From Lentzea indica (GTDB lineage Bacteria; Actinomycetota; Actinomycetes; Mycobacteriales; Pseudonocardiaceae), in assembly GCF_012184385.1 (NCBI RefSeq), contig NZ_VSRL01000006.1, positions 1 through 64,000 of the forward strand: DNA of 64,000 nucleotides. The letters are read 5' to 3'. Below the pieces are notes generated by a model. That model was not told the origin of the DNA, did no database searches, and was given only the letters and a program-made list of their open reading frames with translations. This document shows, piece after piece, positions 1-64,000 of this stretch (positions are counted from its first letter, which is position 1; each line of letters begins with the position of its first letter). Both the position numbers and the translations under genes were made by a program.

Positions 1-1998
1 CCGAACGGGGACATGACCGGCAGGCAGCCGATGCCGTCACGCGCGGAGTCCAGCGGCCCGCGGCCGATGCCCCCACGGGCAGAGTCGAGCGGCCCCCGCC
101 CGATGCCCGGTGGTGGCATCTCCAACCGGCTCGTCGCAGCGCCGGACGGACCCGCGCCGATCGAGGAGCCCAAGGCCGACTTGCCTGGCCCCGAAGCCAC
201 CCAGATCGCCTCGGCGGCGGGTGTGGCCAAGATCGAGACGCGCGACGAGATCGACCCTGCGTGCCTCACCACCGAGATGGAGGCCATCGGCGACGACGTG
301 AAGAAGCGTCGCGAGGTCGACCACACCCTCGCGCGGTTCTCCGCGGTGCACGACGAACTGCTCGAGCAGGAGCGCCAGCGCAAGGAGCGGCGCGCCAAGC
401 TCATGCCGTGGGTCAAGGACGGCGACGAGGATCTCGAGGAAGCCACCCAGTTCGCGGACCCGGTGACGCTCGGCGAAGAGGACCACGAGCCGAAGGTCAC
501 CGGCCGCACGCCAAAGCAGCGCAGGATGATGCGCGGGGCCAAGGTCGGGGCGATCGCCGCCGCGGCCGCGGTGTTCGCGTCGACCGGCATCGGCTGGGCC
601 GCGATGCAGTGGGCCGACTCCAAGATCCAGAGGATCGACGCGCTCGGCGGCAACTCGCAGGCGGTGCAGCAGGCGGAGAAGCAGCTCGGTGACGAGAACT
701 TCCTGCTGGTCGGCTCGGACACCAGGGCGGGCGCGAAGGCCGGCGACAACGTCGGCACGACGGCCACAGAGGGTGGCGCGCGCTCTGACGTGATCATGCT
801 CGCGCACATCCCCGCCGACCGTAAGCGCATGGTCGTCGTGTCCCTGCCGCGTGACGTGCGGGTCAACCGGCCCGCGTGCCGCAGCTGGAACCCGGACAAC
901 GGTCAGTACGGCGGCCCGCTGGCGCCGGAGAAAGAGGTCCTGGCCAACTCCGTCTACAACGACGGTGGGCCCGAGTGCGTCGCCAACATGATGACGCAGC
1001 TGTCCGGCCTCAAGATCAACCACTTCGTCAGCATCGACTTCGTCGGCTTCCGCGAGATGTCGACGGCGATCGGCGGTGTGCAGATCTGCACGCCCATCGC
1101 GATCAAGGACGAAGAGCTCGGCGTCGTCATCGAAAAGCCGGGCAAGTACACGCTCAAGGGCGACCAGGCGCTGCAGTACGTGCGCGCCCGCAAGGTCGCG
1201 GGCGACGGCGGTACGGACTTCGACCGCATCAAGCGGCAGCAGCAGTTCCTCTCGGCGATGCTGCGCCAGGCGCTGTCGAACGAGGTGCTGCTGAGCCCGA
1301 CCAAGCTCAACAACTTCATCAACGCCCTCACGAAGTCCACGGTCGGCGACAACATCGGTGTCGCACAGCTCCTGGAGCTCGCGAACTCGTTGCAGAGCCT
1401 CGACGCGGGCCGCGTCTCGTTCGTGACGATGCCGCACTGGACCGACGAGGGCCCGACGAAGTCGAACAACGACAACATCGAGCGGCTGCGGGACAACGAG
1501 GTCAAGACGCTGTTCCAGACGATCATCGACGGAACGCCGTTGCCGCAGGAGAAGCCGACCGACCCGAAGGCCGGTGACCCCGGCAACGCACCAGCGCAGC
1601 AGCCCGGCACGGTGATCGACCCCAAGGAAGTCTCCATCCAGGTGCTCAACGGCGACCCGACGAACGCCGGCGCCGTCGCCAGGACCTCGACCGCGTTGGA
1701 GCAGAAGGGCTTCAAGGTCGCCCGAAAGGACAACTCGCCGGAGAAGGCCGCGAAGACCACCATCAAGTACGCGAAGGGCAACGAGAACAAGGCCGCGACC
1801 CTCAAGGCCGCGGTGCCCAGCGCGGAACTGGTGGAGTCACCCGACATGGGCGGGGCGATCGTGCTGACCATCGGCGAGAACTTCGACGACAAGGTCGTGG
1901 CACCTCAGGCGGGCACCCAGGCCGGCAACCAGGGTCAGGGACAGACCGGCGACAAGCTGGACGTCGTGAACGCGGCGCAGGACCCGTGCGCGAAGTGA
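1..1998 (+). CDS. LytR-CpsA-Psr (LCP) family cell-wall ligase, 5' end open
   Basis: LCP proteins transfer undecaprenyl-linked glycopolymers (arabinogalactan or teichoic-type polymers) onto peptidoglycan at the outer membrane face. Residues are counted from the first ATG in the window, at 13. There is a long charged cytoplasmic N-terminus with a PRPMP repeat, one transmembrane segment at about 173-197, an LCP domain at about 225-480 and a LytR_C domain at about 540-630. Typical LCP motifs are visible: GGARSDVIML near 255, SLPRDVRV at 277-284 and RARKVAGDGGTDFDRIKRQQ near 391-410. The frame is open back to base 1 (P-N-G-D before the ATG) and the ATG has no well-placed ribosome site, so the true start is probably outside the window. 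Family is sure; the exact polymer is unknown. Confidence 0.9.
   Translation, partial: PNGDMTGRQPMPSRAESSGPRPMPPRAESSGPRPMPGGGISNRLVAAPDGPAPIEEPKADLPGPEATQIASAAGVAKIETRDEIDPACLTTEMEAIGDDVKKRREVDHTLARFSAVHDELLEQERQRKERRAKLMPWVKDGDEDLEEATQFADPVTLGEEDHEPKVTGRTPKQRRMMRGAKVGAIAAAAAVFASTGIGWAAMQWADSKIQRIDALGGNSQAVQQAEKQLGDENFLLVGSDTRAGAKAGDNVGTTATEGGARSDVIMLAHIPADRKRMVVVSLPRDVRVNRPACRSWNPDNGQYGGPLAPEKEVLANSVYNDGGPECVANMMTQLSGLKINHFVSIDFVGFREMSTAIGGVQICTPIAIKDEELGVVIEKPGKYTLKGDQALQYVRARKVAGDGGTDFDRIKRQQQFLSAMLRQALSNEVLLSPTKLNNFINALTKSTVGDNIGVAQLLELANSLQSLDAGRVSFVTMPHWTDEGPTKSNNDNIERLRDNEVKTLFQTIIDGTPLPQEKPTDPKAGDPGNAPAQQPGTVIDPKEVSIQVLNGDPTNAGAVARTSTALEQKGFKVARKDNSPEKAAKTTIKYAKGNENKAATLKAAVPSAELVESPDMGGAIVLTIGENFDDKVVAPQAGTQAGNQGQGQTGDKLDVVNAAQDPCAK
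22..108 (+). repeat. 36-bp in-frame tandem repeat
   Basis: The extreme N-terminal coding part of the LCP gene repeats a 12-residue unit, PRPMPxRAESSG. There are two full copies (about 22-57 and 58-93) and a partial third (94-108). The unit length is 36 bp and the DNA copies differ at several third positions, so it is an expressed protein repeat and not a recent slippage product. More copies may lie off the left edge. Confidence 0.75.
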
Positions 1999-2007
1999 TT
2001 CGCCTGC

Positions 2008-2029
2008 GGTTCACCTGCGGTTCATGCTG
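2008..2029 (+). promoter_or_regulatory. PHO box (PhoP site) upstream of phoU
   Basis: Two directly adjacent 11-nt units, GGTTCACCTGC and GGTTCATGCTG, lie about 40 nt before the phoU start. This matches the actinobacterial PHO box, in which PhoP binds 11-nt direct-repeat units beginning GTTCACC or GTTCATC. phoU is therefore probably induced by phosphate starvation through PhoR-PhoP, whose genes are not in the window. Confidence 0.75.
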
Positions 2030-2070
2030 GAATGTCGCTGCCGCGATGGTCGGGACGTAGGCTGAGCGCC

Positions 2071-2736
2071 ATGCGCGAGGCCTACCATGACCAGCTAGAA
2101 CAGCTCGCCGACCGACTGGCCGACATGACCGGCATGGTCGCCGAGGCGATGGAGAACGCGACCGCCGCCCTGCTGCAGGCCGACCTCGGCCTTGCGGAAC
2201 AGGTCATCAGCGGTGACCAGAAGGTCGACGACGTCCGCTCCAGCATCGAGGAGCAGTCGTACGCACTGCTCGCGCTGCAGGCGCCGGTCGCGACCGACCT
2301 GCGCACCGTGCTCGCGGTGATCCACGCCGCCGAGAGCGTCGAGCGCATGGGCGACCTGGCCCTGCACGTGGCGAAGGCCGCGCGGCGCCGGCACCCGGCG
2401 TCGGCGCTGCCCGAGGACGTGCAGCCGTACTTCGCCGAGATGGGCCGGATCGCAGTCAAGCTCGCCACCGCGGCGGCGGACATCATCCGCAACAAGGACG
2501 TCGACCGCGCGCGCAACCTCGAGACCGAGGACGACGCGATGGACGACATCCACCGCCACCTGTTCTCGGTGATCATGGACAAGGAGTGGCAGCACGGTGT
2601 CGCGGCCGCAGTCGACGTGACGCTGCTCGGCCGCTTCTACGAGCGCTACGGCGACCACGCCGTGTCGGTCGCCAAGCGCACGGTCTTCGTCGTCACCGGC
2701 CGGATGCCCGGCTACGGTGGCGACGAGAGCCTCTAA
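2071..2736 (+). CDS. phoU: Phosphate signalling protein PhoU
   Basis: PhoU couples the Pst phosphate importer to the PhoR kinase and represses the Pho regulon when phosphate is plentiful. The protein is 221 aa, the usual length, and is all-helical. It shows the two internally repeated metal-binding E/DxxxD-type motifs, around ESVERMGD in the first bundle and RFYERYGD in the second. The start is set at ATG 2071 because MREAYH is the family's typical N-terminus; an upstream in-frame start at 2032 would add 13 atypical residues. A PHO box precedes it, and the pst genes lie nearby on the other strand. Confidence 0.95.
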   Translation: MREAYHDQLEQLADRLADMTGMVAEAMENATAALLQADLGLAEQVISGDQKVDDVRSSIEEQSYALLALQAPVATDLRTVLAVIHAAESVERMGDLALHVAKAARRRHPASALPEDVQPYFAEMGRIAVKLATAAADIIRNKDVDRARNLETEDDAMDDIHRHLFSVIMDKEWQHGVAAAVDVTLLGRFYERYGDHAVSVAKRTVFVVTGRMPGYGGDESL

Positions 2737-2740
2737 CAGC

Positions 2741-3940
2741 TCAGCGGAACTGCCCATCGCGCTCGGCCGCGAGCTCCGGATCGGCGTAAGCCTCCGAGAA
2801 CTCGGCGAGCACGGTGGGCAGTTCTTCGTCCCACGCCGCCCGCGCCTCGTCGCGCGGCAGATCCCGCGCGTCCACGGTGAAGTACGCCCACGCCCGCACG
2901 ATCTCCGGCAGCAGCGCCAGATCCGCGTCGGAGACGTGCACGCGCGCGGCCACGTTCAGGATCAGCACCGCGGTGAGCGACGCCGGCCCGTACACAACGG
3001 GATCCCTGTTCTGCTCGACCGCCGCACCGGCGACGATTCGCGCGAACGCCCGCGCGGCCTCGACGTCCGGCAGCCCGTGCTCTGAAGCCAGAAACGCCTC
3101 GACCACCTCGTCCGTCCTTTCCGGACTGAGCGAGGGGATCTCGTACCCGTCGGGCACCAAAGCGCTCACGCGTGCGTCAGCGAGCGCGATCAGCTGAACG
3201 GGGTGCCGCACGTCCTCGTCCCCGATCAGGCCCTCTTCTGCTTCGTCGTCGGGCCCGTCCGCCCAGAACTGCTCGATGTCCGGCCACACCCGGTCGTAGA
3301 CGTCCGTGGCGCTCAACGGCGTGATCGCGTCCCGGAACGCGTCCGGCGTCGAGGCGATCATGTCCTCCAGCAACGCCACGGTGCCCTCGTCGGGGGTCGC
3401 GAACAGCTCGATGGCGGTGGCCCCGAGCACGGGCTGGCGCATGAACAGGACGGTCTCCGCGGCGCCCGCACGTTCCTGGGTGATCGCGACGACTTCCACG
3501 TCCCCCAACAGGTTCGTGACGAGGAAGGCCTCGCGGAACTCCAGCGAGGCACCGGCGGAGTACCACGAAGGCTCGGCGACACCGCGTGCCGCAACAGTTT
3601 CCGCGGCAGCGGCCGCATTGGCCCTGATCTCCGCTGAGCCCACACCGGACAACGCGCGCAACGCGGTGAGCGCCGCCGGGTCGTCCATCGCCCGCAGCGC
3701 CGCGATCAACGGGTCGTACCCGGATCCGGCGAGCCAGAGCGTGGCGTACAGCTCGCTCGCCCAGGCGTCCGCGAGCAACCACGACTCCGAACGCAGCGCG
3801 GCCGCGGACTCGAGCAACGCCCCGTACGGGGACTGCTGCTCCGGCCGGCGGGCGGGTGCCTTGCCTTGCTTCTTCTTGCGGGACTTGCTCTGCGGGCTCA
3901 CCCGCGTGAATTTAGCCGAGGCAGCCGGAGATGATGGCAT
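2741..3940 (-). CDS. Conserved actinobacterial protein of unknown function
   Basis: This is a 399-aa soluble protein with no signal peptide or membrane segment. The N-terminal 35 residues are rich in Lys and Arg (a KSRKKKQGK stretch). The rest is Ala/Glu/Asp-rich and predicted mostly helical, in the style of HEAT-like or DUF helical domains. I recognise no catalytic motif. It converges on phoU with only 4 nt between the stop codons. No function is assigned. Confidence 0.75.
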   Translation of the reverse strand: MPSSPAASAKFTRVSPQSKSRKKKQGKAPARRPEQQSPYGALLESAAALRSESWLLADAWASELYATLWLAGSGYDPLIAALRAMDDPAALTALRALSGVGSAEIRANAAAAAETVAARGVAEPSWYSAGASLEFREAFLVTNLLGDVEVVAITQERAGAAETVLFMRQPVLGATAIELFATPDEGTVALLEDMIASTPDAFRDAITPLSATDVYDRVWPDIEQFWADGPDDEAEEGLIGDEDVRHPVQLIALADARVSALVPDGYEIPSLSPERTDEVVEAFLASEHGLPDVEAARAFARIVAGAAVEQNRDPVVYGPASLTAVLILNVAARVHVSDADLALLPEIVRAWAYFTVDARDLPRDEARAAWDEELPTVLAEFSEAYADPELAAERDGQFR

Positions 3941-3949
3941 CTGGGCAGC

Positions 3950-3981
3950 GAAAGGCCCGCGTCACCGGACACGGGCCTTTC
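3950..3981 (-). terminator. Hairpin terminator after the small secreted-protein gene
   Basis: GAAAGGCCCG (3950-3959) pairs perfectly with CGGGCCTTTC (3972-3981) across a 12-nt loop. It begins 16 nt past the stop of the leftward gene at 3997-4299, so it is probably that gene's intrinsic terminator. It lacks a long U run, which is normal in high-GC actinomycetes. Confidence 0.7.
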
Positions 3982-3996
3982 CTCATGCACGAACGA

Positions 3997-4299
3997 TCAG
4001 CAGCTCTCGCCACTCAGGTAGGCGCTGCGAATGCTGCTGTCCGCGCCGATGTGGTGCGTCTGGCCAGCACCGATGCACGCCCGGTGAGTCTGGCCCGCGG
4101 GGAAGTAGTACTCCCAAACGCCCCAGCGGGCGTAACCGGAACAGTTGGTGATGTTGCCACCACCGCTGCCGTCCACCCAGTAACCGCACGCCAAGGTCCC
4201 GACGCCCTCAGACGCGCTGGCGCTGCCCGCGCCCACCAGCACGAACGCCGCCACGAGCGCTCCGGTGAGCAACGAGCTCACCGTTCGAATCTTTCCCAT
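3997..4299 (-). CDS. Small secreted cysteine-containing protein
   Basis: This is a 100-aa preprotein. Residues 1-30 form a clear Sec signal peptide (basic MGKIR start, hydrophobic core, A-S-A cleavage region). The mature part is about 70 residues, rich in Gly, Tyr and Trp, with four cysteines that could form two disulfides. ATG 4299 is chosen because a GGGGGT ribosome site sits just upstream; a TTG at 4314 would place that site inside the gene. It is monocistronic, with its own terminator and an AT-rich upstream patch. I recognise no family; a small extracellular or surface protein is likely. Confidence 0.75.
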   Translation of the reverse strand: MGKIRTVSSLLTGALVAAFVLVGAGSASASEGVGTLACGYWVDGSGGGNITNCSGYARWGVWEYYFPAGQTHRACIGAGQTHHIGADSSIRSAYLSGESC

Positions 4300-4437
4300 T
4301 GTACCCCCATACAATTAGAAAATCGTTCACTTGCCATTAATCTGACAGGCCCGGAAAACAGAAAGCGTCAACAGACGCAAGAAACCCCCCAGAGCCCCCA
4401 GACAAGTCGACCTTATCGGCGCGGGCAGAACAAGGCA

Positions 4438-4469
4438 ATGCCCCGCCGCGACAGTTCGCGACGGGGCAT
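4438..4469 (-). terminator. Terminator of the pst operon
   Basis: A 14-nt arm starting ATGCCCCG (4438-4451) pairs with 4456-4469 with one mismatch and a 4-nt CAGT loop. It lies 18 nt beyond the pstB stop on the leftward transcript and is the natural end of pstS-pstC-pstA-pstB. Confidence 0.8.
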
Positions 4470-4486
4470 CCGTTCAGGAATTCGAA

Positions 4487-5263
4487 TCAGCCGAATCGGC
4501 CGGAGATGTAGTCCTCGGTCGCCTTCTGGCTGGGGTTGGAGAAGATCTTCTCCGTGTCGTCCACCTCGATCAGCTGTCCCGGCTGACCGACACCCAGCAG
4601 GTTGAAGAACGCGGTCTGGTCGGACACGCGCGCGGCCTGCTGCATGTTGTGAGTCACGATGACGATCGTGTACTCCTTCTTCAGCTCCGTGATCAGGTCC
4701 TCGATCGCCAGCGTGGAGATCGGGTCCAAGGCCGAGCAGGGCTCGTCCATCAGCAGGACGTCCGGCTGCACCGCGATGGCACGCGCGATGCACAGACGCT
4801 GCTGCTGACCACCGGAGAGGCCGCCGCCCGGCTTGTCGAGGCGGTCCTTGACCTCGTTCCACAGGTTGGCGCCACGCAACGAGCGCTCCGCGACGTCGTC
4901 GAGCTGCTTCTTGTTCTTCACGCCCGCGAGGCGCAGGCCCGCGACCACGTTGTCCTTGATGGACATCGTCGGGAACGGGTTGGGGCGCTGGAACACCATG
5001 CCGATGGTGCGGCGCACCTCGACCGGGTCCACGTTGGACGCGTAGATGTCCTCGCCGTCCAGCAGCACCTTGCCCTCGACGCGCGCGCCGGGGATCACCT
5101 CGTGCATGCGGTTCAGCGACCGCAGCACGGTCGACTTGCCGCAGCCGGACGGGCCGATGAACGCGGTCACGTTACGCGGCGGCACGGCGAGGTTCACGCT
5201 GTTCACCGCGTGGAACTTGCCGTAGTAGATGTTCAGGTCCTTGATGTCAAAACGCTTGGCCAT
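4487..5263 (-). CDS. pstB: Phosphate ABC transporter ATP-binding protein PstB
   Basis: This is the cytoplasmic ATPase that powers high-affinity phosphate import with PstA and PstC. At 258 aa it has the standard length. Motifs in order are Walker [10 protein letters not shown] (37-45), Q-loop region FQRPNPFP (91-98), the ABC signature LSGGQQQR (149-156), Walker B VLLMDEP (169-175) and the switch His in VTHNMQ. It is the last gene of the leftward pst operon, 15 nt after pstA, and is followed by a hairpin terminator. All catalytic residues are present. Confidence 0.97.
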
Positions 5264-5278
5264 CGGTCTTCCGCCGCT

Positions 5279-6193
5279 TCACTTGGTCTTGATCGCGGAG
5301 AACCGCGAGATCAGGGTCGCCACGAGGTTGAAGAACATGATGAGGAGGATGAGTGTCAGCGCGGCGCCCCACACCCGCAACTGACCCGCCTCTTCGGGGT
5401 TCAGCAGCTCGTTGTAGATCAGCAGCGGCAGCGAAGCCATGTTGCCGCCGAAGACGTCGAAGTTGATCGAGCGGCTGTACCCCACCAGCACGAGCACCGG
5501 CGCGGTCTCACCCATCACGCGGGCGGTCGCGAGCATCACGCCGGTGACGATGCCGGACAACGCGGTCGGCAGCACGATCTTCACGATCGTCTTCCACTTC
5601 GGCACGCCCAGCGCGTAGGAGGCCTCGCGCAGCTCGTCCGGCACCAGGCGCAGCATCTCCTCGGTGGAACGGACGACGACCGGCAGCATCAGCAGCACGA
5701 GCGCGAGCGACACGGCGAACGCACTCGTCTCGAAGCCGAGCGTGGTGACCCAGAGTGCGAACACGAACAGCGCGGCGACGATCGACGGCACACCGGACAG
5801 GATGTCGACCATGAACGTCGTGATCCTCGCGAACCGGCTGTTGTTGCCGTACTCGACGAGGTAGACCGCGGCGAGGATGCCGATCGGCACCGCGATCACC
5901 GCGCACACCACAGCCTGCACGATCGAGCCGTACAGCGCGTGGTACACGCCGCCCGTGAACTGCTCCGGCAACACGCCCTTGAGCGACTTGGACCACCAGT
6001 CAGCGTTCACCAGCGCCTCGTAGCCGCTCACGACCACCGTGACGAGCAGCCAGACCAGCGGAATCACCGCGACCACGAACGCGAGACCCATCAGGCTCAT
6101 CGCGAGGTAGTTCTTGAACTGCCTGGCTCCACTGATCTTCTGGAACGCCGGCGTCTGCGCGGGGCGGTTGGGGTCGGTCAGCGTGGCAGTCAT
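5279..6193 (-). CDS. pstA: Phosphate ABC transporter permease PstA
   Basis: This integral membrane subunit (304 aa) forms the phosphate channel with PstC. About six transmembrane helices are visible. A cytoplasmic EAA-type loop ([20 protein letters not shown]) is the contact site for PstB. It overlaps the end of pstC by 4 nt (ATGA), which indicates translational coupling. Confidence 0.96.
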
Positions 6194-7167
6194 GATGCCT
6201 TCGCCTTTCCACGGCCCGCGACATAGCGCGCGAGGGCGTTCACGGCGAACGTGAACACGAACAGGACCAGACCGGCAGCGATGTACGCGCCGGTCGACAG
6301 CGGCTCGCTGAACTCCGGCGCCGCTGACGCGATCTTGGACGCGAACGTGTAGCCGCCGTCGAAGACGCTGAACGACGAGGGAAGGGGCGAGGAACGCAGG
6401 ATGAGCAGCACCGCGACGGTCTCACCGAGCGCGCGACCGAGACCGAGCATGGAGCCCGCGATGTAGCCGCTGCGCCCGAACGGGAGCACGGTGGTGCGGA
6501 CCATCTCCCAGCGGGTCGCGCCGAGCGCGAGCGCGCCCTCGATCTGCATGACCGGCGTCTGCTGGAACACCTCCCGGCTGACCGCGGTGATGATCGGCAG
6601 GATCATGATCGACAGCACGATGCCCGCGGTGAAGATGTTGCCGCCACCGGCCAGGGAGACGTTGTTGCCGGAGAAGAGCGGGAACCAGGACAGCTTCGTG
6701 TTGAGGAACGTGGCGAGCGGCTCGAGTGCCGGGCCGAGCACCTTCGCGCCCCAGAGGCCGAACACGATCGACGGCACCGCGGCCAGCAGATCGATGACGT
6801 AGGCGAACGGCCGGGCGACCCTGGGCGGCAGATAGTGCGTCAGGAACAACGCGATGCCCATCGCCACCGGCATCGCGATGACGAGCGCCACCAGCGACGA
6901 CAGGATCGTGACCACGAGCAGGTCCCGGATGCCGAACCGGAGGTTCGCGACGTCGCCGGTAGACCACTCCGGGCTCGTAAAGAAGTTGATGTTGTCAACG
7001 AGCAGTGAGGGAACGGCCTGGATGAGCAGGAACAGGCCGATCAACACGATGGAGACCACGATCGCGAGGCTCGAGCCCGTGGTCAGGGAACGGAAGATGC
7101 CGTCGCCTCGGCGACGGCTCGTTGACCTGGCAGCAGGCGGCGAACTGCCGGCGACTTCGTCAGTCAT
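6190..7167 (-). CDS. pstC: Phosphate ABC transporter permease PstC
   Basis: This is the second channel subunit of the Pst importer (325 aa from ATG 7167). It has a hydrophilic N-terminal tail of about 35 residues, about six membrane helices and an EAA-type loop ([18 protein letters not shown]). An in-frame start at 7203 would add 12 residues; ATG 7167 (MTDEVAG) is preferred because the upstream stretch falls in the intercistronic region. A strong hairpin separates it from pstS. Confidence 0.95.
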
Positions 7168-7188
7168 AGCGCCAATCATCCGTAGTCG

Positions 7189-7223
7189 GCCGGGAGCGTC
7201 CACTCGTGGTGAACGCTCCCGGC
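7189..7223 (-). promoter_or_regulatory. Intercistronic hairpin between pstS and pstC
   Basis: GCCGGGAGCGT (7189-7199) pairs perfectly with ACGCTCCCGGC (7213-7223), and the loop holds a further CCAC/GTGG pairing. There is no U tract. In other pst operons a structure at this point stabilises or partly terminates the pstS transcript, giving more binding protein than permease. That role is inferred here. Confidence 0.6.
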
Positions 7224-7247
7224 GCGGTCCAACTACTACCTAGCTGC

Positions 7248-8369
7248 TCAGGCGATCGCCTTGATGGCGGTCAGGAGCTTCTCCTGGAACGAGGCCGGAA
7301 CCGGGCTGTAGCCGGCGTCCTCCAGGCCCTTCTGACCGTCGGTCACGGCGACCGTGAGGAACGCCTTGACGGCCTTGCCGACCTCGGCGTCGGTGTACTT
7401 GGAGCAGACGATCTCGTACGCGGCGAGCACCAGCGGGTAGGCGCCGGGGGTCTCGGTCGCGTAGATCGACTTCAGGTCGAGGATCAGGTCGTTGCCCGTG
7501 CCCTTGATCTTGACGCCCTCGATGGACTTGCCCGCGCTGGCGGTGCTCAGCTCGACCGGCTCGCCGCCACCAGAGTTGATGATCTTGGCGATCTGCAGCT
7601 TGTTGGACTTGGCGAAAGACCACTCGTTGTAGGTGATGGCACCCTTGGTGTTCTTCACCGCGGCCGAGGTCTGCTCGTTGCCCTTGGCACCCTCACCGAC
7701 GCCACCGTTGAACGCCTTGCCGACGCCCTTGGTCCACGTGCCCTTCGACGCGGCCTCCAGGTACTTCTGGAAGTTGTCGGTGGTGCCCGACTCGTCGGAG
7801 CGGAAGACCACGACGATCTTGTCGGCGGGCAGCGTCTTGCCGCTGTTCAGCGCCGCGATGGCCGGGTCGTTCCAGGTGGTGACCGCACCACTGAAGATCT
7901 TCGCGATCGTCGCGGCGTCGAGCGCGAGGCCGTCCGCGCCGGGCACGTTGTACGTGATCGCGATCGGGCCGAACACGGCGGGCAGGTTCCACGCGGGAGC
8001 ACCGTCGCAGCGCTTGGCCGCGTCGTCGGTCTCCTTCTTCTCCGCGTTGAGCACGGAGTCGGAGCCGCCGAAGTCCGTCTGCTTGCCGATGAACTCCTTG
8101 ACGCCGGCGCCGGAGCCGTTGGAGTTGTAGTCGAGGCTCTGTCCGTCGCACGCGCTCTCATACGCGGTGACGAAGCGAGTCATCGCGTTCGCCTGCGCCG
8201 AGGAGCCACTGGCCTTGAGCTTGGCCTTGCCACCGCACTCGACCTTGGAGGCCGCGTTGCTGGTGGTGTTGCCACCCGCGGGGGCGTTGTTGTCGGAACC
8301 GCACGCGCTGAGCAGAAGCGCGCCGGCCGCGACGAGGCCGAGCACGGCGCCGTGCCGCTGGATCTTCAC
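7248..8369 (-). CDS. pstS: Phosphate-binding lipoprotein PstS
   Basis: This extracellular lipid-anchored phosphate receptor delivers phosphate to PstC/PstA. It is 373 aa from GTG 8369. The lipobox L-S-A-C places the acylated cysteine at residue 23. A Gly/Ser/Ala segment near 45-60 and [14 protein letters not shown] are typical PstS ligand-loop motifs. GTG 8369 is chosen because GGTGGAGGA lies just upstream (8376-8384); the longer start at 8396 would bury that site. The gene heads the leftward pst operon behind a PHO box. Confidence 0.96.
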
Positions 8370-8469
8370 TCTGAGTCCTCCACCTTGCGGGAGCATTAGC
8401 GGTTTCGCGACGGACGTCGCCGCTTGCTACGGAAGGTAGGTAGCCAGGGTGGACAAACTGCCTAGACGA

Positions 8470-8489
8470 GGTGAACGCGAGGTGAACAG
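8470..8489 (-). promoter_or_regulatory. PHO box (PhoP site) upstream of pstS
   Basis: On the pstS sense strand the sequence reads CTGTTCACCTCGCGTTCACC, that is, two GTTCACC units spaced exactly 11 nt apart. This is the PHO-box arrangement, and it lies about 100 nt before the pstS start. With the site before phoU it gives two PhoP-type sites flanking the phosphate genes. Confidence 0.8.
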
Positions 8490-8568
8490 AGGACGGGAAG
8501 TGACCAGGCACACCGCCGGACGGGTGACGCCGTGACCTGCGCGTATGCGGTTTGTGACGTTTTGTTCA

Positions 8569-9444
8569 CTACCGGGCGTACTGGACGTCAGCATCCCAAA
8601 GAGTGAAGCCCAACCCAGTGTAAACGCGCACTGCCGGAGCGTTGTCAGCCTCCACGTAGAGCATCACTTCCTTGACCCGCTGCTCCTGCAGATGGCGCAG
8701 CCCGGCGAGCGTCAGGGCCTTGCCCAGGCCGCCGCCCTGTGCGTCCGGATCGACGCCCACGACGTACACCTCGCCCAGCTCAGGCGTGTGGACCTTGGTC
8801 CAGTGGAAGCCGGCGAGCCGGTCGTCCGCGTCGAACGCGAGCAGGAAGCCGGCGGGGTCGAACCAGGCCTCTTCCTCCTTGGCGCGGACGTCCTCGATCG
8901 ACATCGAGCCCTGCTCGGGGTGCCAGTCGAACGCGCGGTGGTTCACGTAGACGACCGCGGCCTCGTCCTTGCCGGGGACGAACGGCCTGATGGTGACGCC
9001 CTCGGGCAGCTTGGGCTCCGGAAGGTCGTTCTCGACCCGCAGCCGCATCCGCAGCAGCTCGCGAACCTTGCGGAAGCCGAGCTTCTCCGCGAGCTTCTCG
9101 GCGTCGGGGTGGCCGCCGTGCGCCCAGACCCGCAGCGACTCCTGAGGGAGCGCTTTCACCAGTGCCTCACCAACGCCCTGGTGGCGGTGCTTCGGGTGCA
9201 CGGCGAACTCGGCCACCTTGTGGCCGCCGGAGTCACCGAGCATGTCGACGTGCGCGTACCCGGCGAGCTCGCCGTTCAGGTGCGCGAGGAGGTGCCTGCT
9301 GCCGGTGGCGCCGGGGCGCATCCGCAGTCGCACCGCCTCGCCGACCGGGGCCACGCCGTCGGTGCTCTCGGCGGCCGCCAGCAGCTGCCCGACTTCGGCA
9401 GCCTGCTCACTCGTCAGCTCGTCGTACCAGCTCAGTTGCGCCAC
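8569..9444 (-). CDS. mshD: Mycothiol synthase MshD
   Basis: MshD carries out the last step of mycothiol synthesis, acetylating Cys-GlcN-Ins with acetyl-CoA. The 291-aa protein has two tandem GNAT folds. The C-terminal one keeps the acetyl-CoA pyrophosphate loop DPDAQGGGLGKAL, and the N-terminal one is more diverged, as in known MshD. The GTG start at 9444 gives the family-typical N-terminus MAQLSW. It lies 10 nt after glnR on the same strand, so the two are probably co-transcribed. Mycothiol is restricted to actinobacteria, which supports the taxonomic call. Confidence 0.95.
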   Translation of the reverse strand: MAQLSWYDELTSEQAAEVGQLLAAAESTDGVAPVGEAVRLRMRPGATGSRHLLAHLNGELAGYAHVDMLGDSGGHKVAEFAVHPKHRHQGVGEALVKALPQESLRVWAHGGHPDAEKLAEKLGFRKVRELLRMRLRVENDLPEPKLPEGVTIRPFVPGKDEAAVVYVNHRAFDWHPEQGSMSIEDVRAKEEEAWFDPAGFLLAFDADDRLAGFHWTKVHTPELGEVYVVGVDPDAQGGGLGKALTLAGLRHLQEQRVKEVMLYVEADNAPAVRVYTGLGFTLWDADVQYAR

Positions 9445-9454
9445 ACAGGCGAAC

Positions 9455-10210
9455 CTACCGCGCGATCAAACGCTCATCCAGGACGTGGACCGAGTCATCC
9501 ACCTCGGTGACCTCAGCCGGTCGGCGGGAGGAGCCGGGACGCGGAGGGCGGACGAACTTGTAGCCCACGTTGCGCACGGTGCCGATCAACGCCTCGTGCT
9601 CGGGGCCGAGCTTCGCGCGCAGACGTCGCACGTGGACGTCAACGGTGCGGGTGCCACCGAAGAAGTCGTAGCCCCAGACCTCCTGCAGCAGCTGGGCGCG
9701 GGTGAACACCCTGCCCGCGTGCTGGGCGAGGTACTTGAGCAGCTCGAACTCCTTGTAGGTGAGGTCGAGCGGGCGGCCCTTCAGGCGCGCGGTGTAGGTG
9801 GCCTCGTCGATCACGAGGTCGCCGAGCTGCAGCGCGCCGTCGCCACCGGGCTGGGTGGCGCCGCGGCGCGAGCGCACCAGGCGCAGTCTGGCGTCGACCT
9901 CGGCGGGACCGGAGGTCGGCAGCAGGATCTCGTCGACCGACCAGTCGGAGTTCACGGCCACCAGGCTGCCCTCGGTGACCACGGCCACCACGGGCACGTC
10001 CACGCCGGACGAGTCGAGCAGGCGGCACAGCGAGCGGGCGCCGACGAGATCAGTGCGGGCGTCGACCAGCACGATGTCGTGGGGACCCGCTTCGAGCAGT
10101 GCGGAGACCTCGGGGCGAAGCGGGCGCACGGCGTGCGGGAGCAGCGCCAGCGCGGGCAGCACGGCCTCCGGGTCTGAGTCTGTCGTCAGCAGCAGCACGT
10201 CGATGCTCAT
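9455..10210 (-). CDS. glnR: GlnR-type nitrogen response regulator
   Basis: This is an OmpR/PhoB-type regulator of 251 aa. It has an atypical receiver domain (1-115) and a winged-helix DNA-binding domain (about 125-220) with the stretch [15 protein letters not shown] followed by [20 protein letters not shown]. These features and the length match actinobacterial GlnR, which activates glutamine synthetase, ammonium transport and nitrate assimilation. The receiver keeps one Asp (D50) but lacks the usual acidic pocket, in line with GlnR working without a cognate kinase. A short C-terminal tail follows the DNA-binding domain. Confidence 0.9.
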
Positions 10211-10237
10211 CGCGGCGCCCTCCTAATCGGCCGTGGT

Positions 10238-10255
10238 CTGGTCACCCCTGACCAG
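10238..10255. promoter_or_regulatory. Inverted repeat in the glnR / hydrolase divergent promoter region
   Basis: CTGGTCA, four C, then TGACCAG form a perfect 7-bp inverted repeat 28 nt upstream of the glnR start and 39 nt upstream of the hydrolase start. It could be an operator or a leader hairpin. It does not resemble the known GlnR box. Confidence 0.35.
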
Positions 10256-10293
10256 CACACGGGCGTACGGTGACCGGGCCCCGTTGCCTGCGG

Positions 10294-11109
10294 ATGACGG
10301 AGACAATACCTGTGCAACCCCAGAAAGTCCCAGGTCAAGAAGTCGTGCTCACAGTTGTTTCCACAAGCGTCACGCCTGTTACATCCATGTCACACGACGG
10401 AGTGCGCCTGCACGGCGTCCACTACAAGGGTGAAAGCGACCTCGTTTTCGTTGTGGGGCATGGGTTCACGAACAACGTGCAGAAGCCGTACGTCGCGCGG
10501 GTGCTTGCCCGTTTGGCCACGCACGCCGGCGTCATCGCGTTCGACTTCCGCGGGCACGGACGCTCAGAGGGGCGCTCCACGGTCGGCGCGGACGAGATCC
10601 ACGACGTGGAGGCGGCCGTCCGGACGGCACGCGAGCTGGGCTACCGGAAGATCGCCACGGTGGGGTTCTCGATGGGCGCCTCGATCGTCATCCGGCACGC
10701 GGCACTGGGGGAGACCAGGCCGGACGCCGTCGTGTCGGTGAGCGCACCGGCGCGGTGGTGGTCGCGGGAGACCGCGCCGATGCGCAGGGTGCACTGGTTG
10801 CTGGAGCAGCCGCACGGCAAGCTGGCCGCACGGGCGATCGGGGTTCGGCTCGGCGACAGCTGGGCACAACCGCCGGAGAGTCCGTTGGAGGTGGTGGCAC
10901 GCATAACTCCCACTCCACTGCTGATCGTGCACGGTGACCTGGACCACTATTTCGGTCCGGATCACGCCATGTCACTGCACCGCGCGTCCTTGGGACATGC
11001 CGAGCTGTGGATCGAGCCCGGGATGCGGCATGCGGAATCAGCCGCGACTCTTGACCTGGTAGACCGGATGGCGGCATGGGTCGCCGGCAACCTCGAGGAC
11101 GAGGAATGA
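10294..11109 (+). CDS. Alpha/beta hydrolase
   Basis: This is a cytoplasmic alpha/beta-hydrolase-fold enzyme of 271 aa. The nucleophile elbow is GFSMGAS (Ser126). An oxyanion-type HGF motif lies near residue 57, an acidic residue in the HGDLDHYF stretch, and a C-terminal His in GMRHAES completes a plausible triad. No lid domain is obvious and the substrate is unknown. ATG 10294 is preferred; a GTG at 10270 would add 8 residues. The stop overlaps the next start (ATGA), so it is coupled to the LmeA-like gene. Confidence 0.85.
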   Translation: MTETIPVQPQKVPGQEVVLTVVSTSVTPVTSMSHDGVRLHGVHYKGESDLVFVVGHGFTNNVQKPYVARVLARLATHAGVIAFDFRGHGRSEGRSTVGADEIHDVEAAVRTARELGYRKIATVGFSMGASIVIRHAALGETRPDAVVSVSAPARWWSRETAPMRRVHWLLEQPHGKLAARAIGVRLGDSWAQPPESPLEVVARITPTPLLIVHGDLDHYFGPDHAMSLHRASLGHAELWIEPGMRHAESAATLDLVDRMAAWVAGNLEDEE

Positions 11110-11942
11110 CTACAGGGTTTTCTGGACAGGCCGCGACGCGCGCCAAGCCGAAGAAGAAGTCACGGCGCGGGAAGTTCCTCATCATCACCGTGCTCGTGCT
11201 GGGCGTGCTGCTCGTGGCGGCCGACTTCGCGCTGGCGGCGGCAGGCGAGTACCAGATCGCCCAGCGGATGCGGGAGAAGCTGCAGCTCAACGAGGACCCT
11301 GCGGTGAGGATCAACGGGTTCCCGTTCATCCTGCAGGCGTTGCGCGGCGACTACCAGCACGTGGAGATCAACGCGAACGGCGTGCCGATCAAGGACGAGC
11401 AGCAGGGCGTCGACCTGCGCGACCTCGACATCCGGGCCGACCTCCGGCACACCCGCGTCGAGCTGGCCGACCTGCTGGCCGGCAACGTCTCCAAGGCGAC
11501 CATCGACCAGGTGGACGGCAGCATCAAGATCAAGGCGCTGGACCTGAACCGGCTGGCCAACCAGGTCACGCCGTTCGACAAGCTCTCGATCGAACCGGAC
11601 AACCGCGAGGCCACGCCCACGCCGGCCGCCGACCCCAAGGCGCCCAAGACGACCGCCGCGATCAAGCTCGCGGGCCAGACCAACGTCGCGGGCAAGGTCG
11701 TGACTCTCACCGCGTACGGCCAGATCGCGCTCGTCAGCGGTTCCATCCAGATCAACATCGACGACATCGAGCTCGACGACGCCTCGCTCAAGCAGATCAT
11801 CCCGCAGCTGCGCCAGGCGCTCGCGATCAAGATCGACCCCGGCACGCTGCCCTTCGGGGCGACGCCCACCGCCGTTGAGGTGGAGAGCGGTGCGTTCAAG
11901 CTGAGCGGCGTCATCACGGATGTACCGTTGGTCCAACGATGA
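11106..11942 (+). CDS. LmeA / DUF2993 family membrane-anchored protein
   Basis: This is a 278-aa protein with a basic start, one N-terminal transmembrane segment at about 24-44 and a large extracytoplasmic beta-rich domain. The pattern (EYQIAQRMREKLQ, then the NGFPFILQ region) is that of DUF2993, whose mycobacterial member LmeA is a periplasmic phospholipid-binding protein needed for lipomannan maturation. The start overlaps the hydrolase stop and its own stop overlaps the thioredoxin start, giving a three-gene coupled unit. The envelope role is inferred from the family. Confidence 0.85.
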   Translation: MTTGFSGQAATRAKPKKKSRRGKFLIITVLVLGVLLVAADFALAAAGEYQIAQRMREKLQLNEDPAVRINGFPFILQALRGDYQHVEINANGVPIKDEQQGVDLRDLDIRADLRHTRVELADLLAGNVSKATIDQVDGSIKIKALDLNRLANQVTPFDKLSIEPDNREATPTPAADPKAPKTTAAIKLAGQTNVAGKVVTLTAYGQIALVSGSIQINIDDIELDDASLKQIIPQLRQALAIKIDPGTLPFGATPTAVEVESGAFKLSGVITDVPLVQR

Positions 11943-12370
11943 CTGGTGTGTGGGCGCTGCTGGGCGCGCTGGCCGTGGCCGGTGCGATCGGCGTGCTGCT
12001 CAAGGGCCGCGAGGGCCGCATCTCCCCCAAGGACTCCACCGGTTCGGCCGCCGACCTGCCCGCTCCCGTGCGCGACCTGCTCGCGCCGGGAGTGACGCTG
12101 GTCCAGCTCTCCACCACGTTCTGCGCGCCGTGCCGGCACGCGAAGGTGATCCTGCGCGACCTCGCCGACCGCACCGACGGCCTCAGGCACGCCGAGCTCG
12201 ACGTCACCAACCTCCCCGACGTCGCCGCCAGCCTCGGGGTCATGCGCACCCCGACCACGCTGGCCCTGACCGCCGACGGCACCGAAGTGTTGCGAGTCGG
12301 TGGCGTGCCGAAACGCGACACGTTGCTGGAGGCGCTGCGACCCCATTTGGCGGGTAATCCAGTCGAGTGA
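11939..12370 (+). CDS. Membrane-anchored thioredoxin-like protein
   Basis: This is a 143-aa protein with a hydrophobic segment at 3-21 and a thioredoxin fold carrying the active site C-A-P-C (62-65) in place of the classical C-G-P-C. The cis-proline region is MRTPTTLAL. It probably reduces or exchanges disulfides at the membrane; whether the domain faces in or out is unclear from the sequence. It is coupled to the LmeA-like gene and sits just upstream of the sulfur-metabolism operon. Confidence 0.85.
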   Translation: MTGVWALLGALAVAGAIGVLLKGREGRISPKDSTGSAADLPAPVRDLLAPGVTLVQLSTTFCAPCRHAKVILRDLADRTDGLRHAELDVTNLPDVAASLGVMRTPTTLALTADGTEVLRVGGVPKRDTLLEALRPHLAGNPVE

Positions 12371-12423
12371 ACCTGGGTTGTTCCACCCAGTGGACATACC
12401 TCCCGGACCGAGGGATCGCGTAC

Positions 12424-12429
12424 TACCCT
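12424..12429 (+). promoter_or_regulatory. -10 element for a leaderless leader-peptide transcript
   Basis: TACCCT ends 7 nt before the ATG at 12437. This is the spacing at which actinobacterial promoters start transcription on the first base of the start codon. No ribosome-binding site precedes the ATG, which fits leaderless translation. Confidence 0.5.
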
Positions 12430-12436
12430 CGCTGGC

Positions 12437-12514
12437 ATGACCATGCTGCTCACGAAGCGACGCGCGGTTGACCTGTGCCGCGTGCGCAGCAGCCTGTGTC
12501 GCACGACGAGCTGA
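12437..12514 (+). CDS. Putative sulfur-regulon leader peptide (25 aa)
   Basis: This short open frame (MTMLLTKRRAVDLCRVRSSL plus five residues) contains two cysteines, at 14 and 21. It has the R-A-V-D-L-x-R-V-x-S-x-L-C-R pattern of small leader peptides found before sulfur or cysteine genes in actinobacteria. It lies 73 nt before DUF4395 and the sulfurtransferase operon. Translation of its Cys codons could report cysteine supply and control the downstream genes by attenuation, as shown for Cys-rich uORFs in mycobacteria; the mechanism here is inferred. Confidence 0.7.
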   Translation: MTMLLTKRRAVDLCRVRSSLCRTTS

Positions 12515-12587
12515 TTGGGCCGCTTGACGCCCAGCAGCTGCCTCTGACGGACTGAATTTCTCCTCGTCCGAATGTCCGGAGGTCGTC

Positions 12588-13025
12588 GTGCCCAATGATG
12601 CCCCAGTAGACCCGCGCGGACCGCGCTTCTCCGCCTGGATGACCACCGTCGTCCTGGCCATCGTGCTGCTCACCGGCTGGTGGCGACTCCTCGCCGCCCA
12701 GACGGTTCTCTTCGCGATGTGCGCGTTCATCTCGCTGAAGCTCAACCCGTGGGGCCACGTCTACCGCTTCGCGATCCAGCCACGCATCACCCCGACCACC
12801 GAACGCGAAGAGGCGGCACCACTGCGCTTCGCCCAGGGCGTCGGCTTCGTCTTCGCACTGATCGGCACGCTCGGTTACGCCACGGGCCTGACCACGCTGG
12901 GCATGGTCGCAACCGGCTTCGCACTGGTCGCAGCACTGCTCAACGCCGCGCTGGGCCTGTGCCTCGGGTGCGAGGTGTACCTGCTGCTGCGCCGGTACGC
13001 ACCCGCTCTCGCACGTCCGCAATAA
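12588..13025 (+). CDS. DUF4395 membrane protein
   Basis: This 145-aa protein has about four hydrophobic helices and the family motif region around FAMCAFISLKLNPWG. DUF4395 proteins are often encoded beside thiosulfate sulfurtransferases, as here. It may move or handle a sulfur compound at the membrane, but no biochemical role is established. The GTG start at 12588 gives MPNDAPVD. A conserved CLGCE stretch near the C-terminus supplies two cysteines that could be redox active. Confidence 0.8.
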   Translation: MPNDAPVDPRGPRFSAWMTTVVLAIVLLTGWWRLLAAQTVLFAMCAFISLKLNPWGHVYRFAIQPRITPTTEREEAAPLRFAQGVGFVFALIGTLGYATGLTTLGMVATGFALVAALLNAALGLCLGCEVYLLLRRYAPALARPQ

Positions 13026-13059
13026 AGACACGCACGCACTAATACAGGAGCAACTTCCC

Positions 13060-13905
13060 ATGAGCCGTGAGAACGTGCTGGTCTCGGCCGCCTGGTCCGA
13101 GGAAAACCTCCAGACGCCCGGCGTCGTGTTCGCGGAGGTCGACGAGGACACCACCGCGTACGACGGCGGGCACATCCCCGGCGCCGTCAAAATCGACTGG
13201 AAGAACGAGCTGCAGGACCCGATCCGCCGCGACTTCGTCGATCGCGAGGGCTTCGAGAAGCTGCTCTCCGCCAAGGGCATCTCCAACGACGACACCGTGA
13301 TCCTCTACGGCGGCAACAACAACTGGTTCGCTGCCTACGCGTACTGGTACTTCAAGCTCTACGGCCACAACGACGTGAAGCTCCTCGACGGCGGCCGCAA
13401 GAAGTGGGAACTGGACGGCCGCCCCCTGGACAAGGAAGAGGTCGTCCGCCCCACGACCTCCTACTCCGCCCAGGAGCAGGACCTCTCGATCCGCGCCTTC
13501 CGCGACGAGGTCGTGGACTCCATCGGCAACAAGAACCTCGTTGACGTCCGCTCCCCCGACGAGTTCTCCGGCAAGCTCCTCGCCCCGGCCCACCTCCCGC
13601 AGGAGCAGGCCCAGCGCGGCGGCCACATCCCCTCGGCGGTCAACGTGCCGTGGAGCAAGGCGGCCAACGAGGACGGCACCTTCAAGTCCGACGACGAACT
13701 CCGCGAGATCTACGCCGAAGCAGGCTTCGACGGCTCCCGCAAGACCATCGCCTACTGCCGCATCGGCGAGCGCTCCTCGCACACCTGGTTCGCCCTGCGC
13801 GAGCTGCTCGGCCACGAAGACGTCAAGAACTACGACGGTTCTTGGACGGAGTACGGCTCGCTCGTCGGCGTGCCGATCGAACTCGGTTCCGGCAAGGAGG
13901 CCTGA
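13060..13905 (+). CDS. Thiosulfate sulfurtransferase (rhodanese, SseA/CysA type)
   Basis: This is a 281-aa two-domain rhodanese that moves sulfane sulfur from thiosulfate to cyanide or thiol acceptors. The N-terminal domain is inactive. The C-terminal domain carries the catalytic cysteine 233 in YCRIGERSS, the loop type of thiosulfate (not mercaptopyruvate) sulfurtransferases. RBS-like AGGAG lies before ATG 13060. It sits between DUF4395 and DUF1416, a conserved actinobacterial sulfur operon probably controlled by the upstream leader peptide. Confidence 0.93.
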   Translation: MSRENVLVSAAWSEENLQTPGVVFAEVDEDTTAYDGGHIPGAVKIDWKNELQDPIRRDFVDREGFEKLLSAKGISNDDTVILYGGNNNWFAAYAYWYFKLYGHNDVKLLDGGRKKWELDGRPLDKEEVVRPTTSYSAQEQDLSIRAFRDEVVDSIGNKNLVDVRSPDEFSGKLLAPAHLPQEQAQRGGHIPSAVNVPWSKAANEDGTFKSDDELREIYAEAGFDGSRKTIAYCRIGERSSHTWFALRELLGHEDVKNYDGSWTEYGSLVGVPIELGSGKEA

Positions 13906-13910
13906 TCATC

Positions 13911-14210
13911 ATGAGCAACGGCTGCGGCGCGCCCACCCAGGGCGGCTCAATCGACGTCTCGACCACCGAAACCGTCCTCGAGGGCAAGGTCCTCAACGAC
14001 GGCACCCCGGTAGGCGGCGCCTTCGTCCGCCTGCTCGACTCGACCGGCGAGTTCACGGCCGAGGTCGTCTCCTCGCCCGAGGGCGACTTCCGCTTCTTCG
14101 CGGCTCCCGGCAGCTGGACGGTCCGTGCCCTGCACAAGACCGGCAACGGCCAGGCCGACGTCTCAGCCTCGGGCCCAGGCGTCCACGCGGTGGAAATCGC
14201 GGTCGCCTAA
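13911..14210 (+). CDS. DUF1416 protein
   Basis: This is a 99-aa protein starting MSNGCGAP. It has an early cysteine and a small all-beta carboxypeptidase-regulatory/transthyretin-like fold (LEGKVLNDGTPVGGAFVRLL). It follows the sulfurtransferase by 5 nt and is its regular genomic partner in actinobacteria, so it may act as a sulfur acceptor or accessory protein. That role is inferred from context only. Confidence 0.88.
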   Translation: MSNGCGAPTQGGSIDVSTTETVLEGKVLNDGTPVGGAFVRLLDSTGEFTAEVVSSPEGDFRFFAAPGSWTVRALHKTGNGQADVSASGPGVHAVEIAVA

Positions 14211-14227
14211 GACCCGTTGAACGACAG

Positions 14228-14264
14228 AAGGCCCCGGCAGGTCACCGCCGGGGCCTTCCGCTTT
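14228..14264 (+). terminator. Intrinsic terminator of the sulfur operon
   Basis: AAGGCCCCGGC (14228-14238) and GCCGGGGCCTT (14247-14257) form a perfect 11-bp stem with an 8-nt loop, followed by CCGCTTTT. It starts 17 nt after the DUF1416 stop. Confidence 0.9.
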
Positions 14265-14279
14265 TCACACAGCCAGTGG

Positions 14280-14421
14280 GTGGGGTGGTCCCGTCACGAG
14301 TCGTGCCGATGCCTTTGCCGCGCCCGAGGAGGAGGGTCAAGTCGACACGCTTTTCGTCGACTTGACCCTCCTCCTCGGGTGTGGCTGCCTTCGCGTACGA
14401 CTCGTGACGGGACCACCCCAC
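14280..14421. repeat. Large two-part inverted repeat (possible dispersed element)
   Basis: Two nested perfect arm pairs share one centre. The outer 25-bp arms are 14280-14304 and 14397-14421; the inner 23-bp arms are 14323-14345 and 14357-14379. They are separated by unpaired 17-18 nt segments and an 11-nt loop containing CTTTTC. The structure lies just after a complete terminator, so it is not needed for termination. It has no transposase and looks like a REP/MITE-type or structured-RNA element. Confidence 0.75.
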
Positions 14422-14720
14422 ACCAACAACACCACCTACGCAGCAGCAAGCCGCCAAAAGCAACAGGCGTGCCATCAACCCGCGCACGGCGCTGGACAGG
14501 TCTTTGATCAGATTGGCGGGGTCTGGGGCGGAGCCCCAGAAAGCAACCGGCACACCAGCACGCAACCCGACCACCTACGGACAACAAACCGGCAGCCGCC
14601 AACGAAACAGGGAGACGGCCAACGCAACCCACGCGCAGCCCGACCAGCGGACCCAGCACCCGGCGGTGTCCTCCACCACCACAACCCTGCACGTCAAACC
14701 AGGCGAGATATCCTCACCGC
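14422..14720. other. Non-coding stretch with one hairpin
   Basis: I see no credible gene in these 299 nt. Open frames exist on both strands but have no start signals and unusual codon use. The only clear structure is a perfect 8-bp stem, TCTGGGGC (14522-14529) with GCCCCAGA (14533-14540). The stretch is richer in CAAC/CCAC repeats than the coding DNA around it and may belong to the same element as the inverted repeat on its left. Confidence 0.5.
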
Positions 14721-14819
14721 GTGGAACACATCTTCACAGGACTCCTGGTACTAGTGACGATCGCCGTAATGTGGTTCGCCGGCTACGTCGTCTACCGCCT
14801 CTACTCAGACCAGCGATGA
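14721..14819 (+). CDS. 32-aa single-pass membrane peptide coupled to the nitrobindin gene
   Basis: The GTG at 14721 opens a 32-residue frame ([20 protein letters not shown] plus [12 protein letters not shown]). It is one transmembrane helix with a short basic cytoplasmic tail. Its stop overlaps the next start (ATGA), the usual mark of coupling. TATCCT at 14709-14714 ends 6 nt before the GTG, so the transcript is probably leaderless. No family is recognised; the coding call rests on the hydrophobic pattern, coupling and promoter. Confidence 0.6.
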
Positions 14820-15436
14820 CCGTCCCAGGCAGCGGCGACGAGGCCATCCGCCTGGCCGAAGAACGAGCGGCAGCCACGCGTGCACGCAACCTCCCGCAGT
14901 TCACCGACATGCCGATCCCCGGCGACACGGCGAACCTGCGAGAAGGCGCGAACCTGAACGACGCCCTGCTGTCGGTGCTGCCCCTGGTGGGGGTCTGGCG
15001 CGGCGAGGGAGAGATCGTCTACCCGACGATCGACGGACCGTTCCGCTTCGGCCAGCAGATCACCTTCGCCCACGACGGCCGCCCGTTCCTCGTCTACGAG
15101 GCCAGGTCGTGGCTGCTCAACGAGGCCGGCGAGGTCATCCGTCCCGCGGCGCGCGAGCAGGGTTTCTGGCGTCCCCAGCCCGACGACACGATCGAGCTGC
15201 TGCTCACCCACAACACGGGCATCGTCGAGCTGTACTACGGCAAGGTGCGCACCCAGACGTCCTGGGAGTTCGAGACGGACGCGGTCATCCGCACCGCCAC
15301 CGCCAAGGACGTCAAGGGCGCGCAGCGCCTGTACGGCATCGTCAGCGGCGACCTCGCGTACGTCGAGGAGCGGGCGATGGTCGGCCAGCCGATGCAGCCG
15401 CACGCATCCGCGCATCTCAAGCGCGTCGTCGGCTGA
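14816..15436 (+). CDS. Nitrobindin-like FABP-family protein
   Basis: This is a 206-aa protein with a C-terminal 10-stranded beta-barrel of nitrobindin (DUF1794) type. The signature GVWRGEGEI is at 59-67, and His196/His200 near the C-terminus (PHASAHLKR) fit the haem-ligand position. Nitrobindins bind ferric haem and isomerise peroxynitrite to nitrate. The N-terminal 50 residues are an extension. ATG 14816 overlaps the upstream 32-aa membrane peptide. Confidence 0.85.
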
Positions 15437-15476
15437 CAGAACCGCCCTCGAACGCCGACACGCGGGCAAACTCGGG

Positions 15477-15503
15477 TCGTGGGATTGTTCAACAATCCCA
15501 CGA
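15477..15503. promoter_or_regulatory. 27-bp palindromic operator before pxpBC
   Basis: The sequence is a perfect palindrome with 13-nt arms around a central C; its core is TTGTTCAACAA. It overlaps a likely -35 (TTCAAC, 15488-15493), 17 nt before a -10 (TAGCAT, 15511-15516) that ends 6 nt before the pxpB ATG. It is therefore well placed to act as a repressor site. The core resembles GntR-family operators, but the regulator is not in the window. Confidence 0.75.
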
Positions 15504-15522
15504 TTCCCCGTAGCATGTACCC

Positions 15523-16110
15523 ATGCTGCTGCGGCGCTGCGGAACCGACGCACTCCTCGTCGAGGTCGACTCGCTGACCGAGGTCTCGGCCGTACGCGCA
15601 GCGCTCCAAGGCCTCGAAGGCATCGAGGAACTCGTCCCCGCCGCACGGACCGTTCTGGTCAAAGGCGCGCTCAACCAGGTCAGGGAAGCCCTCAAGGACA
15701 TCGACCTGACCAAGGTGCCCACGACCCACCCCAGCGAGGTCACGATCCCCGTCATCTACGACGGCCCTGACCTCGGCCTCGTCGCGGAGACCGCCGGGAT
15801 CAGCCAGGACGAGGTCGTGACGCTCCACACGGATGCCGTGTACGAGGTGGCGTTCTGCGGCTTCGCCCCCGGCTTCGCCTACCTCACCGGACTGCCTGAG
15901 AGCCTCCAGCAGCCGCGCCTCGACTCGCCGCGCACCAAGGTCCCCCAGGGCTCGGTCGGCATCGCGGGCGAGTTCACCGCCGCCTACCCGAGAGCGACAC
16001 CGGGCGGCTGGCGGCTCATCGGCCGCACCGAGATCACGCTGTTCGACCCGAAGGCCGAGACACCCGCGCTCCTGCAGCCCGGCGACCAGGTCAGGTTCGT
16101 GGTCGCGTGA
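15523..16110 (+). CDS. pxpB: 5-oxoprolinase subunit PxpB (KipI-type)
   Basis: With PxpA and PxpC, PxpB forms the ATP-dependent 5-oxoprolinase that converts pyroglutamate to glutamate. At 195 aa it has the usual length. The family signatures are visible: FCGFAPGFAYLTGL, then a PR..VPQGSVGIAGEFTAAYP stretch and TPGGWRLIGRT. The transcript appears to be leaderless. It overlaps pxpC by 4 nt (GTGA). Confidence 0.93.
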   Translation: MLLRRCGTDALLVEVDSLTEVSAVRAALQGLEGIEELVPAARTVLVKGALNQVREALKDIDLTKVPTTHPSEVTIPVIYDGPDLGLVAETAGISQDEVVTLHTDAVYEVAFCGFAPGFAYLTGLPESLQQPRLDSPRTKVPQGSVGIAGEFTAAYPRATPGGWRLIGRTEITLFDPKAETPALLQPGDQVRFVVA

Positions 16111-16958
16111 ACCGCACCGTCACGATCATCCGAACCGGCCCGCAGGCGCTGATCCAGGACCTCGGCCGGCCCGGCAACGCGCACCTGGGCGTACCACCGT
16201 CGGGCGCGGTCGACCCGCACTCGCTGACCCTGGCCAACCGGCTCGTCGGAAACCCGGAAACCGCGGCCGGGCTGGAACTCCTGCTGGGTGCCCTCACGAT
16301 CCGCGCCAACACCAGCTGCACGGTCGCCGTCACGGGACCGGCGGTTCAGGTCCACGTCGGCGAGAAGCTCGCCGACTCCCACCACCCGATCCACCTCAGA
16401 CCGCACGAGGTCCTGGAGATCGGCACCCCGGAAACCGGGCTGCGCAACTATCTCGCTCTCTCCGGCGGCATCGACGTGCCGGAGGAGCTCGGCAGCCGCT
16501 CCACCGACCTGCTGTCCGGAATCGGTCCAGACCCGTTGCGGGACAACGATGTCCTCGAACTCGGCACCCCCAGCCCGGCGAACGACGCCGACGTCGTGCC
16601 GCCGCACCAGGCACTGCAAACGTTGGTCATCCCGATCAGGCTCGGCCCGCGCGACGACTGGTTCGAAGACGCGGAAACCCAGCTGCGCCAAGGATCTTGG
16701 ACGGTGTCCGACCGCAGCAACCGGGTCGGCACCAGGCTGAACGGCACCAGGCTGAATCGTCGTGACGGGGAGATTCCGAGCGAGGGTGTGATCACCGGCG
16801 CGGTCCAGGTGCCGCCGGACGGCCAGCCCGTGGTCTTCCTGAACGACCACCCGACGACGGGTGGCTATCCCGTTATCGGCGTCGTCGACCGTGATCACCT
16901 GCGGTTTTTCGGCCAGGCGCGGCCGGGAACGAGCGTCCGGTTCCGCCCGATCGTCTGA
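16107..16958 (+). CDS. pxpC: 5-oxoprolinase subunit PxpC (KipA-type)
   Basis: This is the larger subunit partner of PxpB (283 aa), of the biotin-dependent-carboxylase-like KipA family. It shows the N-terminal IQDLGRPG and PSGAVDPHSL signatures and the C-terminal GGYPVIGVV motif. It is translationally coupled to pxpB. No pxpA (LamB/YcsF) gene follows, so the third subunit must be elsewhere if the enzyme is complete. Confidence 0.93.
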   Translation: MNRTVTIIRTGPQALIQDLGRPGNAHLGVPPSGAVDPHSLTLANRLVGNPETAAGLELLLGALTIRANTSCTVAVTGPAVQVHVGEKLADSHHPIHLRPHEVLEIGTPETGLRNYLALSGGIDVPEELGSRSTDLLSGIGPDPLRDNDVLELGTPSPANDADVVPPHQALQTLVIPIRLGPRDDWFEDAETQLRQGSWTVSDRSNRVGTRLNGTRLNRRDGEIPSEGVITGAVQVPPDGQPVVFLNDHPTTGGYPVIGVVDRDHLRFFGQARPGTSVRFRPIV

Positions 16959-16976
16959 GGACCACGGCGTTGACGC

Positions 16977-16992
16977 AGTGGTCCAGACCAAA
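16977..16992. promoter_or_regulatory. DasR-type (dre) operator before the chitinase gene
   Basis: TGGTCCAGACCA (16979-16990) is a perfect inverted repeat, and with its flanks it fits the actinobacterial dre consensus (TGGTCTAGACCA core). It lies about 50 nt before the chitinase ATG. DasR is a GntR-family repressor relieved by glucosamine-6-phosphate; it controls chitinase genes in streptomycetes. Confidence 0.75.
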
Positions 16993-17042
16993 TACCGTAA
17001 CAACCAGGCCGCCGCGGAATCTCTACCAACCTGGAGTTCCGC

Positions 17043-19601
17043 ATGCGCCGAATCCCTGCACTGTTAGCAGTTCTGGTCGCGGTACTGGCTCTGGCGGTGC
17101 CCGCACAGGCCGCCACGGGCATCACCGCGTCGTTCTCCCGCACCGGCACGAGCGGCAAGTTCGTGGTCACCAACGCGAGCACGACCGCGCTCAACGGGTG
17201 GTCGATCAAGTTCGACCTGCCGTCCGGTGTCACGGTGAGCAACGTCCAGAACGCGACGACCACCCAGAACGGCACGAGAGTGACGCTCACTCCTGCCTTC
17301 TACATCAACAACCTTCCGCCGGGACGCAACACCGAGCCGTACAGCCCGGCGTTCACGTTGAGCGCCGCGGCCGACCCGACCGCCTGCACGATCAACAACA
17401 TGGCCTGCGACGGCAGCGGTGATCCCGCGCCGGCGCCGACCGGCCTCACGGCTGACTACTCGGTCGCCGGTGGCACGGCGAAGTTCATCGTGCGCAACCA
17501 CACCACCGCCGCGGTGAACGACTGGTCGATCATCTTCACGTTGCCCAACGGCGTGACGGTCAGCAACGGCCAGAACGGCACGGTCTCCCAGAGCGGCAAC
17601 CAGGTCACCGTCACCCCTGCCTACTACAACAAGACGGTGGCCGCGGGCGGCAGCACCGAGCCGTACAGCCCGACGTTCTCCATCAGTTCGAACGTCGACC
17701 CGGTGACCTGCCGGATCAACAACGCGAACTGCGATGGCAGCGCGGACACTCCACCAAGTGCCCCAACGGGTCTCGCCTCACCGACGAAGACCACGCGCAC
17801 GGTGACCTTGCAGTGGAACGCCTCCACTCCGGGCTCGCTGCCGATCGCCGGCTACGACGTCTACAACGGCTCGGCGCTCGCCGGCAGCTCCACGACGACG
17901 TCCACGATCATCACCGGCCTGAACCCGAACACCGCGTACTCGTTCACGGTGCGGGCCAAGGACACCAAGGGGACGCAAAGCACCCCGAGCCCCGCGCTGA
18001 GCGTCACGACCAACAACCCCGCCGACGACACCACGCCCCCGACCGCACCCGGAAACCTGCGCGCCACGGCGAAGGACGCGGGCAGCATCACATTGGCGTG
18101 GAACGCATCCACCGACAACCGCGGCGTCGCGAACTACGACGTCCACGTCGGCACGACCGTGAAGATGACGGTCAGCGGCACCACGGCAACAGTGACCGGC
18201 CTTGCACCGTCCACGAGCTACACGTTCACCGTGCGCGCACGGGACATCTACGACAACGTCTCCGCGCCGAGCAACGCGCTGACCGAACGCACCGGTGACA
18301 TCGTCGCGGGACACGCGAAGGTCGGGTACTTCGTGCAGTGGGGCATCTACGGCCGCCAGTACTTCGTGCGCAACCTCGACACGTCGGGCTCGGCAGCCAA
18401 GCTCACCCACCTCAACTACGCCTTCGCCAACATCGACCCGGTCAACCTGACCTGTCTGCAGGGCGTCACGAAGGGCACGACGCCGAACCCGCAGGACCCG
18501 AACCAGGGTGACGGCGCGGGTGACGCGGAAGCCGACTACAGCAGGCCGATGAGCGCCGCGCAGTCGGTCGACGGCGTCGCCGACACGGGCTGGGAACCGT
18601 TGCGCGGCAACTTCAACCAGCTCAAGAAGCTCAAGGCCAAGCACCCCCACCTCAAGATCCTCATCTCGCTGGGCGGGTGGACGTACTCGAAGTACTTCTC
18701 GCCGGCCGCCGCCACCGACGCGTCGCGCAAGAAGTTCGTCTCGTCCTGCATCGACACCTACATCAAGGGCAACCTGCCGACCTACAACAGCGCCGGCGGA
18801 CCCGGTTCGGCGGCGGGCATCTTCGACGGCATCGACCTCGACTGGGAGTGGCCAGGCGCGGAAGGACACGCGGGCAACATCGTCAGCCCGAACGACAAGG
18901 TCAACAACTCGTTGCTGATCGAGGAGTTCCGCCGCCAGCTCGACGCGCTCGGCGCCACGACGGGCAAGCGCTACCAGCTGACCGCGTTCACGCCGGCCGA
19001 CCCGGCGAAGATGGACGCCGGCTGGGAACTGGCTCGGGTCGGGCAGTCACTGGACATCTTCAACGTCCAGGGCTACGACTTCCACGGCGCGGGCAGCGAC
19101 AACTCCTGGGAGCCGAACAGGACCGGGCACCAGGGCAACAACCACGTCGACGTCGACGACCCGTACTCGTTCCACTTCAGCAACGAGGTCGCGATCCAGA
19201 AGTACCTGGACGCGGGCGTCAGTCCGCGCAAGCTCACCATCGGACTCGCGTTCTACGGCCGCGGCTGGCAGAACGTGACCGATGGCGGCAAGCGCGGTGA
19301 ATGGCAGGCAGCCGGTGGAGCCGCACCTGGCCAGTTCCCCGAGGAAGCAGGCACGCGCGGGTACTCGAACCTGATCGCGTCGGTCCCGAACTGCACGATC
19401 CACCACGACACCCAGGCCGTGGCGACGTACTGCTACACCGGCAACGGCGGTCAGTGGTGGTCGTTCGACGACACGTGGTCGATCCAGCAGAAGACCGCGT
19501 GGCTGCGCGGCAAGGGCATGCTCGGCGCGATGATCTGGGAGATGTCCGGTGACACGAGCAACGGCACTCTCATGAGCGCCGTTGCCACGGGTCTGCCGTA
19601 A
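17043..19601 (+). CDS. Secreted modular GH18 chitinase with CBM2-like and FN3 domains
   Basis: This 852-aa exported enzyme hydrolyses chitin. In order it has a Sec signal peptide (1-23), two related CBM2-like binding modules (about 24-125 and 138-232, each ending in a short Cys-N-N-x-x-C loop), two fibronectin type III domains (about 237-325 and 329-418) and a GH18 barrel from about 425. The catalytic DGIDLDWE motif is at 595-602, with acid Glu602. GGAG lies before ATG 17043. A DasR-type operator sits 50 nt upstream. Its stop is 3 nt from the convergent pabC stop. Confidence 0.95.
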   Translation: MRRIPALLAVLVAVLALAVPAQAATGITASFSRTGTSGKFVVTNASTTALNGWSIKFDLPSGVTVSNVQNATTTQNGTRVTLTPAFYINNLPPGRNTEPYSPAFTLSAAADPTACTINNMACDGSGDPAPAPTGLTADYSVAGGTAKFIVRNHTTAAVNDWSIIFTLPNGVTVSNGQNGTVSQSGNQVTVTPAYYNKTVAAGGSTEPYSPTFSISSNVDPVTCRINNANCDGSADTPPSAPTGLASPTKTTRTVTLQWNASTPGSLPIAGYDVYNGSALAGSSTTTSTIITGLNPNTAYSFTVRAKDTKGTQSTPSPALSVTTNNPADDTTPPTAPGNLRATAKDAGSITLAWNASTDNRGVANYDVHVGTTVKMTVSGTTATVTGLAPSTSYTFTVRARDIYDNVSAPSNALTERTGDIVAGHAKVGYFVQWGIYGRQYFVRNLDTSGSAAKLTHLNYAFANIDPVNLTCLQGVTKGTTPNPQDPNQGDGAGDAEADYSRPMSAAQSVDGVADTGWEPLRGNFNQLKKLKAKHPHLKILISLGGWTYSKYFSPAAATDASRKKFVSSCIDTYIKGNLPTYNSAGGPGSAAGIFDGIDLDWEWPGAEGHAGNIVSPNDKVNNSLLIEEFRRQLDALGATTGKRYQLTAFTPADPAKMDAGWELARVGQSLDIFNVQGYDFHGAGSDNSWEPNRTGHQGNNHVDVDDPYSFHFSNEVAIQKYLDAGVSPRKLTIGLAFYGRGWQNVTDGGKRGEWQAAGGAAPGQFPEEAGTRGYSNLIASVPNCTIHHDTQAVATYCYTGNGGQWWSFDDTWSIQQKTAWLRGKGMLGAMIWEMSGDTSNGTLMSAVATGLP

Positions 19602-19604
19602 AGA

Positions 19605-20447
19605 TCAGTACTCGGACTCGTACAGGCCCTGCAGCTCGGTCAGCAGGGCCGACGAGTCGGGCAGCTGCTTGCCGTCCAGCGTGTTGACCCGCGTGATCTT
19701 GCGGACGCTGGACGCGAGGAACACGCCCTCGGCGTCGTAGAGCTCGCCGGTCTGGATCGGCTCCACGAGCACGGTCCAGCCGGCGCGCTCGGCGGCGCGG
19801 AACAACGCGTACTGCGTGGTGCCGGGCAGGATGCCGAGCTTCGACGGCGGCGTGACCAGCGTCTTGCCCCGCACCAGGATCACGGTCGAGGTCGGGCCCT
19901 CCAGCACGGAACCGTTCGACGTCGTGAAGATGACCTCGGCGGCACCGCGGCGCTCGGCCTCGCGGATCGCGGCCATGTTGATCGCGTACGACAGCGACTT
20001 CGCGCCCAGCAGCAGCCACGGCGCGCGGTCGGCGAGGTCCGGCTCGATGCCGCGGTCCAAAGTCACCGCGGAGAGACCCTCCGCGCGCTGCTTGAGCACC
20101 TTCGCGCCGATCTCCATGCCGAGCGCGAAACCGGTGGGCGTGCCGTCACCGCCGTCGACACCGCGGGTGTAGACGAGCTTGAGCGCGAACTCCCTGCCGC
20201 CGGTCCAGTTGCCGATGACGAGCTCGACCGCGCGCTCGAACTCCGCACGCGGAGGAGGCTGCATGTCGAGCATGGCTGCGGACCGGTCGAGCCGGTCCAG
20301 GTGCGGCGTGAGTTCGCGGGGCTTCCCGTCGACCACGAGGATCGTTTCGAACACACCGTCACCGCGCATGAGTCCGAGATCGTCGACGCGGATCTGCGGC
20401 GAGTCGGGGTCAGCGAGGGTTCCGTCGAGCAGTGCCAGCACGCGCAT
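19605..20447 (-). CDS. pabC: Aminodeoxychorismate lyase (class IV aminotransferase fold)
   Basis: This is a PLP enzyme of 280 aa. The Schiff-base lysine is K150 in LLLGAKSLSY, and the phosphate-binding region is near SNGSVLEGPTST. The overall match and the linked ygfZ gene (folate-dependent) suggest 4-amino-4-deoxychorismate lyase, which gives p-aminobenzoate for folate. A branched-chain or D-amino-acid aminotransferase cannot be fully excluded from sequence alone. It is divergent from the Fur-family gene. Confidence 0.82.
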   Translation of the reverse strand: MRVLALLDGTLADPDSPQIRVDDLGLMRGDGVFETILVVDGKPRELTPHLDRLDRSAAMLDMQPPPRAEFERAVELVIGNWTGGREFALKLVYTRGVDGGDGTPTGFALGMEIGAKVLKQRAEGLSAVTLDRGIEPDLADRAPWLLLGAKSLSYAINMAAIREAERRGAAEVIFTTSNGSVLEGPTSTVILVRGKTLVTPPSKLGILPGTTQYALFRAAERAGWTVLVEPIQTGELYDAEGVFLASSVRKITRVNTLDGKQLPDSSALLTELQGLYESEY

Positions 20448-20473
20448 GCGCCGAGCCTACTAACATCGGTGAT

Positions 20474-20908
20474 GTGGAGACCGCAAGAGGCCTGCGCAAA
20501 ACGCTGCACGACCGCGGCATGCGGATGACGCCGCAGCGCCAGCTCGTGCTGGACGCGGTCCGCACGCTCGAGCACGCGACGCCCGAGCAGATCTGCCAGC
20601 GCGTCCAGGAGACCGCGCCGACCGTCAACATCACCACGATCTACCGCACGCTCGACCTGCTGGACAGGCTCGGGCTGGTGCGGCACACGCACCTGGGCCA
20701 CGGCGCGCCCAGCTACTCGGTCGACGAGCATCAGCACGTGCACCTCGTGTGCCACGTCTGCGGCCGGATCGAGGAGATCCCGTGTGAGCTTCTCGACCCG
20801 TTGGTCGGAACATTGCGGGAGCGCGACGGGTTCGAACTTGATGCAAGCCATCTCGCGCTGTCCGGCACGTGCCGCGACTGTTTGAAGCAGGAGCAGGAGA
20901 CCGAGTGA
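20474..20908 (+). CDS. Fur-family metalloregulator, Nur-like
   Basis: This is a 144-aa Fur-type repressor with an N-terminal winged helix (MTPQRQLVLDAV, then NITTIYRTLDLL) and a C-terminal metal/dimer domain. Two structural-zinc pairs are present, C93/C96 and C133/C136, along with a His-rich DEHQHVHL strand. The TLEHATPEQI and HLGHGAP stretches look closest to the Streptomyces nickel regulator Nur, and the gene neighbourhood agrees, but a zinc or iron role is possible. GTG 20474 is favoured because TAACAT (20461-20466) ends 7 nt before it, which fits a leaderless transcript. Confidence 0.87.
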   Translation: METARGLRKTLHDRGMRMTPQRQLVLDAVRTLEHATPEQICQRVQETAPTVNITTIYRTLDLLDRLGLVRHTHLGHGAPSYSVDEHQHVHLVCHVCGRIEEIPCELLDPLVGTLRERDGFELDASHLALSGTCRDCLKQEQETE

Positions 20909-21966
20909 CCCTCCCCGGAGCCGTCCCGCCGCCCGACGATTCCATCGACGCCGGCGTTGCCTGGCACTACGGCGACCCGTTCGCCGAGCAGCGCTCCGCC
21001 GCCCGTTCCGTCGTGGTCGTCGACCGTTCGAACTGCGGCATCATCGCGATTCCGGGTGAGGACCGGCTCACGTGGCTGCACCAGCTGACGAGCCAGCACT
21101 TCGAGCAGCTCGGCGAGGGTGCCGCCACCGAGGCGCTGCTCCTCGACGCACAGGGCAGGCTCGAGCACCACATGGTCGTCGCGAACGTCGGCGGCACGGT
21201 GTTCCTCGACGTCGAGAAGGTCGACGACCTGCTGGCGTACTTGAAGAAGATGGTCTTCTGGTCCAAGGTCGAACCCCGCGACGCCACGGCTGAGTTCGCG
21301 CTGCTGACGATCGTCGGGCCGGACGCGCCCGCCCTGCTGGAAAAGCTGGGCATCGGGCTGCCGGCGGACGTGGACGCGCTGGGCGAGGGCTTCGTGCGCC
21401 GGACGTCGTGGCCTGGCCAGAACTCCTTCGACCTGCTGGTGCCGCGCGCCGAGCTGGCGCAGTGGTGGCAGCGGATCACGGACGCCGGCGCGCGACCGGC
21501 CGGCAGCTTCGCGTTCGAGGCACTGCGGGTCGAGTCGCTGCGGGCGCGGCAGGGCGTCGACACCGACGAGCGCACGATCCCGCACGAGGTCAATCTGATC
21601 GACAGCGCGGTGCACCTGAACAAGGGCTGCTACCGCGGCCAGGAGACGGTCGCGAAGGTCCACAACGTGGGACGCCCGCCGCGCCGGATGCTCCTGCTCC
21701 ACCTGGATGGTTCTGCCGACGGGCAACCGGAGACCGGTGACCCGGTCACACTCGACGGGCGCGTGGTCGGCCGTGTGGGCACCGTTGCTCTGCACCACGA
21801 GCTAGGCCCGGTCGCGTTGGCGCTGGTCAAGCGGTCTGTTCCGATCGAGTCGGACCTGGTCGCGGGCGCGCCCGAACGTGAGGTCCAGGCGCGGATCGAC
21901 CCCGACTCGGTGCCGCCGGACACCCCAGGACTGGGCCGGGAAGCCGTTCGCAACCTGCGGGGATGA
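20905..21966 (+). CDS. ygfZ: Folate-binding protein YgfZ (Fe-S cluster assembly, GcvT-like)
   Basis: This 353-aa protein of the GcvT-like YgfZ family uses tetrahydrofolate to support assembly or repair of Fe-S enzymes. The family hallmark K-G-C-Y-x-G-Q-E is present, with Cys242 (NKGCYRGQETVAK). The GTG start overlaps the stop of the Fur-type gene (GTGA), so the two are coupled, which links metal sensing to Fe-S biogenesis. Confidence 0.92.
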   Translation: MTLPGAVPPPDDSIDAGVAWHYGDPFAEQRSAARSVVVVDRSNCGIIAIPGEDRLTWLHQLTSQHFEQLGEGAATEALLLDAQGRLEHHMVVANVGGTVFLDVEKVDDLLAYLKKMVFWSKVEPRDATAEFALLTIVGPDAPALLEKLGIGLPADVDALGEGFVRRTSWPGQNSFDLLVPRAELAQWWQRITDAGARPAGSFAFEALRVESLRARQGVDTDERTIPHEVNLIDSAVHLNKGCYRGQETVAKVHNVGRPPRRMLLLHLDGSADGQPETGDPVTLDGRVVGRVGTVALHHELGPVALALVKRSVPIESDLVAGAPEREVQARIDPDSVPPDTPGLGREAVRNLRG

Positions 21967-21984
21967 ACCCCTAGAGTCGCGCCT

Positions 21985-22809
21985 ATGTCCCTGGGCACGC
22001 TCATCACGGTCGCTCCCACCGGAGCGGAACACGCGAAAGCCGACGTCCCGCAGCTTCCAGTGACCCTGGAAGAGCTGGTCTCGACGGCTCAGAGCTGCGA
22101 GCAGGTCGGCGCGGCGATGATCCACGTCCACATCCGCGGCGCGGATGCCAAGCCGTCGCTGGACCTCGGTCTTCTCAAAGCCACCGTCGAGGCTCTGCGC
22201 GAGCAGACCGCTCTCGTCGTTCAGCTCTCCACCGGCGGGTCGGTGCACGACCCGGAGTCGGACCGGCTGCGCGTGCTCGAGGCGATGCCGGACTCGGCGT
22301 CCTGCACGATGGGCACCGTCAACTTCGGTGACGACGTGTTCATGAACCGCTGGGAGTTCATCGTCTCCCTGCACAAGGGCATGCAGGAACGCGGCATCGT
22401 GCCGGAGTACGAGATCTTCGACATCGGTCAGCTGGCGTCGTTGAAGCGCCTTTTGGACCAGCACGGGCTGCCAGCGGGTGGCCACGTGCACGTGGACTTC
22501 GTCATGGGAGTGCCCGGTGGCATGCCCGGCGACGCGGCCACGCTGGTCGCGGCCGTCAACGCTCTGCCGGACGGAGCAACCTTCTCCGCCACCGGGATCG
22601 GCCGGACGACGCTGCCGGTGATGTTCACCGCATTGGGCGCGGGTGGCCATCTTCGTGTGGGCATGGAAGACACGATCAGCTATTCGCGCGGTGTACCGGT
22701 GCGGGACAACGCACAGCTCGTGGCACGTGCGGCCGGGTTGTCGAAGATCGCCCAGCGGCCTCCTTTGACCCCGGACGAGGCGCGAAAGCTCCTGGGCGCA
22801 CACATTTGA
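21985..22809 (+). CDS. BKACE-family beta-keto acid cleavage enzyme
   Basis: This is a 274-aa TIM-barrel zinc enzyme of the BKACE (formerly DUF849, 3-keto-5-aminohexanoate cleavage) family. Members condense a beta-keto acid with acetyl-CoA and split it to acetoacetate and a CoA ester. Metal-ligand features are visible: the HVHIRG strand, HVHVDF and the GMEDT loop. The substrate cannot be told from sequence. TAGAGT (21972-21977) ends 7 nt before the ATG, suggesting a leaderless transcript. Confidence 0.88.
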   Translation: MSLGTLITVAPTGAEHAKADVPQLPVTLEELVSTAQSCEQVGAAMIHVHIRGADAKPSLDLGLLKATVEALREQTALVVQLSTGGSVHDPESDRLRVLEAMPDSASCTMGTVNFGDDVFMNRWEFIVSLHKGMQERGIVPEYEIFDIGQLASLKRLLDQHGLPAGGHVHVDFVMGVPGGMPGDAATLVAAVNALPDGATFSATGIGRTTLPVMFTALGAGGHLRVGMEDTISYSRGVPVRDNAQLVARAAGLSKIAQRPPLTPDEARKLLGAHI

Positions 22810-22830
22810 GACAAGTTTGGTGCATGGGAT

Positions 22831-23439
22831 GTGTTGGCGGGTGAGGAGGATCTACCGCAGGATGGACACGTGATCGAGGTGCGTCCTGGCGGGCGCCGCC
22901 GAATCGACCGGGTGCTCGCCCCCGACTACACGGAGGGCGTCGAGCAGCGCCCGCTCGTCGAGGTGCGCGAACTCCGCGACGAGGCAGCGCAGGAAGAGAC
23001 CGACCTGTCGTACCTGCGGCGGCTGTTGCACGCGCGCATCGACATCGTGCGCGCGGAACAGGAGCGCCGCAGTTCCGGTGGCTCGGCGGTGGTCGAGCAG
23101 CTGGCCACGATCCTGTCCACGAACGCCGTTGGGCCGGCGACCGGTCTCGGCCGGTACCAGACCCATGAGCCGTCACGTGCTGATGCGCATCAACGGCACG
23201 TCGAGGCGCTCGTCTCCGACGTGGACCTCTCCGACGTGAGCAAGTTGTCCGACGATCGCCTCGGCGAGGCGCTGGAGACGTTCATCTCGGAAGAGGCCTC
23301 GGTGTCGGTGCGGCGGCGCGAGGTACAGGTGGTCGTGGACAAGCTCAACGCCGAGATCGCGTCGCGCTACCAGCGCGGGAGCGCGTCGGTGGACGAGCTG
23401 CTGGCTGCCGAGCGCGGGCACCACCGGCGCAAGAGCTGA
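22831..23439 (+). CDS. rsiG: RsiG-like anti-sigma factor with two c-di-GMP motifs
   Basis: This is a 202-aa helical protein. It carries the RsiG signature E(x3)S(x2)R(x3)Q(x3)D twice: E56-S60-R63-H67-D71, where His replaces Gln, and a perfect copy E155-S159-R162-Q166-D170. RsiG of Streptomyces holds the sporulation sigma factor WhiG when loaded with cyclic di-GMP. The gene was long known as amfC (aerial mycelium formation), and the neighbourhood agrees. GTG 22831 is used; GTG 22870 is an alternative 13 codons in. WhiG is not in the window. Confidence 0.85.
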   Translation: MLAGEEDLPQDGHVIEVRPGGRRRIDRVLAPDYTEGVEQRPLVEVRELRDEAAQEETDLSYLRRLLHARIDIVRAEQERRSSGGSAVVEQLATILSTNAVGPATGLGRYQTHEPSRADAHQRHVEALVSDVDLSDVSKLSDDRLGEALETFISEEASVSVRRREVQVVVDKLNAEIASRYQRGSASVDELLAAERGHHRRKS

Positions 23440-23496
23440 CTCCCACGATCTGGGACGGTCGTTCCACTTTCTGAGCGGCGGACCTAGCGTGCCTGC

Positions 23497-24678
23497 ATGG
23501 GGTATCGCTGGGTCGTGCTGTGCATCGGGGCGTTGGCGCAGGGCACGAACGCGGCCGTCTTCCTCGGTCTGCCCGCCATCAGTCCCCAGCTCCAGCAACA
23601 CTTCTCCCTGACGTTGCCCCAGGTCGGGCTGCTTCTCGGTGCCGTCAACCTCGGCACGATGATCGCGCTGGTGCCGTGGGGAGTCGTCGCGGACCGGCGC
23701 GGCGAAAGACTCGTCATGACCATCGGTGGCCTGGGGGCTGCCGGCTGCCTGCTGTCCGTGGCGCTGGGCAACGCCTGGCTCGCGGGTCTCGCGTTGCTCG
23801 GGGCCGGGCTGTTCGGGGCGAGCGTGAACGCGGCCAGCGGCCGGGCGGTGATGTCGTGGTTCAGCAGCGGGTCCCGCGGCCTCGCGATGGGCGTCCGCCA
23901 GACGGCGACCCCGCTGGGAGCGGCCCTCACGGCGGCCGTCCTGCCCGGAATCGCGATCTCGGCCGGGGTGCCCACGGCGTTCGTCGTGCTGGCGGGCGTG
24001 ACGGCGTTCGTGACGCTCGCAGTCGCCGTGCTGGTGCGGGAACCACCCGGTGCGGTCAGGGCGAGCGCGGACCACGGGCTGGTGCTTAAGGACCCGAAGC
24101 TCCTGCGGCTGTCTCTCGCCAGCGGACTGCTCGTGGTGCCGCAGTTCACCGCCACCGCCCTGCTGGTGCCCCTCCTGCACGAACATCGCGGCATGAGCGT
24201 GACGGCCGCCGCGGCCGTCTTCGCCGTCGCCCAGGCGATCGGCGGGGCCGGACGGCTGGCGGTCGGCGTGTGGTCGGACCGGGTGCGCAACCGAATCGGG
24301 CCTTTGAAGATCGTTTCGGTGCTCACCGCAGTGGGGTTCGTGCTGGTCGCGGTCCTGGACCAGGCGCCGTTGCCGCTGCTGATAGCGATCCTGGTGCCGA
24401 CGAGCGTGCTCGCCCTGTGCTGGAACGGTCTCGCCGTCACCGAGGCCGGCGAGCTTGCGCCGGACGGCCGCAGCGCCACGGCGATCGGAATGCAGAACTC
24501 TGCGAACTACCTCAGCGCCGCGACCACGCCGTTCATCGCGAGCTTCGTCGCGGTGCACGTGGCGTGGCCCGCGGCGATGGTGCTCGCGGCGATGGCGGCC
24601 GTGGCCGCACGGGTGCTGCTTCAGCCGTGGCGTTCCCTGCGGGCCAGCTCGCCCCAGAACTCGCGCAGCGTCTCGTAG
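23497..24678 (+). CDS. MFS transporter
   Basis: This is a 393-aa major facilitator with about 12 transmembrane helices. The loop 2-3 signature reads GVVADRRGERLVMTIG, and a second, related WSDRVRNRIGP loop begins the C-terminal half. The substrate is unknown; length and the small loops suggest a drug or metabolite exporter. TAGCGT ends 6 nt before the ATG, a leaderless arrangement. Its last 58 nt overlap the convergent gene at 24621-25481. Confidence 0.88.
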   Translation: MGYRWVVLCIGALAQGTNAAVFLGLPAISPQLQQHFSLTLPQVGLLLGAVNLGTMIALVPWGVVADRRGERLVMTIGGLGAAGCLLSVALGNAWLAGLALLGAGLFGASVNAASGRAVMSWFSSGSRGLAMGVRQTATPLGAALTAAVLPGIAISAGVPTAFVVLAGVTAFVTLAVAVLVREPPGAVRASADHGLVLKDPKLLRLSLASGLLVVPQFTATALLVPLLHEHRGMSVTAAAAVFAVAQAIGGAGRLAVGVWSDRVRNRIGPLKIVSVLTAVGFVLVAVLDQAPLPLLIAILVPTSVLALCWNGLAVTEAGELAPDGRSATAIGMQNSANYLSAATTPFIASFVAVHVAWPAAMVLAAMAAVAARVLLQPWRSLRASSPQNSRSVS

Positions 24679-25481
24679 CGCAGCGCCACCTCTTCGGCGT
24701 CGCCGGTCTCCAGGGCGTCGACGATGGCGTTCACGTCCGCCGCAGAGGTGTCCTCCAGCAGGTCCTTGTCCTCGAGCAGCTGCACCAGGCCGCCGTAGTC
24801 GAGCTCGACGGCCGAGTGCGGGTGGAAGTGCTCCAGCCAGCGGCCCGTGTCGGCGAGGATCTTGGCCGGCCCGTCTTCGCCCAGCGAGCCCTTCACGACC
24901 TTCAGCGCCCGTGCCACCCTCCGCCGGGCGTCGGCCATCGCCACACGCCACGACACCTGCCGTTCCGGGTCGTCCTGGGCGCTCGCCAGCACCACGCGGC
25001 GCTGGGCCGGGTCGACGAGGGAGAACCACGGCAGCGGCACCGTCCAGGTCGTGGAGATGACGTGAACCGCTCCTGCCGCCAGTTCGGCCATCACGGCCGA
25101 GGCGCGCGCTCGGACCGTTTCCGGGGCAACGTTGAGAGCCGCGTCCTGCAGGATCGGCGGCGCGGTGGCCAGGAAGCCCACCAGAGCGGCGGCGGAGCGG
25201 GCCCTGAGGTCGAGCGGGCAGACGAGTGGTCCCGGGCCGACCTTGGCGGCTTCAGAGGTCGGAACCTCGGCCGGACTGATCGTCATGACGTCGAACGACT
25301 CGCCCGGAAGCAGCTTTTGCCCCAACTGTGATCGCAACCACAGCTCCCGTTCCCGGTCCCCTACCTCCGAGCGGGGGATCGGGCCCTTTTCCAGGGCTTT
25401 CTCGACCTTCGCCGCTAGCGGTGCGTCCAATACCGATAACGGTTCGTACACCCGTAGGTAGGCGACGAACGGTCTGGGCAC
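24621..25481 (-). CDS. Conserved actinobacterial hypothetical protein
   Basis: This is a 286-aa soluble protein starting MPRPFVAYLRVYEPL. It has no signal, membrane segment or recognised catalytic motif. The N-terminal half is mixed alpha/beta and the C-terminal half (from about 165) is helical and acidic. The overall look is that of a conserved actinobacterial cytoplasmic family often found near DUF3073. It overlaps the 3' end of the MFS gene by 58 nt and is divergent from DUF3073. Confidence 0.75.
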   Translation of the reverse strand: MPRPFVAYLRVYEPLSVLDAPLAAKVEKALEKGPIPRSEVGDRERELWLRSQLGQKLLPGESFDVMTISPAEVPTSEAAKVGPGPLVCPLDLRARSAAALVGFLATAPPILQDAALNVAPETVRARASAVMAELAAGAVHVISTTWTVPLPWFSLVDPAQRRVVLASAQDDPERQVSWRVAMADARRRVARALKVVKGSLGEDGPAKILADTGRWLEHFHPHSAVELDYGGLVQLLEDKDLLEDTSAADVNAIVDALETGDAEEVALRYETLREFWGELARRERHG

Positions 25482-25654
25482 CTGTGCATCCTTCCACGCG
25501 AGGGCGGCCGCGAGATTTGGCGGTACGTGTCACGCCTACCGCGTCGCGAGGAACCCCATCGGCACGGTACGGTAGTTACCAGGAACTAGTTGTCGAGACG
25601 AGTGGGGCCGCCGTTCCCCCGGCCGCCCCCGTCCCTGTGCGAGGGGGTCGAGCC

Positions 25655-25843
25655 ATGGGGCGCGGCCGAGCGAAGGCCAAGCAGACGAAGGTCGCCAGGG
25701 AGCTCAAGTACAGCTCTCATGAGACCGACTTCGCTGCGCTGCAGCGCGAGCTGTCTGGTGGCGAAACGTCGTTGTCGAACGGGAGTAGTGGTGAAGAGCA
25801 CCACGACGACCCGTACGACGACTACGACGACTACCGGCGCTGA
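25655..25843 (+). CDS. DUF3073 protein
   Basis: This is a 62-aa protein with the typical start MGRGRAKAKQTKVAREL, a basic N-terminus and a very acidic Asp/Tyr-rich tail (DDPYDDYDDYRR). The family is conserved across actinobacteria but uncharacterised; charge separation suggests nucleic-acid or ribosome contact. A GAGGGGG ribosome site (from 25641) supports ATG 25655. It is followed by a long palindromic terminator. Confidence 0.92.
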   Translation: MGRGRAKAKQTKVARELKYSSHETDFAALQRELSGGETSLSNGSSGEEHHDDPYDDYDDYRR

Positions 25844-25857
25844 ATTCAGCCTGACGG

Positions 25858-25902
25858 GTTCAAGGGTTGGGTGGCTGATCATCAGCCACCCAACCCTTGA
25901 AC
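25858..25902. terminator. Bidirectional terminator with 22-bp perfect arms
   Basis: The 22-nt arm at 25858-25879 (starting GTTCAAGGG) pairs perfectly with 25881-25902 around a single central C. It lies between the convergent DUF3073 and old-yellow-enzyme genes, 15 and 13 nt from their stops, so it can end both transcripts. Confidence 0.85.
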
Positions 25903-25915
25903 TCTGAAGGCGCTT

Positions 25916-26905
25916 TCAGAACGCCCTGGCGTACTGCCTCGGCGCCCGGACCTCCACACCCAGCTTCTGTGCCGCGTGCAGCGGCCAGTACGGGTCGCGG
26001 AGCAGTTCGCGCGCGAGCAGCACCAGGTCGGCGGAACCATCCGCAAGCACCTGTTCGGCCTGAGTCGCCTCGGTGATCAGGCCGACCGCACCCGTGGGCA
26101 CGTCTGCCTTGCGTCGCACCGCTTCGGCGAGCGGCACCTGGTAGCCGGGCCCGACCGGGATTTCCGCCTGCGCGGTGTTGCCACCGCTGGACACGTCGAT
26201 CAGGTCCGCACCCGCGGCCTTGAGCGCCTGTGCCAGCACAACGCTGTCGTCGACGGTCCAGCCGTCCTCCACCCAGTCGGTGCCCGAGATCCTCACGATC
26301 ACCGGCACGTCCGGGCCGACCGCTGCCCTCACGGCGGCGGTGACCTCGACGGGGACGGCGATGCGTTCCTCGATGCTGCCCTCGTTCGTGAGCGGCGAGT
26401 AGTACTCGTGGAGCAGGTAGCCGTGGGCCGCGTGGATCTCGAGCACCTCGAACCCGGCCTCGACCGCCCTGAGCGCGCCGTCGACGAACGCCTTGACGAT
26501 CTCAGTGTGGTGGGTGAGCTTCTCCGGCGTGTTAAGACCGGGAAACGGCTCGGTCGTCGGCGCGACCGGAACCCAGTCGCCGAACGCCTTGCGGCCGGCG
26601 TGCGCGAGCTGAATGCCGGGAACCGCGCCGTGCTCCTTGATGAACGCGGTGATCCGCTTCCAGGCCGCGACCTGCTCGTCGTTGTAGATGCCGACGTCCT
26701 GCGGCGAGATCCGCCCGCGCGCCTCGACGGCGGTCGCCTCGGCGAAGACCAGACCGGCACCGCCGACCGCGCGCGAGCCCAGGTGGACGAAGTGCCAGTC
26801 GTTCGGCACCCCGTCGGTCGCCGAGTACTGGCACATCGGGCTCACCACGATGCGGTTGGGCAGCGTGACCGAGCGCAGGGTCAGCGGGGAGAACAACAAG
26901 CTCAC
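25916..26905 (-). CDS. Old yellow enzyme, YqjM-type NADH:flavin oxidoreductase
   Basis: This is a 329-aa FMN-dependent ene-reductase that reduces activated C=C bonds with NAD(P)H. It shows the thermophilic-like/YqjM features: redox-tuning Cys25 in SPMCQYSA, IQLAHAGRK and the HAAHGYLLHEYYSPLTN active-site stretch with its two His. GTG 26905 is preceded by GGGAG at 6 nt. A 38-bp palindrome lies directly upstream, so expression is probably repressor-controlled, perhaps by electrophile or quinone stress. Confidence 0.93.
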   Translation of the reverse strand: MSLLFSPLTLRSVTLPNRIVVSPMCQYSATDGVPNDWHFVHLGSRAVGGAGLVFAEATAVEARGRISPQDVGIYNDEQVAAWKRITAFIKEHGAVPGIQLAHAGRKAFGDWVPVAPTTEPFPGLNTPEKLTHHTEIVKAFVDGALRAVEAGFEVLEIHAAHGYLLHEYYSPLTNEGSIEERIAVPVEVTAAVRAAVGPDVPVIVRISGTDWVEDGWTVDDSVVLAQALKAAGADLIDVSSGGNTAQAEIPVGPGYQVPLAEAVRRKADVPTGAVGLITEATQAEQVLADGSADLVLLARELLRDPYWPLHAAQKLGVEVRAPRQYARAF

Positions 26906-26913
26906 AGGAGGCT

Positions 26914-26951
26914 CCCTTGAACAGTTCGTAGGCCTACGAACTGTTCAAGGG
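26914..26951. promoter_or_regulatory. 38-bp perfect palindrome upstream of the old yellow enzyme
   Basis: Arms of 19 nt (left arm CCCTTGAACAGTTCGTAGG) meet at GGCC with no mismatch. The palindrome starts 9 nt before the GTG of the oxidoreductase and ends 38 nt after the pentapeptide-gene stop. No U run follows on either strand, so an operator is more likely than a terminator. Confidence 0.7.
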
Positions 26952-26989
26952 GCTGCCGTCGGCGTGTTGTTCCCGGATGTGAGGGTGTC

Positions 26990-27931
26990 TCAGTCACTGG
27001 GCGGTAGCGCTGCGGAATCAACGACGCCGCGATCGCGCCGGACTTCTGCGGTGAACTCCGCCGGCCAGATGGTCTTCGCATCCGCGTGCGCGCCGCGCAG
27101 ATCCGCTTGGCGCAGGTCGGCGAAGCGCAGGTTCGCGCCCTCGAGGTGGGCGTTGCGGAGAGAGGAGTTCCGCAGACTCGCGTTCTCCAGATTGGCCAGG
27201 CGGAGGTCGGACGCGTGGAGGTCGCAACCGTCCAGCCGGACGCCGGGCAACCATGCGCGAGCGAGGTTGGACCGGCGGAACGTCGCTTCGCTCAGGTCAC
27301 CCTCCTGCATGTGGGCGCTGCGCAGGTCCGCCCGTGCCAGGTTCACCGGTGGCGCGTCGCGCGCTTTCGGCTGGCGGGCGAGGATGACCAGCGCGGTCTG
27401 GACGTCCGGAGCGCGTATCCGCAACCACGGCACCGTTTCGTCGACGGTCGGCGTCGGATGTTCCGGCCCGTCCGGCGATCCGACCGCCCACGGTGATCGA
27501 TTGCGCAGGAAGCTGCCGATGGTCACCTGGATGAAGCGGCGGTCCTCCTCGGAGTTGTTCGCGATCCTCTCCAGCGCGTAGAGACCACCGATCCGGATGT
27601 CCACGTTGTCGTTGCCGAGGTGCTCGATCGCCCGGCTGTAACGATCGGTGATCTGCCCGTCCCTGTTGACCCTGACCTGGTACCAAGTCGCCGTGGCACC
27701 GACCACGACCAGCAGCCCGGCGATGGCCTGCAACAGGACCGAACGTGCGTTGTTCCGCAGCTGGCCCTGGGCCTGCTGCCGCTCGATCTTGGTTTCGGCT
27801 CCGGTCACCTGCTGCAGTTCGGCGTCGGACAGGGGCGGGAACTGCAGCTCCGGCACGAACACGACCACCGCGAGAATGAGGACGACACCCGTTGCCCCGA
27901 GCCAAGCGGTCCGCCGCGTCACGGTCGGCAA
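26990..27931 (-). CDS. Membrane-anchored pentapeptide-repeat protein
   Basis: This is a 313-aa protein with two hydrophobic segments (about 8-28 and 62-85) flanking a short coiled region, then a helical linker. The C-terminal pentapeptide-repeat domain (about 190-290) has stretches such as NLARADLRSAHMQEGDLSEA and LRFADLRQADLRGAH. Such repeats fold as a right-handed quadrilateral beta-helix. The function is unknown; the membrane anchor argues against a gyrase-protecting Qnr role. Confidence 0.82.
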   Translation of the reverse strand: MPTVTRRTAWLGATGVVLILAVVVFVPELQFPPLSDAELQQVTGAETKIERQQAQGQLRNNARSVLLQAIAGLLVVVGATATWYQVRVNRDGQITDRYSRAIEHLGNDNVDIRIGGLYALERIANNSEEDRRFIQVTIGSFLRNRSPWAVGSPDGPEHPTPTVDETVPWLRIRAPDVQTALVILARQPKARDAPPVNLARADLRSAHMQEGDLSEATFRRSNLARAWLPGVRLDGCDLHASDLRLANLENASLRNSSLRNAHLEGANLRFADLRQADLRGAHADAKTIWPAEFTAEVRRDRGVVDSAALPPSD

Positions 27932-27974
27932 TCCTCGTTGACGACCTTGGCGCGGCGGTATCCGCTGTTGGGGT

Positions 27975-29829
27975 TCAGCTCAAGTACCGGACCTGCTTGG
28001 CCTTGCCCTCCAGCACTTCCTCACGGGCCTGGGCGATCCCCGCGCGGTGAGAGACCTCCGGCACACCGACCTCCCACCAAGCCCCGGCCTCGGTCCACGA
28101 AGACGGATGCGTGCGGATCACGACGACGGCCGGACGGCGTTCGGACACCGCCACCTCGCGGGCCTTGCGGTAGGCGCCTTCGAGGCCGGCCAGCGAGTCG
28201 ACCGGGAACACCGCACAGCCCAGCGCGGCCGCGTGGCCGGCGAAGTCGGTGCGCGGGGGTTCGGCGTGATCGGACCGGCAGTCGGAGTAGAGGTTGTTGA
28301 AGCCCGCGCCGCCCTGGCCGGTCTGCAGGCGGTGGATCACGGCGTAGCCGTCGTTGTCGCAGACGACCGCGACGAACCCGTGGCCCGCGAAGGCCGCCGA
28401 GAAGAGCTCGGAGTTCAGCATCAGGTACGAGCCGTCACCGAGCAGGGTGGTGACCACGCCCTCGGTGTGGGCGATGGCCGCGCCCCAGGCACCGGCCCAG
28501 TTCGTAGCCCATGCACGAGAAGCCGTACTCGACGTCCATTGTGGACTCGCCGGTGGCGCGCCAGCCGCCGATCAGCTCGCCTGGCAGGCCGCCGGACGCC
28601 GTCATCACGTAGTCCGTCGGGCCGCTGACGTCGTTCACGACGCCGACGACCTGGGCGTACGTCGGCAGGCCGTCCGCAGGCTCGCGCAGGCCGGTGATGT
28701 GCCGGTCCCACTTCGCACGTTCCGTCTGGGCACGGCGGGACCAGTCGGCGGCGGCCTGCCAGGAGCCGAGGGCGTCGGTGAGTTCGCGCAGGCCCTCGTC
28801 GGCGTCCGCGACCAGGGCGAACGAGCCGTGCTTCACGGCGTCGAAGCGTGCCGCGTTGAGCGACACCAGGTGCACGTCAGGGGAGAAGACGGTCCAGGAG
28901 GCGGTGGTGAAGTCCTGCAGACGGGTGCCCACCGCGATGACGAGGTCGGCCTCTCCTGCCAGGACGTTGGCCGACGTCGAACCGGTGATGCCCAACGGGC
29001 CGGCGTGCAGCGGGTGGTCGTGGGGAACCAACGTCCGCCCCGCCGTCGTCTCGACGATCGGCATGCCGTGCTGCTCGGCGAACCGCAGCGCGCGACCGGC
29101 GGCGCCCGAGTAGCGGACGCCGCCGCCCAGCACCAGCAATGGCCGTGATGCCGAACGAATTGCCCGCACGGCCTCGGCCAAAGCGTTCAGGTCGGGGCGC
29201 TGCCGCAACGGGCGGTGGACGACCTCGGTGAACAGCGACTCCGGGAAGTCGTAGGACTCGGCCTGAACGTCCTGCGGCAGGGCCAGGGTGACGGGACCGC
29301 AGTCGGCGGGGTCGGTCAGGATCCGCGCCACCTGCGGCAGCGTCGACAGCAGCTGCTCGGGGCGAGTGATGCGGTCGAAGTAGCGGCTTACCGCGCGGAA
29401 CGCGTCGTTGACCGTCATGGTCGGGTCGTGGAAGTGCTCGACCTGCTGCAGCACGGGATCCGGCGCGCGGCCGGTGAAGGTGTCGCCGGGCAGGAGCAGC
29501 AACGGCAGGCGGTTGGCGTGCGCGACGCCGGCCGCGGTGACCATGTTCAGCGCACCGGGACCGATCGACGACGTGGCGACGCCGACCTGGCGGCGGTGCG
29601 AGGCCTTGCCGATGCCGACCGCGGCGAGTGCCATGCCCTGCTCGTTCTGGCCGCGCCACACCGGAAGGCGGTCGCGGACCTCCTCCAGCGCGTTGCCGAG
29701 GCCGAGCACGTTGCCGTGACCGAAGATCGCGAACACGCCGGGGAACAGCGGCGTGCGCGAACCGTCGAAGAGTTCCGTGCGCTGGGCCAGCATCCACCGG
29801 ACCAAAGCCTGCGCGGTCGTGAGCCTCAT
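27975..29829 (-). pseudogene. iolD: IolD, 3D-(3,5/4)-trihydroxycyclohexane-1,2-dione hydrolase, frameshifted
   Basis: IolD is a ThDP enzyme that opens the ring in myo-inositol catabolism. Two frames carry the protein: 29829 down to about 28497 gives the N-terminal part (Pyr domain and central domain), and the frame ending at 27975 gives the ThDP-binding part (LLGDGSYLMLNSE). The first frame loses homology just after SCMGYEL. Removing one base from the C-C-C run at 28496-28498 restores a continuous 617-aa IolD (ELAGAWGAAIAHTEG). The gene overlaps iolB by 4 nt. The indel is probably a sequencing error, though a real mutation cannot be ruled out. Confidence 0.88.
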
Positions 29830-30713
29830 TTGACCCGCCCCTCAGCAGTCGTGACCGGGCAGCGCGGGTCGAGTTCCTGCGTCGCCCAGCTGTCGCGGAC
29901 CCAGGTGTGCGCCGGGTCGTCGCAGAACGCCATGGACCGTTCCGAGCCCGGACCGGCGAGAACGTTCAGGTAGTACATGGGATATCCCGGCGCCGCGACG
30001 CACGGGCCGTGGTAGCCGCGCGGGATCAGGAAGACGTCGCCGTCCCGCACTGTGACGTCCTCGTCGATCGTGCCGTCGTCGGTGTACGTGCGGTGGAAGC
30101 CGAAACCGGTACGGGACGGGGTGACCTGGTCCCGGTCCGCGATCCGGAAGTAGTAGATCTCCTCGTTGTTCACGTCGCACGGCTCGGTGTCGTCGTGCTT
30201 GTGCGGCGGGTACGAGGACCAGTTGCCGTCCGGCGTGATCAGCTCGCACGCGTTGAGCTTGTCCGCGTGGTCCCACACACCCGGCACGCCGAAGTTCGTG
30301 ACCTGGCGCGTGGCGTTGCCGGAGCCGCGGACCTCGACAGGAACTCCGTCGGCCGGGCCGTACTTGGCCGCGAGCCGGTTCTCACAGCGCGCCATCGGCA
30401 GCGCGACCTCGCACCCGTCCAGAGAGCCGAGACGAACCGTTGCGTCTCGGGGCACGTAGGCGAAGTCCGTGACGCGGGTGAACACCGAGTCGCGGCCCTG
30501 CAGTTCGAACCGCTCGGAGTCGACCTCGACCGACAGAGACCCGGCCAGCGGCAGTACGAACGCCTCGAACTCGCCGGTCTCGACCGTGCGCGACCCACCG
30601 GCCTCGATCCGCAGCACGCGCAGACCGGTGTAAGTCCAGCCCGCGTCCTCCGGCGTCAAGTGGATGACGTCGGAGGAAGTCGAGAGCGTCCCGTGTGGAC
30701 GGTGCAAAGTCAT
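29826..30713 (-). CDS. iolB: 5-deoxy-glucuronate isomerase IolB
   Basis: This is a 295-aa double-cupin enzyme that converts 5-deoxy-D-glucuronate to 2-deoxy-5-keto-D-gluconate. Metal-ligand region YPPHKHDDTEP and the later cupin strand with RGYHGP are visible. The length is normal. It overlaps both neighbours by 4 nt within the leftward iol operon. Confidence 0.95.
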   Translation of the reverse strand: MTLHRPHGTLSTSSDVIHLTPEDAGWTYTGLRVLRIEAGGSRTVETGEFEAFVLPLAGSLSVEVDSERFELQGRDSVFTRVTDFAYVPRDATVRLGSLDGCEVALPMARCENRLAAKYGPADGVPVEVRGSGNATRQVTNFGVPGVWDHADKLNACELITPDGNWSSYPPHKHDDTEPCDVNNEEIYYFRIADRDQVTPSRTGFGFHRTYTDDGTIDEDVTVRDGDVFLIPRGYHGPCVAAPGYPMYYLNVLAGPGSERSMAFCDDPAHTWVRDSWATQELDPRCPVTTAEGRVK

Positions 30714-31615
30714 ACCGTGATTCCCCTTGCGGTACGTAGGACTTCAGCGGCGGCAGCGACCGCGGCGGCGACGTCGCCGTCCGGCGGGTAGAGCAACGCG
30801 CGGCCGACGACCAGGCCGCGCACGGTCGGGTGGCGCAGCGAGCGGCCCCACGACGCGAGGTCGTCCTCTGGCCGTTCGGACGGCACGCCGCCGAGCACCA
30901 ACGCGGGCAACGCGGTGGTGTCCAGCACGACGTCCGGTTCCTCGGGTGCGGGCAGCTTCAGCCAGGTGTAAGCGGAGGTCGCGCCCAGCCCGGCGGCCAC
31001 GGCCGACGCACGTGACAGGGCCGCGGAGTCCTTCTGCAGCACCAGTTTGTCGTTGTGATCACGCTTGTACGGCAACGGTTCGACCATCGCCATCAGGCCG
31101 TGCTCCGCGAGTTCGGTGACGGCTCGCGCGCAGCCTTCCAGCGTCGGGATCGTGCCGGGATCCGAGTCGACCAGGCGCAGCAGCATCTTGCCGCCGTCCA
31201 GCCCGAACGCCGCGATGGACGCCGCGTCGTACGCGGTGAACCTGTCGTCGATCTCCCAGTCCGCACCGGCCAGACCGCCGCGGTTCATCGAGCCGATGAC
31301 AACGCGCTCGTTCAGGCCGTCGAGCAGCAGCAGGTCCTCGATCACGTCCGGCGTGCCGAGCACACCGTCGACCTCGGGGTTCGCCAGCGCCGTCAGCAAA
31401 CGGGCCAGCAACGACCGTCGATCGGCCATCGCCAACGGGTCGCCGCCGACGCCGAGCGCGCCACGTGCCGGATGGTCCGCCGCGACCAGGAACAGCGTGG
31501 ACTTGCCGTCCAGCAACGACGTGCGCCGCTTGCGCGCCTGGTAGGCACGCCGGACCGCGCCCGGATCGGTCGCACGGGTCTCCAGGAGCGTTGCCCACTG
31601 CTCGTCGGTGATCAC
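30710..31615 (-). CDS. Cgl0158-type aldolase of the inositol pathway
   Basis: This is a 301-aa (beta/alpha)8-barrel protein of the family found in actinobacterial inositol clusters, where it probably replaces IolJ: it splits 2-deoxy-5-keto-gluconate-6-phosphate to malonic semialdehyde and dihydroxyacetone phosphate. The barrel lysine is probably within GGKMLLRL or PYKRDHNDKL. GTG 31615 is chosen because it overlaps the iolC stop (GTGA); the longer frame up to 31786 lies inside iolC. Confidence 0.85.
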   Translation of the reverse strand: MITDEQWATLLETRATDPGAVRRAYQARKRRTSLLDGKSTLFLVAADHPARGALGVGGDPLAMADRRSLLARLLTALANPEVDGVLGTPDVIEDLLLLDGLNERVVIGSMNRGGLAGADWEIDDRFTAYDAASIAAFGLDGGKMLLRLVDSDPGTIPTLEGCARAVTELAEHGLMAMVEPLPYKRDHNDKLVLQKDSAALSRASAVAAGLGATSAYTWLKLPAPEEPDVVLDTTALPALVLGGVPSERPEDDLASWGRSLRHPTVRGLVVGRALLYPPDGDVAAAVAAAAEVLRTARGITV

Positions 31616-32544
31616 AGCAGTTCCTCGATCTCTTTCTGGTCGGGCATCGCGTCCGCACAGGCCAACCGGGACGCCACGATCGCGCCCGCCGCGTTGGCGT
31701 AGCGGGCGATCTTCACCGGATCCCAGCCGGAAAGCAGGCCGTGCACCACAGATCCGCCGAACGCGTCGCCGGCACCCAACCCGCACACGACCTCGACCAG
31801 GTTCGGCTCGACCGTCCAGCGGCCTTCCTGCGTGGCCACGAGAACGCCCTCCGCGCCCTTCTTGACCAGCGCCAGTGACAGTCCGCGGTCGAGCAGTCGT
31901 GACGCGGCCTCGTCCGGGTCGGAGGTGCCGACCGCGACCTCCACCTCGGCCCGGTTGCCGACGGCGACCGTGACGTGGTCGAGCATCCAGCTGATCTCGG
32001 CGCGTGCGGTCTTCACGTCCGGCCAGAACATCGGGCGGTAGTCCAGATCCAGCACGGTGTGCGACTTGCGCGCGCGGCTGGCCAGCATCATCCGCTGGCT
32101 CGCACGGGCGGGTTCAGCGGAAACGCCGGTGCCGGTGACCCACAGCAGTGGTACGTCGCGGACGACGTCCCACGGCACGTCGTCCTCGCCCAACGTCAGA
32201 TCCGGCGCGATCGGCAGCCGGTAGAACAGCAGCGGCGGGTCAGCGGGCGGGTTGAGCTCGCAGAACACCACCGGCGTCAGCAGGTCCGGCGAGGTGCCGA
32301 CGTGGGCCGACGACACCCCGAAGCCTTCGAGCGCCTCGCGAACGTAGGTGCCGAAGCCGTCCGGACCGACTTTGGTGAGCACACCGGCTTTCCGCCCCAG
32401 CCGCGCGGCGGCGACCGCGACGTTGGTCGCGGTGCCGCCGAGCGACTTGGCGAAGGTGCTGACCTGGGCCAGGGGCACCCCGGACTGCTCGGGGTAGAGG
32501 TCGACACCGACCCGGCCGACGGTCAGCACTTCCAGAGACGTCAC
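31612..32544 (-). CDS. iolC: 5-dehydro-2-deoxygluconokinase IolC
   Basis: This is a 310-aa PfkB/ribokinase-family sugar kinase that phosphorylates 2-deoxy-5-keto-D-gluconate. The catalytic signature [16 protein letters not shown] holds the base Asp. The N-terminal [15 protein letters not shown] motif of the family is also clear. It is coupled on both sides. Confidence 0.93.
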
Positions 32545-33311
32545 GCCTCGACTCCCCGCAGTTCGTGTTCGAGAGCCTCGAGCTCGGCGCCACCGGCCAT
32601 CTGACGCGTCAGCTCGCCGATGTCGATCTCGGACTTGTCGTAGCTGCCGAGCGCGCGGCCGCGCTTGAGCAGCAGGAACCGGTTGCCGACCGGGTAGGCG
32701 TGGTGCGGGTTGTGCGTGATCAGCACGACGCCGAGGCCACGATCACGCGCCTGGGCCACGTACTTCAGCACCACACCGGCCTGTTTCACGCCGAGAGCCG
32801 CGGTTGGTTCGTCCAGGATCAGGACCTTGGCACCGAAGTAGACCGCGCGAGCGATGGCGACGCACTGCCGTTCGCCACCCGACAGCGTCCCGACCGGCTG
32901 TTCCACGTCACGGAGGTCGATGCCCATGTCGGACAACGCCTTCTTGGTGATCTCCCGGCCCTTCTTCCGATCCAGGAAACCAAAGCGAGTGGTCGGTTCC
33001 GAGCCGAGGAAGAAGTTGCGCCACACCGACATCAGCGGCACGACCGCGAGGTCCTGGTACACGGTCGCGATGCCGTGGTCCAGCGCCTCGCGCGGCGACG
33101 AGAACTTGATCTCGTTGCCCTCGACCTTGAACGAACCCTGGTCGTGCTGATGGACTCCGGCCAGGATCTTGATCAGCGTCGACTTGCCGGCACCGTTGTC
33201 GCCGAGCACGCAGGTGACCTCGCCCGCGTTGACCACAGTGGACACATCGCTGAGCGCGATGACGCTGCCGTAGGTCTTGCCGATGTTCTCGACCTCGATG
33301 AGTGACGTCAT
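32541..33311 (-). CDS. Sugar (inositol) ABC transporter ATP-binding protein
   Basis: This is a 256-aa single-domain ATPase of the ribose/xylose importer type. Walker A is GDNGAGKST, the signature is LSGGERQ and Walker B is [12 protein letters not shown]. Unlike RbsA it has only one ATPase domain. It starts at ATG 33311, overlapping the permease stop. Gene context indicates myo-inositol import. A longer reading frame upstream is not the gene. Confidence 0.93.
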
Positions 33312-34357
33312 CGCTTCACCCTTTCCGCCCTGCGGCGAAGCATGTTGTTCACCAGCACGGCCGCCAGCAGCATCACGCCGAGGAACAGCTGGAACCAGTC
33401 GCTGTTCCAGCCCGCGTAGACGATGCCCTGCCTGGCCATGCCGAAGATCAGCGCGCCGATCGCGGCACCCACCGCGGAACCGAAGCCACCGGTGAGCAGG
33501 CAGCCCCCGATCACCGCCGCGATGATGTACTGGAACTCCAGGCCGATGCCCTGGTTCGCCTGCACGCTCGCGTACCGCAGGATGTTGATCGAACCGACCA
33601 GCCACGCGGCGAACGCCGTCGTCATGAACAGCAGGATCTTCGACCGCACGACCGGCACGCCGACCGCGCGGGAACTCTGTGCGGCACCACCGATCGCGAA
33701 GATCCAGTTGCCGAACTTGGTGCGCACCAGGATGGTCGACGCGATCACGGTGAAGAGGACCCACCAGATGATCGACACGTAGAAACTGCTGCCGCCGACC
33801 TGGAACGTCGACGCGAACAGGAAACCCGCCGACTCGTAGCCGGCGGTCTCCCGCATGCCGGACACCTGCACGCTGCCGGTCACCAGGCGGGTGACGCCGA
33901 GGTTGAGGCCCTGCAACGCGAGGAAACTGCCCAGCGTCACGATGAAGCTCGGCAGGCCCGTGCGCATCACGAGCCAGCCGTTCAACGCGCCCACCGCCAA
34001 CGCGAAGGCGAGCGACACCAGCAACGACAGCCAGACGTTGAGTCCCAGCTGAGTGGCGAGGAGGGCCGTGACGAGCGCGGTGGACGCGGTCATGACACCG
34101 GCGGACAGGTCGAACTCGCCGCCGATCATGAGCAGTGCCACCGCGACCGCCATGATGCCAAGCATGGAGGCGTCGTCCAGCCAGGTGGCCGCGCCTCCCA
34201 GGCTGAGGAACTGCTCGGTGACCACGGAGAAGAACAGGAACACGAGCAGTGCGCCGAGCATGGCGCCGATCTCCGGACGCACGACCAGCTGGTCGAGCAG
34301 CCTGGGCTTGCTCAGCCGTTCGTCGGCAGCCGGTGGAGCCTTGGCTGTCACGGTCAT
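33308..34357 (-). CDS. Sugar (inositol) ABC transporter permease
   Basis: This is a 349-aa RbsC-type permease with about 8-10 membrane helices. It has the conserved [14 protein letters not shown] region and a [20 protein letters not shown] loop near the C-terminus, where carbohydrate permeases contact the ATPase. It lies 15 nt after the binding-protein gene and overlaps the ATPase gene by 4 nt. Confidence 0.93.
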
Positions 34358-34372
34358 CTCCCCGCCTCCTCC

Positions 34373-35356
34373 TTACCTCTTGCCGTTCTTGGCGTACTCC
34401 GCGACCTTGTCCACATTGGACTTGTCGACGAAGCCGGGACCGGTGAGGACGGGCTTGCCGCCACCGAGGGTGTTGGCGTTGTCCTTGAAGAGCTTCAGCA
34501 TCACGATCGGCAGGTAGCCCTGCTCGTACTGCTGCTGGTCGACGGCGAAGAGCACGTCGCCCGCCTTGATCGAGCTGACCACGTCCGCGTTCAGGTCGAA
34601 CGTCGCGACCTGCGCCTTCGAGCTCGCGCCCTTGATCGCGGACGCCGCGTTCACGGCGACCTGCGGATTCAGCGCGAGCACGCCGTCGACAGCGGTGTCG
34701 GACTGCAGCTTGGCCTTGATGCGGGCCTCGATGTCGGTCGGGTTGCTGATGTCGACCTGCAGGTTCTCCACCGCGCCGCCGAAGCCGGTGCGGGCACCGT
34801 CGCAGCGCTGGTTGAGGCCCGTGTTGCCGGCCTCGTGGATCACGCACAGCAGCTTGGTCTTGCCTGCTGCCTTGAGCTTCTTGCCGGCTTCCTCACCGGC
34901 GATCGACTCCTCCTGGCCGACGTGCGCCATGGCACCGAACTCCGCGCTCTTCGCGCTGCCGGAGTTGATGGTGATGACCGGGATGCCCGCCTTGACCGCG
35001 TTCTCGATCGAAGTCTTCAAGGCGTCCGGGTTCGCCATCGACACCACGATGCCGCCGACCTTCTGCGACACAGCGTTGTCGATCAGCTTCGCCTGGGCGC
35101 CGGGGTCGCCGTCGGAGTTGTACGTGACGCCGACGCCGAGCTGCTTGCCCGCGTCCTCGGCGCCGACCTTCACCACGCTCCAGAACGCGTCACCCGCGGT
35201 GCCGTGCGTGATGACGGCGACCTTGAGATCACCGGTGGCCGGCGCGCTGTTGTTCTGCGTGTTCTGGGTGTTGGTTCCCGTGGGACCGCTACAGGCGGCA
35301 AGTAGAGCAACACCGGCGAGCGCAACGCCCGCACGGATGACCAAGCGAGACTTCAT
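34373..35356 (-). CDS. Sugar (inositol)-binding lipoprotein
   Basis: This is a 327-aa periplasmic-binding-protein type 1 (RbsB-like) receptor with lipobox L-A-A-C (Cys22) and a Thr/Asn-rich linker ([10 protein letters not shown]). Its [20 protein letters not shown] region is typical of sugar binding proteins. As part of the iol operon it most likely binds myo-inositol or a relative. Confidence 0.92.
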
Positions 35357-35370
35357 CGTCTCCAGTCCCT

Positions 35371-36231
35371 TCAGAGGATCTTGCTGAGGTGCGCGAGGCT
35401 GCGCGCGGTGTCCTTCAGTGGCTTGTCCACTGAGCTTCCGTCCTTGAGCCGAGTGTCCTGCTCAAGCACGAACCAACCGGCGTAGCCCGCCTCCTGAACG
35501 AGCTTCACCAGCGCTTCCACATCCACGTCGCCGTCCCCGAGCGGCACGTAGATGCCGTGTTCAACGGCATCGGTGTAACTGAGTTCGCCGCTGCGCACCT
35601 TCGCCGCGATCTCGTCACGCACGTCCTTGAGGTGCACGTGACCGATCCGGTCCGGGTAGCGGCGCGCCAGCTCGACCGGGTCCGTGCCACCGATGAGCAG
35701 GTGGCCGGTGTCCAGGCAGAGCTGGAGATCGGAGTCCGCGAGGAACCTGTCGACCTCCGCCTCCCGCTCGACGTGGGTGCCCACGTGCGGGTGCAGCACG
35801 GTCTTCAGTCCGTGCCCGGCGGCGATCTCACGGATCTTCGCGCAGGTGCCGACGAGGGTGCTCCACTCGTCGTCGGTGAGCTGGGGTCGTTCGTCGTAGC
35901 CGTCCAGGCCGGTGGCGGCGGCGAGCACGAGCACCTCGGCGCCGCCGGCCTTCAGGATCGCGGCGACGCGGTCGGCTTCGTCCAGAGTGGACTGCACGTC
36001 GGTGTGCAGCGTGACCGCGAGGAAGCCGCCGACCAGCGTGAGGTCGTGGCCGCTCAGCAGAGCCTTCAAGGCTTCGGGGTCGGCGGGCAGGTAGTCGGGC
36101 GGGCCGAGTTCCGTGGCGCTCAGGCCCAGGGAGTGCATTTCACCGAGGACCGTGCCGGCCGGGAGCACGTTGCCCCAGCCGGGAACCTCGCACACACCCC
36201 AGGAGATCGGTGCCCCAGCGATCTTCGCCAT
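35371..36231 (-). CDS. iolE: Inosose dehydratase-type isomerase IolE
   Basis: This is a 286-aa AP-endonuclease-2-fold TIM barrel. IolE dehydrates 2-keto-myo-inositol. The GAPISWGVCEVPGWG opening, metal-site residues in HPHVGTHVE, CLDTGHLLIGG and HVHLKDV match this family. It sits between iolG (2-nt gap) and the binding protein, which supports the IolE call over a general sugar-phosphate isomerase. Confidence 0.9.
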   Translation of the reverse strand: MAKIAGAPISWGVCEVPGWGNVLPAGTVLGEMHSLGLSATELGPPDYLPADPEALKALLSGHDLTLVGGFLAVTLHTDVQSTLDEADRVAAILKAGGAEVLVLAAATGLDGYDERPQLTDDEWSTLVGTCAKIREIAAGHGLKTVLHPHVGTHVEREAEVDRFLADSDLQLCLDTGHLLIGGTDPVELARRYPDRIGHVHLKDVRDEIAAKVRSGELSYTDAVEHGIYVPLGDGDVDVEALVKLVQEAGYAGWFVLEQDTRLKDGSSVDKPLKDTARSLAHLSKIL

Positions 36232-36233
36232 GC

Positions 36234-37229
36234 CTAGTTCCCCTCGATCTTCACCGGTGCGCCCGTGCGGCGCGACTGCTCACACGCTTCAGCCAGGCGG
36301 AGGCTGATCAGACTCTCCCGCGCCGGTGACGGGTTCGCGACTTCGCCCTTGATGACCTGCGTGAACAGGTTCATCTCGTTGACGTACGCGCGGTGGAAAC
36401 GCTCGGGGAAACCGGGGTAGGCGTCCGGCCCTGCCACGTGGCCACCGGGCTCCAGCGAGTTCAGCGGCGTGCGCGGGTCGACACCGGCGACCAGGGAGTC
36501 CTTGCTGCCGAGCACCTCGATGCGGTGGTCGTAGCCGACCGGGTCGTGGCGGCCACCGGCCAGCGTGGCGTGCGCACCGCCAGCGAACTTCAGCATGACC
36601 ACGGCGTTGTCGACGTCGTCAGCGTCCGCGAACGCCTGGTGCACCAGGACCGACCCGCTCGCGTAGACCTCGACGACCGGCTCGCCGACCAGCCACGGCA
36701 CGCAGTCGAGATCGTGGATCAGCAGGTCGCGGAAGATGCCGCCGGAGGCGGGCAGGTAGGAGAAGTCCGGCGGGTTGGCGTCGTTGCCGACCGCCCTGAC
36801 CAGGTAGATGTCGCCGACCTCGCCCGCGCGGATGCGGCGGTTCAGCTCGTAGATGGCAGGGTCGAACCGGCGCTGGAAGCCGACCAGGACCTCGACGCCG
36901 GAGGACTCGACGTCCTCGACCAGCGCGGTCATCTCGGCGAGGTCGCTCGCGATCGGCTTCTCGCACAGCGTGGGAACACCCTGGGCGATCGCCGCGCGCA
37001 GCATCTCCGGGTGGGTGTTCGTCGGGGTGGCGAGCAGCACGCCGTCGACGGCGCCCAGCAGCGTGTCGAGGTCGTCAACCGCCTTGGTCCCGCTCAGTTC
37101 AGCCGACGCCTGCGCGGCGCGACCGGGCACCGGGTCGAAGAGAAGCACCTCGTCGACTCGATCCAGCGCGGCGAGGTTGGTCGCGTGCATGGTGCCGATC
37201 CTGCCGACACCCGCTACTCCGATCCGCAT
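36234..37229 (-). CDS. iolG: myo-Inositol 2-dehydrogenase IolG
   Basis: This is a 331-aa GFO/IDH/MocA-family NAD-dependent dehydrogenase that starts inositol catabolism. The Rossmann motif is GVAGVGRIGTMHATNL, and the catalytic CEKPIASD motif is present. It is the first gene of the leftward iol operon, directly behind the twin LacI operators. Confidence 0.92.
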   Translation of the reverse strand: MRIGVAGVGRIGTMHATNLAALDRVDEVLLFDPVPGRAAQASAELSGTKAVDDLDTLLGAVDGVLLATPTNTHPEMLRAAIAQGVPTLCEKPIASDLAEMTALVEDVESSGVEVLVGFQRRFDPAIYELNRRIRAGEVGDIYLVRAVGNDANPPDFSYLPASGGIFRDLLIHDLDCVPWLVGEPVVEVYASGSVLVHQAFADADDVDNAVVMLKFAGGAHATLAGGRHDPVGYDHRIEVLGSKDSLVAGVDPRTPLNSLEPGGHVAGPDAYPGFPERFHRAYVNEMNLFTQVIKGEVANPSPARESLISLRLAEACEQSRRTGAPVKIEGN

Positions 37230-37262
37230 CGCAGGTTTCCCCTGTTCATCGGCTTGATGTGT

Positions 37263-37292
37263 TAGAGCGCTCTATTGGTTGGAGCGCTCCAA
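37263..37292. promoter_or_regulatory. Twin LacI-type operators between iolG and the iol regulator
   Basis: Two palindromes share the AGCGCT core: TAGAGCGCTCTA (37263-37274) and TTGGAGCGCTCCAA (37279-37292). Their centres are 17 nt apart. They sit 33 nt before iolG and 70 nt before the regulator start, so one LacI-type protein could control both directions and itself. Confidence 0.85.
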
Positions 37293-37362
37293 TGCTGTAG
37301 CTTCGGTCACACGGGTGTCAAGGGTGGGTTTCCAGCTCGTGACGTGAGGGGAGGTGATTCCG

Positions 37363-38364
37363 GTGGTCAGGCCAACCATGGAGGACGTCGCACTGAGGGC
37401 GGGCGTGTCCCGCGCGCTGGTGTCACTGGTGATGCGCGGTTCACCGAAGGTGAGCGAGATGCGACGCAGCGCTGTCTTGAAGGCGGCGGAAGAGCTCGGT
37501 TACTCGCCGCACGCCATGGCCAGGTCGTTGGCGTCGCGCACGTCGACGGTGCTCGGCGTGATGGTGTCCGACCTGCACAACGCGTTCTTCGCCGAGGTCG
37601 TCGACGGCATCGACGAGGTCGCGCGCGACCAGGGGTTCGACATCATCATCAACACCGGCGGCCGTTCGCCCGCCCGTGAGCGCCGCGCGTTGGAGAGCCT
37701 GCTTTCCTTCCGTCCCGCCGGACTGATCCTGCTGTCGCCCGTGGTGCCCGCGACGGCCATCGGCAAAGCGGCAGAACAACTTCCGATCGTGCTCGTGGCC
37801 AGGTCGTCACGGGTGTCCACTGTGGATACCGTGAACGACGACGGCGAGCAGGGTGCGCGGCTGGCGATCGATCACCTGGTTTCGCTGGGACACCAGCGCA
37901 TTGCGCATTTGGACGGCGGTGAAGGAACGCAGGCCGGACCTCGCCGCCGCGGATACATCGCCGCGATGGAGGCGCACGGGCTCACGCCGCAGGTCGTGTC
38001 GTCCGAGTACACCGACGCGGCTGGTGCACGGGCGATCCGGTCGTTGATCGAGTCCGACTCTCTGCCCACCGCCGTCCTGTCCTGCAACGACTTCAACGCC
38101 GTCGGTGCCATTTCGGCTTTGGAGGATGCCGGGTTGTGCGTGCCTCAGGACGTTTCCGTTGTGGGGTACGACAACACGTCGCTGGCGGCACTCCGCCACA
38201 TCTCGCTGACCACGATCGACCAGCCCCGCGCCGAGTTCGGCAGGCTGGCCGCTTCCGCTTTGCTGCAACGGGTTCGCGAGGACCGCACGGAACCGGTGCG
38301 GCATCTGCTGAACCCGTCTCTCGTCGTTCGCAACACGACCGCTCCACCAGGAGGCTTGCGTTGA
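37363..38364 (+). CDS. LacI-family regulator of inositol genes
   Basis: This is a 333-aa repressor with an N-terminal HTH (MEDVALRAGVSRALVSLVMR), a hinge with the Ala/Leu pattern ARSLASRTS and a periplasmic-binding-protein-like sensor domain. GTG 37363 is chosen because AGGGGAGG ends 8 nt before it; the GTG at 37354 overlaps that site. It probably responds to inositol or an early intermediate and binds the twin sites upstream. It overlaps iolA (TTGA). Confidence 0.92.
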   Translation: MVRPTMEDVALRAGVSRALVSLVMRGSPKVSEMRRSAVLKAAEELGYSPHAMARSLASRTSTVLGVMVSDLHNAFFAEVVDGIDEVARDQGFDIIINTGGRSPARERRALESLLSFRPAGLILLSPVVPATAIGKAAEQLPIVLVARSSRVSTVDTVNDDGEQGARLAIDHLVSLGHQRIAHLDGGEGTQAGPRRRGYIAAMEAHGLTPQVVSSEYTDAAGARAIRSLIESDSLPTAVLSCNDFNAVGAISALEDAGLCVPQDVSVVGYDNTSLAALRHISLTTIDQPRAEFGRLAASALLQRVREDRTEPVRHLLNPSLVVRNTTAPPGGLR

Positions 38365-39854
38365 GCACCATCCCCCACTGGATCGACGGCGCCCGCACCA
38401 CGGGGGTGTCGTCCCACACGTCGGACGTCTTCAACCCGGCCACCGGAGAGGTCTCCGCGCAGGTCGTGCTGGCCGAGCAGGCCGACGTCGACCTGGCGGT
38501 GTCCTCGTCGCTGAAGGCCGCCGCCTCCTGGTCCGAGTCGTCGCTGTCGACGCGGTCGCGGATCCTCTTCGAGTACCGCCACCTGCTGCACACGCACCGC
38601 GACGAGCTCGCCGCGATCATCACCTCCCAGCACGGCAAGGTGCTGTCCGACGCGGCCGGTGAGGTGCAGCGCGGTCTCGAGGTCGTCGAGTTCGCGTGCG
38701 GCATCCCGCAGCTGCTCAAGGGCGAGCACTCCGAGCAGGTCTCGCGTGGTGTCGACGCGTACTCGCTGCGCCAGCCGCTCGGCGTCGTCGCGGGCATCAC
38801 GCCGTTCAACTTCCCCGTGATGGTGCCGATGTGGATGTTCCCCATCGCCATCGCGACCGGGAACACCTTTGTTCTCAAGCCTTCCGAGCGCGACCCGTCG
38901 GCGTCCGTGCGGCTGGCCGAGCTGTTCGGGGAAGCCGGACTGCCTGACGGCGTGCTGAACGTCTTGCAGGGTGACGCTTTCGCGGTCAACGCGCTGCTCG
39001 ACCATCCTGACGTCTCGGCCGCCTCGTTCGTCGGCTCGACGCCGATCGCGCGGCACGTCTACTCACGCGGCACCGCGGCCGGCAAGCGTGTCCAGGCCCT
39101 CGGCGGCGCGAAGAACCACATGGTCGTACTGCCCGACGCCGACCTCGACGTCGCAGCCGACGCCGCTGTCTCCGCCGGTTACGGCTCTGCAGGTGAGCGC
39201 TGCATGGCGATCTCCGTGGTCGTCGCGGTCGGCGAGACGGGTGATGCCCTCGTCGAGAAGATCGCCGCACGGACCCGCGACCTGCACCCGTCGGTGCTGC
39301 CGGGTACGGACCCGTCCGCCCAGATGGGGCCGCTGGTCACCGGCGTGCACCGGGACAAGGTGCGGTCCTATGTGGACGCCGGTGAGGCCGCAGGTGCGTC
39401 GTTGGTCGTCGACGGCCGTGGTTACGCGCCGGAAGGTGCGGAGAACGGCTTCTGGCTCGCCCCAACGCTGTTCGACCACGTCACCCGCGACATGACGATC
39501 TACACCGACGAGATCTTCGGCCCGGTGCTGTCGGTCGTCCGCGCCGACACGTTCGACGACGCCGTGGAACTGGTGAACGCCAACCAGTACGGCAACGGCA
39601 CCGCCATCTACACCGGCGACGGCCTCGCCGCACGCGAGTACCAGCGGCGCGTGCACGTCGGCATGGTCGGCATCAACGTGCCGATCCCCGTGCCGATGGC
39701 CTACTACTCGTTCGGTGGCTGGAAGGACTCGCTGTTCGGCGACACGCACGTGCACGGTGCCGAGGGCGTGAAGTTCTACACGCGCGCCAAGGCCGTCACG
39801 GCCCGGTGGCCGCAGCAGCACGGCGTGAACCTGGGCTTCCCCACGCACGGCTGA
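38361..39854 (+). CDS. iolA: Methylmalonate-semialdehyde dehydrogenase (CoA-acylating)
   Basis: This is a 497-aa aldehyde dehydrogenase that oxidises malonic semialdehyde from inositol (or methylmalonic semialdehyde from valine) to acetyl-CoA or propionyl-CoA. The MMSDH motifs VAGITPFNFPVMVPMWMF and catalytic Cys281 in GSAGERCMAIS are clear. The TTG start overlaps the regulator stop by 4 nt. Because it is coupled to the inositol regulator, an iolA role is preferred over mmsA. Confidence 0.93.
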   Translation: MSTIPHWIDGARTTGVSSHTSDVFNPATGEVSAQVVLAEQADVDLAVSSSLKAAASWSESSLSTRSRILFEYRHLLHTHRDELAAIITSQHGKVLSDAAGEVQRGLEVVEFACGIPQLLKGEHSEQVSRGVDAYSLRQPLGVVAGITPFNFPVMVPMWMFPIAIATGNTFVLKPSERDPSASVRLAELFGEAGLPDGVLNVLQGDAFAVNALLDHPDVSAASFVGSTPIARHVYSRGTAAGKRVQALGGAKNHMVVLPDADLDVAADAAVSAGYGSAGERCMAISVVVAVGETGDALVEKIAARTRDLHPSVLPGTDPSAQMGPLVTGVHRDKVRSYVDAGEAAGASLVVDGRGYAPEGAENGFWLAPTLFDHVTRDMTIYTDEIFGPVLSVVRADTFDDAVELVNANQYGNGTAIYTGDGLAAREYQRRVHVGMVGINVPIPVPMAYYSFGGWKDSLFGDTHVHGAEGVKFYTRAKAVTARWPQQHGVNLGFPTHG

Positions 39855-39867
39855 TCCGTTCGACCCC

Positions 39868-39907
39868 ACGGCCGCCCCGTCCGCAATTGCGCGGATCGGG
39901 CGGCCGT
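39868..39907 (+). terminator. Terminator after iolA
   Basis: A 17-nt arm at 39868-39884 (ACGGCCGCCC...) pairs with 39891-39907 with two adjacent mismatches and a 6-nt AATTGC loop. It starts 14 nt after the iolA stop. The AT-richer 220 nt beyond it probably hold the promoter of the next gene. Confidence 0.8.
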
Positions 39908-40128
39908 CTCCATGAACTAAGCGAACGATTGTCCTGTTTAAGATTCCAGAAGTTCGGTGATCATGGAATATAAGGACGTTGTTCATCGGTTCGACCAAGG
40001 TGCTGGACACGTCGGTAGGATCCGCGTTCACACAGTCGAACAACGCTCTCTTTCTCGCGGGCCTCGTCCCGTTCGTTACAACCACCGAGGAAAGAGCAGA
40101 GAACGTCGCAGCAGGAGGATCGAACACG

Positions 40129-40455
40129 ATGTCGCTCAGCGAGGACGACAGTCCGTTCGCGACGGCATGCCGCGCCACCACCCGTGCCGCGTTCATCTGC
40201 GCACTGAACCGGCTGCGGCGGTCGAGAGGGCTGTCGTACCAGCAGGTGTCGGCCAACGCCGGCGATCTGGTGCTGCCGAAGAGCACCGCGCACGCGCTCT
40301 GCACCCTCCGGTTCCCGAAGCGGGAAGACCAGCTGCGTGCGTTCCTGACAGGGTGCGGCGAGTCCGCCGAGAGGCGCGACGGGTGGGTCGAGCAGTGGCA
40401 GCGGCTGCGGTTCCGCCGGCCGCAGAACGACGATCCCGACCAGCAGAGCGCGTGA
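40129..40455 (+). CDS. Small XRE-like helix-turn-helix protein, copy 1
   Basis: This is a 108-aa soluble protein with a predicted HTH at about 28-80 (ALNRLRRSRGLSYQQVSANA, then LPKSTAHALCT). ATG 40129 is chosen because AGGAGG (40113-40118) precedes it; a longer frame back to 39979 has no such site. It is clearly related to the protein encoded at 41032: both share the A-F-I-x-x-L opening, S-x-x-A-G-x-x-L-P-x-S and Q-x-R-A-F motifs. Such orphan HTH proteins are common in large actinomycete genomes; the target is unknown. Confidence 0.78.
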   Translation: MSLSEDDSPFATACRATTRAAFICALNRLRRSRGLSYQQVSANAGDLVLPKSTAHALCTLRFPKREDQLRAFLTGCGESAERRDGWVEQWQRLRFRRPQNDDPDQQSA

Positions 40456-40756
40456 AAGCCCGTGGACGGAATTGGACCACGCAAAAGGTGACAAATAATG
40501 GCCAGCGCGACTTCGTTGGACGAATTTGGACGCCGTCGCCCGCGAGGCCTCGAAAAGCTGGACGCCGATTCAGTTGGCAATCACCCGTGTGAGTGACAGG
40601 ATCGTGGTCAAGCCGCAATGCCGCCGGGGTCCCGCGAAACCAAGTAACCCACGTGGACCCTTTCCGTGCATCCGGCTCTCCGCTGTTCCGCCATCAGCCG
40701 GCGCGCCCCGTTCACGGCGCCGCCCCGCACCGGGTCTCTTCTGATCAGGAGTTCGC
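40456..40756. other. Gap without a recognised gene
   Basis: These 301 nt separate the first HTH gene from the small membrane-protein gene. I see no frame with a start signal and no strong hairpin. The stretch is less GC-rich in its first 150 nt than the coding DNA, and AGGAG at its end (40747-40751) is the ribosome site of the next gene. Confidence 0.5.
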
Positions 40757-41035
40757 ATGACCACCCCCTACAGCGGGGCACCGCACTCACGCAGGCGCTG
40801 TTCCGCTTCCGCCACCAGCACCGTCCTGCTGGTCGTGACGGCGTTCGCCTTCACCGGCTGGATGCTCACCCAGGGCCACTCACCCGTCGTCGCCGTGTCG
40901 ACCGCGAGTGCCGTGATGGCGGTGACCATCACGCTGAGCAGGAGCCGCCTGATCAGCATCCGGCCGTTCAGCGCCAGGTTCGGCGTGCTGCCGCCGTCCG
41001 ACCCGCCGGTGATCTGGCAGGACAGCGAGCGATGA
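40757..41035 (+). CDS. Small two-helix membrane protein
   Basis: This is a 92-aa protein with a basic N-terminus, two hydrophobic helices (about 22-38 and 43-60) and a cytoplasmic tail of 30 residues. No family is recognised. AGGAG lies 5 nt before ATG 40757. It overlaps the second HTH gene by 4 nt (ATGA), so the pair is probably made together, a membrane-peptide plus DNA-binding-protein arrangement. Confidence 0.65.
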   Translation: MTTPYSGAPHSRRRCSASATSTVLLVVTAFAFTGWMLTQGHSPVVAVSTASAVMAVTITLSRSRLISIRPFSARFGVLPPSDPPVIWQDSER

Positions 41036-41517
41036 CCCAGCCCCACGGTGATCCGCTCGAACGCCTGAATCCGGAGTCCGCACCGCCGTTGATCACGACG
41101 TCACCCGCCGAGCTGCGGGCCACGACCGCGACCGAGTTCATCGCGCTGTTGCGGACGATCCACCTGCGGTCCGGGCTGACCCTGCCGGAGATCTCCCGCC
41201 GGGCGGGCCGGGTGCTGCCGCGCAGCCAGGTCTACTCGCTGCTCAAGCGCGGCAAGCTGCCGACGAAGCCCGAGCAGGTGCGGGCGTTCGTGAAGATCTG
41301 CGGACTGCCTGAGTCGCACGTGGCCCGCGTGATGGAGCTGTGGGTGACGTTGCGCGGCACGGAGGACGAGAAAGCCCCCGCCGGGAGAGCGGGGGCTTTC
41401 TCATGCGATCAGGCGTCGACCTTCTCGCGTTCCACCGCCGGAGCGGCAGGAGGGGTTGGCTTGGGCAGAAGGCGTTTGATCAGCGGGAAGAACACGATCA
41501 CCAGCACGACGACGTAG
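41032..41517 (+). CDS. XRE-like helix-turn-helix protein, copy 2, reading through a terminator
   Basis: This is a 161-aa frame. Residues 30-105 form an HTH domain (LTLPEISRRAGRVLPRSQVY, then PEQVRAFVKICG) related to the copy at 40129. After LRGTEDE the frame runs through a perfect 12-bp terminator hairpin (41370-41400) and 109 nt into the 3' end of tctA on the other strand. The last 45 residues are low-complexity and unlikely to be ancestral. The original stop was probably just before the hairpin and has been lost. Confidence 0.72.
   Translation: MTQPHGDPLERLNPESAPPLITTSPAELRATTATEFIALLRTIHLRSGLTLPEISRRAGRVLPRSQVYSLLKRGKLPTKPEQVRAFVKICGLPESHVARVMELWVTLRGTEDEKAPAGRAGAFSCDQASTFSRSTAGAAGGVGLGRRRLISGKNTITSTTT
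41370..41400. terminator. Hairpin terminator between the HTH gene and tctA
   Basis: GAAAGCCCCCGC (41370-41381) pairs perfectly with GCGGGGGCTTTC (41389-41400) over a 7-nt loop. It lies 9 nt beyond the tctA stop on the leftward strand. On the rightward strand it lies inside the extended HTH frame. Confidence 0.85.
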
Positions 41518-42926
41518 ACGATGATCGCCATCGGGCTGTTGACCAGGCCGATCAACGAGCCGTCTGAGAGCTGCAACGAGCGGCGCATCTGCTGTTCCGC
41601 GGCCGGGCCGAGGATCACGCCGATGATCGCGGGCAGCACCGGCAGGCCGTAGCGGCGCATCCCGAAGCCCAGCAGGCCGATCACGAACATCAGCATCAGG
41701 TCGAAGACGTCCGCGTTCACCGCGTAGGCACCGACCGAGGCGAAGAACAGGATGCCCGCGTAGAGGTACGGCCGCGGGATGCGCAGCAGCTTCGCCCACA
41801 GCGGTGCCAACGGCAGGTTGAGCACCAGCAGCAACGTCAGGCCGATGAACAACGACGCGATCAACGCCCAGACCAGGCCGGATTCCCGCTGGAACAGCAG
41901 CGGACCCGGCTGGATGCCGTACGTCTGGAACGCCGCGAGCATCACCGCGGCGGTCGCCGTCGTCGGCAGGCCCAGCGTCAGCATCGTGACCAGCGTGCCG
42001 GCGGCGGACGCGGACGCCGTGGACTCCGGACCCGCGACACCCTCGATCGCGCCCTTGCCGAACTCGTCCTTGTGCTTGGAGAGCCGCTTCTCCGTCACGT
42101 ACGACAGGAACGTCGGGATCTCCGCGCCACCGGCGGGGATCGCGCCGAACGGGAAGCCGATCACCGGGCCGCGCAGCCACGGCTTCCAGGTGCGCTTCAG
42201 GTCCCCGCGCGACAGCCACGGACGACCGACCGGGATCGGTTCGAACGGCTTGCGGCGCAGGTGGGCCGCGACCCACAGCGCCTCGCCGACCGCGAACAAC
42301 GCCACCGCGACCACGACGACGTCGATGCCGTCTGCCAGGTGCAGCGAGCCGAACGTCAGGCGCTGCTGGCCGGTCATCTCGTCGAGGCCGACCAGACCCA
42401 GCGTCAGGCCGATGAGCAACGAAGCCACGCCGCGGATTCGCGAGGCACCCAGCACCGAGGTCACGGCGATGAACGCCAGCACCATGATCGCGAACAGGTC
42501 CGGCGCGCCGATGTCGATGGCGTGCTTGGCCACGAACGGAGCCAGCAGGACGATCAGGATCGTGCCGATGATGCCGCCGGTGAAGTGGCCGATGGCAGCG
42601 GCGGCAAGCGCTTGCGACCCACGTCCCTTGCGGGCCATGGGATTGCCTTCGAACGCTGTGACGACAGCCGCGCTCTCACCCGGTGTGTTCAGCAGGATCG
42701 ACGTGGTCGAGCCGCCGAACATGCCGCCGTAGTAGATGCCGGCGAACATGATGAACGCGCCGGTGGGCTCCATGCCGTAGGTGACGGGCAGCAGCAGCGC
42801 CACCGCCATCGCCGGACCGATGCCCGGCAGGACGCCGATCGCGGTGCCGAGCAGCACGCCGATCGCGGCGAACAACAGGTGTGTCGGCGTCAGCGCGGTC
42901 GCGAAGCCGTCGAGCAGTTGTTCCAC
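41409..42926 (-). CDS. tctA: Tripartite tricarboxylate transporter large permease TctA
   Basis: This is a 505-aa membrane protein with about 11-12 helices, the ion-coupled channel of the citrate-type TTT importer. The family hallmarks [20 protein letters not shown] and [19 protein letters not shown] lie in the N-terminal half, with a related repeat ([17 protein letters not shown]) in the C-terminal half. It is the last gene of the leftward tctCBA operon, directly abutting tctB. Confidence 0.94.
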
Positions 42927-43430
42927 CTAGAACACCTCCATCAACGGGCCACCGGGGAGCGGGACGCCGAGCAGGTTGTTGAACACCACGAACGTCAGGA
43001 TCGACAGGCCGGCCGCGATCAACGGGTCGCGGACGTAGGCCCTGCTGCCGAGCGCGTAAGCCGCGCCCCAGAACAGGATCGCGCCGGAGATCGGGAACCC
43101 GACCACGCCGATCAGCGCGGCGTTCGCGAGGAAGGCACCGCACAGCAGGAGAACCGTGCGCCAGTCGGCGGGTGCGGACAGGTCGACGTCCTCGCCGCCC
43201 TCCGCCTCACCACGGCCGCCGCGCAACACGTCACGGGCCAGCATCACGGCGACGACCAGCAGCAGTGAGCCGACCAGGACCGGCACCGCCTTCGGGCCGA
43301 CAGGGCCGCGCTGGGCGAAGTCCGTGGGGATGCGCAGCGCGTCGGTCAGCACCAGCACGCCGAGCACGACCAGCAGGGCGCAGATGCCCAGCTCAGAGCG
43401 TTCTCGCAACCACGCTTTCGTCGCTGTCAT
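42927..43430 (-). CDS. tctB: Tripartite tricarboxylate transporter small permease TctB
   Basis: This is a 167-aa small membrane subunit with four helices. ATG 43430 overlaps the tctC stop (ATGA), which fixes the start; the frame continuing to 43553 lies inside tctC. The WxxR start, a hydrophilic central loop (DVLRGGRGEAEGGEDVDL) and the GFPISGAILFWG helix fit the family. Confidence 0.9.
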   Translation of the reverse strand: MTATKAWLRERSELGICALLVVLGVLVLTDALRIPTDFAQRGPVGPKAVPVLVGSLLLVVAVMLARDVLRGGRGEAEGGEDVDLSAPADWRTVLLLCGAFLANAALIGVVGFPISGAILFWGAAYALGSRAYVRDPLIAAGLSILTFVVFNNLLGVPLPGGPLMEVF

Positions 43431-44413
43431 GCCAGCCCCAAGTCCTTGAGCACCGTTGCCACCCGCTTGTTCTCGTTTTCCAGGAAGGTCCTGAACTGGT
43501 CTCCCGGTGCGAAGGCGTCCGTCCAGCCGTTGCGCTGCAACGCTTCCGCCCACTGCGGCGTCTTCTGGAGCCGCGCGAACAGGTCGACCAGTTTGTCGCG
43601 GTCGGTCTGCGTGATGCCCGGCGGCGCGACGATGCCGCGCCAGTTGGTGAACTCGACGTCCACACCGGCCTGCTTGAGCGTCGGCGCGTCGATGCCCTGG
43701 ATGCGGTCCTTGCTCGTCACCGCGAGCACCCGCAACGTGCCGGCCTGGATCTGGTCGCGGTACTCGCCGACACCGGAGACACCGAACGCGACCTTGCCGC
43801 CGAGCACCGAGGCCAGCAGCTCGCCACCGCCGTCGAACGGGATGTAGTTGACGCTCTTCGGCTGCAGTCCCACGGCCTTGGCGATCAGCATCGGCGCCAG
43901 GTGGTCAGGTCCGCCCGGTGCCGAACCGCCGCCGACGGTCACGGTGCCGGGGTTGGCCTTCCACGCGTCAACGAGTTGTTGCATCGACGTGTACGGCGAG
44001 TCCTTCGCGACCACGACGATGTCCGGTTCCTCGATCAGCTTCGCGATCGGGGTGGTGTCGAGCAGCGAGTTCGGCGACTTGTTCGTGTACACCGCGCCCA
44101 CGACGCCCAGGCCCATCGACATGATCAGCTTTCCGTTGCCGCGCTCACCGACCGTGCGCCCGAGCCCGACCGTGCCGCCGGCGCCGGGGAGGTTGAACAC
44201 CTCGGCGTTGCGCAGCAGGTCAGCGTCCTCCATGGCCTTGGCCGCCGTGCGAGCGGTGATGTCGTACCCACCGCCTGGCGAGTTCGGCACCAGCACGCGC
44301 AGCGCCCGCACCTGGCTGCCCTCGCCGCTGTCCGCACCCGGCGTCAGCAGCGGTGGCACCAGCAGGACGGCGAGCAACGCCGTCGCCACCGCCACCCACA
44401 CCTTCACCGACAC
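43427..44413 (-). CDS. tctC: Tripartite tricarboxylate transporter receptor TctC
   Basis: This is a 328-aa extracytoplasmic binding protein (Bug/TctC family). It has an N-terminal hydrophobic segment at 5-22 that may be a signal or anchor, with no lipobox cysteine. Family motifs VPNSPGGGYDITAR and NLPGAGGTVGLGRTV are present. It captures a carboxylate (citrate or related) for TctA/B. GTG 44413 is preceded by GGGG. It is the first gene of the leftward operon and is divergent from the sensor kinase. Confidence 0.93.
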   Translation of the reverse strand: MSVKVWVAVATALLAVLLVPPLLTPGADSGEGSQVRALRVLVPNSPGGGYDITARTAAKAMEDADLLRNAEVFNLPGAGGTVGLGRTVGERGNGKLIMSMGLGVVGAVYTNKSPNSLLDTTPIAKLIEEPDIVVVAKDSPYTSMQQLVDAWKANPGTVTVGGGSAPGGPDHLAPMLIAKAVGLQPKSVNYIPFDGGGELLASVLGGKVAFGVSGVGEYRDQIQAGTLRVLAVTSKDRIQGIDAPTLKQAGVDVEFTNWRGIVAPPGITQTDRDKLVDLFARLQKTPQWAEALQRNGWTDAFAPGDQFRTFLENENKRVATVLKDLGLA

Positions 44414-44461
44414 TGTGATCCCCGCCTCTCATCCGCGTGGTTGGACATGTTGCTCTGGTGT

Positions 44462-44495
44462 AAACCTTGATGTCGCTCTTGCGCTTCTAAGGTTT
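44462..44495. promoter_or_regulatory. Inverted repeat in the tctC / kinase divergent promoter
   Basis: AAACCTT (44462-44468) and AAGGTTT (44489-44495) form a perfect 7-bp inverted repeat with a 20-nt spacer in the 112-nt region between the two divergent genes. It is a fair candidate for the binding site of the CitB-type regulator encoded next door. Confidence 0.4.
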
Positions 44496-44525
44496 CTTTC
44501 GGTCTTTCTGGTCACGGGAGGTTTC

Positions 44526-46064
44526 ATGCGCCGCCGCCGTTCCCTGGCCAGCCAACTTCTCGCGTGGCAACTCGTAGTCGTCACCTTGCTACTGTGCGCG
44601 GTCGGCGCGCTGACAGTCGTCCAGACGGGCAGCAACTTTCGCTCCAACGAGGAACGCCGGATGCTGTCGGTCGCGGAGACGGTGGCCGCGAACTCGCTGG
44701 TCCAGGAGGAGATGGGCAACTGGCGCCTGCTGTCCGCGCCAGCGGAGACGGCACGCAGCCTGTCCGGTGCCTCCTACGTGCTGATCCTCAACGACCGCAG
44801 GCTCGTGATCGCCTCGCCGGACCCGTCCCAGATCGGGTCCACTCTGGACACCAGGACCACCTCGCTGGAGGGCAGGTCCTGGACGGGCACGGTCGGCGAC
44901 TCGATCGAGGCGCACGTGCCGGTGTTCGACCCGGTCAGCCGCCGCGTCAACGGGATGGTGATCGCGGGCGCGGAGAACCCGGGGATCTTCGCCGGTGCGC
45001 TGGCCCAGCCCGTCGACGTGCTGCGCTACCTGGCGATCGCCCTGCTCATCGGCGTCACCGGGTCGTTGCTGCTGGCCCGCCGCGTGAAGAACCAGACGCT
45101 CGGGCTGGAGCCGCACGAGATCACCGCGCTGGTCGAGAACCGCGAGGCGTTGCTGCACGGCATCAGGGAGGGCGTCGTCGGCCTCGACGGGCAGAACCGG
45201 ATCACGCTGGTCAACGACCACGCGAGCGACCTGCTGGCGTTGCCGGAGGACGCGGTCGGCCGCTCGGTCGAGGAGCTGGAGCTCAACGACCGGTTGCGGG
45301 ACGTGCTGACCGGCCGCGCGACCGGCGTCGACCAGCTGGTGCTGCGGCAGGGCGTCGTGCTGACGTTGAACCGCATGCCGATCGAGGGCGGCGCCGGAGC
45401 GGTCGTGACGTTGCGAGATCGGACTGAACTCCTTGCGCTGCAACACGAACTCGACGCGTCGCAGCACGCGACGGACACGTTGCGGGCCCAGGCGCACGAG
45501 TTCGCGAACCGGCTGCACACGATCGCCGGGCTGATCGCGCTGAAGGAGTACGACGAGGTCACCAACTACATTCACCAGATCAGCTCGGCGCAGGACCAGT
45601 GGCGGGCCGAGGTCAGCTCGTCGATCGGCGACCCCGCCGTGGCCGCGTTGCTGATCGCCAAGGCGTCGCTGGCGGCCGAACGCGGCACGGAGCTGCGGAT
45701 GGGACCCGACAGCGTGCTGGGACGCGTTGACGAAGCTCTGTCGGCGGATTTGGTGATGGTGCTGGGAAATCTCGTCGACAACGCGTTGGATGCACTGAGC
45801 TCGCTCAGCGGCAACGGAGCCGGTAGGTGGATCGAGGTGGGTGTGATGCAGTTGGACGACGAGGTCCAGGTCGTGGTGCGCGACTCCGGTCCCGGTGTGG
45901 CGCCGGAACTCGCGGAAGAGGTGTTCCGGCACGGGTTCACGACCAAGGCCGCATCGCACGGTGAACGCGGCATCGGGCTCGCCTTGATCAGGCGGGCGTG
46001 CCTGCGGCGCGGAGGTTCGGTGAGCGTGTCGGGTTCGGTCTTCACCGCAAGGCTGCCCTGGTGA
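44526..46064 (+). CDS. CitA/DcuS-type sensor histidine kinase
   Basis: This is a 512-aa membrane sensor. TM1 is at about 14-34, an extracytoplasmic PAS-like ligand domain at about 40-165, TM2 near 170-190, a cytoplasmic PAS domain near 205-300, then a SpoOB-like dimerisation helix with phospho-acceptor His324 (QAHEFANRLHTIAG) and an HATPase domain (NLVDNALDAL, then DSGPGV and GIGLALIRR). It probably senses a tri- or dicarboxylate and switches on the divergent tct operon. GGGAGG precedes ATG 44526. Confidence 0.92.
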   Translation: MRRRRSLASQLLAWQLVVVTLLLCAVGALTVVQTGSNFRSNEERRMLSVAETVAANSLVQEEMGNWRLLSAPAETARSLSGASYVLILNDRRLVIASPDPSQIGSTLDTRTTSLEGRSWTGTVGDSIEAHVPVFDPVSRRVNGMVIAGAENPGIFAGALAQPVDVLRYLAIALLIGVTGSLLLARRVKNQTLGLEPHEITALVENREALLHGIREGVVGLDGQNRITLVNDHASDLLALPEDAVGRSVEELELNDRLRDVLTGRATGVDQLVLRQGVVLTLNRMPIEGGAGAVVTLRDRTELLALQHELDASQHATDTLRAQAHEFANRLHTIAGLIALKEYDEVTNYIHQISSAQDQWRAEVSSSIGDPAVAALLIAKASLAAERGTELRMGPDSVLGRVDEALSADLVMVLGNLVDNALDALSSLSGNGAGRWIEVGVMQLDDEVQVVVRDSGPGVAPELAEEVFRHGFTTKAASHGERGIGLALIRRACLRRGGSVSVSGSVFTARLPW

Positions 46065-46732
46065 TCCGCGTGCTCGTCGTCGACGACGACTTCATGGTGG
46101 CCAAGGTGCACAGCGGATATGTCGCGCGCACAGAGGGTTTCGAGGTCGTCGGGGTCGCGCACACGGGCGGAGACGCGTTGCGGCTCGTGGCTTCGCTCAA
46201 GCCGGACCTGGTGCTGCTCGACATCTACCTGCCCGACCAGAGCGGGATCGAAGTGCTGAAGTCGTTGCGCGCCAACGAGGACGTGGACGTCATCGTGATC
46301 ACTGCTGCGACCGACGTCGAGACGGTGCGCAGTGCGATGCGCGGTGGCGTGCTGCACTACCTGATCAAGCCGTTCGACTACTCCGCACTGCGTGACCAGC
46401 TCGCGCACTTCGCGTCGTTGCGGGAGAAGCTGCACCGGCTCGGGTCGGCGGGGCAGGCGGACGTGGATCAGGTGTTCGGCGCGAGGCCGACCTCAAAACC
46501 GTTGCTGCCCAAGGGTTTGACGCCGGAGACAGCGCGGCTCGTGGAGAACGCGCTGCGGTCACGTCCGGAAGGGCTGTCGGCGTCGGAGTGCGCGTCGTCG
46601 ACGGGCGTCGCACGGGTGAGTGCGCGACGGTACCTGGAGCACTTCGTTTCTACGGGACGGGCCGAGGTGCGGTTGCGTTATGGCGGAACCGGTCGGCCGG
46701 AACGGATCTACGCGCTAGTCCCAGGAGCCTGA
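46061..46732 (+). CDS. CitB/DctR-type response regulator
   Basis: This is a 223-aa regulator. The receiver domain has acidic pocket DDD (8-10), phospho-acceptor Asp54 in LVLLDIYLPD, Thr in VITAA and Lys in LIKPFDY. The C-terminal domain is a small HTH (SASECASSTGVARVSARRYLEH read as two stretches) of CitB type. GTG 46061 overlaps the kinase stop (GTGA). Its 3' end overlaps the convergent arfB gene by 18 nt. Confidence 0.92.
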   Translation: MIRVLVVDDDFMVAKVHSGYVARTEGFEVVGVAHTGGDALRLVASLKPDLVLLDIYLPDQSGIEVLKSLRANEDVDVIVITAATDVETVRSAMRGGVLHYLIKPFDYSALRDQLAHFASLREKLHRLGSAGQADVDQVFGARPTSKPLLPKGLTPETARLVENALRSRPEGLSASECASSTGVARVSARRYLEHFVSTGRAEVRLRYGGTGRPERIYALVPGA

Positions 46733-47143
46733 GCGACCGCGGCCGCGCTTGGTGTCCGCGCGGCGCTTCTTGGACGCGATGCGGCGTTCCTGCGAGCCCT
46801 TCGTGGGCTTGGTCGGCCTGCGCATCGGAGGAGGCGGGGCGGCGGCCGCGCGGAGGATCGCGGCGAGGCGTTCCCGTGCGGCGGCGCGGTTCTGCAGCTG
46901 TGCGCGGTGCTCGGACGCGGCGATCGTGAGCACGCCCTCGACCAGCCTGCCCTCCAGGCGGTCGAGCATCCGGCGCTTGAGGTGCTCGGGGATCGACGGC
47001 GAGGCAGCCAGGTCGAACGAAAGCTCCACGCGGCTGTCCGCCGTGTTCACTCCCTGCCCGCCCGGCCCACCTGACCTGGAAAAACGTTCGCGCAGCTCGG
47101 ACGCCGGCACCACCAGCGTCCTCGTCACGGTCACGTCGTTCAT
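46715..47143 (-). CDS. arfB: Ribosome rescue factor ArfB (peptidyl-tRNA hydrolase)
   Basis: This 142-aa codon-independent release factor frees stalled ribosomes. The catalytic GGQ is at 28-30 within SGGPGGQGVNTADSRVEL. The C-terminal tail is rich in Lys and Arg (SKKRRADTKRGRGRS), as needed to enter the empty mRNA channel. The length is normal. Confidence 0.95.
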   Translation of the reverse strand: MNDVTVTRTLVVPASELRERFSRSGGPGGQGVNTADSRVELSFDLAASPSIPEHLKRRMLDRLEGRLVEGVLTIAASEHRAQLQNRAAARERLAAILRAAAAPPPPMRRPTKPTKGSQERRIASKKRRADTKRGRGRSGSWD

Positions 47144-47153
47144 GCCTCAAAGG

Positions 47154-48299
47154 CTAATAGGTCAGCCCCGGCAAAGTCGCGATCTTTATCAGCGTCTCGC
47201 GGTCGAGCACCGGCGTCGGCCGGGTCTTCGGGCCATCCAGTTTCGGCATGCCGACCACGTTGGTGCGGAACTCTCCCACGTTGACGCTGCTGACCTTGAC
47301 GTACGTACCGTCTGGTCGAAGCGCCTCCACTTGGTAGATGTGGACGCTGTCCTGCCTGCCCGCGATGCTGGACCGGATCTTGATGCCGTCGACCTCGCGA
47401 AGCTCGCACGGCGCGACCTCGGGCTCAAAGCACGTGCTGAGGTCTTCGCCGGCGTTGCCGCGGTGGAGCTCGATCGTCACCGCACCGGTGCCCTGGGCGT
47501 CCTTCAGCAGTGCCACGGCACGACGGCTGTATCCGAGGTCGAAGAACTGCAGCGCACCCGCCGGGACTCCCTGGGCGCCCTGCGTGGTGACTCCGGCAGG
47601 GATCACGTTGGCGTCGCGCAGGATCGCGGTGAGCTGGTCGTTGCGGTCGACGACCACTTCCCCGGAAGTCGAGGTCGCCCCGGACAACTGCCGCGGCAGT
47701 GCCAGATGTCCGACCGTGCCCAGTCCCGCCATCACCACGAAGGCCATCGCCGTCGCGATGGTCGCCCGCCTGCGGGCGAGCTTCGTCTTGCCATTGCGGA
47801 TGACCTCGGAGCGGTAGATCCGCAGCTCCGGCTCGTCCTCCAGCAGGTCACGCAACGCGGCGAGGCCCTTGGCGGCCTGACTCTTCACCGTGCCCTCCGT
47901 CCTGCCGAGGATGCGGGCGGTCTCCGTGATGCTCAGGTCCTCCCAGTACCGCAGCACGACGACGGCGCGTTGCCCCGGCGGCAGGGCGTCGAGCGCCAGC
48001 CGCAGGTCGAAGTCCGCCGAGTCGTCGGTCACCGGGTGTTCGGGCACGGCGTCAACGGACCGTTCACGCTGGAAGAACCCGCGGCGACCCTCGTCGATGG
48101 CGGTGCGCACCAGCACTTTGCGCGCGTAGGCGTCGACGCTGTCCTTGCGCACCCGCGCCCAGGCCACGTAGAGCTTGATCAACGCGGTCTGGACGATGTC
48201 CTCGGCACGATGCCAGTCGCCGCACAGCAGAAACGCCGTGCGGCGCATGACGAGAGCGCGTGCGTCGACGAACTCCCCGAACTCGCGGTCGCGGTCCAA
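47154..48299 (-). CDS. SigE-family ECF sigma factor fused to a transmembrane and extracytoplasmic domain
   Basis: This is a 381-aa protein. Residues 1-155 are an ECF sigma factor (region 2 at about 15-75 with RAEDIVQTAL; region 4 at about 100-155 with ITETARILGRTEGTVKSQ). After a basic linker comes one transmembrane helix at about 179-200 and then about 180 extracytoplasmic residues with two cysteines. SigE-family factors (named after the actinoplanete group) often carry such C-terminal extensions. The design puts sigma factor and membrane sensor in one chain; no separate anti-sigma gene follows. The TTG start has a strong GGAGGGGG ribosome site. Confidence 0.87.
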   Translation of the reverse strand: MDRDREFGEFVDARALVMRRTAFLLCGDWHRAEDIVQTALIKLYVAWARVRKDSVDAYARKVLVRTAIDEGRRGFFQRERSVDAVPEHPVTDDSADFDLRLALDALPPGQRAVVVLRYWEDLSITETARILGRTEGTVKSQAAKGLAALRDLLEDEPELRIYRSEVIRNGKTKLARRRATIATAMAFVVMAGLGTVGHLALPRQLSGATSTSGEVVVDRNDQLTAILRDANVIPAGVTTQGAQGVPAGALQFFDLGYSRRAVALLKDAQGTGAVTIELHRGNAGEDLSTCFEPEVAPCELREVDGIKIRSSIAGRQDSVHIYQVEALRPDGTYVKVSSVNVGEFRTNVVGMPKLDGPKTRPTPVLDRETLIKIATLPGLTY

Positions 48300-48302
48300 G
48301 TG

Positions 48303-48348
48303 CCCCCTCCTCGGTCGTCGCTTAGTACGCGACGACGACCGGGGGAGG
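48303..48348 (-). promoter_or_regulatory. Hairpin covering the ribosome site of the sigma-factor gene
   Basis: GGTCGTCG (48313-48320) pairs with CGACGACC (48333-48340), and the stem is extended by C/G and wobble pairs towards 48308 and 48345. The sigma gene's purine-rich ribosome site lies in the arm nearest the start. The structure may end the purM transcript, limit translation of the sigma factor, or both. Confidence 0.45.
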
Positions 48349-48360
48349 TTGCCTCAGATT

Positions 48361-49422
48361 TCAGAAACGGGGGTGGTCACCGACGAGCGCGGCGCCGCCC
48401 GTCTCGGACTTGGTGATCTCGCCGAGCACCCACGCCGGGACGTGGCGGGCGGTGAGCACGGCCAGCGCGCGGTCGACGTCCTCCGGTGCGACGACGGCGA
48501 CCATGCCGACGCCCATGTTGAACGCCTTCTCCATCTCGTCGCGTTCGACGCGGCCGCGCTGGGCGATGAGCTGGAAGACCGGCGCGGGCGTCCAGGTGCC
48601 GCGGTCGAGCTTGGCGTGCAGGCCCTCCGGCAGGACGCGGGCCAGGTTCGCGGCCAGGCCACCACCGGTGACGTGCGAGAACCCGCGAACCTCGGTCTCG
48701 GCGATCAGCGCGAGACAGTCCTTGGCGTAGATCTTGGTCGGCTCCAGCAGCTCCTCGCCGAGGGTGCGGCCGAACTCCTCGACGTGGCCCTCGAGCGGCA
48801 TGCGCGCGATCTCCAGCAGCACGTGCCTCGCGAGCGAGTAACCGTTGGAGTGCAGGCCGGACGAGCCCATCGCGATCACGACGTCGCCGTCGCGGACCCT
48901 GTCCGGGCCGAGCAGCTTGGACTGCTCGACCACGCCGACACCGGTGCCGGAGATGTCGTAGTCGTCGTCGCCCATCAGGCCGGGGTGCTCGGCCGTCTCG
49001 CCGCCGAGCAGCGCGCAACCGGCCTGGACACAGCCCTCGGCGATGCCCTTGACGAGCGCCGCGATCTTGTCGGGGACGACCTTGCCGACCGCGATGTAGT
49101 CCTGCACGAACAGCGGCTCCGCACCGCACACGACCAGGTCGTCCACGATCATGGCGACCAGGTCGATGCCGACCGTGTCGTGCTTGTCGAGCGCCTGCGC
49201 CACCGCGATCTTGGTTCCGACACCGTCCGTGGACGACGCGAGGATCGGCTCCTTCCAGCGGTCGAGCTTGAGCTGGAACAGGCCGGCGAAGCCACCGATC
49301 CCGCCGAGCACCTCAGGACGATGCGCCTTGGCCGCCCACGGCTTGAGCTTCTCCACCGCCTCGTCACCTGCGGCGATACTGACTCCGGCGGCGGCGTAGG
49401 TGGCCTTGGCGCTGTCGGTCAC
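48361..49422 (-). CDS. purM: Phosphoribosylformylglycinamidine cyclo-ligase PurM
   Basis: PurM makes 5-aminoimidazole ribonucleotide in purine synthesis. The protein is 353 aa from GTG 49422, which has GGAAG upstream. Typical stretches are STDGVGTKIAVA, DLVVCGAEPLFVQDYIA, GGETAEHPG and SHVTGGGLAANLARVLP. A longer frame to 49785 runs into purF and is not used. It follows purF by 47 nt, the standard actinobacterial order. Confidence 0.96.
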   Translation of the reverse strand: MTDSAKATYAAAGVSIAAGDEAVEKLKPWAAKAHRPEVLGGIGGFAGLFQLKLDRWKEPILASSTDGVGTKIAVAQALDKHDTVGIDLVAMIVDDLVVCGAEPLFVQDYIAVGKVVPDKIAALVKGIAEGCVQAGCALLGGETAEHPGLMGDDDYDISGTGVGVVEQSKLLGPDRVRDGDVVIAMGSSGLHSNGYSLARHVLLEIARMPLEGHVEEFGRTLGEELLEPTKIYAKDCLALIAETEVRGFSHVTGGGLAANLARVLPEGLHAKLDRGTWTPAPVFQLIAQRGRVERDEMEKAFNMGVGMVAVVAPEDVDRALAVLTARHVPAWVLGEITKSETGGAALVGDHPRF

Positions 49423-49469
49423 GTCAACTTCTTCCACTTGGTTCTTCAAGCTCAGGGACGTACCCAAGA

Positions 49470-50974
49470 CTAAGGACGTCGGAGCGCGTCCTCGGCACCA
49501 TATCCGTTCGCCAGAACGGGAGCGGCCGAGCCCGACACGCCCTTGAGGCCCTCGAGCAGGTGTTTGCCGATGAGCGCGTCCGGCGGCAGTTCGATCGGGT
49601 ACTCGCCGTCGAAGCACGCAGAGCACAGCCGAGTCTTGGGCTGCTCGGTGGCCGCGACGAGCTGCTCGAGCGACACGTACCCCAGCGAGTCGGCGCCGAC
49701 CGAACGACGGATGCCGTCGTCGTCCAGTCCGTTCGCGATGAGCTCCGCGCGCGAGGCGAAGTCGATGCCGTAGAAGCACGGCCACTTCACCGGCGGCGAC
49801 GCGATCCGCACGTGCACCTCGAGCGCACCGGCCTCGCGCAGCATGCGCACGAGCGCGCGCTGGGTGTTGCCGCGCACGATCGAGTCGTCGACGACGACCA
49901 GCCGCTTGCCGCGGATGACGTCGCGCAACGGGTTGAGCTTCAGCCGGATGCCGAGCTGGCGGATGGTCTGCGACGGCTGGATGAACGTCCGGCCGACGTA
50001 GGCGTTCTTGACCAGGCCCGACCCGTACGGGATGCCGCTGGCCTGCGCGTACCCGATCGCGGCCGGCGTGCCGGACTCCGGCACGGGGATCACCAGGTCG
50101 GCCTCGACCGGGTGTTCCTTGGCGAGCCGGCGGCCGATCTCGACGCGGGTGGCGTGCACGCCACGCCCGGAGATCGTGGTGTCCGGTCGCGCCAGGTAGA
50201 CGTACTCGAAGATGCAGCCCTTGGGCTCGGGGGTCGCGAAGCGGCTCGACCGCAGCCCGTCGCGTCGATGGCGATCAGCTCACCCGGCTCGACCTCGCGC
50301 ACGAAGCTCGCGCCCACGATGTCCAGCGCCGCGGTCTCGCTCGCCACGACCCAGCCGCGCTCCAACCGGCCGAGCACCAGCGGCCTGACACCGTGCGGGT
50401 CACGCGCCGCGTAGAGCGTGGACTCGTCGGAGAACGTCAGGCAGTAGGCGCCCTTGACCGTGGGCAGGAGCTCCAGCGCGGCCTGCTCGATGCCCTTGTC
50501 GGCCGCCGCGTGCGCGAGCAGACCGCAGAGGATGTCCGAGTCGGTGGTGGCGCCGTTGCGCTCGACGATGCCGAGCGCCTTGGCCTTCTCCAGCAGCTCG
50601 GCGGTGTTCACCAGGTTGCCGTTGTGGCCGAGGCTCAGGCCCGATCCTGCGGCCGTGGTCCGGAACGTCGGCTGCGCGTTCTCCCAGGTCGTGGACCCGG
50701 TGGTGGAGTAACGGCAATGCCCGACGGCCACGTGGCCCTTCAAGCTCTGGAGCACCTGCTCGTCGAAGACCTGGCTGACGAGCCCCAGGTCCTTGAAGAC
50801 GACGACCTGCGCCCCGTCCCCGACCGAGATGCCCGCCGCCTCCTGGCCGCGGTGCTGCAGGGCGTAGAGCCCGTAGTAGGTCAGCTTCGAGACGTCCTCA
50901 CCGGGAGCCCAGACGCCGAAGACGCCGCACTCCTCACGGGGTTCCTGTTCGGGCTGGGACGGGTCGGCGACCAC
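49470..50974 (-). pseudogene. purF: Amidophosphoribosyltransferase PurF, single-base frameshift
   Basis: PurF is the first committed enzyme of purine synthesis. From GTG 50974 a 15-residue propeptide precedes the nucleophile Cys16 (EECGVFGVW). The first frame carries the whole glutaminase domain to about 50256; the second, down to 49470, carries the PRPP site (LVVVDDSIVRGNTQ) and Fe-S-type cysteines (RLCSACFDGEYP). Adding one C between 50255 and 50256 joins them (ATGLRSSRFATPEPKGC). The frame beyond the indel keeps normal coding character, so a base-calling error in an essential gene is more likely than true loss. Confidence 0.9.
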
Positions 50975-51071
50975 CGAGTTGGCTCCCTCACGACGGGGCT
51001 GGCTACTTCCCGAGTGTAAGTGGAGCAAGGGGCCAACCACCCCCTCCGAACCCCTGGTGAGGTGACGAAAC

Positions 51072-51191
51072 TCATGCCTTCCGGCACTGAAACACCTCGG
51101 TGGTGATCGAGTTGGTCTGAAGTGCCCCGATCGTGCGCTGTTTCGCCATCGATTGCGGCAATGTCCACGAGGCGCAAGCGATCTTGCGCAT
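51072..51191 (-). pseudogene. Truncated tandem copy of the DUF4333 lipoprotein gene
   Basis: A 39-codon frame starts on the A of the lipoprotein's TGA (TGATG). It begins MRKIACAS, like the neighbour's MRKIAAAL, and ends AKQRTIGALQTNSITTEVFQ then CRKA, matching AKQHQPAGIQTNMIETELSG then CKKA. The middle, including the lipobox, is missing. It looks like a tandem duplicate that lost its centre. Whether the 39-aa peptide is made is unknown. Confidence 0.65.
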
Positions 51192-51529
51192 CAAGCCTTC
51201 TTGCACCCGCTCAGCTCGGTCTCGATCATGTTGGTCTGGATGCCGGCCGGCTGGTGCTGCTTCGCGGTGCAGATGACCTCGTCGCCGACCTTGACCTCGC
51301 CCTCGATTTCCTTCAACTCGACCCCAGTGCCGCTGAAGTTCACGTTGTCCGGTGCGTCCTTGGGCATCGAACCGACCAGGTGGAGCGACGCTGTCTTTTC
51401 CACGGGGTCGCCTGGAAGGGTCTGCTGGTCGTAGATCTTGGTGACCTTGAGCCGCACCTCGCCCTGCCAGTCGGAGGCACAACCGGCCAGCACGAGGCAG
51501 CCGAGCAGGGCAGCAGCGATCTTGCGCAT
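51191..51529 (-). CDS. DUF4333 lipoprotein
   Basis: This is a 112-aa exported lipoprotein with lipobox L-A-G-C (Cys17). The mature domain is a small beta-rich DUF4333-type fold with two cysteines (VICTAK and SGCKKA) likely to form a disulfide. The function is unknown; related proteins sit on the outer face of the membrane in mycobacteria and relatives. The start overlaps the stop of the MDMPI-type gene. Confidence 0.82.
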   Translation of the reverse strand: MRKIAAALLGCLVLAGCASDWQGEVRLKVTKIYDQQTLPGDPVEKTASLHLVGSMPKDAPDNVNFSGTGVELKEIEGEVKVGDEVICTAKQHQPAGIQTNMIETELSGCKKA

Positions 51530-52284
51530 CAGTGGCCCTTTCCAACCTGGAGCACCTGCAGCAGCTGGGGGTCACCGGACGCGGTGTTGATCGTCATCCG
51601 GTTCCACAGCCAGTAATAGAGCAACTCGGCCTCGCCGCTGACGGAGGCGTCGCCCTCCTCGCCGGGTGCCGCCGCGCGCACCTCGGGCACCTCACCAGGA
51701 CTGAAGGCGACGTGCCACGACTCGGGCACATCGGCCGGCCGCACCACGGCAACGCCCGAGGCTGTGTTGGGCACGTCACTGTCGAGCTTCGCGGCGACGA
51801 TCGTGGTGAGCACCTCGTCGATGCCGTCGGCCGCGAGATCGGCGCTGGTCGGGACGAGCTGGCGCAGCGTCGCCTGCACGTCGAAGCGGCGCAACGTCAT
51901 CTCGTGCGCGATCCGCCGGTGCCACACCCACGCCAGGTCCGGAGCAGCAGGCGAGAACGTCCACACAGGCCGGTTGCCAGGAACGGCGGGCAGGATCTCG
52001 TTCGCCGCGGTGAGCTGGAGATCGAGGTACTCCAGCGGGGTCAGGCTGCCGGGCACGGGCGGCGGGCCGAGCTGAACGCGGCTCCCGGTGCGCAGGTAGC
52101 CGGTGGCGGTCTCCAGGAACCGGGCGACATGCACCACGAGGTCCTGCAACGTCCAGCCCACACGGGTCGACACGTCCGTGGCGAGGTCGGCGTCGCCGAC
52201 CGCCTTGCGGAACATGTCGGCCTGCTCCGCGAACACCTCGGTCCAGCGCTGCGCCGTCCATCCTGTCTGCACCATGCGCGACAT
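51529..52284 (-). CDS. MDMPI/DinB-fold (maleylpyruvate isomerase N-terminal) family protein
   Basis: This is a 251-aa protein. The N-terminal four-helix bundle has the metal-site pattern of the MDMPI family (TRVGWTLQDLVVHVARFLE, then AHEMTLRRFDVQ). A C-terminal SCP2-like region ends in GEAELLYYWLWNRM. Mycothiol-dependent maleylpyruvate isomerase is the founding member; most actinobacterial paralogues are of unknown function. A mycothiol-using enzyme fits the presence of mshD. Confidence 0.83.
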   Translation of the reverse strand: MSRMVQTGWTAQRWTEVFAEQADMFRKAVGDADLATDVSTRVGWTLQDLVVHVARFLETATGYLRTGSRVQLGPPPVPGSLTPLEYLDLQLTAANEILPAVPGNRPVWTFSPAAPDLAWVWHRRIAHEMTLRRFDVQATLRQLVPTSADLAADGIDEVLTTIVAAKLDSDVPNTASGVAVVRPADVPESWHVAFSPGEVPEVRAAAPGEEGDASVSGEAELLYYWLWNRMTINTASGDPQLLQVLQVGKGH

Positions 52285-52370
52285 CGTGCCCGAAACGGAT
52301 CACACATGCGGGTGGAACCGTCCATGATGTGACTGCGTCGCAGGATCAAGGACCAACTGTGGGGGTGGCG

Positions 52371-52694
52371 ATGTTCGGCGTTGAGCCCGAGCTGCTGCGC
52401 AACGCGTCCAAGGAGTTCGGCAACGGCTCCGACGCGGTGCGCGAGGCGGCGGAGATGATCTCGATGCTCAAGCTCGACGCCGGTGCGCTCGGCGAGGTCG
52501 ACGCGGCCGCCGAGTTCGCCGACGCGCTGTCGAAGTTCGTCGGCACGCACGCGCAAGACCTCCAGCGTGGTTCCGCGTGGATCACCGACGCGGCTGAGGG
52601 CCTGGTGTCGAACGCCGACGCCTACCAGCGCACGGAGGACGATCACGCGGCGGCGCTGACGAAGCTCATGCAGGGACTTGGGGGCGGCAAGTGA
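52371..52694 (+). CDS. EspC-like WXG100-superfamily protein
   Basis: This is a 107-aa all-helical protein (MFGVEPELLRNASKEF start), of the DUF2580/EspC group of type VII secretion targets: a helical hairpin with no signal peptide. ATG 52371 follows GGGGGTGG; a GTG at 52329 would add 14 residues. Its stop overlaps the next start (GTGA), so it is made with the large DUF1023 protein and may pair with that protein's N-terminus for export. Confidence 0.8.
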   Translation: MFGVEPELLRNASKEFGNGSDAVREAAEMISMLKLDAGALGEVDAAAEFADALSKFVGTHAQDLQRGSAWITDAAEGLVSNADAYQRTEDDHAAALTKLMQGLGGGK

Positions 52695-54724
52695 GCTACA
52701 CCGACCCGGAGAGCCTGTACGGCAAGCTCGCGGCGGGCGACGCCGGTCGGATCGCCGCGGCCGCAGACCCGATCACCGGCGCGATCAGCGCGGTCGGCAG
52801 GGCAGGCGAGTCGGTCGCCAATGGCGGCAAGACCGCGGTCAGCAACTGGACCGGCGCAACGGCGACGAAGTTCACTGCACGTGCCGAACTCTCCGCCACC
52901 GCCGCCAAGGCCGCCGGTGAACGGCTCGGTGCGGGTGCCGAGATCGTCCAGGCCGCGTCCAAGGCCTATGGCCAGATGCGCACCGCCGCCGACCAGGCGA
53001 TCAGCGTGTGGCGCAGCCGTCCGCCTGGCCTGGACGAAGAGCAGACCCGCACACTCGCCAACCAGGTCAACGACTCGCTCGGCAAGGTCAAGTCCGGCTA
53101 CGAGAACGTGCTCCGGTCCTACGCGGGCGCACTCACCAAGATCCCGCCCGGCTTCGAGGAGTCCGCGCGCACCGACTGCGGCTGGGGCCGCGCCGCACAG
53201 GGTGGAGCCACCGGACCGCAGGTGCCGGGGCCCAACACCGACCCGAAGGCCGTTGCCGAGTGGTGGAAGTCGCTGACGCCCGAACAGCAGCAGGCGTTGC
53301 TGCGCGACCGGTTCCAGGAGCTGGGCAAGCTGCGCGGACTGCCGTCGGACGTGCTCGACAAGGCCAACCGGGCCCGCATCAAGGACGACCTCGGCAAGGC
53401 GAACGCCACGATCGACCAGTCCACGAAGGCGATCAACGAGCGGGCCGCACAGCTCGGGCTGGACCCGAACAACGAAGCCCAACTGCGCAACAGCAACGAC
53501 CCCGAGCTGGCGAAGCTGCTGGACGAGCGGCTGGCCGCCACGAACGTCAAGGAGAACTGCGAGAAGGCCGGCAACAGCCTGAAAAAGGCCGACCAGGAGT
53601 CACAAGCGAAGTTCGGCGAGCCCTCCCGCGTGATGGCGTGGGACCCGACCGGACCGCGTGGGGACGCGCAGATCGCCCTTGCGTTCGGAAACCCGGACAC
53701 CGCGAAGAACCTCGCGGTGTGCGTACCGGGCACCGGGTCGGACGTGGGCGCTTTCAGCTATGGCCAGGCGATCAACCTCCGCGAGGAAATGGGCGGTGGC
53801 AAGGACAACGCCACCATCCAGTGGCTGGGCTACGACGCGCCCGGCTGGTCCCCCGGCGAGGTCGACAACCCCGCGCAGGCTCGTGAGGGCGGCCAGAACC
53901 TGGTGAAGGACGTCGACGGCTACCGCGCCGCCGGACCCGAGGGCCAGCACCTGACCGTGATCGGCCACAGCTACGGCAGTGCCACCGTCGGCCACGCCGG
54001 CATGAACGGCCTGAAGGCGGACGACATCGCGTTCGTCGGGTCGCCTGGCGTCGGCGCGTCGAACGTCAACCAGCTCTCCGCCGGACCTGGCCACGTCTAC
54101 GTCGGTGGCACCGAGCACGACCCGGTCGTGCAGGGCACCAGCTCGAACTGGTTCACCGAGGACGGCTCGTCCACCGGCCCGTACGACAAGGAGTTCGGCG
54201 GCACGCACTTCGGCACCACCGAGTCGAAGGGCATCAAGGAAGCGCACTCCGCCTACTACGACGAGAACAGCGAGTCGCTGGACAACCTCGGCAAGATCGC
54301 GACCGGTCGCGGCAGCGAGGTCAGCAGCGACCCGTGGTACGACCGCCCGACCTCGCCGAACCTGCCCGGCTCCGACCTTCCCGTGGTCGGCCCGGTGCTC
54401 GACTGGGGCAGCGGCGTCGTCAAGGAGGGCGTCGACATGGCGGGCGACGTCTACGAGGGCGGCAAGCAGGTGGCCGGCGACATCGGCCGTGGCGACTGGG
54501 GCGCGGCCGGCGGGCACGCCTGGGACACGGCCAAGGAGGTCGGTAGCGACGCACTCGACGCCACCGTCGACACCGTCGGCAAGACCGCCGAGCTGGGGCG
54601 CGACGTGTACGAGGGCGGCAAGGCCGTCGTCGAGGGCGGAGTCGAGATGGCCAAGGACGCGGGCGGGGCGATCGCGGACGGCGCGAAGTCGGCCTACGAC
54701 AACACGATCGGCCGGATCTTCTAG
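52691..54724 (+). CDS. Large DUF1023 alpha/beta hydrolase with WXG-like N-terminus (candidate ESX substrate)
   Basis: This is a 677-aa protein. Residues 1-130 are helical and WXG/EspC-like, 150-330 form a long helical linker, and 335-500 are a DUF1023 (TAP2-like) hydrolase with nucleophile Ser427 in VIGHSYGSATVG. Residues 560-677 repeat DVYEGGK and related Ala/Gly/Asp blocks. There is no signal peptide. The layout (secretion head, enzyme, tail) and the EspC-like partner suggest type VII export of an esterase or lipase. The substrate is unknown. Confidence 0.83.
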   Translation: MSYTDPESLYGKLAAGDAGRIAAAADPITGAISAVGRAGESVANGGKTAVSNWTGATATKFTARAELSATAAKAAGERLGAGAEIVQAASKAYGQMRTAADQAISVWRSRPPGLDEEQTRTLANQVNDSLGKVKSGYENVLRSYAGALTKIPPGFEESARTDCGWGRAAQGGATGPQVPGPNTDPKAVAEWWKSLTPEQQQALLRDRFQELGKLRGLPSDVLDKANRARIKDDLGKANATIDQSTKAINERAAQLGLDPNNEAQLRNSNDPELAKLLDERLAATNVKENCEKAGNSLKKADQESQAKFGEPSRVMAWDPTGPRGDAQIALAFGNPDTAKNLAVCVPGTGSDVGAFSYGQAINLREEMGGGKDNATIQWLGYDAPGWSPGEVDNPAQAREGGQNLVKDVDGYRAAGPEGQHLTVIGHSYGSATVGHAGMNGLKADDIAFVGSPGVGASNVNQLSAGPGHVYVGGTEHDPVVQGTSSNWFTEDGSSTGPYDKEFGGTHFGTTESKGIKEAHSAYYDENSESLDNLGKIATGRGSEVSSDPWYDRPTSPNLPGSDLPVVGPVLDWGSGVVKEGVDMAGDVYEGGKQVAGDIGRGDWGAAGGHAWDTAKEVGSDALDATVDTVGKTAELGRDVYEGGKAVVEGGVEMAKDAGGAIADGAKSAYDNTIGRIF

Positions 54725-55106
54725 AACTTCACGACCGGCAGCAGGTGTGAGAGGTCGGCTCGGGTCCCGGAGGCGGTGACCCGAGCACCGTCCAGGGCGT
54801 CGGCCCAGGCGAGGCCGCCGGTGGCGAGTTCCAGCCACGTGCGGGGTCGGTCTCCACGACGTTCGGGGGCGTGCCGCGGGTGTGGCGCGGGCCCTCGACG
54901 CACTGCACCGCGGCGAACGGGGGAACGCGCACCTCCACGCTGCGGCCGGGCGCGACCTGTTCCAGGGTGCGCAGGCTCAGGCGGACGGCGGCGGCCAGCA
55001 CGGGGCGTTCTGGCTGGTCAGCCTCGCCTCGCAGCCAGGGGAGGACGGCCTGCACCGCGGCTCGCATCTCGGCGGGGTCGACGGCTTTGGCTGGCACGTG
55101 GCTCAC
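54721..55106 (-). pseudogene. Sterol-carrier-like actinobacterial protein, single-base frameshift
   Basis: The first frame (from GTG 55106) encodes a conserved stretch including [16 protein letters not shown] and [16 protein letters not shown] second frame ending at 54721 continues with [17 protein letters not shown]. Adding one base to the G-run at 54843-54846 restores a continuous 128-aa protein of the SCP2-like actinobacterial family. Its stop overlaps the convergent DUF1023 gene's stop. It could bind a lipid; no specific ligand is known. Confidence 0.78.
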
Positions 55107-55156
55107 ATTAGCGAAGGGGCAGCGGCGCTCCTGGCGCTGTTGGTATATCTGGGGCG

Positions 55157-56683
55157 GTGATCAGGAACTTCGCCGTGGTCGGTCCAGGGCAGGCGACCAG
55201 GGAGCGGCTGACGGCGGCTCTCGCGGCCGCGCCCGACATGGCCGTCTACCGGATCGGGCGGGGTGCTGACCCGTTGCCCGTCTCGGCCACCTTCGACCCC
55301 GCGGACCAGCCGGGCTGCCGGAGCCTGCTGGACTGGTTCGAGCGCGGTGCGCCGTCCGGTGCGGTGTTGCTGGTCGACGACTGGGCGTTGTGCTTCGAGC
55401 AGGATCCTGAGCTTGACAGGACCGTCGAGTGGATCGCGGCGTTCGGGCCCTCGCGTGGTGTGCAGGTCGTTGTCACGGCGCGGAAGTGGGCGGATCTGCC
55501 TGACCGGCTGCGGCGGCACTTCCACGGCGAGCCGACGGACTTCCTCGGGCTGCACGGCATCGAGGCCGATCTGGGCGACATGTGGCAACGGGACGACCTG
55601 AAGGCGGCCGTCGGCGTCGACGAGCGCGGCTGGCCGGTCGACGTCCAGGTGGAGATCGGTGGCGCCGTGCACCGCGGCACGCCGGAACAGCTGCAGAGTT
55701 CGTTGCTGGGCCTCATGGCCACGCACTCGGCCGACTACCTGCAGTACCTCTTCATCGACGGCAGCGGCAGCGGTGTCTTCGACCCGCTGGCCTTCGCGTC
55801 CCAGGTCACGCACACGCTGACGCCGGCAGCGGACGACGCGACCGTCCTGCGGCTGCTGGATGCGCTGGCAGGCGAGCTTGGCAGACGGCAGGAGATCGTC
55901 CACAACGCCGGCAAGTTCAGGAACCTCGCCGACTACCGCGAGGCCGTCCGCAACGGCGCCCCTCTCGATCCGATCGCCGACCTGATGATCTGCGTGGACG
56001 GCGCGGAAGCGTTGTTCAGCAGGGAGCCGCTGTTCGGCCAGCATCTGCTGACCGCGATGCGCGCGGGACGTGTGCTGGGCATGCACGTCCTGTACTCGGG
56101 AGGCATTCCGCAAACCCCTTACGAGTTGCCGGAATGGCCGCTCGCCACGCCGACCTACGACCTGGCCGAGATGCTGGAGCTCCTCCCGCACGCCACCGGC
56201 GGCGGAGTCGCGCACGAGATCATGCTTCCGCCGCTCGGCCACGACGGCACACTGCTGACGCTGGACATGCTCCCGCCCGGCGCGCTCGGTGTCGTCGACA
56301 AGCCCTACGAACACCGCAGGGATCTCCTGGTCCCGGACTTCACGACCGAACTGCGTCACGGCGCCATCGTCGGCGCGCCCGGCACCGGCAAGTCCACGAC
56401 CCTGCGCACGCTGGCCACCGTCCTCGGCGATCTCAGCGCGTACCAGCTGCTCGACGGACCGGGCGAACCCCTTGACCCGCAACGGCACATCGTCGTCACC
56501 GCACGCACGTGGGATCAGGTGCCGCCGTTCATCAGGGACAGCCTGGCGTTCGGGATCGAGCTGCGCTTGGACGACCCGAACACCTCGCTGATCAACGCCC
56601 GCAGCGCGTCGCACGTGCCGCACCTGCCCGGCATCGGGCTTTCCGTGCGCGACAAGACCGCTGTCCAGATCGCACTCCCGTGA
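55157..56683 (+). CDS. EccC/FtsK-like pseudo-ATPase, copy 1
   Basis: This is a 508-aa soluble protein resembling fragments of the ESX ATPase EccC. Residues 25-125 match the Walker-B half of a terminal EccC module (VLLVDDW, then [14 protein letters not shown]) without a P-loop. Residues 165-350 match a full FtsK-type module whose P-loop is gone ([10 protein letters not shown]) and whose Walker B is weak ([11 protein letters not shown]). Residues 375-508 carry an intact Walker [10 protein letters not shown] (406-414), and the final strand, but no Walker B. No membrane helices are present. It overlaps copy 2 by 4 nt. Confidence 0.78.
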
Positions 56684-58935
56684 ACCAGCAGATCTACCGC
56701 ATCGGACGAGGTGCGCCGACCGGCCAGGTCGCCGTGTCGTTCGACCCCGGCGATCACCGCCGCTGCCAGAACCTGCTGGCGTGGTTCGAACGCGGCGGCG
56801 AGCCCGGCGCGACGCTGCTGATCGACGACTGGAAGCTGTGCGTGGAAAGCGATCCCGGACTGGCGAGTTCGGTCAGGTGGATCGCCACGACGGCACGCGA
56901 CGTCCAGGTGATCATCACCGCCGGCGTGCCGAACGATGTGCCGGAGCACCTGCGATCGTTGGTACGACTGGACTTCCTGGCCCTGCACGGCCTGAGCGCC
57001 TTCACCAAGGCCGACGCATGGAAGGGCGAGTGGCGGCAGGTTCCGATCGGTGCCGGCGACACGGGCGGTCCTGTCGTCGTCGAGCTCACCCACTTCCCCG
57101 ACGGGCGGTATCAAGCAGGTTCGCATCTTCACGCGACCACACCGGAAACCTTCCGCAGTCTGATGCTGGGACTGATGACCACCCACTCGCCCAAGATGTT
57201 CCAGGCGGTGTTCATCGACGCGCACGACACGGACACGTTCGCCGGACTCGACGCGGCACCACACGTGCACACGCACTATCGAGACGTGGCAACAGATCCC
57301 GCGCTGATCAAGCAGGTCACCGAGATGCTGCTGGCAGAGTCGGAACGCCGCCTCGAACTCGTCGGCAACACCTGGACGATCTTCCACCACCGCGGCGTCG
57401 ACCAGGTCCTCCCGCAGCTCCTGATCTGCGTCAACGGTTTCCACGAGATCCTCGCCGCGGAACCGGGCTTCGCCACCACCATGGCGGCCATCGCTCAGGA
57501 CGTCGGCAAGTCCGGGATGCAGCTGCTGCTCGACAGCCCGCACGACGTCGCACCGCACAAGGTCCCCGACTGCACCGTGCCTGCGAACCTCGACGACATG
57601 GCGAGGTCGTTGCCACAGCTGATGCACCAGGCCGAACCGGTACCCGGATTCTTCGAACTGCACGGAGTTCCGGACGGTTTCGACCGGCAGCAAACGTGGC
57701 GGATACGTCCGGTCCACGACCAGTACCGGGTCGTTCTCGGCACGGACGAGCACGGCCAGCCGATCGAGATCGACATCAAGTCGAGCAGCCTGCAGGACGG
57801 AATGGGCCCGCACGGCGAGGTGGTCGCGCCGATCGGCCGCCGTGCCGAGTTCCTGCGCGCGATGCTGCTCAGCCAGATGCTGTGGCACTCACCGGACGAC
57901 CTCCGGCTCGTCCTCATCGACTTCCACGGCACGGGCGTGTTCGCGGGGCTCGACAAAGCACCGCATGTGCACGGGTACTACCGCGACCTGGAACCCGCGA
58001 TCGCCGACCGGATCGTCGAAGCGTTGAAGGGCGAGCAGGAACGCCGCACCACCGTGCTCGCGGCCGGCCACTACAGGACGACCTGGGACTACCGCACGGC
58101 GCGCTACGACGGCGCCCCGCTCGACCCGCTGCCGGAAGTGCTCGTCTGCATCGACGGCGTGCAAGGCCTGCTCGAAGCGCATCCGGAGTTCGCCGACGTT
58201 CTGGTCACGTTCGGGCGGTCGGGACGCAGCTACGGCCAGCACCTCCTGCTGTCCGATGCCACGTCGGCCGACGACGTGAAGGACCTCAACACCTTCATCT
58301 CGTACCACTTCGAACTCGCAGGAGAAGGCTGGACCCGGCGCATCAGCAGATCGGTGGAAAATCTCGCTCTCCCACCAGATCTCGACGAGGTGGTGCGGTC
58401 ACTGCCGCACGCGATGCAGAAGGTCGAACCCCTTCACGACCACCTGTTGCCGCCGCCGCTGCACGAGTGGTCCGCACTGACGCTCGACCAGTTCGGCGCC
58501 GTCTCGACGGAACACCCGGTGATGCCGATCGGCCTGCGCGACTGCCCGTTCGAGCACCGCGTCGAGGTGTTCTGCGCCGACTTCTCGCAGGGCGGGCACG
58601 GTGCGATCGTCGGCAAACCGGGCTCCGGCCGCACCACGGCGATGCGGACCTTGACGGAGTCGATCATCAGAACCTTCGGCTCCACCACCGGTTTCCACCT
58701 GGAGGACGGCCCGCTCTACGGCCGCCCCGACGCGCAGCACGTCGTCGTCACCGCGTCGACGTGGGCCGAGGTGCCGCAGTTCATCAGGGACAACCTGGCG
58801 TGGGGTGTCGAACTGAAGCTCGCGGACCCGTCCTGGTCGATCGTGGACGAACGCCGGCAGGCGAACCTCCCCGACCGACCGGGTACGGGCCTCTGCGTGC
58901 ACCTCAAACAGCAGGTGCGGATCGCCACCTCATGA
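56680..58935 (+). CDS. EccC/FtsK-like pseudo-ATPase, copy 2
   Basis: This is a 751-aa tandem paralogue of the upstream protein: both share the YRIGRGA opening, LLxWFERG, LL(V/I)DDW and a C-terminal TW-x-x-V-P-x-F-I-R-D-x-L stretch. It has one extra central module. Both central modules have lost the P-loop (HATTPETFRS and VAPIGRRAEF regions) but keep the LGLMTTHSP/VLIDFHGTGVFAG core and DY.....YDGAPLDPLPE. The last P-loop reads GKPGSGRTT (645-653), with Arg in place of Lys. It may be a scaffold or regulator and not a motor. GTG 56680 overlaps the upstream stop. Confidence 0.78.
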   Translation: MNQQIYRIGRGAPTGQVAVSFDPGDHRRCQNLLAWFERGGEPGATLLIDDWKLCVESDPGLASSVRWIATTARDVQVIITAGVPNDVPEHLRSLVRLDFLALHGLSAFTKADAWKGEWRQVPIGAGDTGGPVVVELTHFPDGRYQAGSHLHATTPETFRSLMLGLMTTHSPKMFQAVFIDAHDTDTFAGLDAAPHVHTHYRDVATDPALIKQVTEMLLAESERRLELVGNTWTIFHHRGVDQVLPQLLICVNGFHEILAAEPGFATTMAAIAQDVGKSGMQLLLDSPHDVAPHKVPDCTVPANLDDMARSLPQLMHQAEPVPGFFELHGVPDGFDRQQTWRIRPVHDQYRVVLGTDEHGQPIEIDIKSSSLQDGMGPHGEVVAPIGRRAEFLRAMLLSQMLWHSPDDLRLVLIDFHGTGVFAGLDKAPHVHGYYRDLEPAIADRIVEALKGEQERRTTVLAAGHYRTTWDYRTARYDGAPLDPLPEVLVCIDGVQGLLEAHPEFADVLVTFGRSGRSYGQHLLLSDATSADDVKDLNTFISYHFELAGEGWTRRISRSVENLALPPDLDEVVRSLPHAMQKVEPLHDHLLPPPLHEWSALTLDQFGAVSTEHPVMPIGLRDCPFEHRVEVFCADFSQGGHGAIVGKPGSGRTTAMRTLTESIIRTFGSTTGFHLEDGPLYGRPDAQHVVVTASTWAEVPQFIRDNLAWGVELKLADPSWSIVDERRQANLPDRPGTGLCVHLKQQVRIATS

Positions 58936-60573
58936 GCGGCGCAGCTTCCGTTGCGCGTCGTAGAGGTTGCGAGGGGTGACGTCGGTCGTGCCGTAGAGCT
59001 CCAGCCGGGAGTTCAACGCACCGGCGAAGTCCGGCTTGTCGATCTGGCCGAAGTCGCGAACCTCGGAAATGGCAACGGTGGCGCTGCACGGAGCCACCTG
59101 GTCGATTCGGACGTTGCCGGCACGTTGGTTCGTGACCGTGACGTTCCAGTGCGCGAAGCGGGCGCCGTACAACGGGCCCGCGTTGGCACTGCCGCCGTGG
59201 GCACCGACGTTGTTGATGGTGATCTCGGTGCGGACGTTGGCGAACGGCAGGCCGCGGTGGGTGTCGAAGACGTCGTGGTCCATGCGGCCGCGGGTCCAGA
59301 CGTTGCCGCACGACAAGCCTTCGACGTTCAGCCCGTGGTTGCCCGCGCCCGCCTGCGAGGGTTCGGACGGGGCCTCGATCACGAAGCCGTCGGTCAGGTT
59401 GTCGTGGGACTGCTCGCGCGTCGCGTACGCGTGGTGGTGACCACGGCCGGAGACACGGGTGTTAAGCAAGGAGACTCCCTTGGAGGACACCAGGAGGAAG
59501 CCGTTGTCGACGTCCTGGACGTGCACGTCGTCTGCCCAGCAGTCCCAGGCGCACTGGAACGCGAGGCCGTTGTAGCCCTTGTCCTGCAGGTGTTTCGGGG
59601 TGGGCACCTTGAACATCTCGATCTTGATGCCCTCGACGCCCGCGCCGGTGACGACCGGGGCCATCGTGGTCAGGCGCGGCTTCCACTCCGGGCGGATCTC
59701 CAGCGGCAACGGCTGCGCGAGCTTCACCCTGTTGCCGCGCACCCACTCCACGCGCACCGGCCACAGGAACGGGAAGTACGACAGGAGCTTGTCCTTGTCG
59801 TCCCACCTGTACGTGGCCGTGCCGGGAACGTCGCCGCACATGTGCTTCGGCAGCGAGTAGTTGTCGTCGTCAAGCCGCAGCAGCACCCGCTGGCCGACTC
59901 GCAACCTCCGTCCATTCTCGACGGTGATGACGAACGAACCACGTGCCGCAGAGCCGGAAACCGCCGTCAGCGTCTCACCGGCCTCCAGCTCGTTGCCGGT
60001 CCAGCCCTCGAAAGGCCACTTGCGAGCCTTGATCGCGTCGACCAACGGCCGGTAGCGGTCGCGGTGGCACACCCACACCAGGCCGCCGGACCAGCTCCAC
60101 GCCGAGTTCTCCGAGCCGTAGCGGCTGCGGTTGATGCCGACGATCTCCTCCAGCGAACGGGTCGCGTAGAAGGTCGTCTTCGCGCTGCCTGCGCCGCGCA
60201 GCACCACGTTGTCGTAACCGATGCGGACGATGTCGTCGATCCGGTAGCGGCCTGGAGGCACGAACACCGTGCCACCGCCCAGCTTGCCGACGAACTCGAT
60301 CGCCTTGTTGATCGCGACGGAAGCGTCGGCGGAACCGTCCCGGCGTGCGCCGAAGAACAGCACGTTCGCCAGAACGGGCCGGCGGGCAGGTCGCTCGCCC
60401 GTCCGGTAACCGGCGTAGGCGACGTTCGGAATCTGCGGGTGGTTGTAGGGGTTCGCCACGAACTCCTGCCACAGCGATGCGGAGGACGCTGCCGAGGCAG
60501 TCCCCGCCATCGCCGGCGTTCCGAGCAGCGCGACCCCTGTAGCCAGCAGGAATCGCCGTCTGTCGATGTTCAT
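58930..60573 (-). CDS. Tat-exported right-handed beta-helix (pectate-lyase-like) protein
   Basis: This is a 547-aa protein. The N-terminus has a twin-arginine signal (NIDRRRFLLATGVALLG) with A-x-A cleavage near 28. The opening of the mature protein (LFFGARRDGSADASVAINKA, then GGTVFVPPGRYRI) is the pectate-lyase-3/GH28-type beta-helix entry. It may act on a polysaccharide, but catalytic residues cannot be assigned. It lies 56 nt after espG on the same strand and converges with copy 2 of the EccC-like genes, overlapping by 6 nt. Confidence 0.85.
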   Translation of the reverse strand: MNIDRRRFLLATGVALLGTPAMAGTASAASSASLWQEFVANPYNHPQIPNVAYAGYRTGERPARRPVLANVLFFGARRDGSADASVAINKAIEFVGKLGGGTVFVPPGRYRIDDIVRIGYDNVVLRGAGSAKTTFYATRSLEEIVGINRSRYGSENSAWSWSGGLVWVCHRDRYRPLVDAIKARKWPFEGWTGNELEAGETLTAVSGSAARGSFVITVENGRRLRVGQRVLLRLDDDNYSLPKHMCGDVPGTATYRWDDKDKLLSYFPFLWPVRVEWVRGNRVKLAQPLPLEIRPEWKPRLTTMAPVVTGAGVEGIKIEMFKVPTPKHLQDKGYNGLAFQCAWDCWADDVHVQDVDNGFLLVSSKGVSLLNTRVSGRGHHHAYATREQSHDNLTDGFVIEAPSEPSQAGAGNHGLNVEGLSCGNVWTRGRMDHDVFDTHRGLPFANVRTEITINNVGAHGGSANAGPLYGARFAHWNVTVTNQRAGNVRIDQVAPCSATVAISEVRDFGQIDKPDFAGALNSRLELYGTTDVTPRNLYDAQRKLRRS

Positions 60574-60629
60574 TTCGCCGTCTCCAAGGGGTCTTGGCCA
60601 CGGCGGCGGTGGTCAGATCAAACCAGACA

Positions 60630-61436
60630 TCAGCCGCCCGCGGAACGAACCGCTTCGGAGATCAGCTCGTCCACCTGGTGCATCATGCGGCGGGCGTCGG
60701 TCGGCGTGAACGTGCTCCACGGCGGCTGACCGTTCGAGGCACGGCGTTGCTGCAGGTAGCGGCCTTCTTCAGTGTCGAAGAACGCGACCACTCGCTCGGG
60801 ACGCCAGCGTTTGCCGTACTTGTCGCGGGCCGCTGCACCGAAGTTCCCGGTGTGCACGAGCCCGGTGAACATCTTCACCAGCGCCTTGGCGTCGTCCTCG
60901 CGCAGGCCGATGGTCCTGAACGCGGCCTCCATCGACTTCGGCGAGCCGTCGGTCTGGGAGATCGCCTTCTCGATGTCCTCGCTGGGCAGCGTCACCGAGA
61001 GACCCGTGCCGGCGGGGTGTGCGGGCAGCACCGACAGCACCGCGGAGGCGAGCCCCGAGCCCGCCCACGGCTGGAACGTCAGCTGGTTGTCCCGCAACGT
61101 CGCCAGCGCGCCCCAGTCGCCGTTCGCGACGGCGAGAACGCGCAGGCTGTGGCCGATCCAGAGGCGGCCGTCCGCCTCCCGCTCCGGCTTGACGAACATG
61201 CGCAGCAGTCCGTCCAGTTCGGACGAAAGCCCACGTGAGTTGCCGAGGCGGCGGTGGTCCAGCTGCTGGTAGACGCGGTTCTCGAGCGCGATGCGCTCGT
61301 CACGCGTCTTACCCGGCGAAGGAACCTTGAGCACGAGCGGCATGGGACCGGCGTTCATCCGCTCCCACACCACGTCGAACTCCTCGGCGGAGAGAGTGAT
61401 CGGCTCCCTCTCCGCCGGGCCGCCGAACAGGCTCAC
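60630..61436 (-). CDS. ESX secretion-associated chaperone EspG
   Basis: This is a 268-aa protein of the EspG family, cytosolic chaperones that bind PE-PPE or PPE-like substrates and deliver them to the ESX machine. It has the SLSAEEFDVVWERM-like opening (ITLSAEEFDVVWERMNAG), a central beta-rich core and a helical C-terminus ending ARRMMHQVDELISEAVRS. It overlaps the stop of the PPE-like gene by 4 nt, the usual chaperone-substrate pairing. Confidence 0.9.
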   Translation of the reverse strand: MSLFGGPAEREPITLSAEEFDVVWERMNAGPMPLVLKVPSPGKTRDERIALENRVYQQLDHRRLGNSRGLSSELDGLLRMFVKPEREADGRLWIGHSLRVLAVANGDWGALATLRDNQLTFQPWAGSGLASAVLSVLPAHPAGTGLSVTLPSEDIEKAISQTDGSPKSMEAAFRTIGLREDDAKALVKMFTGLVHTGNFGAAARDKYGKRWRPERVVAFFDTEEGRYLQQRRASNGQPPWSTFTPTDARRMMHQVDELISEAVRSAGG

Positions 61437-62666
61437 TCGGTGAAGCCGCCGATGACCGGCGGCGCGACCATGCGTTCGTCACCGAACACGTCGTCGGTCT
61501 CGACCAGGTAGTCGGCAGCCTTGTGCTCGATGTCGTCCTCGCCCTCGCCCTTCTGGCCGTGCGCGCCACCGGCACCAGCGCCGGCACCCGCCGCACCACC
61601 CTTGCCACCCGCACCGGAGCCCATGGCACCGCCGCGCATCGCGTCGGGGCCGGCACCCATTCCGGGCATGCCGCCGGGCTTCATCGTGCCCTGACTGGAC
61701 GAGCCGAGCGAGCCGGACATCGGGCCGAACGCCTTGCCACCACCGAGCTGACCACCGCGAACGCCACCGAGCTGACCACCGCGGCCACCACCGGGCACGC
61801 CCGTGGTCGGCCGGGTGAACACCGGTCCGCCAGGCGTGGGGCGTCGGGGTGGGCTGAGGCGTCGGCTGCGGGAAGTTCGTCGGCGGCGGCGTCGGAGTGT
61901 GACCCGGCGGCGTCGACGGAGGCTGCGCCCACGACGTGTTGGTGGTGTCGCCGGGCGGCGTCCACGTCTGGGACACGGGCGGCTGAGCCGGCGGCGGCGT
62001 CCACGACGGCGTGGTCGTGCCGGTGTTGCCGGACGGCGAGTGCACGCCGGTCGAGGTGTAGCCGGCGCGCGAGCTGCCGGTGCCGGTGTCGCCAGGCGGA
62101 GGCGTGTCGATCACGACCTGCGGCGGCGTCGGGAACTCACCGAGCGTCGAGCTGTTCCAGCGGCTGTCGGACTGGTAGTCCTCCATGACCTTGACGGCCT
62201 GGGCGGCGGCGTTGTCCGCGGCGGCTTCCTGCCGCTCGTGGTCCACCTGCTGGCCCACGACGTGCGCCATGCCGACCGGACCCGTCAGCGCGCCGACGGC
62301 GATGTCCATGAAGCCCGGCTTCTCGGTCGTGACCGGGACGACCTCGGGCATCTTCTTGCGCGCGTCGGCGATGTACTCGCCCTGCAGGCGCGCGGAGCTC
62401 TCCATCGTGGTCGCGCCCTGCTCGGCGAACCCGGCCCACTCGGCCAGCGGCGACAGCGCGCCCTGAGCGGCGGCGCCGGCGTCGGACTCCCAGTCCGCGC
62501 CCATCTTGGCGAGCGACTGGTGCAGGTCGCCGTCGATCTGGGCGAGCGTGGCGGCGATCTGCTTCCAGCTGCGCTCGACCGGGATGGAGGCGCTGACGCC
62601 AGGGCCGGAGTTGATCATGTTGTACAGCTCGGGGTGGCCATACCCCTGAAAGCGGTGGTCAGTCAT
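61433..62666 (-). pseudogene. PPE-like type VII secretion substrate, single-base frameshift
   Basis: From ATG 62666 the protein has a helical PPE/WXG-like domain (1-165, with W59 in GADWESDAG), a Pro/Thr-rich linker and, after the frame shift, a Gly-rich tail ending in YLVETDDVFGDERMVAPPVI, typical of actinobacterial PPE-like proteins. The frames join if one base is removed from the G-run at 61838-61841 (PTPTPGGPVFTRPTTG), giving 410 aa. Its coupled partner espG supports a secreted role. The indel is probably a sequencing error. Confidence 0.83.
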
Positions 62667-62681
62667 CGGTCAGTCCCCCTC

Positions 62682-63098
62682 TCAGTCCCGGTCCCGCAGG
62701 TGCTTGCCCCACATGGCCTCGTTGTCGCCCTCGGTCTGGCGGTACTGCTCCTCGATCATCTTGAGCTGATCGATGACGCCGACGAGCTGCTGCCGGTAGG
62801 TCTTCAGCGCGGCCAGCGCCTTGCCGGAGGTCTGCTCGTTGAACGCCTTCGACGTCTCACTGCTGATCGGGTCCCCCGCCCAGGGCCTCGTGGGCAGGTC
62901 GTCCGCGACCGGCGTGATCTTCGCGTCGAACTCGTCGAGCGCGTGCTCGAACGCCGCTCGCGTCTGCGGAATCGCATGTGGTTCGACCTTCAGCTTGCGC
63001 TGGCCGAACTCCGGGGGCGACGAGCTGCCTCCACCATCCGCGAGATACACGGGCACACCCTCCTCAGTACGGCCCGCAAGGATGGGCCGTGTGTGCAT
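62682..63098 (-). CDS. Small helical protein of the ESX island
   Basis: This is a 138-aa soluble protein. The N-terminal 40 residues are Gly/Ser-rich and the rest is helical (TRAAFEHALDEFDAKITPVA, then YRQQLVGVIDQLKMIEEQYRQ read in parts), ending EAMWGKHLRDRD. Its size, helical hairpin and position just before the PPE-like gene fit a WXG-like partner. The start is uncertain: ATG 63098 has a weak ribosome site, and a frame to 63170 is also open. Confidence 0.68.
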   Translation of the reverse strand: MHTRPILAGRTEEGVPVYLADGGGSSSPPEFGQRKLKVEPHAIPQTRAAFEHALDEFDAKITPVADDLPTRPWAGDPISSETSKAFNEQTSGKALAALKTYRQQLVGVIDQLKMIEEQYRQTEGDNEAMWGKHLRDRD

Positions 63099-63173
63099 TT
63101 GGGACGACTTTAGCTCTGATGCATTACGCGGGTGACCGGTTCCCGGTACAAGGCACGTAGTTCTACTCAAACG

Positions 63174-63767
63174 TCACTTGGTCGCGAGCACGGCTCCGAC
63201 GGCGTTCGCGAGCGCCTTCGCCTTCTCGCACGCTCCGTCCATCGTGGCCTTGTCCCCGCCCAGCCCGGCAATGGCGTTCACCAGCAACAACTGCCCGTCG
63301 TTCGCGTCGAGGTAGACCTCGCAACCCGGGCCTCCGCCGACCGCCTCCCGCTGGGTGAGGTACCCGGGATAGCCGGCGATCTGGAGCGAGGTGAGCTTGG
63401 CCTCACCCACCGTCCTCTTGAGCCTGTCAACTCCGCCGTTGACGAGCGTGTAGATGGACGAGGAGTAGGTGCGGTCCTCGTAGTTGTTGCTGCACGTCTT
63501 GCTGCCCTCGCCGTACTCCGCGAGCGGCTCGCGCGGATTCACGAGCCGGATGCCGAGGGCGGTCTTCACCTCGGGCGTGATCAGCGAGCACGGGTCGAGC
63601 GTCTTCATGTCGACGGCCTTGGGCCTGTTCACGGGGGCGGTACCGGCCGAAGTTCCGGTCGTCGGCGCCGGGGAGTTCTGGTTCCCCGCGGAGGGTGATC
63701 CCGGTTCCGTCGAAGAACACCCGGTCAGGACGGCTGCCAGCAAGAACGGGACGGCAAGTCGACGCAT
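63174..63767 (-). CDS. DUF3558 lipoprotein
   Basis: This is a 197-aa exported lipoprotein with lipobox L-T-G-C (Cys17) and a Ser/Thr/Pro-rich linker. The DUF3558 domain (LDPCSLITPEVKTALG to GCEVYLDANDGQLLLV) has paired cysteines. DUF3558 proteins are common near ESX genes in Pseudonocardiales; the function is unknown. ATG 63767 is chosen as the start of a proper signal peptide; a frame to 63857 would add 30 residues before it. Confidence 0.85.
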   Translation of the reverse strand: MRRLAVPFLLAAVLTGCSSTEPGSPSAGNQNSPAPTTGTSAGTAPVNRPKAVDMKTLDPCSLITPEVKTALGIRLVNPREPLAEYGEGSKTCSNNYEDRTYSSSIYTLVNGGVDRLKRTVGEAKLTSLQIAGYPGYLTQREAVGGGPGCEVYLDANDGQLLLVNAIAGLGGDKATMDGACEKAKALANAVGAVLATK

Positions 63768-63917
63768 GACGGCCAACGTATCGGATCGTCGCGCACGGAG
63801 GGTGGCGAACGGCGTGTCCCGTGTCACCCGTAAGGCGCATTGCCGGTGACCCCACAAAAAGGAAACCTTCTTTACGATACCCCGAAGCGCCGCCGCCCCG
63901 ATGCGTCGAGGAGCGAC

Positions 63918-64000
63918 ATGCTGCGCAACCGACCGCTACCGACACTGGTCGTGGCCGCGGTGGGCCTGGCTTTGCTCGTGCCAGGCACCTCAGCCAACGC
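63918..64000 (+). CDS. N-terminus of a secreted protein, cut by the right edge
   Basis: ATG 63918 follows GAGGAG (63908-63913). The 27 visible residues (MLRNRPLPTLVVAAVGLALL plus VPGTSAN) form a Sec signal peptide. An AT-richer patch upstream contains AAGGAAACCTT and a -10-like TACGAT (63873-63878), a promoter style often seen before secreted enzymes. The family cannot be told. Confidence 0.6.
   Translation, partial: MLRNRPLPTLVVAAVGLALLVPGTSAN

What the first reader, a model, noticed from the sequence alone, without database searches (positions are those of the whole stretch)
55157..58935. Tandem EccC-like proteins with degenerate or split ATP sites
The sequence shows two coupled paralogues built from EccC/FtsK modules. 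In both, the N-terminal part has a Walker-B-like strand but no P-loop, and the C-terminal part has a P-loop but no Walker B. The central modules have lost the P-loop lysine, and the last P-loop of copy 2 is GKPGSGRTT (Arg for Lys). This looks like a circularly permuted or split module pair with duplicated dead modules between. Neither has membrane helices, so they cannot replace EccC directly. They could bind ESX substrates or modulate the real EccC from the cytosol. The permutation and role are inference.
Basis: partly seen in the sequence, partly recalled or inferred. Interest (0 to 1): 0.75.

Follow-up and report, generated by a model that had tools for sequence, protein, structure and literature searches.

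The report
Scrambled, mostly dead secretion-motor proteins
Lentzea bacteria keep a pair of soluble, mostly inactive copies of the motor that drives type VII protein secretion, one of which has a motor domain cut into two halves at opposite ends of the protein; one half still carries a conserved ATP-binding loop, so the pair is more likely a regulator or adaptor than an engine.

Summary
Two coupled genes (55157-56683; 56680-58935, GTGA overlap) encode EccC-derived proteins without membrane helices. Profiles from 17 canonical EccCs read copy 1 as [D2 Walker-B half]-[dead D1]-[D2 P-loop half] in 22 of 22 sequences scored; copy 2 as [weakly D2-like half]-[dead D1]-[dead D1], plus a D2 P-loop half in 4 of 20. 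In copy 1 the halves are reciprocally depleted and in reversed order, so 'split/permuted' is supported at sequence level; that they re-form one domain is not shown (AlphaFold pLDDT 62). Copy 1's P-loop and DDW motif are kept in 23 of 23 aligned Lentzea; selection is strong on both ends (dN/dS 0.21, 0.29), weak on the middle (0.62). None of 62 central modules keeps the P-loop lysine or catalytic glutamate. The pair was found only in Lentzea. It lies among EspC-, DUF1023-, EspG- and PPE-like genes, but its allele classes reassort independently of DUF1023. Most likely: cytosolic pseudo-ATPase regulators or adaptors of EccC (inference). New variant of a known kind, moderately interesting.

The parts
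55157..56683 (+). copy 1 (C1), 508 aa, GTG start, half-D2 / dead D1 / half-D2
55157..55576 (+). C1 N module (residues 1-140): Walker-B half of an EccC D2 domain, P-loop absent
   Evidence: D2 best profile in 22 of 22; hhalign E 3.9e-8 to D2 154-209
55364..55384 (+). C1 Walker-B-like strand VLLVDDW (residues 70-76); D74, D75, W76 invariant in 23 of 23
55577..56206 (+). C1 central module (residues 141-350): D1 derived, P-loop Lys and catalytic Glu lost; fast evolving
56261..56680 (+). C1 C module (residues 369-508): P-loop half of D2; D2 profile positions 69-189 unmatched
56372..56395 (+). C1 P-loop GAPGTGKS (residues 406-413); GxPG[TS]GK[ST] in 23 of 23
56680..58935 (+). copy 2 (C2), 751 aa, starts in a GTGA overlap with the stop of C1
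56680..57015 (+). C2 N module (residues 1-112), ATLLIDDW; only weak D2 similarity
57016..57699 (+). C2 central module 1: dead D1
   Evidence: D1 best in 20 of 20
57700..58434 (+). C2 central module 2: dead D1
   Evidence: D1 best in 20 of 20
58435..58932 (+). C2 C module: P-loop half of D2, present in 4 of 20 copy-2 proteins aligned
58612..58635 (+). C2 P-loop GKPGSGRT (Arg for Lys), 4 of 4
55139..55156 (+). conserved promoter-like GTTGGTATATCT just before the GTG start (possible leaderless transcript; inference)
   Evidence: GTTGGTATA in 23 of 24 loci
52329..52694 (+). neighbour: EspC-like protein
   Evidence: PF10824 E 3.7e-5
52691..54724 (+). neighbour: alpha/beta hydrolase (Abhydrolase_8; DUF1023 is its older name, recalled)
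   Evidence: E 7e-28
60630..61436 (-). neighbour: EspG family
   Evidence: PF14011 E 5.1e-67
61479..62666 (-). neighbour: PPE-like protein (just under the Pfam cut-off)
   Evidence: PF00823 24.4 bits, cut-off 26
62682..63170 (-). neighbour: weak WXG100 similarity
   Evidence: PF06013 E 0.1

Best explanation
C1 and C2 are soluble pseudo-ATPases derived from the type VII secretion motor EccC. Shown: EccC descent, module identities (weak for the C2 N module), loss of the catalytic residues in the central modules, and a single intact P-loop, in C1. Inferred: they cannot drive secretion themselves; C1 binds ATP through its C-terminal half-D2 and uses that as a conformational switch; through D1/D2-type surfaces the pair joins or caps the cytosolic part of a genuine EccC, or holds Esx/PPE-type substrates for it. 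They would be dispensable modulators or adaptors of ESX secretion in Lentzea. Whether the C1 N- and C-terminal half-D2s close onto each other into one composite site is left open (about one in three).
For: EccC domain profiles: C1N = D2 in 22/22, C1M = D1 in 22/22, C1C = D2 in 22/22, C2M1 and C2M2 = D1 in 20/20 each, C2C = D2 in 4/4. Foldseek top hit EccC 4nh0, E 3.0e-14 and 6.3e-23. Central modules without Lys or catalytic Glu 62/62. C1 P-loop intact 23/23. Median dN/dS: C1N 0.21, P-loop block 0.20, C1C 0.29, C1M 0.62, C2 modules 0.41-0.48. No membrane helix. Own genome holds two canonical EccC genes with three P-loops each. Gene order with EspC, DUF1023, EspG, PPE and WXG-like neighbours shared across the Lentzea loci, with the exceptions listed in the full report. 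Precedent, from passages read: the DUF domain of EccC5 is a degenerate ATPase found not to bind nucleotide, Walker-B mutants of the ESX-3 DUF abolish secretion, and D2/D3 are degenerate and proposed to be regulatory (PMC11154593).
Against: No direct evidence of an ESX interaction. C1/C2 allele classes do not travel with the neighbouring DUF1023 classes. Outside Lentzea, 3 of 10 loci read keep EspC, DUF1023 and SCP_3 and have no C1/C2 match. C1-C2 are not in one operon with the ESX-type genes: an opposite-strand SCP_3 gene lies between. C2 is missing in 3 of 24 loci, and C1 is reduced to its N module in one of those, so the pair is not essential everywhere. The C1 central module, which might carry a binding surface, is the fastest evolving part.
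Confidence: 0.5

Rival explanations
1. Composite domain: the N-terminal Walker-B half and the C-terminal P-loop half of C1 fold together into one complete, circularly permuted D2 that binds (perhaps slowly hydrolyses) ATP, clamping the dead D1 between them.
For: Same source domain, reversed order, complementary content: N covers D2 154-209, C covers 21-68 and 190-254. Both ends are under strong constraint while the middle drifts. Re-joined C+N sequences score above all 20 shuffled controls in 22 of 22 (median 87 bits against 77 for shuffles; this mainly re-shows that the N half is D2-like, and canonical D2s score 445). Predicted secondary structure would fit an N half with the Walker-B-side strands and a C half with the P-loop-side strands of the five-strand sheet described for EccCb1 D3 (PMC6954902 passage); this fit is my inference.
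Against: Both halves carry the strand after Walker B, so the split is not clean; D2 69-153 has no clear match in either (C1 residues 1-62 match D2 only at E 0.02). N modules occur without a C half in 16 of 20 copy-2 proteins aligned and alone in G023. The copy 1 model is too poor to see docking (pLDDT 62, pTM 0.38).
Confidence: 0.3
2. Decaying remnants of EccC duplications without a selected function.
For: All central catalytic sites dead; C2 absent in 3 of 24 loci, its C module absent in 16 of 20 aligned; C1 reduced in G023; C1M dN/dS 0.62.
Against: dN/dS 0.20-0.29 at the C1 ends and an intact P-loop in 23 of 23; the 4-base overlap kept in 20 of 20 C1-C2 pairs whose junction was read; conserved promoter-like sequence in 23 of 24.
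Confidence: 0.12
3. A function outside secretion (for example a structural or regulatory FtsK-like NTP-binding protein) that merely sits near ESX-type genes.
For: Other short pseudo-EccC proteins lie in stretches without a match to the window's ESX-type genes; no allele linkage of C1/C2 to DUF1023.
Against: Best-scoring domain models are EccC D1 and D2, EccC structures rank above FtsK, and the neighbourhood is shared across Lentzea.
Confidence: 0.2

Closest known systems
EccC, motor ATPase of type VII secretion (TIGR03924/TIGR03925; structure 4nh0)
   Same: D1 and D2 domain sequence and fold
   Different: no membrane helices, no DUF match, no D3, no active D1; in C1 D2 is in two halves in reversed order
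EccCb1 (D2-D3 half of the split ESX-1 EccC; PMC6954902 passages)
   Same: EccC part encoded without the membrane domain
   Different: EccCb1 holds ATPase2 and ATPase3; here dead D1s and incomplete D2 halves, and the two EccC genes found in this genome are whole
EccC DUF domain (degenerate ATPase, PMC11154593 passages)
   Same: P-loop lost; lies before D1
   Different: C1N matches D2 (E 3.9e-8), not DUF (E 0.046)
EssC variants of Staphylococcus aureus (PMC5994694 passages)
   Same: EccC-type protein with sequence classes
   Different: EssC is the membrane motor and its type co-varies with neighbouring substrate genes; C1 classes do not follow DUF1023
Short pseudo-EccC proteins of other Pseudonocardiaceae (D1 without P-loop, D2, mostly D3: L118, L119, L122, L124)
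   Same: P-loop-less D1, much shorter than EccC
   Different: D2 matched nearly end to end, no reversed halves; separate branch in the D1 tree

Membership tests
EccC (T7SS motor ATPase) | FtsK/EccC fold and domain sequence | tested here: met
EccC (T7SS motor ATPase) | N-terminal membrane helices | tested here: not met
   hydropathy
EccC (T7SS motor ATPase) | DUF domain before D1 | tested here: not met
EccC (T7SS motor ATPase) | active D1 with Walker A Lys and Walker B Glu | tested here: not met
   62 of 62 modules lack both
EccC (T7SS motor ATPase) | complete D2 and D3 | tested here: not met
   highest median D3 score 11.6 bits (C2C)
EccC (T7SS motor ATPase) | score above the NCBIfam EccCa/EccCb cut-offs | tested here: not met
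   best 149.1 of 346.55 (C1, EccCb) and 248.3 of 509.15 bits (C2, EccCa)
EccC (T7SS motor ATPase) | encoded with EccB/EccD/EccE/MycP | tested here: inconclusive
   8 neighbours at 51.5-63.2 kb scanned, none is one; the rest of the window was not annotated
EccCb (D2-D3 subunit) | complete D2 and D3 | tested here: not met
split / circularly permuted domain | two parts of one ancestral domain in reversed order (C1) | tested here: met
split / circularly permuted domain | the parts re-form a single fold | tested here: inconclusive
   pLDDT 62, pTM 0.38, no coordinates available
ESX-associated protein | functional or physical link to an ESX system | not testable with these tools
   only gene neighbourhood

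The most novel reading that the evidence does not exclude
A naturally circularly permuted EccC D2: the N- and C-terminal halves of C1 close into one composite ATP-binding domain around a dead D1, making a soluble ATP-switched decoy subunit that inserts into the EccC ring and gates ESX secretion.
Probability: 0.2. Interest if true: 0.75.

Novelty: new variant of a known kind. Interest (0 to 1): 0.5.

Why it matters
How the degenerate ATPase domains of EccC control its one active domain is an open question. A genus-wide, separately encoded pseudo-EccC with one selectively kept P-loop and a reciprocally split D2 would be a natural, soluble handle on it, and, if the halves re-form a domain, a natural permutation of a RecA-like fold. 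It also points to further short pseudo-EccC proteins in Pseudonocardiaceae.

Tried and rejected
EccC DUF as the source of the N module: not supported by sequence (E 0.046 against 3.9e-8 for D2), although the module sits in the DUF position. In one search the listed matches outside Lentzea cover only about residues 50-124, most of them in long EccC-sized frames, some in frames of 730-1170 aa. Two weak Lentzea matches (G013:C20 and G003:C9, residues 18-84 and 18-98, frames of 884-886 aa) were not followed. Direct descent from the short pseudo-EccCs of other genera: not supported, separate D1 branches (long-branch warnings given). Dedicated partner of the neighbouring DUF1023 gene: not supported, since the window's DUF1023 class occurs in L052 and L059, its C1 class in L039, L040, L057, L059 and L060. 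DDW as a sign of regained catalysis: dropped, because canonical D3 has DD too (17 of 17). PADLOC mad8 hit (E 6.2e-11 and 2.7e-11): covers about 50 residues around the P-loop only. Nocardia fusca L053: an ordinary D1-D2-D3 EccC piece. C617 FtsK-like protein of the own genome: one D1-like module at 55 bits in a 939-aa frame, set aside as another family. Literature in the held library: no paper with 'Lentzea' and 'type VII secretion' or 'EccC' and 'circular permutation'; searches listed none that I recognised as this pair (listings only).

Rows dropped before counts: L041 (Lentzea nigeriaca) is in A1 (23 rows) but was missed by my extraction pattern, so module counts use 22 C1; its C2 is seen by tblastn (residues 5-579) but is not in A2. 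G008's spurious 'copy 2' frame was dropped. G002, G008 and G023 have no C2, so C2 is present in 21 of 24 loci, 20 of them aligned. In one search the C2 figures of L054, L056 and L061 are cross-matches to C1 and should be ignored.
Full report
What is there. Two + strand genes, 55157-56683 (C1, 508 aa) and 56680-58935 (C2, 751 aa), overlap by GTGA. Both match FtsK_SpoIIIE and the EccCa/EccCb models below cut-off. The window belongs to a Lentzea genome: 23 of 23 same-genus genomes hit C1, 22 of them over residues 1-508 in one or two pieces and G023 only over 1-123; 14 of the 15 named hits are Lentzea, the 15th a Nocardia EccC fragment. The same genome has two canonical EccC genes (1403 and 1277 aa as called) with three P-loops each.

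Module identity. From 17 canonical EccC proteins I built D1, D2 and D3 profiles (built, used) and a DUF profile. C1: N module best D2 in 22 of 22 (window: D2 156-206, 24.6 bits), middle best D1 in 22 of 22, C module best D2 in 22 of 22 (window: 22-68 plus 190-254; the part with Walker B is unmatched). C2: two D1 modules in 20 of 20; C-terminal D2 half best D2 in 4 of 4 of those that have it; its N module is weak (median 2.7 bits to D2; D2 best in 13 and D3 in 7 of 20, or 12, 7 and DUF 1 with DUF added). Profile-profile: C1N to D2 E 3.9e-8, D3 0.005, DUF 0.046, D1 0.13; C2N to D2 only 0.0012; C1C to D2 1.3e-25. phmmer against 4nh0 shows the same split in C1, piece by piece weak (i-E 0.0002 and 0.004 for the C half, 2 for the N half). 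So C1 is half-D2 / D1 / half-D2, the halves reversed relative to a normal D2 and reciprocally depleted.

Active sites. The C1 P-loop is intact in 23 of 23; the C2 P-loop half carries Arg in 4 of 4. Central modules: Lys in 0 of 62 (56 other residues, 6 gaps), catalytic Glu in 0 of 62. D74, D75 and W76 of C1N are invariant in 23 of 23; canonical D2 has DG (16 of 17 by pattern) and D3 DD (17 of 17), so DD is no sign of catalysis.

Selection. Median dN/dS over 248-253 (C1) and 189-190 (C2) pairs: C1N 0.21, C1M 0.62, C1C 0.29, P-loop block 0.20; C2N 0.41, C2M1 0.41, C2M2 0.48. Constraint sits at the two ends of C1. Compared with the window, C1, C2, DUF1023 and the MDMPI-like gene have median dS 0.61-0.74, the WXG-like gene 0.44, and SCP_3, EspG, PPE, EspC and the pectate-lyase-like gene 0.28-0.37 (Nei-Gojobori, so codon bias may contribute). 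Discrete classes reassort: DUF1023 of the window class in L052 and L059; C1 of the window class in L039, L040, L057, L059 and L060; only L059 has both, of 23.

Structure. AlphaFold on A1: pLDDT 62, pTM 0.38; on A2: 73.6 and 0.65, with N and middle modules good and the C module poor (that module has only four rows). Both find EccC 4nh0 first in the PDB, the whole-chain superpositions being loose (rmsd 15-21). Domain docking could not be read: no coordinates were on hand, and the second aligner was not installed.

Distribution and neighbours. In the 23 Lentzea loci compared with the window, tblastn places MDMPI / EspC / DUF1023 / SCP_3 / C1 / C2 / pectate-lyase-like / EspG / PPE / WXG in the same order, with these exceptions: C2 is absent in L054 and L056; L061 keeps only the C1 N module; in L057 no pectate-lyase-like hit was found and the stretch ends within PPE, before the WXG gene. 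The solo N module of L061 ends in a tail that resembles the C module, perhaps the mark of a deletion between the two repeats (inference). In 10 non-Lentzea loci fetched around the pectate-lyase-like gene, no C1/C2 match was found at E 1e-3; 3 of them keep EspC, DUF1023 and SCP_3. In two of those (L141, L142) the stretch between SCP_3 and the pectate-lyase-like gene codes for other genes, among them an ILVD/EDD dehydratase (ORF lists; Pfam on L142). The D1 tree puts the Lentzea modules on one side of a branch (100/99); in the larger Lentzea sample, with canonical D1 taken as outgroup, C1M is sister to C2M1+C2M2. Both trees carry long-branch warnings.

How it may work. No module has all the residues of a working ATPase. 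The best-supported view is a soluble pseudo-ATPase pair with one ATP-binding site, acting on or beside EccC; the action is inference. Precedent for dead ATPase domains mattering in this motor: passages of PMC11154593. EccCb1 D3 binds ATP with a hhhhDD Walker B and binds the EsxB peptide in passages of PMC6954902. The analogy with S. aureus EssC types (PMC5994694 passages) fails on one point: there types co-vary with neighbouring substrate genes, here C1 classes do not follow DUF1023.

Limits. No expression, binding or secretion data; the ESX role rests on descent and neighbourhood. The short pseudo-EccCs of other genera were sampled, not surveyed.

Noticed in passing
L118 5177-7210, L119 5769-8492, L122 5119-7755, L124 4916-7738: Other short EccC-like proteins (678-941 aa: D1 without P-loop, D2, in three of the four also D3; N termini proline-rich as printed for L118, L119 and L122) in other Pseudonocardiaceae. 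A PIG-L gene lies near the L119 one and a GreA gene near the L122 one (Pfam); similar PIG-L-like ORFs are seen in L118 and L122. Membrane helices were not tested.
   Followed up: partly
L120 5236-7389, L126 2-2752: Caspase (Peptidase_C14) domain joined to EccC-type D2 and then D1 with an intact GATGSGKS P-loop, i.e. D2 before D1.
   Followed up: partly
window 51529-54724 and 55157-58935: Two stretches of raised synonymous divergence (MDMPI/DUF1023, though not EspC between them, and C1/C2) with independently reassorting classes, between better conserved genes.
   Followed up: partly
window 55139-55156: Conserved GTTGGTATA about 10 bases before the GTG start of C1 in 23 of 24 Lentzea loci; would fit a leaderless transcript.
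   Followed up: no
L061 5624-6007: In Lentzea G023 only a 127-aa N module remains at the locus, ending with a tail resembling the C module.
   Followed up: partly
L057 1698-5734: G013 shows no pectate-lyase-like neighbour (no match at E 1e-60 in its genome; none in L057 at 1e-8); about 4 kb of other DNA lies there.
   Followed up: no
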